Assembly: GCA_947624865.1 (NCBI GenBank)
Contig: CANQMH010000013.1
Location: 1-34,154, forward strand
DNA: 34,154 bases
Direction: 5' to 3'
Source: an uncultured Clostridia bacterium
Lineage (GTDB): Bacteria; Bacillota; Clostridia; Oscillospirales; Acutalibacteraceae
Position numbers and translations under genes: made by a program. Shown piece by piece: positions 1 through 34,154 of the stretch (position 1 is its first letter; each line of letters opens with the position of its first letter). The notes under the pieces are model-generated. The model saw nothing but the letters and a program-made list of their open reading frames with translations. It was not told the DNA's origin and searched no databases.

Positions 1-361
1 GCCCGAATGTATAGTGCTTGACGAACCGACCGCCATGCTTGACCCAAACGGGCGTGACGAAGTGCTGTCAACTCTTTTAAAGCTCAATAAAGATAAAAAC
101 ATTACGGTAGTGTTAATTACTCATTATATGGACGAAGCGGTGCTTGCCGACAGAGTTGTAGTAATGGACGACGGAAAAATACTTACTCACGGAACTCCCG
201 ACGAGGTGTTTTCTCAGGTTGAGCTTCTGAAAAAACACAGACTTGACGTTCCGCAGGCAACAGAGCTTGCATACAGGCTGAAAGGCTGCGGATTAAAAAT
301 AGATAAAATGCCTTTGAATACAACTGATTGTGTGAAATTGCTTGAGGAGGTGCTGAAATGA
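1..361 (+). CDS. ecfA1: ECF transporter ATPase EcfA1, C-terminal part only
   Basis: This is the 3' end of an ABC ATPase that powers energy-coupling-factor vitamin and metal uptake. The frame is open from base 2, before the GTG at which the ORF track starts, so the gene is cut by the window edge. Visible are the Walker B and D-loop (IVLDEPTAMLDP) and the switch histidine (VLITHYMDEAV). The Walker A and signature motifs lie outside the window. The stop overlaps the next ATG by four bases (ATGA), and a second ATPase plus EcfT follow, the standard A1-A2-T order. The A1 rather than A2 assignment rests on that order. Confidence 0.93.
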   Translation, partial: PECIVLDEPTAMLDPNGRDEVLSTLLKLNKDKNITVVLITHYMDEAVLADRVVVMDDGKILTHGTPDEVFSQVELLKKHRLDVPQATELAYRLKGCGLKIDKMPLNTTDCVKLLEEVLK

Positions 362-1227
362 GCAGTATCCTTGAGCTTAAAAATCTCGGCTTTGTTTACG
401 GACAAGGCACACCGTTTGAAAAGCGTGCGGTTGACGATGTAAGTCTTTGCATTGAGAAAGGTGAATTTATAGGAGTTATCGGACATACGGGTTCGGGTAA
501 ATCAACCCTTGTCCAGATGCTTAACGGACTTATAAAGCCGACAACGGGGCAGGTGTTTCTTGACGGAGAGGATATCTGGAAAAATCCTAAGGAAATACGA
601 AAAATCCGTTTTAAGGTTGGTATGGTTTTTCAATATCCCGAATATCAGCTTTTTGAAGAAACGGTTTATAAAGATATAGCTTTTGGACCCGCAAATATGG
701 GGAAGTCAGGCAGCGAACTCGATTTTGCAGTTAAAAAGGCAGCAGAATTTACGGGTCTGAAAAAAGAGCTCTTGCAGAAATCACCGTTTGATTTGTCGGG
801 CGGTGAAAAACGAAGAGCCGCAATTGCAGGTGTAATTGCTATGGATCCAGACGTGCTTGTACTTGACGAGCCTACGGCAGGACTTGACCCTATGGGCAGA
901 GATGTTCTGCTCAGTCAGATTGTGCAGTACCACAAAGAGAGAAGAAATACGGTTTTGCTGGTTTCTCACAGTATGGAGGATATCGCCCGTGTAGCTGACA
1001 AAATTATTGTGATGAACAATTCTCATTGTGTGATGTTTGACAAGACCAAAGAGGTGTTTTCGCACGGACGAGAGCTTGAAAAAATCGGCCTGAGAGTTCC
1101 TCAGATTACAAAAATTATGATTGAACTCAAAGAAAAGGGCTATGATGTGTCTGACGGTGTTCTCACTGTAAATGATGCATTTGAGCAGATTTCCGAACTC
1201 CTGAAAAAGGAGGGAAAGATATGGTAA
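358..1227 (+). CDS. ecfA2: ECF transporter ATPase EcfA2
   Basis: Second ATPase of the energy-coupling-factor module, expected to pair with EcfA1 on the cytoplasmic face of EcfT and drive uptake through exchangeable substrate-binding S proteins. The 289 aa are full length for the family. Seen in order: Walker A GHTGSGKST near residue 42, Q-loop VFQYPEYQLFEETV, signature LSGGEKRR, Walker B VLVLDEPTAGLDP and switch histidine LLVSHSMEDIA. The ATG lies inside the ecfA1 stop (ATGA) and the stop lies inside the ecfT start region, so translation is probably coupled. No S component is in view, so the transported substrate cannot be told. Confidence 0.96.
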   Translation: MSSILELKNLGFVYGQGTPFEKRAVDDVSLCIEKGEFIGVIGHTGSGKSTLVQMLNGLIKPTTGQVFLDGEDIWKNPKEIRKIRFKVGMVFQYPEYQLFEETVYKDIAFGPANMGKSGSELDFAVKKAAEFTGLKKELLQKSPFDLSGGEKRRAAIAGVIAMDPDVLVLDEPTAGLDPMGRDVLLSQIVQYHKERRNTVLLVSHSMEDIARVADKIIVMNNSHCVMFDKTKEVFSHGRELEKIGLRVPQITKIMIELKEKGYDVSDGVLTVNDAFEQISELLKKEGKIW

Positions 1228-2033
1228 GAGATGTTGCATTCGGACAGTATTTCCCGGGCAACAGCCTGATACACAGGCTTGACCCCCGTGCAAAAATTAT
1301 TATGCTTGTTGCATTTCTCGTAATTATTTTCTGCACGTTCAATTATTTTTCACTTTTACTTGTTACACTGTTTACGGTTTTCTATCTTGCGTTCAGCGGA
1401 ATATCGCCGAAATTTTACTTTAAGAGCTTAAAGGTAATTTTTGTAATAGTAATAATAACTTCGGTGCTGAATCTGTTTTACGGAACAGGAGAACCTCTGT
1501 GGCAGTGGGGAATATTCAAATTAACGGTAAACGGAATAAACAGGGCGGTTTTTGTAACCGTAAGAATTATCTGTCTTATTCTTTCAAGTTCCTGCCTTAC
1601 GTTTACGACCTCGCCGACAGACCTGACCGACGCTATAGAACGTCTTATGAAGCCTCTTAATAAAATTCATTTTCCTGTACACGAAATAGCTATGATGATG
1701 TCGCTTGCACTAAGATTTGTTCCCACGCTTCTTGAGGAAACCGATAAAATTATGCAGGCGCAAAAGGCAAGAGGCGCCGATATGGAATCGGGAAATATTT
1801 TAAAAAGAGTAAAATCACTTATTCCGATACTCATTCCGCTTTTTGTTTCGGCATTCAGACGTGCCTATGAAATAGCGACGGCAATGGAATGTCGTTGTTA
1901 CAGAGGCGGCAGCGGAAGAACAAGAATGAAAGTGCTTCATATGTCAAAGTGTGATATATTTTCTTTTACAGCACTCGGAATAATGATTTGCGGAGTGGTT
2001 TTATGCAACATATTCATTCCGGCAGTAATTTAA
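1221..2033 (+). CDS. ecfT: ECF transporter transmembrane protein EcfT
   Basis: Membrane scaffold of the energy-coupling-factor transporter, linking the two ATPases to the S component. The 270 aa protein starts with the typical HRLDPRAKI segment, has several hydrophobic helices in the first half, and carries the coupling motifs AQKARGAD and AMECRCYRGG; the latter is a variant of the usual second A-R-G motif. It starts at an ATG overlapping the ecfA2 stop, behind GGAGG. A final hydrophobic helix runs to the stop. The truA gene begins inside its 3' end, so ecfA1-ecfA2-ecfT-truA form one transcription unit, an arrangement common in Firmicutes. Confidence 0.95.
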   Translation: MVRDVAFGQYFPGNSLIHRLDPRAKIIMLVAFLVIIFCTFNYFSLLLVTLFTVFYLAFSGISPKFYFKSLKVIFVIVIITSVLNLFYGTGEPLWQWGIFKLTVNGINRAVFVTVRIICLILSSSCLTFTTSPTDLTDAIERLMKPLNKIHFPVHEIAMMMSLALRFVPTLLEETDKIMQAQKARGADMESGNILKRVKSLIPILIPLFVSAFRRAYEIATAMECRCYRGGSGRTRMKVLHMSKCDIFSFTALGIMICGVVLCNIFIPAVI

Positions 2034-2788
2034 GAAATCTGCTGGTTACAATTTCATATGACGGCAAAAATTTTCACGGATGGCAAATTCAGCAAAATGC
2101 GCTGACTGTTCAGGAGGTTTTTCAAAAATGTCTTGAAAAGATTATCGGTGAAGATTTTGACGTCAAAGGATGCAGCAGAACTGACAGCGGAGTACACGCA
2201 AATATGTACTGTATCAGCGTAAAAACCACGCATCCCATTGAACCTTTAAGGCTCAAAGCTGCGCTTAACCGCTGGCTTCCAAAGACTGTTGCAGTTCTTG
2301 ACTGCACAGAAGTAGGAATTGACTTTCATGCAAGATACAGTTGTATCAGTAAAGAATATATATACAAAATCTGGAACAGTGAAGTAAGAAATCCGTTTCT
2401 TGACGGTTATGCGCTTCATTACAGATACAAGATTGATGAAAAAATGCTTGACTGTGCCGCTCAGGCATATGTGGGAAAGCATGATTTTACTTCTTTTTGT
2501 ACCATTGACAGCCGCGAAAAGGGTGATATGACGCGAAATGTAAAATATTTTTCGGTTACCCGCGACGGTAATCTTGTCACAATAAAAGTTGAGGCAGACG
2601 GATTTCTGTATAATATGGTGCGAATAATGGTAGGCACACTGCTTCGTGTTCAGCAGGGAAAAATTCCTGCCGACGGGATAAGTGACATAATAGAAAAAAA
2701 GAACAGAAAGTTTGCAGGACCTACTGCTCAGGCTTGCGGACTTTATCTTAACAGAGTAAATTACAATAAAGGTTCACAAAAGGGGTGA
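2003..2788 (+). CDS. truA: tRNA pseudouridine(38-40) synthase TruA
   Basis: Converts uridines 38-40 in the anticodon arm of tRNAs to pseudouridine. The catalytic aspartate is visible in GCSRTDSGVHA, and the N-terminal VTISYDGKNFHGWQIQ and C-terminal FLYNMVRIMVGTLL segments are family hallmarks. The track starts at a TTG at 1988, but the ATG at 2003 is a better start because GGAG sits about seven bases upstream; this gives 261 aa, normal for TruA. The start lies within the end of ecfT, which suggests coupled translation. It is the last gene of the ECF operon in many Firmicutes, supporting the call. Confidence 0.96.
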   Translation: MQHIHSGSNLRNLLVTISYDGKNFHGWQIQQNALTVQEVFQKCLEKIIGEDFDVKGCSRTDSGVHANMYCISVKTTHPIEPLRLKAALNRWLPKTVAVLDCTEVGIDFHARYSCISKEYIYKIWNSEVRNPFLDGYALHYRYKIDEKMLDCAAQAYVGKHDFTSFCTIDSREKGDMTRNVKYFSVTRDGNLVTIKVEADGFLYNMVRIMVGTLLRVQQGKIPADGISDIIEKKNRKFAGPTAQACGLYLNRVNYNKGSQKG

Positions 2789-2793
2789 ACAGT

Positions 2794-4092
2794 ATGTTAA
2801 ATAAGTTTAAAAACGGTCGATACGCGGAACGCAAAAAGAAGCAAGATCGTGACGTAATGAGCTATGAGGATATGCCTCTTGATGATTACGAGCAGGAGAA
2901 AACCGACATATCTCCCGAGGCAGTCAAAAAAATAATTATCGGCGTTTGCATTGCGCTTGCAACCGGACTTATAGTTTTTGCTTTTGCAAACCGTGATAAG
3001 CTTACTTGGGAGAACATTTCAACGTGGTGGACATATGATGTTCTCGGAAATGCGGGAAACGGCTATCCCGTAAATCTTGTGGGTTCGGAAGTAACATCCG
3101 GCAACTTTACTGTTAATCAGGGACACGTTGCCTATGCGTCGGATACCTCTTTTGTTACCCTCAACTCAACGGGAAGTGAAGTATCCAATCTTCAGCTCCG
3201 CTACTCAAAGCCTGTGATGAAATCGGCAGACAACAGATTTCTGACTTACGGACTCGGGGACACTGAATATCAGATTCATGATTTTGACAGCAAACTCTAT
3301 TCGGGAAATGCGGACGAAAGAATATATACAGGCGACATAGCTTCAAACGGCGTTTACTGTCTTGTTACTGAAGGAAACGGTTACTTAACTGTGCTTTTTG
3401 CATACGATAAAAATAATAACAGGATATATAAATATTCTTTTTCTGAATATTACATAACTTCGGTCGCAATTAACAATGATGGCACAGGCTGTGTTGCCTG
3501 TGGAATAACAAGCGATAACGGCGGAATAAAAACAGGTGTTTATGTTCTTGATTTTAAAAAGGAAGACCCTGTTTCAGTATATGAGATAGCAGATGACTCG
3601 GTAATTGACTGCAAATATCTCAGTGACAGCAGAGCAGCTTTAATAGGACAAGCTGCATCTTATATTGTGAAAATCGGGGATAAAAATTATACTGTTAACA
3701 GTTATGATGACAGAACTCTTGCCAATTACTGTTTCAATCCCGATACAAGCTCTTATGCGGTGGCGCTCTCCAGAAACGGCGACGGAAGAAGCTGCGCCGT
3801 GTTAGAATATACTGACGGCGGTGAAAAACTGTGTTCTGTAGATACCGAATATTCGGCAGAATCGCTTTCTATGTACAAAGGCATTATGGCTGTTCTTGAC
3901 GGGAACACCGCATATGTGTATAATACAGACGGTGATTTGCTCTATTCCTGTAACACCGGTACAGGTTCCAAGAAAATAGTTCTTACGTCTGACAGTACCG
4001 CATATGTGCTTAGCGTAAATCAGGTTAGATTTTTTGATTTAAAGAATCCCCTTTCAACCGCCGATACTGTTCGAGAAACTTCTGGGGAGTAA
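2794..4092 (+). CDS. membrane-anchored beta-propeller-like protein (DUF5711-like)
   Basis: A 432 aa protein of unknown function. It has a charged cytoplasmic head of about 45 residues, one transmembrane helix (IIIGVCIALATGLIVFAF) and a large outer domain of short beta-strand repeats ending in patterns such as AYVYNTDGDLLY and VRFFDLKN, which look like blades of a WD/PQQ-type propeller. I associate it with the DUF5711 family from memory; this is not checked. The ATG at 2794 is preferred over the GTG at 2785 because AGGGG sits eight bases before it. It starts six bases after truA ends and stops four bases before the CvpA gene, so it is probably co-transcribed with both. Confidence 0.75.
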   Translation: MLNKFKNGRYAERKKKQDRDVMSYEDMPLDDYEQEKTDISPEAVKKIIIGVCIALATGLIVFAFANRDKLTWENISTWWTYDVLGNAGNGYPVNLVGSEVTSGNFTVNQGHVAYASDTSFVTLNSTGSEVSNLQLRYSKPVMKSADNRFLTYGLGDTEYQIHDFDSKLYSGNADERIYTGDIASNGVYCLVTEGNGYLTVLFAYDKNNNRIYKYSFSEYYITSVAINNDGTGCVACGITSDNGGIKTGVYVLDFKKEDPVSVYEIADDSVIDCKYLSDSRAALIGQAASYIVKIGDKNYTVNSYDDRTLANYCFNPDTSSYAVALSRNGDGRSCAVLEYTDGGEKLCSVDTEYSAESLSMYKGIMAVLDGNTAYVYNTDGDLLYSCNTGTGSKKIVLTSDSTAYVLSVNQVRFFDLKNPLSTADTVRETSGE

Positions 4093-4095
4093 AGT

Positions 4096-4770
4096 ATGAT
4101 AGCAGACTTAGTAATTATTACTTTAATAGTCCTTTTTATAATTATCGGAATAAAACGCGGAATAGCAAAAACACTGCTGAATCTTGCAGGACTGGTGTTA
4201 ACTGTTATTTCGGCGAATTATTTATCATCATTTTTGGCACAATTTATTTATGATACATTTATAAAACAGTCGGTAATAACAAATCTTGAGCAAATTATAA
4301 GTGAAAACGGTGCTCAATATGCAATACAAAATTGTTTTGATGCTGTCCCCGGCTGGATATCTGGATTGCTCTCTGCTATTCTTTCATTGTTCGGAACAGA
4401 TTTGAACGGCTTTGAAAAACATATGAATATCTCATACAATACGTCCTTGTCTGTTGCACAATCTGTTGAAAACTCTGTTTCTGCGGTTGTAGTTGAGGTT
4501 TTCGGAATTTTGCTTGCAATAATTTTATTTATAGTAATTTTCATTTTAGTAAAAAAACTAATCAAGCTTGCACTCAAGGCGTTTAAAATTCCCGTAGTTA
4601 AGCAGATTAATATGTTTTTGGGCGGTGTACTTGGTGCTGTTGAAGGTATGATTTTTGTTTGGATTGCCGTAAATATTTTTTTCGCTGTAATGGCATTTAC
4701 AAATCCGACAGTGATTGAAAGCGATTATGTTACGGGAAATTTGTTTAGATTTTTTTGTATTGTAATTTAA
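4096..4770 (+). CDS. CvpA family membrane protein
   Basis: A 224 aa integral membrane protein with four or more hydrophobic segments. The N-terminus (MIADLVIITLIVLFIIIGIKRG followed by a second helix) is typical of the CvpA/colicin V production family. Family members have been linked to envelope homeostasis, but no exact activity is known. A hydrophilic loop of about 60 residues separates the N-terminal helices from a strongly hydrophobic stretch (ILLAIILFIVIFILVKKLI). Three bases separate it from the upstream gene, so it closes that run of genes. An inverted repeat follows the stop. Confidence 0.8.
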   Translation: MIADLVIITLIVLFIIIGIKRGIAKTLLNLAGLVLTVISANYLSSFLAQFIYDTFIKQSVITNLEQIISENGAQYAIQNCFDAVPGWISGLLSAILSLFGTDLNGFEKHMNISYNTSLSVAQSVENSVSAVVVEVFGILLAIILFIVIFILVKKLIKLALKAFKIPVVKQINMFLGGVLGAVEGMIFVWIAVNIFFAVMAFTNPTVIESDYVTGNLFRFFCIVI

Positions 4771-4806
4771 TACTAATCACATTGTTATATTAAACAGAGA
4801 TTAGTA
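4771..4806 (+). repeat. inverted repeat upstream of pgsA
   Basis: Perfect 8-base arms TACTAATC and GATTAGTA are separated by a 20-base AT-rich spacer, immediately after the CvpA stop and 20 bases before the pgsA start. There is no T-run, so it is not a classic terminator. It could be an operator or a leader hairpin. Confidence 0.5.
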
Positions 4807-4826
4807 TAAGATTATGGGGTGATGAA

Positions 4827-5441
4827 ATGGAAAATAAGGAAGTTTGGAGCTTTAAGGTAAATGATTTGTTCACTGTTCCGAATATTATTACTTATATCAG
4901 ATTTATTCTGATAGTTCCTTTTGCTTGGTTTTTTCTTTTAGAGGAATACATTCCGGCGGCGATTTGCATAGGACTTTCCGGCTTGACCGATTGTTTTGAC
5001 GGATTTGCTGCCAGAAAACTTAATCAGGTAACTTCGCTTGGTAAAATACTCGACCCGATTGCCGACAAAGTTACATTGCTTGTCGTAGTTGTGTGTATGG
5101 TAATTTATGTTCCTGCGGTACTTCCCGTGCTTGTTACTCTGTTACTCAAAGATGTTCTTATGCTACTCGGAGGAACCGATTTAATAAAAAAGGGACTTAC
5201 GCCTCCTGCGGCAAAATGGTACGGAAAGGTAGGTACAGTGGTGTTTTATTTTTCTGTTTGTATAATAGTATTTTTAAAAGCGGTGTTCAGTTATGAGAAT
5301 TTTGCACTTGATTTTACTTTGCTTTCATTAACTGCGCTGACAATGCTATTTGCTCTTTATCAGTACGGAAAAATTTATTTTATGATGATTAAGGAATATA
5401 ATTTGAAAGAAAAAGAAAATAAAACGCATAAAACATTATGA
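4827..5441 (+). CDS. pgsA: CDP-diacylglycerol-glycerol-3-phosphate 3-phosphatidyltransferase
   Basis: Makes phosphatidylglycerol phosphate from CDP-diacylglycerol and glycerol 3-phosphate at the membrane, the committed step to phosphatidylglycerol and cardiolipin. The CDP-alcohol phosphotransferase signature is complete: DGFAAR, then eight residues, G, three residues, D, three residues, D (ending in LGKILDPIAD). The 204 aa length and about five hydrophobic segments fit PgsA. The ATG follows GGGGTGATG. It is preceded by an inverted repeat and followed by a separate promoter for clpE, so it may be the last gene of the upstream run or its own unit. A different CDP-alcohol transferase is possible, but PgsA is the usual match. 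Confidence 0.92.
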   Translation: MENKEVWSFKVNDLFTVPNIITYIRFILIVPFAWFFLLEEYIPAAICIGLSGLTDCFDGFAARKLNQVTSLGKILDPIADKVTLLVVVVCMVIYVPAVLPVLVTLLLKDVLMLLGGTDLIKKGLTPPAAKWYGKVGTVVFYFSVCIIVFLKAVFSYENFALDFTLLSLTALTMLFALYQYGKIYFMMIKEYNLKEKENKTHKTL

Positions 5442-5458
5442 AAACTGACAATTTACCA

Positions 5459-5487
5459 TTGAATTTTAACCGATCAGCATATATAAT
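5459..5487 (+). promoter_or_regulatory. candidate vegetative promoter for clpE
   Basis: TTGAAT and TATAAT are 17 bases apart, about 100 bases before the clpE start. No clear CtsR heptamer pair or CIRCE element was found by eye between it and the gene. Confidence 0.55.
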
Positions 5488-5585
5488 TATAAATTATAAT
5501 CCGGGGCGTATCTAAAGTGCAGCGTCAACAAGCCCTGTAATGCAGTGATTATTAATTCTATTTTTATTATTATAAGGAGAATGAT

Positions 5586-7934
5586 ATGCTTTGTAGCAGA
5601 TGCGGAAAACGACAGGCAGTCGTTTTCGTTTCAAATAATACTTCAAAAGATGCTCCCACAACGGGGTATTGCCTTACTTGTGCAAAGGAGCTTGGTATAA
5701 AACCCGTTGAGGATCTTATAAGCAAAATGGGTATTTCGGATGAGGACCTTGAAAATGTACAGGACCAGATGAATACCCTTATGAAGAATATGGGTGAAAA
5801 TGGCGATATTTCTCAGCTTATGGAGCAGTTAGGAGCCGAGAACCTTGCCGAGCAAATGGATGAATTCGGCTCTGACGGTGAGGGCAGCGAGGATGATGAC
5901 TTTTCACATGGCGCGCCTGCATTTCCTGCCTTTTTCAATAATATTTTCGGCGGCGGACAGAATAACGCCCAAACAGCGAATAATTCAAATTCACATAAAA
6001 ATAAAAAAGAGAAGAAGGACAAAAACAGAAAGCACATAAATCTTTACTGCGAAGATCTTACTCGAAAAGCACGCGAGGGTAACATTGACAGAATTATCGG
6101 ACGTGATTTGGAGATTGAGCGTGTTATTCAGATTTTGTCGCGCCGTACAAAGAATAACCCGTGTCTTATTGGCGAACCCGGTGTAGGTAAAACCGCAATT
6201 GCAGAGGGACTTGCTCTCAGAATTGCGTCGGGCAATGTTCCTCAGCGCCTTAAAAACAAGGAAATTCAGCTTCTTGACCTTACCGCTCTTGTAGCAGGCA
6301 CGCAGTTCAGAGGTCAGTTTGAGAGCCGTATAAAAGGCCTTGTATCTGAAATAAAGGAAAACGGAAATATTATATTATTTATTGATGAGGTACATAGCCT
6401 TGTCGGCACAGGCGATAACGAAGGAACTATGAATGCGGCAAACATTCTTAAACCTGCTCTTTCAAGAGGTGAAGTTCAGGTCATCGGTGCAACAACCTTT
6501 AATGAATACAGAAAGTATATCGAAAAGGATTCTGCGCTTGAAAGAAGATTTCAGCCTGTTAAGGTTGGTGAACCTACAATTGCCCAGACAATAGATGTTA
6601 TTGCAGGAGTAAAAAGCTATTATGAACAGCACCACAGAGTAGTTGTAGATGACGACGTTGTAAGAAAAACTGTTGTGCTGTCAGAACGCTACATTACGGA
6701 CAGATTTTTGCCTGATAAGGCAATAGATTTGCTCGATGAGAGCTGTGCGTGCGCCGCTCTGCGAAATAAGAATATGGAACGCCACGACAAGCTGACTGAT
6801 GAGAGAAAAAATCTTATTATTAAAAAAGACCAACTGACAAGTGAAGAAGAGGTCGATTATAAGGCACTGGCTGAGGTCAATACAAGCCTTGCACGGATTG
6901 ATTCCGAATTATCCGAGATCGACCCTGAAACCCTAATTTCAAAAGTAACTGAAGAGGATATTGCAAAGGTTATTGAGCTTTGGACGGGAATCCCGGCGTC
7001 AAGAATAAGAGAAAACGAGCTTTCAAAGCTTGCTGACCTTGAAAATGAACTCAGCAAGAAAATTATCGGACAGGATGAGGCAGTTAAGGAGCTTTCTTCT
7101 GCAATAAAAAGAAGCCGCTGTCAGATTTCACCGCGCCGCCGTCCTGCGTCGTTCATATTCGTTGGCCCTACGGGAGTGGGTAAAACCGAGCTTGTTAAGG
7201 TGCTCAGTCAGCAGCTTTTTGATACGCCCGAAACGCTTATCAGACTTGATATGTCCGAATTTATGGAAAAACATTCGGTATCCAAAATTATAGGCTCCCC
7301 ACCCGGATATGTAGGTTATGATGAAGCAGGACAGGTAACTGAAAAGGTTCGCCGCCGTCCTTATTCGGTATTGTTGTTTGATGAAATTGAAAAAGCACAT
7401 CCGGATGTTCTGAATATACTTCTGCAAATTCTCGATGAAGGAAAAGTTACCGACGCACACGGCAGAATAGTCAACTTTGAAAATACAGTAATAGTTATGA
7501 CTTCAAATGCAGGTTCTTCAAACCGTGAAAGTGCATTGGGCTTTGGAAAAACTCAGGAGGACGCTTCAAAGGAAAAAGTAATGAAGGCACTCTCAGAATT
7601 TTTGCGGCCTGAGTTTATTGCCCGTGTTGATGAGGTAATTGTCTTTAACACACTTAGTGAGGATGACTTTGTAAAGATTGCAGACCTTATGCTCTCCGAG
7701 TATGTTTCAACGCTTGAGGAAAAACACATTAAATTTACTTATGATAATAATGCGTGCGAGTATATTGCAAAGAAATCCTGCGGAGGAAAAAGCGGCGCCC
7801 GTGATTTAAGAAACACCATAAGACGCGAGGTGGAGGAGAAAATTGCAGGTGCAATGATAGAAGCCGGCAATGCTTCGCTAAGCGGTATTCATGTTACCTC
7901 AGACGGAGAAAAAATTATTTTACAGTCAATTTAA
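5586..7934 (+). CDS. clpE: Clp-family AAA+ chaperone, ClpE type
   Basis: ATP-driven unfoldase that should feed ClpP or disaggregate proteins in the cytoplasm. The 782 aa begin with a zinc finger, C3-x2-C6-x22-C29-x2-C32, the hallmark of ClpE, and lack the ClpC-type N-domain. A Gly/Asn/Lys-rich linker of about 60 residues (residues 95-150) follows. AAA1 has Walker A GEPGVGKT near 196 and [15 protein letters not shown]-like coiled region lies near 400-450. AAA2 has GPTGVGKT near 527 and [14 protein letters not shown], and a D2-small domain ends the protein. It is longer than B. subtilis ClpE (about 700 aa), mostly because of the linker. The start follows AAGGAG by eight bases. A clpC name is possible in other annotations. 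Confidence 0.93.
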
Positions 7935-7937
7935 TGC

Positions 7938-7966
7938 TTGACAATGCAGCGGAATGGTGATATAAT
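7938..7966 (+). promoter_or_regulatory. consensus promoter for tRNA-Gly
   Basis: TTGACA, a 17-base spacer and TATAAT match the vegetative consensus exactly and begin four bases after the clpE stop, 19 bases upstream of the tRNA. Confidence 0.85.
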
Positions 7967-7984
7967 TTATTCCGTTGCAGATAA

Positions 7985-8058
7985 GCGGATGTAGTTTAGT
8001 GGTAGAACTTCAGCCTTCCAAGCTGATCGTGTGGGTTCGATTCCCATCATCCGCTCCA
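7985..8058 (+). tRNA. tRNA-Gly (anticodon UCC)
   Basis: A full cloverleaf can be drawn: acceptor arms GCGGATG and CATCCGC, a D-arm around AGTTTAGTGGTAGAACT, anticodon stem TCAGC/GCTGA with loop CTTCCAA, T-arm GTGGGTTCGATTCCCAT, discriminator T and an encoded CCA. The anticodon is TCC, which reads GGA. The gene sits at the switch from core chromosome genes to AT-rich mobile-element content, so its 3' half is the likely attachment site. No second copy of the tRNA 3' end was seen in this window. Confidence 0.96.
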
Positions 8059-8070
8059 TTCAGTAAAGTT

Positions 8071-8098
8071 ATTTAAGCAGCCGAAAGGCTGTTTAAAT
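8071..8098 (+). repeat. GAAA-loop hairpin after the tRNA
   Basis: The arms ATTTAAGCAGCC and GGCTGTTTAAAT form a 12-pair stem (one G-T pair) closed by a GAAA tetraloop. No T-run follows, so it may stabilise or process the tRNA 3' flank rather than terminate transcription. Confidence 0.6.
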
Positions 8099-8194
8099 AG
8101 CTCGGCTGTAATTTAATTATACAATTTAATAAATGATTTAACAAAGAATTCGGGGAGTTTGTCTGATGGAAATTAATTTTTTGGAGGACTAACT

Positions 8195-8443
8195 ATGTCT
8201 AAAAAACGGCCCGAATTTCAATCGTATTATCGTAACGAAATTAAAAGGCTTAAGAAATTGAGCCGGTATTACGCTGAACACAATAAAGATAATTCAATGG
8301 TGGATTATCAAATTAAAATTTATGAGCAACAGTTGTATGGTCATAAATTTAAGAAGTTTAAGTGTAAAAGTACTGATAATACGTATAATAGGTTAAACAT
8401 TTACTATCCCTCTTATAAAAGGGGTAAGAAAATAATAAAGTAG
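8195..8443 (+). CDS. small basic protein of unknown function
   Basis: An 82 aa Lys/Tyr-rich protein, predicted very basic, with no motif I recognise. An SD sequence, GGAGGAC, sits six bases before the ATG, which is the main reason to accept it. The first half (residues 8-50) looks helical with alternating charged and aromatic residues; the C-terminal third is basic and probably disordered, which would suit nucleic-acid binding, but that is inference. It is the first ORF after the tRNA and is followed directly by a region of many hairpins, whose first part may overlap its 3' end. Confidence 0.55.
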   Translation: MSKKRPEFQSYYRNEIKRLKKLSRYYAEHNKDNSMVDYQIKIYEQQLYGHKFKKFKCKSTDNTYNRLNIYYPSYKRGKKIIK

Positions 8444-8940
8444 TGTTATTGTACCTTTCCCTATTCAACGGAATCTTGTTGTCTAAGCAACAAGCATTCT
8501 CCGCCCCATTATCATCCCGACGATAGGGGTAATCCGCAGATATAGTTACAAACAAGAAATTATTATTTTCACACTTAATAATTTCTTGCAGAGTGGATAA
8601 AGCTCTTAGCAATCAGGTGCTATCAACAGTGTGTATTGGCTCGCTTTCTAGGTGTAATATGAGGAGTAATGCGAAGCTCTACCTGAGTGGCTGGTTGTAT
8701 GAGATACATTTATCCTATTAAATTGTATTTGTAAAAGAAATAAGACCTGCACCACGGGCAAAATCGGTACAGGTCTTGACAAAGGGTATAATAAGCGTTT
8801 AAAATATAACGCATATCAAGCTTCACAAGTTCTGAGTATCTGAGTTACTCGGGGCGCATGCCTGTTTGTTGTTGGTAGCAACGAACGGGCTGTGGGGCTT
8901 ATTTAATTTTACGATATTATTATAGAATAATAGTTAAATT
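8444..8940 (+). ncRNA. candidate large structured RNA
   Basis: About 500 bases without a convincing ORF on either strand but packed with stems: 8475-8494 (CTTGTTG/CAACAAG), 8504-8529 (CCCC..TATC/GATA..GGGG), 8553-8588 (perfect 13 pairs, 10-base loop) enclosed by ATCCGC/GTGGAT (8532-8537 and 8593-8598), 8607-8622, 8742-8777 (11 of 12 pairs), 8860-8890 (12 pairs with three G-T) and an AT-rich stem at 8915-8932. GC-rich joining segments between the stems look less AT-biased than the flanks. The position beside a tRNA in a mobile element and the size recall large ornate RNAs such as ROOL or GOLLD; I cannot confirm membership. It could also be an attachment or regulatory region. Confidence 0.42.
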
Positions 8941-9020
8941 TTGTCAATATGTTTTTAAAATTTTATTTTTAATTATTTTATAATATGCTTCGTAACAGAA
9001 AATATGATATATAAAAGTAC

Positions 9021-9043
9021 AAGTGTCCCTCCGAGGGACACTT
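9021..9043 (+). repeat. dispersed palindrome, copy 1
   Basis: Arms AAGTGTCCC and GGGACACTT around TCCGA. It is the first copy in the window, just upstream of the DUF5710-like gene. Confidence 0.95.
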
Positions 9044-9095
9044 AAAAAAGCATTACTAAGTGAATAAATATCACAATGAAAAAGAGAGATATACT

Positions 9096-9743
9096 ATGTC
9101 ATTACTTATAGATATCCCTTATTGCGATAAGGATGAAGCTAAATTATTAGGAGCAAAATGGAATCCTGAATTAAAAAAATGGTTTATTAAAAATAAGTCA
9201 GATTATCCTAAATTCTCAAAATGGATTGTTAAAGGAGAAGGTTATACCACTATTTTGTGTGATTATTTTTACATTGTATTGGGAGTTAGAAAGTGCTTTA
9301 AATGCCATAAGCTAACAAATGTAATGTGTTTTGCTGTTAAAAATTTTTTGTTAATGGGTAAATCTCAGAATGAATTTGACTTTCCATATGAATATTTTCA
9401 CAATGATGTACATATTTCACCGATAATTAAATCATTGCCGGAGGGGTTTCTTGGATTTTTAAATAACAAATATAAATTTTATTTTGATTTTTCAAAAACA
9501 ACAGGAGATAGTTATTTTGCAAATCATTGTGACCATTGTGGAATGATTCAGGGAAATTATTATTTATTTGAAGAACCGGATTCTCCGTTCTATGTGGATT
9601 CTGTAGAATGTGCATCTGAATTAAATTTATTTAAAATAAAACTTAAATATGACTTAATATGTGATCTTGATTTGTCAATAGGATCAGATGACTATTTAAT
9701 TGAAAAATACGCAAAATTACATGATACGGATATTGTGATATAA
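9096..9743 (+). CDS. DUF5710-like zinc-ribbon protein
   Basis: A 215 aa protein of unknown function. Residues 1-45 contain IPYCDKDEAKLLGAKWNPE followed by KKWFI, which matches the short DUF5710 domain often found in mobile-element proteins and primase-like proteins. Two CxxC pairs (CFKCHK and CDHCG) about 80 residues apart could bind one zinc ion. The ATG at 9096 is chosen over the track's GTG at 9060 because a purine-rich AAAGAGAGA precedes it and the DUF5710 match begins right after it. It lies alone between palindromes 1 and 2 and converges with the next gene. Codon use is strongly AT-rich. Confidence 0.72.
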   Translation: MSLLIDIPYCDKDEAKLLGAKWNPELKKWFIKNKSDYPKFSKWIVKGEGYTTILCDYFYIVLGVRKCFKCHKLTNVMCFAVKNFLLMGKSQNEFDFPYEYFHNDVHISPIIKSLPEGFLGFLNNKYKFYFDFSKTTGDSYFANHCDHCGMIQGNYYLFEEPDSPFYVDSVECASELNLFKIKLKYDLICDLDLSIGSDDYLIEKYAKLHDTDIVI

Positions 9744-9749
9744 AAAATA

Positions 9750-9774
9750 CAAGTGTCCCTCCAAGGGACACTTG
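9750..9774 (+). repeat. dispersed palindrome, copy 2
   Basis: Arms CAAGTGTCCC and GGGACACTTG around TCCAA, between two convergent genes. A-rich sequence before it and T-rich sequence after it would allow bidirectional termination here. Confidence 0.95.
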
Positions 9775-9776
9775 TT

Positions 9777-10481
9777 TTATAATTTAGATATAAATCCTGC
9801 TGCAATAGCAGCTCCAGCAATAACAGCATTACCTGCTGCATTAGACTTTCTATTATTTCTGATTAGATTGTTGATATTTTGTAACGCTTGCATTTGCCGA
9901 TTAAATTGAAAATTCATACGGCGTTCATATTCAAATAAATTAATTGCTTCTTTAAGATTATCTGCTCTTCTATTTAGTATGTAATTAATAATCATATCAC
10001 CAGCAAACCAATAAACCTCAGGTAAGTAATTATATTCGGATATTTGTTTCGATATTTGATTTATTTTATTTAAAATATCATTGATGTTGTTGTTTAAAAC
10101 AATAATGCTTGATTTGGCGCGCTTCACTTTATATTTATGTGATATTGACGTTGAGGCTTTATATATTGTCCAGATTGCCATTCCAATAAATGATAAAGAT
10201 AATATAAATATAATCATAAATGAAGCCATCCGTGAACCAACATCAGGATTGGTTTTGATATTATAACTATGAAATATTTCTAAAATTACAATCATAATTA
10301 AAACTGCTATTCTCCAAGTAAAGCACCAAACAGGGCCGAAGCAAAATATTTTTTTATTTATCAAATTCATATATTCTGTTTTTTGTCGTTGAAGATTAAT
10401 TAAATGATTTACCCATTGATTTCTTGTTTTACAAAGATATAGTAATTGATTTAAAATAGTTGTATCGGTAATTTCTATCAT
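9777..10481 (-). CDS. two-helix membrane protein with coiled-coil, unknown function
   Basis: A 234 aa protein. About 50 N-terminal cytoplasmic residues precede two transmembrane helices (VWCFTWRIAVLIMIVILEIF and MIIFILSLSFIGMAIWTIY), followed by a long helical stretch with heptad-like ILVLN patterns and a glycine/alanine-rich C-terminal helix (AAGNAVIAGAAIAAGFISKL). The start at 10481 is chosen over the track's 10541 because GGAG lies eight bases before that ATG. No catalytic motif is seen. It sits alone between palindromes 2 and 3 and is divergent from the protease gene. A signalling or pore-type role is conceivable but unsupported. Confidence 0.7.
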   Translation of the reverse strand: MIEITDTTILNQLLYLCKTRNQWVNHLINLQRQKTEYMNLINKKIFCFGPVWCFTWRIAVLIMIVILEIFHSYNIKTNPDVGSRMASFMIIFILSLSFIGMAIWTIYKASTSISHKYKVKRAKSSIIVLNNNINDILNKINQISKQISEYNYLPEVYWFAGDMIINYILNRRADNLKEAINLFEYERRMNFQFNRQMQALQNINNLIRNNRKSNAAGNAVIAGAAIAAGFISKL

Positions 10482-10590
10482 ATTTATATCTCCATTTACT
10501 GTTATATGTTCCAGTATATCACATATTTTGACATTGTTCAATGAAATTTGTTAGTTTTATTTACTGAAACAATATTAAATGATTAAAAAT

Positions 10591-10613
10591 AAGTGTCCCT
10601 CGGAGGGACACTT
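10591..10613 (+). repeat. dispersed palindrome, copy 3
   Basis: Arms AAGTGTCCC and GGGACACTT around TCGGA, then a T-run. It lies between two divergent genes, about 110 bases upstream of one start and 305 upstream of the other, so it terminates neither. Confidence 0.95.
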
Positions 10614-10672
10614 GTTTTTTATTTTATAGAAATGTAGCTTATGTAAAAATATTATATAAATCAAAAAATATG

Positions 10673-10700
10673 TTGATTTTTATTGTTTATGTGATATAAT
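10673..10700 (+). promoter_or_regulatory. candidate promoter for the dockerin protease
   Basis: TTGATT and TATAAT are 16 bases apart. The gap 10614-10917 is otherwise AT-rich, with many chance TATAAT-like strings, so the assignment is tentative. An AGGAGG at about 10799 followed by tiny ORFs suggests an untranslated leader. Confidence 0.4.
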
Positions 10701-10917
10701 ATAATAAAATATGATAAAATATATAATAATATTGGCTATAAAAACAATTTAATACTTATTTTATATGCAGATTAATATTGCTTATTAAAATTTATATAGG
10801 AGGTGTTTTATTGTAATGCTAATTCTTACTTAAAATTGGGATTAGTATATATTTTTATAATAATAGGCAGTATTTGATTAAACGATAAAAAATATTTTTT
10901 TGAAAATGAGGTGTAAT

Positions 10918-13347
10918 ATGAAAAATTATAAAAAATCAATTAAAGTCGTATTTTCAATTTGTTTGGCTCTATGTATCTTGTCAAACTGTATGTTAATTGC
11001 TTACTCGAAAACAGAATCAACAAATTCAGAGAATACACAAATTATAGGGGATAAGCTCTATGATATTTTGAACAACAGCGCAGATAATGAAAAAATTCCT
11101 GTAAGCATATGGTATAAAGATATTGATCAGGTTAATGTGGATATTATGACAAAAGAAGAAACGGGTTATTCAATTGACTCTCTTTCTGTTAATATGGAGA
11201 ATGATATTCAAAGTATTGATAATGCCGAGCAATTGAAAGACTATTTAAGTAAAACCGCCAATCAGAGAAAAATAGAGAAAACGAGAACGGATAAGTATAT
11301 TAACAAGAGAAGAGAGCTGTCAAGAAAACAATATGTAAAAGCAGTTGACAAATTTTTAAATGAAGTATCAATTGCCGATGATGATATAATTTTTAAGAGC
11401 CAATATGCTCCAATGGTTATTGCAAATATGTCTGTTAATGACATTAAAAAAATTTCAGAAAATAATCTTGTTCAAAGTATAGACTATCATGAAGAACCTA
11501 AGTATGAGGAATGCACTAAAGAAAGTATTGCAAGCAATACCGGATATAATCAACTAGTTTCAGACTTTGGCCTTACAGGAGCAGGAATAAAAGTGGGAAT
11601 TGTTGAAAACGGTTATCCCACAGTTGACCCTGAACTTGATTTAACTAAAATTCATAAAGTTGGAAATATAGGAACATCCGATCATGCGGCCAATACATCA
11701 AAAATACTTATGGGCTCAGAAAGTGGATTTGCTAAAAATATTGATTTATATTCTACGAATACTGTATACAGTAATATAGAAGCAATGTTGTCTAATGGAG
11801 TACAACTAATTAATGTTAGCTTAAGCTGGACACTCACAGAAGATAATACAACTGAAAGCTATGCTGAAAAAGAACAAGACAAATGGTTTAATCATATTGT
11901 TTCGTATCATAATGTAACGGTTGTTGCATCGGCCGGAAACGACGGTCAGGGTTCTGTAGATAATAATGGTAATGTTTACAGACGTGTTGCTTCTCCTGCA
12001 ATGGCACATAATGTAATTGCAGTAGGAGCCTACGATGATAAGAATACAGCAGATAAAAGCGATGATGTTATTTATCCATATAGCAGCTACAAAAATTCAA
12101 ATGGCTCAGTTCGCGGGCTTGAAAAACCTGATGTTGTTATGTCGGCAAATATAGGGGGAAACGGTACAAGCTCATCTGCACCGGTTTTAACTGCTATGCT
12201 TGCTCTTATGTTTGAATTGAAACCATCAGTTGCGGCTTTTCCACAAGCTGTTAAGGCGATTGTTTTGGCATCATGCAACAGAAAAATTGCATCCTACGAA
12301 AATGATAATGAATTGAATAGTGGTCTGACAGATAAGCAGGGTGCAGGTGCGCCTGACGTAATGTTGATGGCAGATATTCTGTGTCAGGGTACATATGGTA
12401 TTGGAACAATTGAGGGAGATGAAACGGAAGATTCAATGCGTTTTGTACAACTCCCTTATGGTGCATCTAATATGAACGTCAGTCTTGCATGGTTAAAAGA
12501 AAACACAGGTGATTGTGCTGGAAATTTATATAGTAAAAGTAATGTTGATTTGGACTTGTCACTTTTAAGAGATAAAACTTTAATTAAGACATCTAATAAT
12601 TCATATTCATCTACTGAGTTAATTACCTCTGCTTTAGCCGGAAGCGGCAATTATGAAATGAAAGTAAAAAAATATACTAAAGATTATGATGAAACAGTAA
12701 GATATGGATATGCATATTGTTCTGATACATCCTACTCTAAAAAAGTTTCACAGGAAGGTATTTATTATTTAAAAGATTACCAGGGAAATTACTTGACTTT
12801 TGATAGCAATGACAACAGTTTAAAATTACAGCCGTTTACAGGAGAATTAAATCAGAAATGGTTATTTAAAAAATATAAAAAAGAGCTTGGTGTTTATCCT
12901 TGTGCCGGAGAATCTGATAAAGGCATTGGAATAGGTGATGCTGTAGGCGGAACACCAGTTAACAACACTGTACTTAAGGATGAAATAATGGGCGTCGGTA
13001 TTTATGGATTTGAAGAGAGCGGACGTCAAGATGGAAAGACATACTTTTATTCAAGAAGCAGTGGAAAATTTTTTAGTGCAAGTGGCAGTTCACTTGTATT
13101 AGTTATGGGTTCTAATATTAATAATCTTCCTCAAAATCAACTATGGAATCTTGAAAAAGTCGGATACCATTTAGGCGATGTTAATTTGGATGGAAAAATT
13201 AGTTCAGATGATATATCAATGATTCAAAATTATTTGGCTCATTTTTCAACATTTAATAATGTTCAAAAATACTTAGCAGATTTTGACGAAGATGGATCGG
13301 TTACTATTCGTGACGTGACTGTAATGCAGATTAAATTTGGATTATAA
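10918..13347 (+). CDS. secreted subtilisin-like (S8) protease with dockerin
   Basis: An 809 aa exported serine protease-like protein. It has a signal peptide (residues 1-31, VVFSICLALCILSNCMLIAYS), a propeptide-like region to about 200, an S8 domain from about 200 to 480, a ricin-type beta-trefoil-like segment from about 610, and a C-terminal type I dockerin from about 751 with two calcium loops (DVNLDGKISSDD and DFDEDGSVTIRD). Catalytic histidine (DHAANT), oxyanion asparagine (ASAGNDG) and serine (GTSSSAP) are present, but the usual Asp block reads VGIVENGY, with Glu where Asp is normal. The ATG at 10918 follows GAGGTG. The dockerin predicts docking to a cohesin scaffold on the cell surface. 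It sits alone between palindromes 3 and 4. Confidence 0.88.
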   Translation: MKNYKKSIKVVFSICLALCILSNCMLIAYSKTESTNSENTQIIGDKLYDILNNSADNEKIPVSIWYKDIDQVNVDIMTKEETGYSIDSLSVNMENDIQSIDNAEQLKDYLSKTANQRKIEKTRTDKYINKRRELSRKQYVKAVDKFLNEVSIADDDIIFKSQYAPMVIANMSVNDIKKISENNLVQSIDYHEEPKYEECTKESIASNTGYNQLVSDFGLTGAGIKVGIVENGYPTVDPELDLTKIHKVGNIGTSDHAANTSKILMGSESGFAKNIDLYSTNTVYSNIEAMLSNGVQLINVSLSWTLTEDNTTESYAEKEQDKWFNHIVSYHNVTVVASAGNDGQGSVDNNGNVYRRVASPAMAHNVIAVGAYDDKNTADKSDDVIYPYSSYKNSNGSVRGLEKPDVVMSANIGGNGTSSSAPVLTAMLALMFELKPSVAAFPQAVKAIVLASCNRKIASYENDNELNSGLTDKQGAGAPDVMLMADILCQGTYGIGTIEGDETEDSMRFVQLPYGASNMNVSLAWLKENTGDCAGNLYSKSNVDLDLSLLRDKTLIKTSNNSYSSTELITSALAGSGNYEMKVKKYTKDYDETVRYGYAYCSDTSYSKKVSQEGIYYLKDYQGNYLTFDSNDNSLKLQPFTGELNQKWLFKKYKKELGVYPCAGESDKGIGIGDAVGGTPVNNTVLKDEIMGVGIYGFEESGRQDGKTYFYSRSSGKFFSASGSSLVLVMGSNINNLPQNQLWNLEKVGYHLGDVNLDGKISSDDISMIQNYLAHFSTFNNVQKYLADFDEDGSVTIRDVTVMQIKFGL

Positions 13348-13364
13348 TTAATCTGTATAAAAAA

Positions 13365-13391
13365 ATACCTGTCCCTCCGAGGGACAGGTAT
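13365..13391 (+). repeat. dispersed palindrome, copy 4 (changed outer stem)
   Basis: The core GTCCC/GGGAC is kept, but the outer arms are ATACCT and AGGTAT instead of CAAGT and ACTTG. Both sides changed together and pairing is preserved. Confidence 0.93.
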
Positions 13392-13400
13392 TGAAAATAG

Positions 13401-13424
13401 GCACTTCTGGTTTTTAAGAAGTGC
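13401..13424 (+). repeat. hairpin inside the gene-less interval between palindromes 4 and 5
   Basis: Arms GCACTTCT and AGAAGTGC with an 8-base loop. The interval between the two palindromes is only about 45 bases and holds no gene. Confidence 0.6.
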
Positions 13425-13436
13425 TAATCTGATGAT

Positions 13437-13471
13437 AACAGCAAGTGTCCCTCCAAGGGACACTTGCTGTT
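13437..13471 (+). repeat. dispersed palindrome, copy 5 (long arms)
   Basis: Arms AACAGCAAGTGTCCC and GGGACACTTGCTGTT around TCCAA, a 15-pair stem, the longest in the window. It is downstream of the YoeB-like toxin gene. Confidence 0.95.
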
Positions 13472-13476
13472 ATATA

Positions 13477-13740
13477 TTACCGTTCATAATGAGACCACAG
13501 GCTGATTATTTTTATTTGTTTTGTTTCCTCGTAAACCTGATAAATAAGTCTGTGTTTAGAATTAATTCTGCGTGAGTAAGCTCCTTTTAAATCACCAACT
13601 AACTTTTCATATGTTGGAGGTATCTGATAAGGGTTTTCTTTTATAAGAGCTATTAGATTTTTGGCAGTTTTATCAAGATGAGCTGCTTTTAATTTTGGAA
13701 TATCTTTTTGAGCAGTTTTTGTATATAGAATTTGATACAT
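13477..13740 (-). CDS. yoeB: Txe/YoeB-family toxin, ribosome-dependent mRNA interferase
   Basis: An 87 aa RelE-superfamily toxin expected to cut mRNA in the ribosomal A site until neutralised by its antitoxin. The C-terminal pattern (GAYSRRINSKHRLIYQVYEE and IISLWSHYER) is typical of YoeB, including the conserved arginines and the terminal HYE region; the last residues are HYER. It starts immediately after the antitoxin stop, the normal antitoxin-first order. Palindrome 5 lies six bases past its stop. A RelE name is less likely because of the HYE ending. Confidence 0.92.
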   Translation of the reverse strand: MYQILYTKTAQKDIPKLKAAHLDKTAKNLIALIKENPYQIPPTYEKLVGDLKGAYSRRINSKHRLIYQVYEETKQIKIISLWSHYER

Positions 13741-13989
13741 TTACCATTCTACCTCATCTTCTGAAACACACTCTGAAAGAGGAGTATTAAGACCGTCGAC
13801 AATTTTTTCTTTCATTTCAGGAATAGAAGTAAGGTTAAGAGTTTCCATTAATCCTCTGTAATCTTCTTCACTGATAACTATTGCGTTGCCGTCCTTTGTG
13901 CTTATATTTACAGGTTCATTAAATTTTACGGTTTGCTCTAATACTTTATAAATATCTTTTCTGAAATTAGTAATGTTTGTATTATACAT
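13741..13989 (-). CDS. yefM: YefM/Phd-family antitoxin
   Basis: An 82 aa antitoxin. The N-terminal DNA-binding part (NFRKDIYKVLEQTVKFNEPVN, then ISTKDGNAIVISEEDYRGLMETL) is characteristic of Phd/YefM, and the acidic C-terminal tail (LSECVSEDEVEW) should wrap and block the toxin. The ATG at 13989 is chosen over the track's 14067 because GAGGTGG precedes it and the domain begins there. The next codon after its stop is the toxin ATG. A palindromic operator lies exactly inside its promoter, consistent with autoregulation by the antitoxin-toxin complex. Confidence 0.92.
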   Translation of the reverse strand: MYNTNITNFRKDIYKVLEQTVKFNEPVNISTKDGNAIVISEEDYRGLMETLNLTSIPEMKEKIVDGLNTPLSECVSEDEVEW

Positions 13990-14007
13990 ATGATCCACCT
14001 CAATAAT

Positions 14008-14036
14008 ATTATAGCGTACATATTTATGTACGTCAA
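14008..14036 (-). promoter_or_regulatory. yefM-yoeB promoter with embedded operator
   Basis: On the minus strand TTGACG and TATAAT are 17 bases apart. The spacer is almost filled by the palindrome at 14015-14032 with arms CGTACAT and ATGTACG. YefM-YoeB operators in other bacteria contain TGTACA-type hexamers, so this fits autorepression. Confidence 0.8.
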
Positions 14037-14071
14037 TATTATTTTCAAAATTTTTAAATATATTCAATTGT

Positions 14072-14091
14072 AAGTGTCCCTCCGAGGGACA
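14072..14091 (+). repeat. dispersed palindrome, copy 6 (right arm degenerate)
   Basis: Left arm AAGTGTCCC, centre TCCGA, right arm GGGACA then GATAAA. Pairing stops at 14075-14091. It lies between the nuclease gene and the toxin-antitoxin pair. Confidence 0.9.
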
Positions 14092-14106
14092 GATAAAATT
14101 ATTGTT

Positions 14107-14676
14107 TTAATAATTAATGTAATAATCACGTTTTAAATTGCAGTCTAAATAAGTTATATTTTCAGACCACATTCCGCTCTTTGCTTTTTCTGCCTCTATC
14201 TGGGCGTATGTGAATACATCTGCATATTTTGTATTTGGTTTATATTCCTTTGCAACCGCATATCCATTAACAACAAGGTCATAATTTACCATGTTATCAT
14301 CAAGATATACATATGCAAGTAATCGTCCATAGGGGTCATATTTATCTTTATCATATTCAAGCGATATTTTTTTATTTGACAAAAGGCCCTTTGTATAATC
14401 AGAAGCAGTTTTGCCAAACTCACAATTTTTACTTTCATCAGAATGTACACTTTCCGGTGTATCTATTCCTATCAAACGAACTTTTGTGTTTTCACCGTCT
14501 AAGTCAATTATGATTGTGTCACCGTCAACTACTCTGACTACATCATATTTAACTACATCGCTTGAAGGTGCTGTGATAGAGTTTGCAGATATATTTTCAA
14601 GGTGAATATCATCACAGCCCGTTATGATAAATATAATTATAATAATGGAAGTTAATAGTGTAAATAATTTTTTCAT
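14107..14676 (-). CDS. lipoprotein thermonuclease (SNase-like)
   Basis: A 189 aa secreted nuclease of the staphylococcal nuclease family that should cut single- and double-stranded DNA or RNA outside the cell. The N-terminal hydrophobic segment ends in a lipobox-like FIITGC, so it is probably lipid-anchored to the outer face of the membrane. SNase residues are visible: VVDGDTI, VRLIGIDTPE (metal Asp, catalytic Arg and Glu) and DPYGRLLAYVY (second catalytic Arg). GAGGAG precedes the ATG by eight bases. It sits alone between palindromes 6 and 7. On a mobile element it could scavenge DNA or limit competing DNA entry; both are inference. Confidence 0.9.
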   Translation of the reverse strand: MKKLFTLLTSIIIIIFIITGCDDIHLENISANSITAPSSDVVKYDVVRVVDGDTIIIDLDGENTKVRLIGIDTPESVHSDESKNCEFGKTASDYTKGLLSNKKISLEYDKDKYDPYGRLLAYVYLDDNMVNYDLVVNGYAVAKEYKPNTKYADVFTYAQIEAEKAKSGMWSENITYLDCNLKRDYYINY

Positions 14677-14696
14677 TTAAATATCTCCTCTATATT

Positions 14697-15050
14697 TTAA
14701 ACAAGTGTCCCTCCGAGGGACACTTGTTTTATAAAATTCTTGAAAACAGCATTTTCAGTATAAGGGTTTAAAGTAATATATAAATAAAATAATTTTTTTA
14801 ACTGTTTCTTTTTGTTATCATCTTTGCAATAAAAAATATCTGTTTCTAATATTTTTAGATTGTTAATATATTCATCACAATTATGTTTGTTTCTGGATGC
14901 ACGGAAAGCCATAATATAAAAATTCTTATGAGAAATTCTTTGCGAACGTTTTATATTTGTTAGTTTCAATTCATCATATAAGAGCATATGTTTAATTTTT
15001 TGTAAATTGTTTTCTATGGTTTGTTTTGTTAATGTTACTTCAATTTTCAT
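14697..15050 (-). CDS. small protein of unknown function, ending in palindrome-encoded residues
   Basis: A 117 aa charged, helix-rich protein with no motif I recognise; lysine and asparagine content is high. AAGGAG lies eight to ten bases before the ATG. The last nine codons (QVSLGGTLV) are read straight through palindrome copy 7, and the stop lies just beyond it, so the natural C-terminus was probably replaced when the repeat arrived, or the reading simply extends into the repeat. It lies alone between palindromes 7 and 8. Confidence 0.6.
   Translation of the reverse strand: MKIEVTLTKQTIENNLQKIKHMLLYDELKLTNIKRSQRISHKNFYIMAFRASRNKHNCDEYINNLKILETDIFYCKDDNKKKQLKKLFYLYITLNPYTENAVFKNFIKQVSLGGTLV
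14698..14729 (+). repeat. dispersed palindrome, copy 7
   Basis: Arms AAACAAGTGTCCC and GGGACACTTGTTT around TCCGA. It overlaps the 3' end of the 117 aa gene and encodes its C-terminal residues on the minus strand. Confidence 0.95.
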
Positions 15051-15071
15051 TATTATTCTCCTTTAAAAGCA

Positions 15072-15096
15072 CAAGTGTCCCACAGAGGGACACTTG
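15072..15096 (+). repeat. dispersed palindrome, copy 8 (divergent centre)
   Basis: Arms CAAGTGTCCC and GGGACACTTG are intact while the centre is ACAGA, the only copy whose innermost pair cannot form. It is upstream of the 117 aa gene. Confidence 0.93.
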
Positions 15097-15127
15097 CTTA
15101 ATACTAAAAAATATAATTTTAGGCTAA

Positions 15128-15412
15128 TTACAGAGAAGCCTGTGCTGATTCATCTATGCAAAGACTACAAGTTGATTGTTCCGGAATATTCTCATGGCTT
15201 TTAAGTGTGTATAATAGAGCATATATAGGTTTATCTTTTTTAAAAATCAATATATCTCCCTTATATGTTCTATCAAAAGGAAGATTTACAGGGTCTTCAA
15301 TTTCAACACTATTTACATTAAAGGTTGTTTTATTGTATTCAATATTGTTAATATCAATATCAAGCATTTTTTTGATGGCGTCAGTAATTGGTTTTTGAAA
15401 TAAAAATATCAT
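15128..15412 (-). CDS. small protein of unknown function
   Basis: A 94 aa acidic-to-neutral protein, predicted mixed alpha/beta, with a single CxxC (STCSLCIDES) near the C-terminus. I do not recognise the family. AAAGGA lies about eight bases before the ATG, which supports real translation. It lies alone between palindromes 8 and 9; its direction matches the neighbouring 117 aa gene and ssb. Confidence 0.55.
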   Translation of the reverse strand: MIFLFQKPITDAIKKMLDIDINNIEYNKTTFNVNSVEIEDPVNLPFDRTYKGDILIFKKDKPIYALLYTLKSHENIPEQSTCSLCIDESAQASL

Positions 15413-15435
15413 ATTAAAAGTCCTTTCATGTTTAC

Positions 15436-15455
15436 AAGTGTCCCTCGGAGGGACA
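15436..15455 (+). repeat. dispersed palindrome, copy 9 (right arm degenerate)
   Basis: AAGTGTCCC, TCGGA, GGGACA, then GATAAATTTATT. It shares its right flank with copy 13. Confidence 0.9.
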
Positions 15456-15515
15456 GATAAATTTATTTTTTCTCTGCTTTATGGGCTTTGTAGTATGTAC
15501 GGAGTGGTACAGGTT
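15456..15515 (+). repeat. flank shared between palindrome copies 9 and 13
   Basis: After copy 9 runs AAATTTATTTTTTCTCTGCT and about 40 further bases that resemble the sequence after copy 13 (17123-17185). The interval up to copy 10 holds no convincing gene on either strand. Confidence 0.7.
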
Positions 15516-15553
15516 AATTGGTTTTTTGCAGATTTATTATTAAGATATTTTTT

Positions 15554-15580
15554 GCAAGTGTCCCTTGGAGGGACACTTGC
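15554..15580 (+). repeat. dispersed palindrome, copy 10
   Basis: Arms GCAAGTGTCCC and GGGACACTTGC around TTGGA, six bases past the ssb stop. Confidence 0.95.
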
Positions 15581-15586
15581 TTAAAA

Positions 15587-16018
15587 TTAAAATGGTAAAT
15601 CCTCATCCAATGGCATTTCCTCAAAGTCATTGTGAGCTGACATTTGCGGTTGTGCAGTAGGTGCAGACGGATTGGTGTTAGCATTATTATTTTTATCTCT
15701 GCGTTCGCCTGTAAATGATACTGTATCGGCAACGACTTCCGTAATATAACGGTTAGTGCCGTCTTTTGCCTGATATGTACGGCTTTGCAGTTTACCTTCA
15801 AGAGCAATCAGACTGCCTTTTGTAAAATATCTGCAAACAAATTCGGCGGTGTTGTTCCAACAAACAATATCGAAAAAGTCTGCTTTGCGTTCTTCGCCGG
15901 GTTTAGCGTAGTTTCGGTCAACAGCAATGCGGAAACTTGTTACGCTTTTTCCTGTGCTTGTTGTTTTGAGTTCGGGAGCAGCAACAAGTCTGCCCATTAA
16001 TACGATTCTGTTTAACAT
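15587..16018 (-). CDS. ssb: single-stranded DNA-binding protein
   Basis: A 143 aa SSB that coats single-stranded DNA during replication or conjugative transfer. The OB-fold is recognisable (MLNRIVLMGRLVAAPELK, FDIVCWNNTAEFV, GSLIALEGKLQSRTY), followed by a Gln/Asn/Pro linker and the acidic tip DEDLPF that recruits repair and replication enzymes. AAGGAG precedes the ATG. It is probably an element-encoded second copy rather than the housekeeping ssb, which normally lies between rpsF and rpsR. It is divergent from the first XRE regulator, with shared operator-like repeats between them. Confidence 0.94.
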   Translation of the reverse strand: MLNRIVLMGRLVAAPELKTTSTGKSVTSFRIAVDRNYAKPGEERKADFFDIVCWNNTAEFVCRYFTKGSLIALEGKLQSRTYQAKDGTNRYITEVVADTVSFTGERRDKNNNANTNPSAPTAQPQMSAHNDFEEMPLDEDLPF

Positions 16019-16053
16019 TTTTAAAGTCTCCTTTGTATTGTAATTTTTATTTC

Positions 16054-16076
16054 AAGTGTCCCTCCGAGGGACACTT
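16054..16076 (+). repeat. dispersed palindrome, copy 11
   Basis: Arms AAGTGTCCC and GGGACACTT around TCCGA, in the leader region of ssb between divergent genes, so it cannot be a terminator for either complete gene. Confidence 0.95.
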
Positions 16077-16170
16077 ATTTATTGATAAAATTTATAGATT
16101 GTGGAACAAGCATTAATGTAATCATTATCGACCTCTGAATATTTTCTTTCCTTTACTTATCTTTATTTAT

Positions 16171-16199
16171 ATTATACACTAAAAATTGTGTATTTTCAA
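16171..16199 (-). promoter_or_regulatory. ssb promoter with operator-like inverted repeat
   Basis: On the minus strand TTGAAA and TATAAT are 17 bases apart. The spacer carries ATACAC and GTGTAT as an inverted repeat (16174-16193). A second ATACAC (16208-16213) and GTGTAT (16257-16262) lie between here and the XRE gene promoter, a layout expected for a repressor acting on both promoters. Confidence 0.6.
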
Positions 16200-16247
16200 T
16201 TGACATTATACACATATATTAGAGCATGTTTTTGTTTATTATATACA

Positions 16248-16277
16248 TTGTTTTTTGTGTATGTTATTTGATATAAT
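16248..16277 (+). promoter_or_regulatory. candidate promoter for the first XRE regulator
   Basis: TTGTTT and TATAAT are 18 bases apart; the spacer contains GTGTAT, the same hexamer found around the ssb promoter. Confidence 0.5.
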
Positions 16278-16305
16278 AAACTTAAAATTTACTGGGGGAA
16301 TAGAA

Positions 16306-16515
16306 ATGTTAAAATATAAAGTTGATGTATTATCAGAATTAAAAAATAGAGGATTTACTACTTACAAAATACGAAAAGAAAAAATTTTTGGAGAAGCTAC
16401 ATTACAAAAATTTCGTAACGGACAAGTAATTTCAGCAGATAATCTTGATAGTCTTTGCAAATGCTTAGATTGCCAGCCCGGAGATATACTTGAATATGTG
16501 CCGGATGAAGAATAA
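16306..16515 (+). CDS. small XRE-type helix-turn-helix regulator, paralogue 1
   Basis: A 69 aa DNA-binding protein of the short Cro/C1 type (HTH_26-like): LKNRGFTTYKIRKEKIFGEA, then the recognition helix region and the typical LCKCLDCQPGDILEYVPDEE ending. It probably represses its own promoter and the divergent ssb. The ATG at 16306 is chosen because GGGGGAA precedes it; the track start at 16255 lies upstream of the TATAAT. Its stop codon overlaps palindrome copy 12. The last 20 codons are nearly identical at DNA level to paralogue 2 at 16895, while the first part differs strongly. Confidence 0.87.
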   Translation: MLKYKVDVLSELKNRGFTTYKIRKEKIFGEATLQKFRNGQVISADNLDSLCKCLDCQPGDILEYVPDEE

Positions 16516-16533
16516 GTGTCCCTCGGAGGGACA
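16514..16533 (+). repeat. dispersed palindrome, copy 12 (overlaps a stop codon)
   Basis: AAGTGTCCC, TCGGA, GGGACA, then TAGATAA. The first two bases are the last two of the XRE paralogue 1 stop codon. The outer right arm is degenerate. Confidence 0.92.
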
Positions 16534-16548
16534 TAGATAATAACTGTA

Positions 16549-16770
16549 TCATTCATACATGTTTTGAAAATTATCTATCCATTTTTTATATTCGCTGTCA
16601 CAGTTTTTTAATTCATTTGTCCATTCGACACGGTTTTTATATCCAGCAGCTTCTGAAATAATTTTTTCAATTACTCTAATCGTGAAATCTGTTGAAAATA
16701 CTTCAGGGTCTTTCTTTGCCTTTCGTCTGATGGTTTCAATCTTATCAAGTATTTCTAATTCTTTTTTCAT
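16549..16770 (-). CDS. small helical protein of unknown function
   Basis: A 73 aa charged protein, predicted almost entirely alpha-helical, with no family I recognise. AGGAGG precedes the ATG by seven bases, a strong site for so small a gene. It is convergent with XRE paralogue 1 and divergent from XRE paralogue 2, so its promoter region is shared with paralogue 2. This mirrors ssb and paralogue 1, and suggests that paralogue 2 controls it. It could be an antitoxin-like or immunity-like partner, but nothing in the sequence proves that. Confidence 0.6.
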   Translation of the reverse strand: MKKELEILDKIETIRRKAKKDPEVFSTDFTIRVIEKIISEAAGYKNRVEWTNELKNCDSEYKKWIDNFQNMYE

Positions 16771-16841
16771 TTTAATGCCTCCTAAATTTTATGTATATAT
16801 TATATCACTAATAATAGATATGTTTTTGTCTATATTGTCAC

Positions 16842-16870
16842 TTGTAATAGAGATATAAAAATTGTATAAT
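16842..16870 (+). promoter_or_regulatory. candidate promoter for the second XRE regulator
   Basis: TTGTAA and TATAAT are 17 bases apart. Related sequences CACTAATAATAGATA and CACTTGTAATAGAGATA lie as direct repeats between this promoter and the divergent small gene, possible operators. Confidence 0.55.
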
Positions 16871-16894
16871 AAAAAGCTGAAAGGGGACTGTAAT

Positions 16895-17104
16895 ATGCCA
16901 ATTACGTATGACAGATTATTAGAAATTTTTAGAGAGAGAGGAATAACTTCATATACTATAAAGAAAGAAAATATTATAGGACAAGCTAGTTATAAAAAAA
17001 TAAAAGACGGTGGGGATATAGACACTCGAACTATTGCTAAGCTATGTAAATATTTAGATTGTCAGCCTGGAGATATACTTGAATACGTGCCGGATGAAGA
17101 ATAA
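16895..17104 (+). CDS. small XRE-type helix-turn-helix regulator, paralogue 2
   Basis: A 69 aa protein of the same length and fold as paralogue 1, with RERGITSYTIKKENIIGQAS and the shared ending LDCQPGDILEYVPDEE. The ATG is chosen because GGGGAC precedes it by about six bases; the track start lies within the -10 element. As with paralogue 1, the stop codon overlaps a palindrome (copy 13). The divergent recognition helices suggest different operators for the two regulators. It probably represses itself and the divergent 73 aa gene. Confidence 0.87.
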   Translation: MPITYDRLLEIFRERGITSYTIKKENIIGQASYKKIKDGGDIDTRTIAKLCKYLDCQPGDILEYVPDEE

Positions 17105-17122
17105 GTGTCCCTCCGAGGGACA
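17103..17122 (+). repeat. dispersed palindrome, copy 13 (overlaps a stop codon)
   Basis: AAGTGTCCC, TCCGA, GGGACA, then GAAAAATTTATT. It starts on the last two bases of the XRE paralogue 2 stop codon. It is the last copy before a 10.6 kb stretch without any. Confidence 0.92.
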
Positions 17123-17185
17123 GAAAAATTTATTTTTTCTCTGCTTTCGGGGCTTTGCGCTATGCCTGAAGCGGTGCAGGACATT
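17123..17185 (+). repeat. flank shared with palindrome copy 9
   Basis: Contains AAATTTATTTTTTCTCTGCT and then about 40 bases related to 15456-15515. It may be a remnant of a duplicated segment that included the palindrome. Confidence 0.7.
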
Positions 17186-17276
17186 TTCTTTTTTAATGCC
17201 GGGCTTACTTAATCGGATTTTATTTTTAACTTTCTCCTAATTGTTTCCCGATAAGAATATGTAAGGTATAATGATG

Positions 17277-17306
17277 AAAGCCGTTTCTTAATTGCAACGG
17301 TTTTTT
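17277..17306 (+). terminator. candidate terminator
   Basis: CCGTT and AACGG with a 10-base loop are followed by six T. A TATAAT lies just upstream at 17267-17272, so a very short transcript is also possible. The stretch 17307-17447 shows no gene and only weak hairpins. Confidence 0.5.
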
Positions 17307-17447
17307 ACATACCCATTTTAAGTTTATATTGCAAAGAAAAGTCCATAGAGCGTAGGGGGAGAGCGGATATAGAATTTCCCGCAGAAAAATGGCTGTAAAA
17401 ACAAAATTCAGCCACGATTTTAAGCAGGTGCGATTTAGCAGGATAAA

Positions 17448-17475
17448 GGAGTAACTGTATAAATACAGTTACTCC
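17448..17475 (+). repeat. 28-base palindrome in the non-coding region next to the Rep-like gene
   Basis: Arms GGAGTAACTGTAT and ATACAGTTACTCC around two A. It contains one inverted and one direct copy of CAGTTAC, the box repeated downstream. Confidence 0.9.
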
Positions 17476-17481
17476 AGTCAC

Positions 17482-17504
17482 AAATGTCAGCAGTGCTGAC
17501 ATTT
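17482..17504 (+). repeat. 23-base palindrome
   Basis: Arms AAATGTCAGCA and TGCTGACATTT around a single G. A T-run follows on the + strand, so it could also terminate transcription. Confidence 0.9.
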
Positions 17505-17510
17505 TTAATG

Positions 17511-17618
17511 CAGTTACTTTTACAGTTACTTAAAAGGTCAATACAATTACTTTAAAATTACTTTTCCTTTTTTTGCTGATAAATACTGAATTTTGTATAC
17601 AGTTACTTTTACAGTTAC
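17511..17618 (+). repeat. iteron-like CAGTTAC boxes
   Basis: CAGTTAC occurs at 17511, 17523, 17600 and 17612, as two pairs each 12 bases apart, and also at 17466; GTAACTG, the inverse, is at 17451. The array sits directly after the stop of the gene with two winged-helix-like domains, as iterons of a replication initiator or operator boxes might. Confidence 0.65.
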
Positions 17619-17662
17619 CATATTTTTTCAGATAAAAATTTGCAAAAAAATAAACATATGGT

Positions 17663-18955
17663 TTACAATTCAAAGTTGTGAATATGATCCCACAGCAACG
17701 CTTTTATATACGCTGCGGGCTGCTTAATGATGTAACGTGAAAAACATAAATCATAGCAGTTGACGGTTTCAAGAATAAGGTCACGCAAGGATAATCCGTC
17801 TATGTCCTCTAATATACAGTCATTCAGGTAATCAAAAAGTCTGGAGGTTTTAACAAGCTGCTTGTTGTATAATCCATGCTCTTTTACGCAAAGCATTTCA
17901 ACAAGCAAATTGACTGTTTTGCAATACTGCCTTGAAAATTTGTCGTTTTTGTTTGAGTATTCATCAAATCTCGTCAGACTGTAAATCATTTGTCTTATCT
18001 CATTTTCATTCTGTGTGTAGGGTATATAACCTACTTCAAGATTAGATGAAGATATATTATTATTACTGTTAATACTGGTAATGTTATTATTGTCGCAATT
18101 TTCAGGACACGGTAATGTCTCAAAATTTCGTACACGGTCATTTTTTAAAATGTCTTTATTTTTGGGACACGGTAAAAACTCAGTATTTATCGGAGTTTTT
18201 AAAATGTCCCTATTTTTAGGACACGGTGCAACATCAGTATTTATCGGACTTTCTGAATTGTCGCAATTTTTAGGACACGGTGATTTTGATGGGTTGCTGT
18301 TGAGAATGTAATCATTAACTGAGAAACGTCCGTTTTTTGTGTGTCTTTGCTTAACGGTTATGTAGTTGTATTCAATCAGCTGATTGAGTGCTTTATAATA
18401 TGTGTTTTTTGAAATCCCTAAAAATATGCAGACGGTAGAGCGGTGCGGAAAAGCTCTGCATCCGCTCTGAACAAGGCTGTAAAAAAACGCAATCAGACCT
18501 TTTGCTATAATACTGAGCCGTTTATCACACATAATTATCTTTGGAATGAAGCCATAGCCCTTTGCATTGATACCGTCCAATGATAAAAGGCTTTCACTCT
18601 GTTCACTGTTAATTTCGCATTTTATTTTCTTAGGATTATTGCAAACCGTATAGACGTTTTTGTTCTTAAAACCTTTTGCTTTGCTGATTTTTATATAACC
18701 GTTTATAAGGAGCGGTTTAAAATGCTTGTAAAAGGTGTTTTTAGACATTTTTAGGTCAGTAAGGATAGTTTCCCTTTTTGGAAAGATTGTTCGCCCTGCA
18801 CCCGTGTAGGACACGAAATAAGCATAAATAGCTTTGCTCTGAACTGATAAATCACGGTCAAACATAACTGACTGAGGAAGTATGCCGTAACCCTGAGCAT
18901 TAACACCCTCAACTTCCAGTATATTTTCAATGTCGTTTTTATAATTTTCTTCCAC
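17663..18955 (-). CDS. replication-initiator-like protein with two winged-helix domains
   Basis: A 430 aa protein with two related N-terminal helix-turn-helix domains (about residues 15-110 and 125-220), each starting with a GxNA(Q/K)GYG(I/F)(L/I)P pattern and containing SKNTFYK or SKNTYYK, so the gene grew by internal duplication. A repetitive linker follows, with CPKNCDN, CPKNRDI, CPKNKDI and CPENCDN units, then a C-terminal region resembling DUF6017. Proteins like this are common in Firmicutes conjugative elements as replication or control proteins. It starts with GTG, seven bases after GGGAGG. It is separated from the transfer operon by a terminator. It could be a regulator rather than an initiator. 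Confidence 0.72.
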   Translation of the reverse strand: MEENYKNDIENILEVEGVNAQGYGILPQSVMFDRDLSVQSKAIYAYFVSYTGAGRTIFPKRETILTDLKMSKNTFYKHFKPLLINGYIKISKAKGFKNKNVYTVCNNPKKIKCEINSEQSESLLSLDGINAKGYGFIPKIIMCDKRLSIIAKGLIAFFYSLVQSGCRAFPHRSTVCIFLGISKNTYYKALNQLIEYNYITVKQRHTKNGRFSVNDYILNSNPSKSPCPKNCDNSESPINTDVAPCPKNRDILKTPINTEFLPCPKNKDILKNDRVRNFETLPCPENCDNNNITSINSNNNISSSNLEVGYIPYTQNENEIRQMIYSLTRFDEYSNKNDKFSRQYCKTVNLLVEMLCVKEHGLYNKQLVKTSRLFDYLNDCILEDIDGLSLRDLILETVNCYDLCFSRYIIKQPAAYIKALLWDHIHNFEL

Positions 18956-18978
18956 AAAAATTCCTCCCGAATTTCTTT

Positions 18979-19003
18979 TAAGCCGTTACAACAGGCTTTT
19001 TTA
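18979..19003 (+). terminator. weak + strand terminator-like hairpin
   Basis: AAGCC and GGCTT with a 9-base loop and a T-run on the + strand, in the leader of the minus-strand Rep-like gene. On the minus strand it is only a leader hairpin. Confidence 0.35.
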
Positions 19004-19030
19004 TTTCCTCAGTAATGCTGAGAAAATAAA

Positions 19031-19058
19031 AAAACTTGCTGTAATTGCAGCAAGTTTT
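19031..19058 (-). terminator. terminator of the transfer operon
   Basis: AAAACTTGCTG and CAGCAAGTTTT form an 11-pair stem with a 6-base loop, followed on the minus strand by a long T-run. It lies about 27 bases past the virD4 stop and closes the operon. Confidence 0.9.
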
Positions 19059-19084
19059 GAAAAAATAATTATAAATAAATTTTT

Positions 19085-20860
19085 TTAGCTTAAATATTCA
19101 TCCGATATGGACTGTTTTGATTGTTCTGTATTGGTTACGTAGCTTGTTCGGCTATACTTTTTACGAATTGCGTTCATTAAGAAGCTTCGGTCAGCATAAT
19201 CAACAGAACGAGAGGCTTTTGACGCAATCTTAAAAGGATGTTCCTTATCAATTTCAATTTTCCATTTTTCAAGTTTTGGAATTTGCATTTTTGCAGGATT
19301 TATGCCTGTGCGCATTAATATCCATTCACCTTTGTCCATACGTCTTATTTGGTCTGCCGTCATAAGAGGCTTTTTAATCATTTGATACGTTGTTGAGTTT
19401 TGAGTGTTTGCAGCTCCGTATCGCTTTGATACCGAACCGCTCATAACGGTTTGTGTACTGAGAGCCTTTGAAAAGGTTTCCGCATCATCAGACAGAGGTG
19501 ACTGAAAGCCGAACATAATATTCTGACAGTTCGCGCGAATATTTTTTGCAGTATCACGGCCGTATTTTTCATCAAGCTGTGATAATGACTGTAAAAAAGG
19601 ATTGGTTATTATATTACGTGAACGTCCTGCCGAGAAAAATTGCTGTACGCCTTCAATTGCTGTATAAGTGCCGAATTCGTCAAGGAAGTATTGAATACGG
19701 TGGGGAAGGCGGTTATCTTTGTAATTTTCCGAGGCTTTCAACAGTTCGTTGTAGGTCTGTCTTACAAGTAAATTTGCAATAAAGTTTTTGGTGTTTGATG
19801 ATTCATCAAAGATAAATATAATAGCTGTTTTGCCTTGTACAAATTTCTCAATGTCTATGCTTCCTTCATCAAAGCATAGAAGCTGTTCCATTTCAGAGTC
19901 AAGAAAGGATAACATTTGTGAAACGGCAGTTGAAACGATACTTGCAATAGTTTTCAGCTCACCTGCTGTTGCTGCTGCCGATAACAAATCTTTTGCAATA
20001 TGATTTTCAGGAAGCAGGGAGTAAAGCTGAGATAAGTATGTCTGGGGGATAACGCCCTTTTTACCTATAGTGGCAGGGTCTATTTCTAATATCTGACGGC
20101 AAATTCTGAATACTGATACAATGTGTCTTTGACCCGTTTCACATAACTCGGAAACAAGATAGGTTATAGCAGATACGACACCCTCTGCAGCAATATAGAA
20201 GAATTTGTTTGAGCCTGCATCCTTAATGCTGTTATTGAGATTTACAACAGACGAGCCTACGGTTTTGGCATATGATTCTGCTTTGCCCTTATCCGCAAGA
20301 TTTCCGCTGTTTCTGTATCTGTCAATGTATTTATTTGTGAGTGCTAAAAGATTATATCCGTCACTGTTTGCCGGATTTCGCATATCAATAACATAAGTCT
20401 GCATATGGTAATAATCTCTTAGTATGGGGACAAATTCCTTAGATATGTTTCCTTTTGTATCGGTAGTAAAGAAAGACATACCGCAGGCTGCCGAGTATTC
20501 CATATTAGGATAACCCAGAGAAGTTGTTTTACCTCCGCCGGAAGCCGCAACAAACATTGTGTGATTGTCGGATGTGTCAACTATTGCAGTTATGTTTTTT
20601 CCGTGTATTTCAGAACCAATTATAATTCCTTCTTGTGTTGGCAGGTTTTCGCCTCTGCGCCATCTTTCAGGCTCAAAAGGAATATATTTAAAATTATTTT
20701 TAAGTTCGTCCCTTGAAGCCCATTTTGCTGTTCCGTACTGACCGTCACCGACAGTTTTTGATTTAATGTTATTAAGAGTGCCGCCTTTGCCGGCGACAAG
20801 GTAAATAATTAAAATGATTGCAAATATAATACCGACTGCTATAAATATTCCTGTGTTCAC
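19085..20860 (-). CDS. virD4: VirD4/TraG-family type IV coupling protein
   Basis: Membrane ATPase that brings the relaxase-DNA complex to the conjugation channel. A single N-terminal transmembrane helix (GIFIAVGIIFAIILIIYLVA) is followed by GQYGTAKWA, typical of VirD4/TraG. Walker A is AASGGGKTTS near residue 105 and Walker B is YFLDEFGTYTAI near 393; a QSLSQLDEKYG segment fits the sensor region. The GTG at 20860 is chosen over the track's TTG at 20902: it overlaps the upstream stop as GTGA and has GAAAGGAAG before it. This gives 591 aa, normal for the Firmicutes type. It is the last gene of the transfer operon. Confidence 0.94.
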   Translation of the reverse strand: MNTGIFIAVGIIFAIILIIYLVAGKGGTLNNIKSKTVGDGQYGTAKWASRDELKNNFKYIPFEPERWRRGENLPTQEGIIIGSEIHGKNITAIVDTSDNHTMFVAASGGGKTTSLGYPNMEYSAACGMSFFTTDTKGNISKEFVPILRDYYHMQTYVIDMRNPANSDGYNLLALTNKYIDRYRNSGNLADKGKAESYAKTVGSSVVNLNNSIKDAGSNKFFYIAAEGVVSAITYLVSELCETGQRHIVSVFRICRQILEIDPATIGKKGVIPQTYLSQLYSLLPENHIAKDLLSAAATAGELKTIASIVSTAVSQMLSFLDSEMEQLLCFDEGSIDIEKFVQGKTAIIFIFDESSNTKNFIANLLVRQTYNELLKASENYKDNRLPHRIQYFLDEFGTYTAIEGVQQFFSAGRSRNIITNPFLQSLSQLDEKYGRDTAKNIRANCQNIMFGFQSPLSDDAETFSKALSTQTVMSGSVSKRYGAANTQNSTTYQMIKKPLMTADQIRRMDKGEWILMRTGINPAKMQIPKLEKWKIEIDKEHPFKIASKASRSVDYADRSFLMNAIRKKYSRTSYVTNTEQSKQSISDEYLS

Positions 20861-21801
20861 GTTTTTTCTTCCTTTCTTCGATTTATTAACACTTCGTTCC
20901 AATCCTTTAATTTGGGTGTATGAATTATTACGATGTGACTTTGAGCTAACTCGTTTTTAACTCTTACTGCAAATTCCTGACCGTGATTTTTTCCGTCAGG
21001 GCTGTTGAAGTCATTGTCTGTGCAGATAACTATATTTTTAATATGAGGATAGCTGTTCAAAAACTTTTTTAAAACATCAACATATAGACCGCCTAAAGCT
21101 ATGTAGTTAAATTTGTGCCAGTCATAATTCATATGAAACAGTGAGATATAACTGAATAAATCAATAAAAGCTTCAAACACATACAGCGTGTCGGAAGTGT
21201 TGATATGTCTGAAGCAATAATTTTTGTTGCTGCCTGTTATTTCACGTCTGAATGGTTTGTCTGTCAGAGTTCCCTTTAAACCTGCGTATCTTATGATACC
21301 TTTTTTATCCTTGCCGATAAAAACAATATTGTGATTGTCTTTATCCTCATAAATCAGTTGTTTTCGGATAAAATTTGTGACTACGTCAGGATTTATACAG
21401 CGAGCGGTACAGAGGTAAGCATAAAGACGCTTGTTATTTGGATTTTTCGGTGGTAATATTACCTTATGTTTTTTATGGTATGTTTCGTCAGGCTGTTTGC
21501 CAAGCATATCTTCAGGACGAGTGTTTCTTGTCGCCATATATTTGCCGTCAAGCAGAGTGATAACGGCATCCTGAAATGAATAATCGAAAAATTCCATAAG
21601 AAAATTGACCGCCGTACCTTTTGCGCCTGTGGAGTGCTGATACCAAACGTGTCCCCTAAATTTAACGCTGTCGTGTTGCGCCCACATATATTCTGTTCCG
21701 CTGTGCAATACTTTTTCGCCTATGCTTTCAAGGTATTGCTTAATATCTTTGTGATGAGCCTGATATAGTTCTTCTTCTGTGAATGGTATATAGCGTGACA
21801 T
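20857..21801 (-). CDS. DUF3991 and Toprim domain protein, primase-like
   Basis: A 314 aa cytoplasmic protein. Residues 1-90 contain a zinc-free CHC2-like DUF3991 module (LESIGEKVLHSGTEYMWAQH, then SFQDAVITLLDGKY). The second half is a Toprim fold with a conserved glutamate (YVFEAFIDLFSYISL) and the metal-binding CTDNDFNSPDG. Such proteins accompany relaxases in Firmicutes conjugative elements and probably prime or process the transferred strand. The ATG at 21801 is chosen because AAGGAGG lies six bases upstream; the track's earlier start overlaps the relaxase end. It overlaps virD4 by four bases and starts 11 bases after the relaxase stop. Confidence 0.88.
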   Translation of the reverse strand: MSRYIPFTEEELYQAHHKDIKQYLESIGEKVLHSGTEYMWAQHDSVKFRGHVWYQHSTGAKGTAVNFLMEFFDYSFQDAVITLLDGKYMATRNTRPEDMLGKQPDETYHKKHKVILPPKNPNNKRLYAYLCTARCINPDVVTNFIRKQLIYEDKDNHNIVFIGKDKKGIIRYAGLKGTLTDKPFRREITGSNKNYCFRHINTSDTLYVFEAFIDLFSYISLFHMNYDWHKFNYIALGGLYVDVLKKFLNSYPHIKNIVICTDNDFNSPDGKNHGQEFAVRVKNELAQSHIVIIHTPKLKDWNEVLINRRKEEKT

Positions 21802-21811
21802 TTGTACCTCC

Positions 21812-24800
21812 TTAATAATCATAGCTTTGTTCGTAATCACTGATGGCATGACCTGCATATATTTTTTGAATTTTTTCTTTATGCAGAAGTTTTGTATCAG
21901 AAACATATCTGTTTTTTGCGGCAGCCATAGTTTCAGTATTTATCATTCTGCCAAGGTGACAGGCCGTTGTTGCAATAGACATAACTGATAACTGCCTTAT
22001 CTGCTGTGCTTCATCAATTTTTTGCTGTGCTTTCTGATTGCCAAGCTCAACAGATTTTTTATACCAGAAAATAGCCTTGTCAATGTCTCGCTCGACACCT
22101 AATCCGTAATGGTAGAAAGTACCTATACGCATAGCCAAGGAGCTGTCTGTAGGATTTTTAGAAAATTCCGTTTGATATGCAGGCAGGGCAGAGGAGAAGT
22201 ATTTGTTTGACAGCATATCATTTTTAAATCCGTAATTTTCAGATTTATAAATATATCCGAGCTGATAAGCGGCATCAGGATTGCCTTGCTCAGCTGATTT
22301 TTCAAACCAGGCAACAGATTGAGAAATGTCCTGTACTGTTCCCTGAGCATTGAAGTACATCTGACCTATCCGGTAAGCGGTGAAGTCATCCGGATTTTCC
22401 TGATAATCTGAAATGTATTGCTGTAAGGCATTGCCGTAACAGATGTTTGCTTTTTCAGTATCGAGCACACCGTACCCAGTATCAGAATAAATTTGTCCCA
22501 GTCTGTACCAGGCATGAGAGATATTCTTATCCGCAGCTTGTTCAAAATATTTTATTGCCTGCGGTATGTCGTTATTTTCAAGACTGATATTGCCTAAATA
22601 ATAACAAGCATAAGGATTATTGTTTTCAGCAGACATTTTAAAAAATTCTTCTGCTCTACGTAAATTTTGTGGTACGTCTGTACCTGAGTAATAAATCTTT
22701 CCAAGCTGATAAGCAGCGTTAATATTTTCATTTACTAATGCTTTTTCAAACCACTTAACAGCTTTATCAATATCTTTTTCTGTGCCTTGACCTGAAAGAA
22801 ACATCTTGCCTAAACGGTATTCAGTGGTTGAATTTTTTTGCTCTGTTTCAGAGTTAAGGTAAGAATTAAGTGCAAACGAAAAATAATCATTAGCTTTATT
22901 AGTATCAAAAAAGTCTGAATCAGGCTGAGAGTGAATAATACCGAGCTGATAGGCTGCATCGGGATTGCCCTGCTCGGCTGACTTTTCAAACCAGGCAATA
23001 GACTGAGGAATGTCCTGTACAGTTCCCTGAGCATTGAAGTACATCTGACCTATGCGGTAAGCGATGAAGTCATCCGGGTTTTCCTGATAGTCTGAAATGT
23101 ATTGCTGTAAGGCATTGCCGTAACAAACGTTTGCTTTTTCGGCATCGAGCACACCATACTCAGTATCAGAATAAATTTGTCCCAGTCTGTACCAGGCATG
23201 AGAGATATTATTATCCGCAGCTTGTTCAAAATATTTTATTGCCTGAGGTATGTCGCTATTTTCAAGACTGATATTGCCTAATTTGTAATTAGCATACGGA
23301 TTGCCAAGTTCAGAAGAAAGTTGATAAAAAAGAAATGCCTTTTCGGGGTTTTTCGTAACTTCTGTTCCTTCATCATATAAAACGGCAAGTTTATAGGCTG
23401 CCGAAGCATTGCCGTTTGAAGTCGATTTACTAAACCAATGCACAGCCTTGTCAATATTTTTATCTACGCCTAATCCGTTAAGATAAATTAAGCCGATTCG
23501 ATATTCTGCCGTGGCATTGCTGTTTTCTTCCTCTGCTTTTTCATAATCTGATAAAGCTGCAGCGTAATATTTATTTGACTTAGCAATATCCGATAGGGCG
23601 TATTTCTCAGAGGAATATATGTAACCTAACTGATAAGCTGCATCGGGATTGCCTTGCTCGGCTGACTTTTCAAACCATTTTACAGCTTCATCTATGTTTA
23701 TATTCGTTCCCTTACCGTTGAGATACATACTTGCGATACGAATTTCAGTGAAAGCGTCATGACTGTTTTGTTCCTGTTGTAACAGTTCGTCAAGCGCTTT
23801 TTGATATAAAGAATAAATTGTGTCGCTGGACTTTTGAAATGTTTCAGGGTTGTTTTCGTAAAGTTCCGCAAGGTCATAGTTTGCAAGCGTAACTCTGTTT
23901 ATAGCTTTTAAAAGGTATTTTTCGGCATTTATTATGTCTGCGTTTACACCCTCGCCTTTAATATACATTTTTGCAATACGGTAGTCGGCATAACTGTCAT
24001 TTGCCTCACTTGCCTTTTGGTAATATGACAATGCTTCTGAATAATCCTGATTGAATCCTAAACCGTAATAATATTGATTGCCTATATAGTAATTTGCGTG
24101 AGCATAACCGTTTTCTGCTGCAAGTAAAAAGGTCTGGTATGATTTAAAATAATCCTGTTCAACACCTTCGCCTTTAAGGTACATACGACCCATTAAATAC
24201 TCTTTATAAGCATCTGATTTTGGTACTTTGGTTTGATAACGCAGATCATTAAATCCATTGTTAAGGTCATCAAAAAAGGTGCTGTTTTTTATTTCATCCC
24301 AAAATTTATAGAAGGCCTTGTTACAATAGTAATGTCCAAGTTCATTATCTATATCTATACCGTCGGCACCGTAAAGGTAAAGTTGACCAAGTCTATAAGA
24401 AGCCATACTGTCCTGAAACTGGTCTGCTGCAATGCCATACCACATAACAGCCTGTGTAATATCTTTTTCTATACCTTTGCCATAATTATAACAATCGGCA
24501 AGGTTTCGGCATATTTCACCGTTTCGTGAAGAAAGATCTGTTGCAAGAATAGAAAGAGACTTAAAGTTTTTGATTGATTCGTCATCCGATTCAAAAATTA
24601 AACGTGAGCCAAATATTTCCCGTAATTCAGGAGTGTCCGGCTCAGGCGAATAGAAAATATGTTCCGGGAATTGTTTCATATATTTTTGTACCGGGTCATA
24701 GTGTGATAAATTGTTATTTCTGCTTTCTTTCGGGGCAGGCGAGGGGAGGACATTATTTGTACTTGAATTATTTTTAATTTTAGGAACATATGTATCTATT

Positions 24801-26452
24801 AAATTATCAATCGTGTAAACGGATGAATCTTTAGTAGTATTGATATTCATAGATTTCTCATTTACTTTAATGTTATCTCTGTTTTCTTTCGGGGCAGGCG
24901 AGGGAATAACTTTATCTGCATTTAAAGTGTTTTTAATGTCAGAAGCATATGTATGTGTTGAATCGTCAATTGTGCTGGCTGCAGAGGTATTGCATACAAC
25001 ATCAATTGGCTGTTCAAGATTTATTATGCCGTCCCTAATATTTTCAGCCTGCTTCAGAATACTGTTCTTTATTTTTGTAAAATCTGAAACCGTCTCAATT
25101 GACGGAATATCAGGCAGTTTATCCTTAACATAAAATTTATGAAGATTGTATTTTTCTTTAGCCCAATTATTATATAGGTCTGATAATTGCTTGTTGTTAT
25201 TTACGAGCGATTTTTCAATATCATTTACAAGTTCTTTTACCTTTTTAGGCGACCAGCCATATTCAATTTTTCCATGAGTGGGGAGATTGTCGGCTAAATT
25301 AAGCATTTTGTTAATTAAATCATTAAGGTTTTTATCCGAGATATATTTATTTGGATTTTTCAGCAATTCATCAAGTTTTTCTTCTGCTTGTTCTTTAAGC
25401 TCATCTCGGTATAAGTCCTTATCTATAAGGATTTCGTATCTTTCATCGTTAAAAATTTGTGTTACAAACGTTCTTTTTAATAGCGTTATACTTTTATTTG
25501 CTTTTTCACTATAAAAACCTTCATTTGGGTCAATTGAAAAAACAAATAAATGTATATGCGGATGGTGACCGGTATTGTGCATTGCAGCATACCATCTTAA
25601 ATTTTCGGGTTTAATATTATGAGCTTTTGCAATTGTATCTATATTTGCCATAATTAAGTCACGCCAAGGTTTTTGAGAATCATATCCGAGTGCGCCGGCA
25701 TCTTCACGTCTTAATGAAAGTATATGTGTCCAGATGTTTCCCTTGTGTTTTGATACTTCTTCCTTTGCTTCTTCTAAATCTACATTTTCAAATGATGAGA
25801 ACAAACCGTGTTCTCCGACTCTGACAGCACCTGGACGTTTGGCGGCGTATTCAACAAGGTTTGAAACTTGACCTTGTTTCATTAAAAGTTCTTCCGATAA
25901 TCGAGAAATCAGCTCCGAAGCATTTTGTACTGTCGGAGCTGATTCATAATCATCGTATTCAAGAGGAATATCCTCATTGTCTTTATAATTAATTTGTTTT
26001 AACAAACTGTTAATAGTATTAATTTGTTTTTCTGTTGCCGGGCGTTTGGTGTTATCATAAAAATTAATGGTTTCAATTCCTTTTTGTGCGGCCGACTGCG
26101 CAGATTCGTCAAGCGAGTTGTCTGCCAATATTTCCTCCGTCATTCGATTGATTAATTTTAATGCGTTGTTTCGTGAAGAATCAGATTTATAATCATCCAT
26201 TTCGGAAAAATTAATAGATATATTATTATCTTCAAATGCTTTTATCAATTCATTTATACTTTCTTTTTGTCTGCTTGTAGCAGAAAGTTCAACTGATTCA
26301 TTTATAAGGTTATAGTCAACAGATTCACGCGTGGCACAGTATTCAACAAGTGCTTTAACATGATCTTCACTAAGAGCGTAATCACTAATCGGTTCACCTG
26401 GCTTTGCAACATGAAAAAATCTTGACTGAAGAATAAAACGTGCGCCCTGCAT
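21812..26452 (-). CDS. MobP3-like relaxase with a long SEL1-repeat tail
   Basis: A 1546 aa protein. The N-terminal part carries the relaxase signature HNTGHHPHIHLFVFS near residue 292, with WTHILSLRREDAGALG and KPWRDLI before it, as in MobP3/MobL-type relaxases that nick oriT and lead the strand into the recipient. A linker with two PSPAPKE units follows (about 500-620). From about residue 645 to the end there are roughly 20 SEL1/TPR-like repeats (A-YRLGQIY, WFEKSAEQGNPDAAYQLG), normally protein-protein interaction surfaces. A block of about 112 residues is duplicated almost exactly, 684 bases apart. The ATG at 26452 with AGGAG eight bases upstream is preferred over GTG at 26461. Confidence 0.88.
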   Translation of the reverse strand: MQGARFILQSRFFHVAKPGEPISDYALSEDHVKALVEYCATRESVDYNLINESVELSATSRQKESINELIKAFEDNNISINFSEMDDYKSDSSRNNALKLINRMTEEILADNSLDESAQSAAQKGIETINFYDNTKRPATEKQINTINSLLKQINYKDNEDIPLEYDDYESAPTVQNASELISRLSEELLMKQGQVSNLVEYAAKRPGAVRVGEHGLFSSFENVDLEEAKEEVSKHKGNIWTHILSLRREDAGALGYDSQKPWRDLIMANIDTIAKAHNIKPENLRWYAAMHNTGHHPHIHLFVFSIDPNEGFYSEKANKSITLLKRTFVTQIFNDERYEILIDKDLYRDELKEQAEEKLDELLKNPNKYISDKNLNDLINKMLNLADNLPTHGKIEYGWSPKKVKELVNDIEKSLVNNNKQLSDLYNNWAKEKYNLHKFYVKDKLPDIPSIETVSDFTKIKNSILKQAENIRDGIINLEQPIDVVCNTSAASTIDDSTHTYASDIKNTLNADKVIPSPAPKENRDNIKVNEKSMNINTTKDSSVYTIDNLIDTYVPKIKNNSSTNNVLPSPAPKESRNNNLSHYDPVQKYMKQFPEHIFYSPEPDTPELREIFGSRLIFESDDESIKNFKSLSILATDLSSRNGEICRNLADCYNYGKGIEKDITQAVMWYGIAADQFQDSMASYRLGQLYLYGADGIDIDNELGHYYCNKAFYKFWDEIKNSTFFDDLNNGFNDLRYQTKVPKSDAYKEYLMGRMYLKGEGVEQDYFKSYQTFLLAAENGYAHANYYIGNQYYYGLGFNQDYSEALSYYQKASEANDSYADYRIAKMYIKGEGVNADIINAEKYLLKAINRVTLANYDLAELYENNPETFQKSSDTIYSLYQKALDELLQQEQNSHDAFTEIRIASMYLNGKGTNINIDEAVKWFEKSAEQGNPDAAYQLGYIYSSEKYALSDIAKSNKYYAAALSDYEKAEEENSNATAEYRIGLIYLNGLGVDKNIDKAVHWFSKSTSNGNASAAYKLAVLYDEGTEVTKNPEKAFLFYQLSSELGNPYANYKLGNISLENSDIPQAIKYFEQAADNNISHAWYRLGQIYSDTEYGVLDAEKANVCYGNALQQYISDYQENPDDFIAYRIGQMYFNAQGTVQDIPQSIAWFEKSAEQGNPDAAYQLGIIHSQPDSDFFDTNKANDYFSFALNSYLNSETEQKNSTTEYRLGKMFLSGQGTEKDIDKAVKWFEKALVNENINAAYQLGKIYYSGTDVPQNLRRAEEFFKMSAENNNPYACYYLGNISLENNDIPQAIKYFEQAADKNISHAWYRLGQIYSDTGYGVLDTEKANICYGNALQQYISDYQENPDDFTAYRIGQMYFNAQGTVQDISQSVAWFEKSAEQGNPDAAYQLGYIYKSENYGFKNDMLSNKYFSSALPAYQTEFSKNPTDSSLAMRIGTFYHYGLGVERDIDKAIFWYKKSVELGNQKAQQKIDEAQQIRQLSVMSIATTACHLGRMINTETMAAAKNRYVSDTKLLHKEKIQKIYAGHAISDYEQSYDY
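22250..23285 (-). repeat. near-identical duplication inside the relaxase tail, offset 684 bases
   Basis: Sequence from about 22250 to 22600 recurs at about 22935 to 23285 with few changes, for example GAGCATTGAAGTACATCTGA in both. Each copy encodes the same set of SEL1 repeats (SHAWYRLGQIYSDT, QENPDDF). It is young enough to recombine. Confidence 0.85.
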
Positions 26453-26463
26453 TACATTCACTC

Positions 26464-26901
26464 CTATCTCTGAGCATCATAAATGCTAATGATTCCTTTT
26501 GTAGCTCTAACGTCATCTACGGCCGTTTTTCGCATGCTTTCATATTCACTTTTGCTTATATCAAAATGGCTTGCTATGAGGCGAGTAAGAAGGTTTAATT
26601 CAACGGCTTCTTTAAATTGCAGACGTGCGGTGCGGTCTGATAATGAGTTGATCATACCCTCCATTTTTTGACCTACTATCGAGCATAAATAACCCTGATT
26701 TAATTCTGATGTCATATATCCAAAGTAAAAGTCAACCGCAGCTTCTATAACTTGATTGCGGCTAAGTTGGGATTGTTTATCTATTGATTGAAGTGCTTTA
26801 ATTTTGTTAAGAGTTAGTGTGGGCAAAGAAACAGTAACCTGAAATTTTTTGGTTGACGGAGTGGATTTGGTTATTGAACCTTTTTTTAATACTTCATTCA
26901 T
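26464..26901 (-). CDS. ribbon-helix-helix protein, likely relaxosome accessory
   Basis: A 145 aa protein with an N-terminal ribbon-helix-helix pattern (KKFQVTVSLPTLTLNKIKAL, then SRNQVIEAAVDFYFGYM) and a C-terminal helical domain of about 70 residues (FKEAVELNLLTRLIASHFDI). It lies directly upstream of the relaxase, ending three bases before the GTG and 11 bases before the preferred ATG, and overlaps the smaller RHH gene by four bases (ATGA). Position and fold fit MobC/NikA-like accessory proteins that bind oriT and help the relaxase, and such proteins often repress their own operon. The DNA site is not known. Confidence 0.78.
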   Translation of the reverse strand: MNEVLKKGSITKSTPSTKKFQVTVSLPTLTLNKIKALQSIDKQSQLSRNQVIEAAVDFYFGYMTSELNQGYLCSIVGQKMEGMINSLSDRTARLQFKEAVELNLLTRLIASHFDISKSEYESMRKTAVDDVRATKGIISIYDAQR

Positions 26902-27146
26902 TTTTCTTCACCCTCTGCCGGTGTTTGCAAATTATTACTGTTTTGTGAGCTGCGCAGTTCATTAACATAGTGCTCAACAGCTTTTTCAATAATATTGCTT
27001 CGCTTGCCAATTTTAGTTATAGCGGATATTTCCTCAATTTCTTCAAATGTTTTTCTGCTTAAAGACAGACATGTCTGAAAATGTTTGTCAATAGGATATG
27101 CATTGTTATAAAGAATTTTTTTATTGTATAATTGTATATTTGACAT
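26898..27146 (-). CDS. small ribbon-helix-helix protein
   Basis: An 82 aa protein with a likely ribbon-helix-helix core (FQTCLSLSRKTFEEIEEISA followed by KRSNIIEKAVEHYVNEL) and a disordered acidic tail. AGAGGTG precedes the ATG by six bases. It overlaps the next RHH gene by four bases and its core resembles that protein's, so the two may form a heteromer or may have arisen by duplication. A role in DNA binding at oriT or in control of the transfer operon is likely from context. Confidence 0.75.
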   Translation of the reverse strand: MSNIQLYNKKILYNNAYPIDKHFQTCLSLSRKTFEEIEEISAITKIGKRSNIIEKAVEHYVNELRSSQNSNNLQTPAEGEEK

Positions 27147-27165
27147 TTAAACACCTCTTTTTGTT

Positions 27166-27714
27166 TTATACGGTCTTAGTTTCATTTATAAGCCATCTGT
27201 TATTTTTATACATCATATCAAAAGTGTAAACTGCATTTGAAGTATTAACTTCATTGTTGTATATAACAGTTTGTTTACAGAGAGCTAAAATTTCTATGCT
27301 GTCGGAAGGGGAGGAGTAATTACTGTAATACAGTTTAACAATACCTGTTGACTGTTCGTAATTGTCTAAAGATTTCTGATGACCTGTTTGTGACATCAGT
27401 TCGCTGTAGTAAGTATCAGTAACAACATCTTTTATATTTTTGATGTTATCAACGGCAGAACCGTTATAGGATAAATATTTTTCACAATATGTATTAATTG
27501 ATTTTTCAAGCGTGTCATCGTATATTTTTGTGACATCGTTATATTTGGATTCAAGTGTAGTATAATCAGATTGCAGTTTTTCAATGTCAACGGCTGAATC
27601 AATTGTTGCTGTATGAGGGAGCGGTTTTTCAGTCGGCTTTCTTCCGCAAGCCGACATTGTAAGTGCTGATACAAGCAAACTTGTTATCAGTAATGAATAT
27701 AATATTTTTTTCAT
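27166..27714 (-). CDS. lipoprotein of unknown function in the transfer operon
   Basis: A 182 aa lipoprotein: an N-terminal hydrophobic segment ends in the lipobox LTMSAC, so it should be anchored to the outer face of the membrane. A coiled-coil-like region (IEKLQSDYTTLESKYNDVTK) is followed by a compact alpha/beta domain ending MYKNNRWLINETKTV, reminiscent of NTF2-like VirB8-type or SnoaL-type folds, though I cannot assign it. AAAGGA precedes the ATG. Palindrome copy 14 lies just upstream, between this gene and the CHAP hydrolase gene. It may help to stabilise the channel in the cell wall. Confidence 0.7.
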   Translation of the reverse strand: MKKILYSLLITSLLVSALTMSACGRKPTEKPLPHTATIDSAVDIEKLQSDYTTLESKYNDVTKIYDDTLEKSINTYCEKYLSYNGSAVDNIKNIKDVVTDTYYSELMSQTGHQKSLDNYEQSTGIVKLYYSNYSSPSDSIEILALCKQTVIYNNEVNTSNAVYTFDMMYKNNRWLINETKTV

Positions 27715-27729
27715 AAAATAATCCTTTCC

Positions 27730-27756
27730 GCAAGTGTCCCTCCGAGGGACACTTGC
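27730..27756 (+). repeat. dispersed palindrome, copy 14
   Basis: Arms GCAAGTGTCCC and GGGACACTTGC around TCCGA, between two co-directional transfer genes in the middle of the operon. Confidence 0.95.
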
Positions 27757-27770
27757 TGTTAATTTGTACT

Positions 27771-29102
27771 TTAAGAGGGTTCAGTCGGGCTGTTTGTAAA
27801 AGTGCTGTCAGGCAAGTCTTTTAAGTAGTTGTACGTCCATGTTCTGCGGTTATAGTAATTGTAGTTGCTGTCACTCCAGGCACGCTGAGAGTTATAAATC
27901 TCATCAAGCGACATACTTCCTGTTACACCGTGCAAAACACCGTGACTTCCGTTGCCGTATACGTTTACATTAAATGAAGATGTGCCCCATTGATTAAGAA
28001 TGTCACAGCAGTAAACAATAGCTTTGTTATCAGTAAGCCCGTTATCTGTGCATATATCTATGTACTGCTGTGCATCTTCAAGGGACGTTTCGTCCTGCGC
28101 CTGATTGCCCGCATCAGTAAGAAGCATTGCCCTTATACAACTGCAAACGCTTTGATTTGGTATGTAACTTGACCAATCTGCGCCGTTACGTATTGCAGAC
28201 AGAACTGAATTTCCACTTGAAGAATAAGAAGCAGCAATTGAGCTTATTTCGGAGCTGTTGTTCTGATATGTTTTTTGAAGCAGCGTTAAGGCTTTGTTGC
28301 CGTGCCAACCATAAACTCCTATTGAAATGGCGCCGTTGTCATTAGCAATAACAGAGCCGTAATTATCGCCGTTTATTTCATCATAAAGTACGCCGACTTC
28401 ATTATGGCAAATTACGTTTCTTGCCGTTGCGTTAAGTCCTGTTGAAACAGTAAGAGTTGAACCCACAGCACCGTAACAGGCAATTGTATCATTGTCTTTT
28501 GATAAGGTGTACTTATTTACATAGCTGACATTTGCCCAGTTTGAGGTCTGTCCGTTATATTCGTTTCCTGCAATAACGGTAACAGTATCATCTGTGACCT
28601 CAACAACAATGCCAACGTGAGCTACAAAATTGGTTGCAGCGTAATTTGCTCTGCCGTTATAGTTAAAAAAAACAGGGTTTCCGACCTGCGGAGTATATCC
28701 TGATGAGGCGGTTTTAAGTTTCCCCATATTTTGAAGATTTGCAGTCCAGGTATTTGTAACTGAAGCATAACGGCTTTCATCATCTTCTATATTTCCCTCG
28801 CGGTAACAGTACCCCGCGAAAAAACAGCACCAGTCTGTTATGCCAAAATGGAAATAAGAGCAGTATTTTTCACCCTGACAGGATAATCCTTCGGCAGAGG
28901 GAGTATGGCTCTGCCAGTAGTTATATTCTCTTACTGCAATGTTGGCGGCTTCGGATGCGCTGTTGCTGTTTTGTTCTGTATATACAACTGCTCCTAAAAT
29001 CATAATAAAAAATAACGCAATACCTACAATCACACCGATTAAGGTATTGCGTACTTTTTTATTTTTAAGAAGCAATAATAAGTATTTAGCCGCAGCAGTC
29101 AT
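27771..29102 (-). CDS. membrane-anchored CHAP-domain cell-wall hydrolase (VirB1-like role)
   Basis: A 443 aa protein that should cut peptidoglycan so that the conjugation channel can cross the wall. One transmembrane helix (GVIVGIALFFIMILGAVVY) is followed by a CHAP amidase/endopeptidase domain with catalytic Cys in DWCCFFAGYCY near residue 90, His in AHVGIVVEV near 159 and Asn in IAGNEYNG near 174. The C-terminal half has GAISIGVYGWHGNKALTLLQ, resembling a lysozyme- or chitosanase-like second domain. The ATG shares one base with the VirB4 stop (TAATG) and AGGTGG lies inside the VirB4 end, so translation is coupled. CHAP plus a second hydrolase is common in Firmicutes transfer systems. Confidence 0.9.
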   Translation of the reverse strand: MTAAAKYLLLLLKNKKVRNTLIGVIVGIALFFIMILGAVVYTEQNSNSASEAANIAVREYNYWQSHTPSAEGLSCQGEKYCSYFHFGITDWCCFFAGYCYREGNIEDDESRYASVTNTWTANLQNMGKLKTASSGYTPQVGNPVFFNYNGRANYAATNFVAHVGIVVEVTDDTVTVIAGNEYNGQTSNWANVSYVNKYTLSKDNDTIACYGAVGSTLTVSTGLNATARNVICHNEVGVLYDEINGDNYGSVIANDNGAISIGVYGWHGNKALTLLQKTYQNNSSEISSIAASYSSSGNSVLSAIRNGADWSSYIPNQSVCSCIRAMLLTDAGNQAQDETSLEDAQQYIDICTDNGLTDNKAIVYCCDILNQWGTSSFNVNVYGNGSHGVLHGVTGSMSLDEIYNSQRAWSDSNYNYYNRRTWTYNYLKDLPDSTFTNSPTEPS

Positions 29103-31531
29103 TAACGACCACCTGCCGTACCAAACAGCTCTGCTTTATAAGGCGGAGCAATAACGTGCAGCTTGTAACGCTCAGAGCCGCAACAGTAGAGGAAATGGCC
29201 TCGATTTGATGTGGAAATCAGGCCGTATTCAGTATCATTGATATTTGCTGTTTCTTTGAACATACGCACATCAACCTTGCCGGGATAGGCAAGGAAAGAG
29301 TGAGTCGGTATTGAAAACAGCGGACGGGTATGTTCAATAATTCCGGGAAGCATAAGGTCATCAAGGTTTTGCGAAGCAATAACTATGTCGCTGTTTTTCT
29401 TGCGGCCGCGCTTAACAAATGAGCGAATATATAATACAACGATTCTTGATTTAATAATTTCATGCAGCTCATCAACGATAACAACTGTGTCGCCCATTGT
29501 AAAAAACTTATGCTGCATATATGAGAAAATGTTGAAATACATAGCATTTTTAAGATTCTCATTTGTGGAAAGTAATCCGGTAATTACGAAATTAACGTGC
29601 TCTGAGTTTGGAATGTTTGTATAACCGTTGAAAAATACGGAATCTGTTCCTACACATATACTCCTTACAGCCAGAAGTAATTTGCGCAGGTCAGATTTTT
29701 CATATTCCATTTCAATCCCTTTATGTGCCTTATCATCATACAAATTAAGCTCTCTTTCCAATGTAGTGTAAAGATCTGACAGAATAGGGTAATCTTCTGA
29801 TTTTAGTTTGCTAAAATCCGTTTTTTCGGTTATGTGAAACAGCTTGTAGGTTTCTTCAAGCATAATTTCAAGAATATCAAGCTGTGAGCCTGTTATTTCA
29901 GGTTTGTAAACACTGAAAAAATCCCTTAAATATGCAATGTGCTGTGATAGCAGAGTTTTTCTGTTTACAGCCGAGGGTGCATCCGAATCCTCGTTATCGT
30001 TGTTTGATTTAAGTATTAATACTTCAAGCAGATTTATAAAATATTTACCTGCCATCATATCAATATTTGTACCGCCCAGGGCTTCTGTAAGGTCAATGTA
30101 TTCAGAATCGACGTCAACTGAATAAAGTGCTTTTCGCTGTTGCCTGAAAATGCATATAAGAAGTTTAATAAGCCACGACTTACCCTCACCGCTGTTTCCG
30201 AATATTGAAATATGACCGTTTGTTTTATCAGAAGCGCGCTTGTCAAAATCAACAATAATATTACTGCCGTAATCGTCTTTGCCGATGTAAAATCCTTTTA
30301 CGTCTGTTTTGCCGGAGTAGGAGAGAGGAAAAAGATTTGCCGCACTTGTTGAGGGCAGCACTCGTTCAAACTCCTTACCGAAAATATTAAATCCAAAAGG
30401 AGATACCGCAGCAAAACCGTCGCGCTGCTGTAATCTCAGCTTGTCGGGAACTATGTTGCTTGCTGTGAGTGCGGATTCCGCAAATGAACTTAATTCATCC
30501 AGCTTTTCAAGCGAGTTTGCTGTCATTTCAATGAACACAGCGCAGTGTATGAACGCTTCCTTATTGTTATATGATTCGGCAATGAGATTTTTAATTCCGG
30601 TGAGGTTTTCAGCACCCTTGATTTGTTCGTTAACATCTTTTGAATTATTTAAAGTTGCTTTGTTTCTGCGAAACGCCTTGTTGAATACTTTATTTTGTTC
30701 AATAGGAGCAACAAGCCGATTATAAATGTGTAGAGTAATTCCGTCTTTTTCACCCAGAGATTTCAGCAGTGCGAGTTTTTCGGTTATGGTTGCATATTCT
30801 CGTATAGCCCACGTTCTGCGATAGGTGTTTCCTATGCAGTAGTATGTAGGATGCTTAAAATCCATAATGGACGGAGCAATTAAATCTACAAAGTTTTTTA
30901 GGTCATAAACATCAGGTGCAAGCTCATCAGAATATTGCTGCCCGTCAAAATCAGGTATGTCATCCTGATATACATTCTGTTCAAGATAAATAGCAAGCAT
31001 TTTCTTTATACCGGGTTTAGATGTAAGTTCAACAATGTAGTTATGTTCCTTGCACTTTTGGATTGCGGTATAGATATTCTGCAATCGTTTCTGTTCATCT
31101 TCAAGCAGTGTGCTTTGCTTTATCATAATGAAAAAGCTTCTGTCTGTAGCCATAGATACTCGTATTTTATCAAGAAATTCTATATCCTGACGGTCAAGCC
31201 GTTCAATTGACGTATTAGCTTCATTATCTGCAAGCATATTAAGATACTGCTTGTTTGTTTCATAACTCTGCGTACTGTTAAGACAGAGAATTTCACTTTT
31301 TGGGAAATTACTTAAAATATCTGAAAGAGCAGTTATAAGCTCAATTATACCTGAAGCTGACATTATTGATATATTTTTTGGTGTGATTTGAAGATAATAT
31401 ATCTCTTCATTTTTTGTAGTCAGCAGGCAGTTTTCCTTTATTTCTTTTATTTCAAAGAAATTTTGAACTTTTGTATTGTTTTCCTTAACCTGTTTCCGAA
31501 TTTTTCTTTCTGCTTTCTTAGTTTTATTCAA
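29102..31531 (-). CDS. virB4: VirB4/TraE-like conjugation ATPase
   Basis: Large cytoplasmic ATPase that energises assembly and transport by the type IV secretion channel. It has 809 aa, full length for the family. Walker A is FGNSGEGKSWLIKLL near residue 444 and Walker B is VVIVDELHEI near 684, followed by KRGRKKNSDIVIASQNLDDL, the typical arginine-finger and Q-rich segment. It starts with TTG, nine bases after GGAGGTGAT, and the upstream PrgI-like gene stops within that ribosome site. It ends one base inside the hydrolase ATG. Confidence 0.94.
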   Translation of the reverse strand: MNKTKKAERKIRKQVKENNTKVQNFFEIKEIKENCLLTTKNEEIYYLQITPKNISIMSASGIIELITALSDILSNFPKSEILCLNSTQSYETNKQYLNMLADNEANTSIERLDRQDIEFLDKIRVSMATDRSFFIMIKQSTLLEDEQKRLQNIYTAIQKCKEHNYIVELTSKPGIKKMLAIYLEQNVYQDDIPDFDGQQYSDELAPDVYDLKNFVDLIAPSIMDFKHPTYYCIGNTYRRTWAIREYATITEKLALLKSLGEKDGITLHIYNRLVAPIEQNKVFNKAFRRNKATLNNSKDVNEQIKGAENLTGIKNLIAESYNNKEAFIHCAVFIEMTANSLEKLDELSSFAESALTASNIVPDKLRLQQRDGFAAVSPFGFNIFGKEFERVLPSTSAANLFPLSYSGKTDVKGFYIGKDDYGSNIIVDFDKRASDKTNGHISIFGNSGEGKSWLIKLLICIFRQQRKALYSVDVDSEYIDLTEALGGTNIDMMAGKYFINLLEVLILKSNNDNEDSDAPSAVNRKTLLSQHIAYLRDFFSVYKPEITGSQLDILEIMLEETYKLFHITEKTDFSKLKSEDYPILSDLYTTLERELNLYDDKAHKGIEMEYEKSDLRKLLLAVRSICVGTDSVFFNGYTNIPNSEHVNFVITGLLSTNENLKNAMYFNIFSYMQHKFFTMGDTVVIVDELHEIIKSRIVVLYIRSFVKRGRKKNSDIVIASQNLDDLMLPGIIEHTRPLFSIPTHSFLAYPGKVDVRMFKETANINDTEYGLISTSNRGHFLYCCGSERYKLHVIAPPYKAELFGTAGGR

Positions 31532-31537
31532 TCCTTA

Positions 31538-31807
31538 TCACCTCCATTTTAATATCAGTTCATCAGTAAATAAATATCGGACATACAGTATGATTTGCTT
31601 TGCTATTGAGCGCCCTTTTGAAACTTTCATAGATAAAAATGCATATATTATTGCAATGAAAAATGTAAACCAAACAAAAATTAGAATTAACAACAGCAAG
31701 CTCAATACTACTATTCCAAATATTATGGCAATGTCTGTAAGAGACCAATATTGTAAAAATACAGAGCTTGCCGTAAGATTATCAGGATAATAAAACGTTT
31801 TTTTCAT
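31538..31807 (-). CDS. PrgI/VirB3-like membrane protein
   Basis: An 89 aa protein with two adjacent transmembrane helices (IIFGIVVLSLLLLILIFVWF and FFIAIIYAFLSM) behind a short N-terminal YYPDNLTASS segment and a basic C-terminus. This size, topology and position right before virB4 match PrgI and VirB3 proteins, which anchor VirB4 to the membrane. The ATG at 31807 with AAAGGAA is preferred; the track's TTG at 31825 lies within palindrome copy 15. The stop is inside the ribosome site of virB4, so the two are coupled. Confidence 0.85.
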   Translation of the reverse strand: MKKTFYYPDNLTASSVFLQYWSLTDIAIIFGIVVLSLLLLILIFVWFTFFIAIIYAFLSMKVSKGRSIAKQIILYVRYLFTDELILKWR

Positions 31808-31821
31808 AGTAATTCCTTTCT

Positions 31822-31848
31822 GCAAGTGTCCCTTAGAGGGACACTTGC
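31822..31848 (+). repeat. dispersed palindrome, copy 15
   Basis: Arms GCAAGTGTCCC and GGGACACTTGC around TTAGA, three bases past the stop of the VirB6-like gene and 15 bases before the PrgI-like start. Confidence 0.95.
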
Positions 31849-31850
31849 TT

Positions 31851-32720
31851 TTATCTCATGAATACAGACGCAATATTCATAATGCCGCTTACTCCGTAAA
31901 TAGCTTGTGATACATTTGTTTTCATGGAAGTGTCAAGACCGAACTGTTGTAAGATTCGCGGTACTTCTGAAGCTGACAGCATAACGCCTGCACCCAGTAC
32001 AAGGTCATACATATCCATATCTGAGTTTGCATATACAATCATTCCTATTATTAACAAAAGATTTTGCATAAAAGAGGTTACGCAAAGACCTATAACTTGT
32101 TTGCACCAACTGAAAAAAGCGTCTGTATATCCTCTTGGAATTGAGAACATATGCAGAGAGCCTACAGTGATTAATGTTACAAGTATTCCGCCTCTTTTGA
32201 GATTTGCAAGAAAGACCTTGATAACGCAAACCAGTATTATTATTGAAAAAATCGGAGAGCCCCAGCCTGAGAAAAAATTAAGATTTTCAATATATGACCA
32301 CATATTGTTCATTGTATTTTCTATATTTGTTCCCGTGAATGTTGTACATAAAATATTCGCCAAATCATTTATGTATTTTAGCAACAGTATGGGTAGTGAA
32401 GCAAATCCAGAAACAGCCGCAAAACCTATAAAAGAGTTTTTAAAGGTTGCAAGCAGATTAGGAGCTCCGTTGTTTTCATTGCAGTCAATTGCCCATTCTG
32501 CAAACGCAAAGCCTAAACCAAAAAGAAAAAATATGCTGCCGACTATTGATATAAACCATAAAAAGCTTGTTACAACACTGTTGTCAAACAATGATGTTGT
32601 AAAGTCGTTATTCATAGCAACAATATCTGTTGTTAAGTCAGCAGCAAACGCAACAACTGGTTTGAAGGTCACAGCATTAAAAAGACTTGCTATCAGTCCA
32701 GATATTATGGTTTCAATCAT
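31851..32720 (-). CDS. VirB6/TrbL-like polytopic membrane protein
   Basis: A 289 aa membrane protein with about six hydrophobic helices, including SFLWFISIVGSIFFLFGLGF, SPIFSIIILVCVIKVFLA and SFMQNLLLIIGMIVYA. A conserved-looking loop (GSLHMFSIPRGYTDAFFSWC) precedes helices five and six. Size, topology and position between the pilin-like and PrgI/VirB4 genes fit the VirB6/TrbL inner-channel component, called CD0411-like in some Clostridia elements. AGAGGT precedes the ATG. Palindrome copy 15 follows its stop directly. Confidence 0.82.
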   Translation of the reverse strand: MIETIISGLIASLFNAVTFKPVVAFAADLTTDIVAMNNDFTTSLFDNSVVTSFLWFISIVGSIFFLFGLGFAFAEWAIDCNENNGAPNLLATFKNSFIGFAAVSGFASLPILLLKYINDLANILCTTFTGTNIENTMNNMWSYIENLNFFSGWGSPIFSIIILVCVIKVFLANLKRGGILVTLITVGSLHMFSIPRGYTDAFFSWCKQVIGLCVTSFMQNLLLIIGMIVYANSDMDMYDLVLGAGVMLSASEVPRILQQFGLDTSMKTNVSQAIYGVSGIMNIASVFMR

Positions 32721-32733
32721 ATATATTTACCTC

Positions 32734-33105
32734 TTACAGGCCAAACCAACCAAAGAAAGCGGTAGAACTGGCCAAACCGCAGAGTACTGTTCCTATGCCG
32801 CCAGCAATTACCGGACCTATGTGTACATCTTCATTACGCCTGTAAGCAAATGCTGCTTTAACTCCTTTAAAAACTGTGAAAGCAAGAGCAAAAAGTGCTA
32901 CGGTAGCAAATACAGTTCCGGCAATTGTTTCAGCTTGTGAAGTAACATTGGTTGCAAGCTGGCTTACCCCTCCGGAAAAATCAACTTCCGCAGCGTTAAT
33001 TTCAATCATTGAAGCAATCATAAGAGAGGTTGCTGCAGCAGATACGGCCGCAAATGCTTTTGTGAGTTTGATTTTAAAATTTGATAAAATATTTCTGAAT
33101 TTCAA
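32734..33105 (-). CDS. pilin-like small membrane protein (VirB2/TrbC-like)
   Basis: A 123 aa protein with a likely cleavable signal peptide (TKAFAAVSAAATSLMIASMI ending INAAE), then two transmembrane helices (TVFATVALFALAFTVFKGVK and VIAGGIGTVLCGLASSTAFF) joined by a short basic loop. This is the VirB2/TrbC layout, and the position before the VirB6-like gene supports it. Firmicutes elements carry related small proteins named Maff2 or DUF3852; I cannot tell which family this is. It starts with TTG, nine bases after AGGAG. Confidence 0.78.
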   Translation of the reverse strand: MKFRNILSNFKIKLTKAFAAVSAAATSLMIASMIEINAAEVDFSGGVSQLATNVTSQAETIAGTVFATVALFALAFTVFKGVKAAFAYRRNEDVHIGPVIAGGIGTVLCGLASSTAFFGWFGL

Positions 33106-33120
33106 TTTATATCACTCCTG

Positions 33121-33906
33121 TTATGTTATTGTTACGGTGCAGTAGTAATTTTTGCCGTTGTAGTTAGCCGTTACGGTTGCAGTTCCTTTTTTAAGAGCCT
33201 TGAAGCTGCATTGATTACCACCGCCGCCGTAGTTTTGAAGTAGGGATGAATTGTTTACGCTCCACGAAACGCCATTTTTGGCATTTATGAGCGATAAAAA
33301 AACAACATCTCCTGTTTTTATAGAAACTGAGCTGTAGGAAAGGCAAATGTTGTCCGGTGCCTGTGTGGGCTTTGGTTTTGGTTTAGTTGTAGGTTGGGGT
33401 TTAGTTGTGGGTTTAGTTGTGGGTTTAGTTGTGGGTTTAGTTGTGGGTTTAGTTGTGGGTTTAGATTTCTCTGTAGGTTTTTGCGTGTTTTTTGAATTGT
33501 TAGTTTTATTTGAATTGTTAGAGTTACTTAAACTATTAGATTTATTAGAACTTGAATTGGACTTGCTTGATGATGAATTACCTGACAAGCGGCTGTTGGA
33601 GTAATTGTAGTAATAGCCGTTATTACTTGAATTGTAGTTATTACTGATTTCATTTTTTGAATTACTCTCAGTTTTCTTACTGTCAGATTTTTTGGGGCTT
33701 TTTTGTGTAGATTTCTGCGTTGCCTTTTGTGTTGTTTTTTGCGTTGCCCTTTCAGTAGATTGAGTTGCTGTTACAGATGTACTATCTTCTGCAACTTCTG
33801 TAGCAGGTTCTGCTGTGGTGACCGAAACAGAAACGTTTGTGGGTTCATCAGTCGTACTTTCAGCAGATGAGGGACTGTTTAAGGCAAGATTAATAAGTAC
33901 AAGCAC
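33121..33906 (-). CDS. surface protein with Thr/Ser-rich stalk and Ig-like domain; start uncertain
   Basis: A protein of 261 aa from the first standard start codon (GTG at 33906), with no ribosome site there. The same frame is open up to 33979 and adds KVKPQFVAVCIGCGLVVCIV, which completes a transmembrane anchor, so translation probably begins near 33972, where only ATT is available. A nearby ATG at 33982 with AAAGGA is out of frame and stops after four codons. Outside the membrane come a Thr/Ser/Asn-rich region, (TTKP)n repeats and a C-terminal Ig-like BIG2-type domain (GTATVTANYNGKNYYCTVTI). It is the first gene of the transfer operon in view and may promote cell contact. Confidence 0.72.
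   Translation of the reverse strand: MLVLINLALNSPSSAESTTDEPTNVSVSVTTAEPATEVAEDSTSVTATQSTERATQKTTQKATQKSTQKSPKKSDSKKTESNSKNEISNNYNSSNNGYYYNYSNSRLSGNSSSSKSNSSSNKSNSLSNSNNSNKTNNSKNTQKPTEKSKPTTKPTTKPTTKPTTKPTTKPQPTTKPKPKPTQAPDNICLSYSSVSIKTGDVVFLSLINAKNGVSWSVNNSSLLQNYGGGGNQCSFKALKKGTATVTANYNGKNYYCTVTIT
33397..33464 (+). repeat. 12-base tandem repeat encoding TTKP units
   Basis: GGGTTTAGTTGT is repeated five times and once partially, read on the minus strand as Thr-Thr-Lys-Pro. Copies are identical, so the number probably varies between strains by slippage. Confidence 0.93.
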
Positions 33907-33992
33907 AATGCAAACAACAAGTCCGCATCCTATACATACGGCAACAAATTGCGGCTTAACTTTTCTCCTAATAACTAATCATTCCTTTCAAC

Positions 33993-34009
33993 TGTCCCTT
34001 CGGGGGACA
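33993..34009 (+). repeat. dispersed palindrome, copy 16 (short, TTCG loop)
   Basis: TGTCCC and GGGACA around TTCGG. The outer arms are missing, but the centre has become a TTCG tetraloop. It sits upstream of the surface-protein gene. Confidence 0.85.
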
Positions 34010-34027
34010 CATAATTTTAATAAATAA

Positions 34028-34050
34028 AACGCACCCATAAAGAGTGCGTT
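34028..34050 (-). terminator. terminator on the minus strand
   Basis: AACGCAC and GTGCGTT with a 9-base loop, followed on the minus strand by TTTTATTT. It would end a gene entering from the right and isolate the transfer operon from it. Confidence 0.7.
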
Positions 34051-34061
34051 AAACTTGAATA

Positions 34062-34090
34062 TTGACAAAAGGAAAATCGTAATATATAAT
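34062..34090 (+). promoter_or_regulatory. perfect consensus promoter reading out of the window
   Basis: TTGACA, 17 bases, TATAAT. Downstream a hairpin AACCG/CGGTT (34105-34121) and an AT-rich leader run to the window end; the driven gene is not visible. Confidence 0.8.
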
Positions 34091-34154
34091 GATGTTACAG
34101 GGAAAACCGTTTAAAGCGGTTAGCCTATTGCAAAGAGAATATTAAATAAAAATA

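Follow-up and report, generated by a model that had tools for sequence, protein, structure and literature searches.

The locus described here raises the question of what a long, hairpin-rich stretch is doing near a tRNA gene in a mobile element, and whether it constitutes one large RNA at all. It lies at positions 8444-8940 of the window, by which we mean the whole analysed stretch of 34,154 nucleotides from an uncultured Clostridia bacterium, and a preliminary description had tentatively likened it to the ROOL and GOLLD RNAs. The region is the tRNA-side (attL) end of an integrative conjugative element (ICE) and consists of two parts, a variable 5′ module and a conserved 3′ module, rather than one large RNA, and its 3′ boundary is better placed at 8947, the −35 box of the predicted minus-strand promoter (Table 1).

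Table 1 Features at the tRNA-side end of the ICE, in window coordinates.
Feature	Position	Strand	Basis
tRNA-Gly(TCC), attachment-site tRNA, attL side	7985-8058	+	ARAGORN; Rfam tRNA, 72.1 bits
ICE body, starting right after the tRNA	8059-34154		Conjugation genes; core common to other tRNA-borne elements
Post-tRNA hairpin, element-borne	8061-8108	+	Common to the window, G492, G029, G002 and 3/3 G471 copies
82-aa ORF between the post-tRNA hairpin and the RNA region	8195-8443	+	ORF list, homologue comparison
5′ module, structured, variable between elements	8444-8730		Folding, compensatory changes
Conserved module of the predicted convergent RNA pair	8731-8947	both	Folding, wobble signatures
Predicted terminator T: hairpin 8777-8742, then ATTTCTTTTAC at 8741-8731	8731-8777	-	Wobble pairs on minus only; stability
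Predicted plus promoter, TTGACA (8776-8781) N18 TAAAAT (8800-8805)	8776-8805	+	Consensus match
Palindrome GCGTTTAAAATATAACGC about the −10 box	8795-8812		Conserved, paired changes
Predicted (+) antisense RNA, ~100 nt	8812-8911	+	Covariation, strand stability; start placed from the promoter
Parts of the (+) RNA: P1, P2, P3, U-rich end	8820-8827/8891-8898, 8832-8852, 8860-8890, 8899-8911	+	
P3 loop UUGG (YUNR)	8872-8875	+	Window sequence
Predicted minus promoter, TTGACA (8947-8942) N17 TATAAT (8924-8919)	8919-8947	-	12/12 consensus
Predicted (-) leader, ~170-180 nt, from near 8912 to T	8733-8912	-	Promoter and terminator

The tRNA-side end of an ICE

The plus strand of 8444-8940 folds with a minimum free energy of −158.1 kcal/mol (z = −6.87, none of 100 dinucleotide shuffles being as low) and the minus strand with −118.5 kcal/mol (z = −2.94, likewise from dinucleotide shuffles), and no ORF inside the region matches Pfam, in agreement with the many strong hairpins and the lack of a credible gene described earlier. 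The adjacency to tRNA-Gly was described less exactly, as the tRNA does lie upstream but at a distance of 386 bp, with a hairpin and an 82-aa ORF in between. The hairpin directly follows the CCA, and near-identical ones stand behind tRNA-Gly, tRNA-Arg and tRNA-Met in other copies. Apart from the window, only genome G492, whose copy is 92% identical, has the ORF intact; it is no general part of the locus, and no useful relatives of its protein were found.

The mobile-element setting is borne out by the downstream genes for a coupling protein, a MobL relaxase, a VirB4-like ATPase and TrbL, which occupy the minus strand of the window from about 19 kb; parts of this conjugation core are common to G029, G424, G490, G397, G042 and G405. 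The right end of the window's element falls beyond the contig, on which no att repeat for that end is found. Six elements are flanked by att repeats of 43-94 bp that enclose 21-57 kb: a 52-bp 3′ end of tRNA-Val is repeated 37.5 kb away in G042, an 87-bp repeat containing the whole tRNA-Gln is present in the complete chromosome of G397, and repeats of 60, 94, 92 and 43 bp occur in G589, G122, G266 and G248b, respectively, which belong to other genera. In each of the six the feature occupies the tRNA-restoring end, and integrases are present in G042, G397 and G122.

Conserved copies were supplied by blastn within the genus, and a covariance model was then run over samples of the genus and the family, yielding 17 loci from 161 genus genomes, 14 of which have at least one, and 22 further loci in 18 other family genomes; the relatives of the window module number 38, in 31 other genomes that span 11 genera of one family. 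In 35 of the 39 loci a same-strand tRNA stands no more than 1 kb to the 5′ side, with 11 tRNA kinds represented, against a background of 2.7% for random places on the same long contigs, and the orientation of the module is identical at every locus having a tRNA. Each of the 13 full copies other than that of the window follows a tRNA, which is the one for Arg, Met, Val, Gln, Lys or Gly, and a single genome, G471, carries three near-identical copies, behind tRNA-Gly, tRNA-Arg and tRNA-Met. A copy behind tRNA-Arg is also present on contig FMUV01000056 of the cultured Ruminococcus bromii YE282. The window and G492 are 98% identical over 2.5 kb from the tRNA end onward despite their different tRNAs, and the unit therefore moves. 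An order-level sample of 394 genomes gave matches in the window's own genome and one family genome only, and the module found no match in phage and plasmid records by distant blastn or in viral contigs by pattern search.

Five outlying loci (L082, L084, L098, L101 and L103) are without some of the module parts, and the G471 copy behind tRNA-Met (L037) has lost P2 and the lower portion of the 5′ strand of P3, about 30 nt, a natural deletion in a genome that also has two intact copies. Blastn matches to the 3′ end only (L007-L012) were rejected as homologues: they have no tRNA and are alike only across the AT-rich, promoter-like end, and were taken as chance promoter likeness. A short inverted repeat, AGTGTCCCTCCGAGGGACACT, is located at 9021-9043 of the window and also occurs in L003, L005 and others, at several places in related genomes.

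Two predicted convergent RNAs

The two strands of the conserved module carry opposite structural signatures. In an alignment of 13 sequences (MAFFT without structure, the structure itself being drawn from the window sequence), helices P1-P3 read on the plus strand contain 50 G.U and 3 C.A pairs, whereas T and the palindrome, read on the same strand, contain 0 G.U and 7 C.A, so that T and the palindrome keep their pairing on the minus strand. Folding energies agree, T being more stable on the minus strand and P1-P3 on the plus strand in 38 of 39 loci each. Such signatures require at least two convergent RNAs, and the single RNA of about 500 nt first proposed gives way to a variable 5′ module joined to a separate, conserved two-strand module. 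The perfect promoter at 8947 had also suggested a minus-strand RNA over the full length of the stretch, an idea that is ruled out by the G.U counts of P1-P3. The covariation by which the preliminary description had suggested checking its RNA is present in the 3′ part: 97.5% of the alignment cells are paired, as compared to 87.1 in shuffles and 33-41% in slid controls, and 17 pairs are changed on both sides versus 7.4, with none of 500 shuffles as good. P3 is paired in 156 of 156 cells, and as many as five pair types occur at a single position.

Promoter-like sequences are found at corresponding places across the loci. A plus-strand pattern TTGACA-N17/18-TANAAT between T and P1 has at least 10 of 12 consensus letters in 77% of loci versus 2% of shuffles, and a minus-strand pattern TTGNNN-N17-TATAAT just past the U-rich end of P1 reaches the same level in 74% versus 10%. 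The predicted starts overlap by approximately 92-118 nt in most loci, the predicted (-) leader overlapping the whole (+) RNA, and the T hairpin with its U-run, which follows the overlap on the minus strand, appears at the level of sequence to be the intrinsic terminator of the target RNA. The P3 loops often read UUGG or CUGG, which fit the YUNR motif known from sense and antisense RNAs that pair fast (PMC6562991), or else exactly the complementary letters. The module very probably encodes two convergent RNAs, and the palindrome might possibly be an operator or a hairpin of the minus RNA. In the G424, G492, L087 and L078 loci the P3 loop is exactly or almost the reverse complement of the usual one, UUGCUACCAA for UUGGUAGCAA, as though the loop had exchanged its sense and antisense roles.

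Scans of both strands with all 4227 Rfam families, at the gathering thresholds and at E≤10, found no family in the window besides tRNA above chance scores, ROOL (RF03087) and GOLLD included, and in the homologues only tRNAs, one T-box and chance matches; neither RF00236 nor another countertranscript family gave a match at E≤10. The membership in ROOL or GOLLD that had been guessed consequently falls away, their models scoring at chance level on the RNA region of the window, and ROOL is found in 0 of 161 genus genomes, although this count is weak as a control search gave no signal either. A single ornate RNA of this type on the plus strand of 8444-8940 would account for the strong plus-strand fold of the whole stretch and for a tRNA neighbourhood such as that of ROOL and GOLLD, which are structured RNAs near tRNAs (PMC12286853). 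It is nevertheless very unlikely, since no Rfam model matches, promoter and terminator elements lie inside the stretch, T folds on the other strand, and the 5′ and 3′ parts are conserved separately. Like ROOL and GOLLD, the present module is structured, non-coding and close to tRNAs in mobile elements; unlike them, it has two predicted convergent short RNAs, not one of 500-800 nt, and is borne by ICEs. A further hallmark of ROOL and GOLLD is assembly into RNA-only homo-oligomers. The module is a predicted RNA family new to Rfam, of a known regulatory kind, and a structured stretch next to a tRNA in a mobile element is not necessarily ROOL or GOLLD.

Proposed attenuation and readthrough in the excised circle

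In the plasmid pT181, an upstream segment is complementary to the 5′ arm of the terminator. In the present module a segment of the leader, located in the complement of P2 and termed here the pre-emptor, can pair with the 5′ arm of T. Outside the R. bromii group, six lineages keep the pairing of pre-emptor and T although the letters differ, the pre-emptor lying near leader-core position 50-53 in every one of these groups that was displayed. In the group of seven loci, the duplex energies with the own arm, the arms of other lineages and shuffled arms are −19.0, −11.0 and −11.1 kcal/mol, and in the other five groups −18.7/−11.9/−10.9, −13.9/−11.4/−9.1, −14.6/−9.7/−9.7, −14.8/−10.4/−11.3 and −18.6/−10.5/−13.0 kcal/mol; four of the six groups comprise one or two loci each, the shuffle fractions lie between 0.000 and 0.10, and the effect is clear in the larger groups. 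In the R. bromii group, which is the window's clade, a 22-nt arm gives no pairing excess (−9.5 vs −9.9 kcal/mol) and a 28-nt arm a group mean that is suggestive (−17.1 vs −14.2 kcal/mol), the window copy itself having no excess with the 28-nt arm (p = 0.94). In equilibrium folding the mean probability of T is 0.76 for free leaders and 0.96 for blocked ones; as blocking competitors raises T trivially, the switch, if real, must be kinetic, and equilibrium folding of the free leader alone does not show one. Overall, we consider it probable that the module is an antisense-controlled transcription attenuator.

From these features we infer transcription, antisense binding and attenuation in the cell, as well as readthrough after excision and a role of the 5′ module. 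The minus promoter would fire towards the element end, and its leader would either continue or stop at T. The (+) RNA, fully complementary to the leader, would bind it via exposed hairpin loops and sequester the pre-emptor, which would otherwise block T, so that T forms and transcription ends. When the (+) RNA is scarce, the minus transcript would pass T and cross the 5′ module and the attachment site. As long as the element is integrated, such readthrough would reach only the tRNA. After excision, in the circle, it would enter the other end of the ICE, with its mostly co-oriented integrase, ArdC, ParA/ParB and transfer genes.

The (+) RNA might instead act in trans on other messengers, with the (-) RNA as a sponge or antisense brake and no regulated readthrough. 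The separate predicted promoter and terminator of each RNA would suit this, and the variable P3 stems could mean changing target specificity; we consider it improbable, however, as it gives the complementarity of pre-emptor and T no role and leaves the constant placement at the element end facing attP unexplained.

The gene order of the complete elements is largely consistent with readthrough under the attenuator model. Five of the six are mostly coded on the minus strand, G248b being mostly plus. In the elements scanned, minus-strand genes at the right end are integrase-ArdC-ParA-ParB in G042, ParA-ParB in G589 and ArdC-ParA-ParB in G397, where the integrase is opposite. The module of G122 has an integrase gene, likewise minus-strand, immediately beyond it. 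The first gene met across attP varies between elements, which counts against the reading, as do the opposed integrase of G397 and the plus-strand coding of G248b. The reading as a whole, an ICE attL end with an antisense-controlled attenuator that gates readthrough into ICE genes after excision, appears on balance somewhat likely, and for the coupling of readthrough to excision we regard the case as about evenly balanced.

The same right-end genes also bear on a plasmid-like alternative, where the (-) transcript would be a pre-primer or replication control of the circle and the (+) RNA an RNAI-like inhibitor following ColE1 logic. The layout, with a short structured antisense RNA that covers the start of a longer transcript, would fit it, and ParA/ParB at the circle's opposite end, together with an HTH_36/DnaD-domain protein in the window, suggest plasmid-like upkeep. 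Attenuation is nonetheless the better fit to the intrinsic terminator T and the co-varying pre-emptor, the HTH_36/DnaD gene is some 9 kb off and not downstream of the leader when integrated, and no origin was identified, which together render replication control an unlikely explanation.

The closest parallels to the attenuator reading are found in plasmids and in Tn916. The overlap of leader and counter-transcript in pCF10 is about 220 bp, and that of the present module is shorter. As in the prgQ/prgX system of pCF10 (Anti-Q, IRS1), the module combines a predicted promoter, a terminator some distance downstream and a counter-transcript overlap, but no prgX-like regulator or pheromone peptide was identified, and its transfer genes would be reached only across attP, whereas in pCF10 readthrough of the counter-transcript attenuator gives the conjugation genes (PMC5515443). 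The attenuators of pT181 and pIP501 likewise employ a short structured antisense RNA that overlaps the opposite leader, loop-loop recognition, and a terminator that forms on binding (PMC3753616). The short antisense RNA, overlapping leader and intrinsic terminator are matched in our module, as far as its sequence tells, in common with those plasmids (Rfam ctRNA_pT181, RF00236), but the module resides at an ICE end by a tRNA, faces the attachment site rather than a rep gene, and its predicted (+) RNA is a three-helix junction with no Rfam match. In Tn916, once the element has become circular, transcription from Porf7, which lies close to one end, runs over the joint, and an insulating terminator T1 is present (PMC11658703). 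The module's predicted promoter similarly reads outward from near one end to co-oriented genes at the other, while its control by a predicted antisense RNA rather than a processive cis antiterminator, and the integration at tRNA 3′ ends, set it apart.

A more far-reaching version, which we put forward as speculation and hold to be rather doubtful, is a widespread ICE switch that senses the integrated versus the excised state, with the attenuator backed by the 5′ module as a processive antiterminator. The outward transcript would be silent in the chromosome, whereas in the circle it would activate genes for partition, anti-restriction and transfer, and the variable P3 stems would determine which ICEs silence each other, an RNA-based incompatibility or immunity. 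To our knowledge, the silencing of gut Clostridia ICEs in the chromosome and their activation after excision are poorly known. A conserved antisense attenuator at the attachment end, in 11 sampled genera and at 11 tRNA kinds, would be a testable answer on ICE silencing. It would also serve as a marker with which to locate ICE ends in metagenomes, and would offer naturally diverged RNA attenuators as a set.

The 5′ module and other parts of the elements

The 5′ module is conserved separately from the 3′ part and differs by element type. Over 35 loci its mean z is −3.2 and −3.0 on the two strands, and compensatory changes are seen inside groups of 5′ modules, but z-scores and wobble counts assign it no strand, and no small ORF or leader peptide on its minus strand is kept beyond close relatives. 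One alternative holds that the 5′ module and the palindromes are DNA sites of an attachment arm, such as integrase or excisionase binding sites or a single-strand origin, kept as inverted repeats in the DNA. The equal folding on both strands agrees with this, as does the location between tRNA and element with variation by element type, yet a recurring motif of the arm type was not demonstrated. The proposal also has no explanation for why P1-P3 and T differ in their wobble signatures, so that it could at best cover the 5′ module; we hold it to be quite improbable. In Tn916, the cis-acting processive antiterminator RNA canT lies between the promoter and the end (PMC11658703). The 5′ module takes the same place, a positional analogy only, and is a candidate for either a canT-like antiterminator or an att-arm region.

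Several further features of the elements were observed. The MobL relaxase of the window (21812-26461; 1549 aa) is fused to at least ten Sel1/TPR repeats. The ICE cargo includes a subtilase (Peptidase_S8) with a C-terminal dockerin domain at 10900-13344, possibly a cellulosome- or amylosome-type component borne by a mobile element, and at 13477-14067 and 14107-14676 a YoeB/Phd toxin-antitoxin pair and a staphylococcal-nuclease-like protein are located within the ICE. In G397 (L053:1866-12200), three tRNA-Gln stand in tandem in the order tRNA, ICE, tRNA, filamentous-phage-like element with its own integrase, tRNA, and the repeats there include the full tRNA gene plus, upstream of it, the 3′ end of tRNA-Lys.
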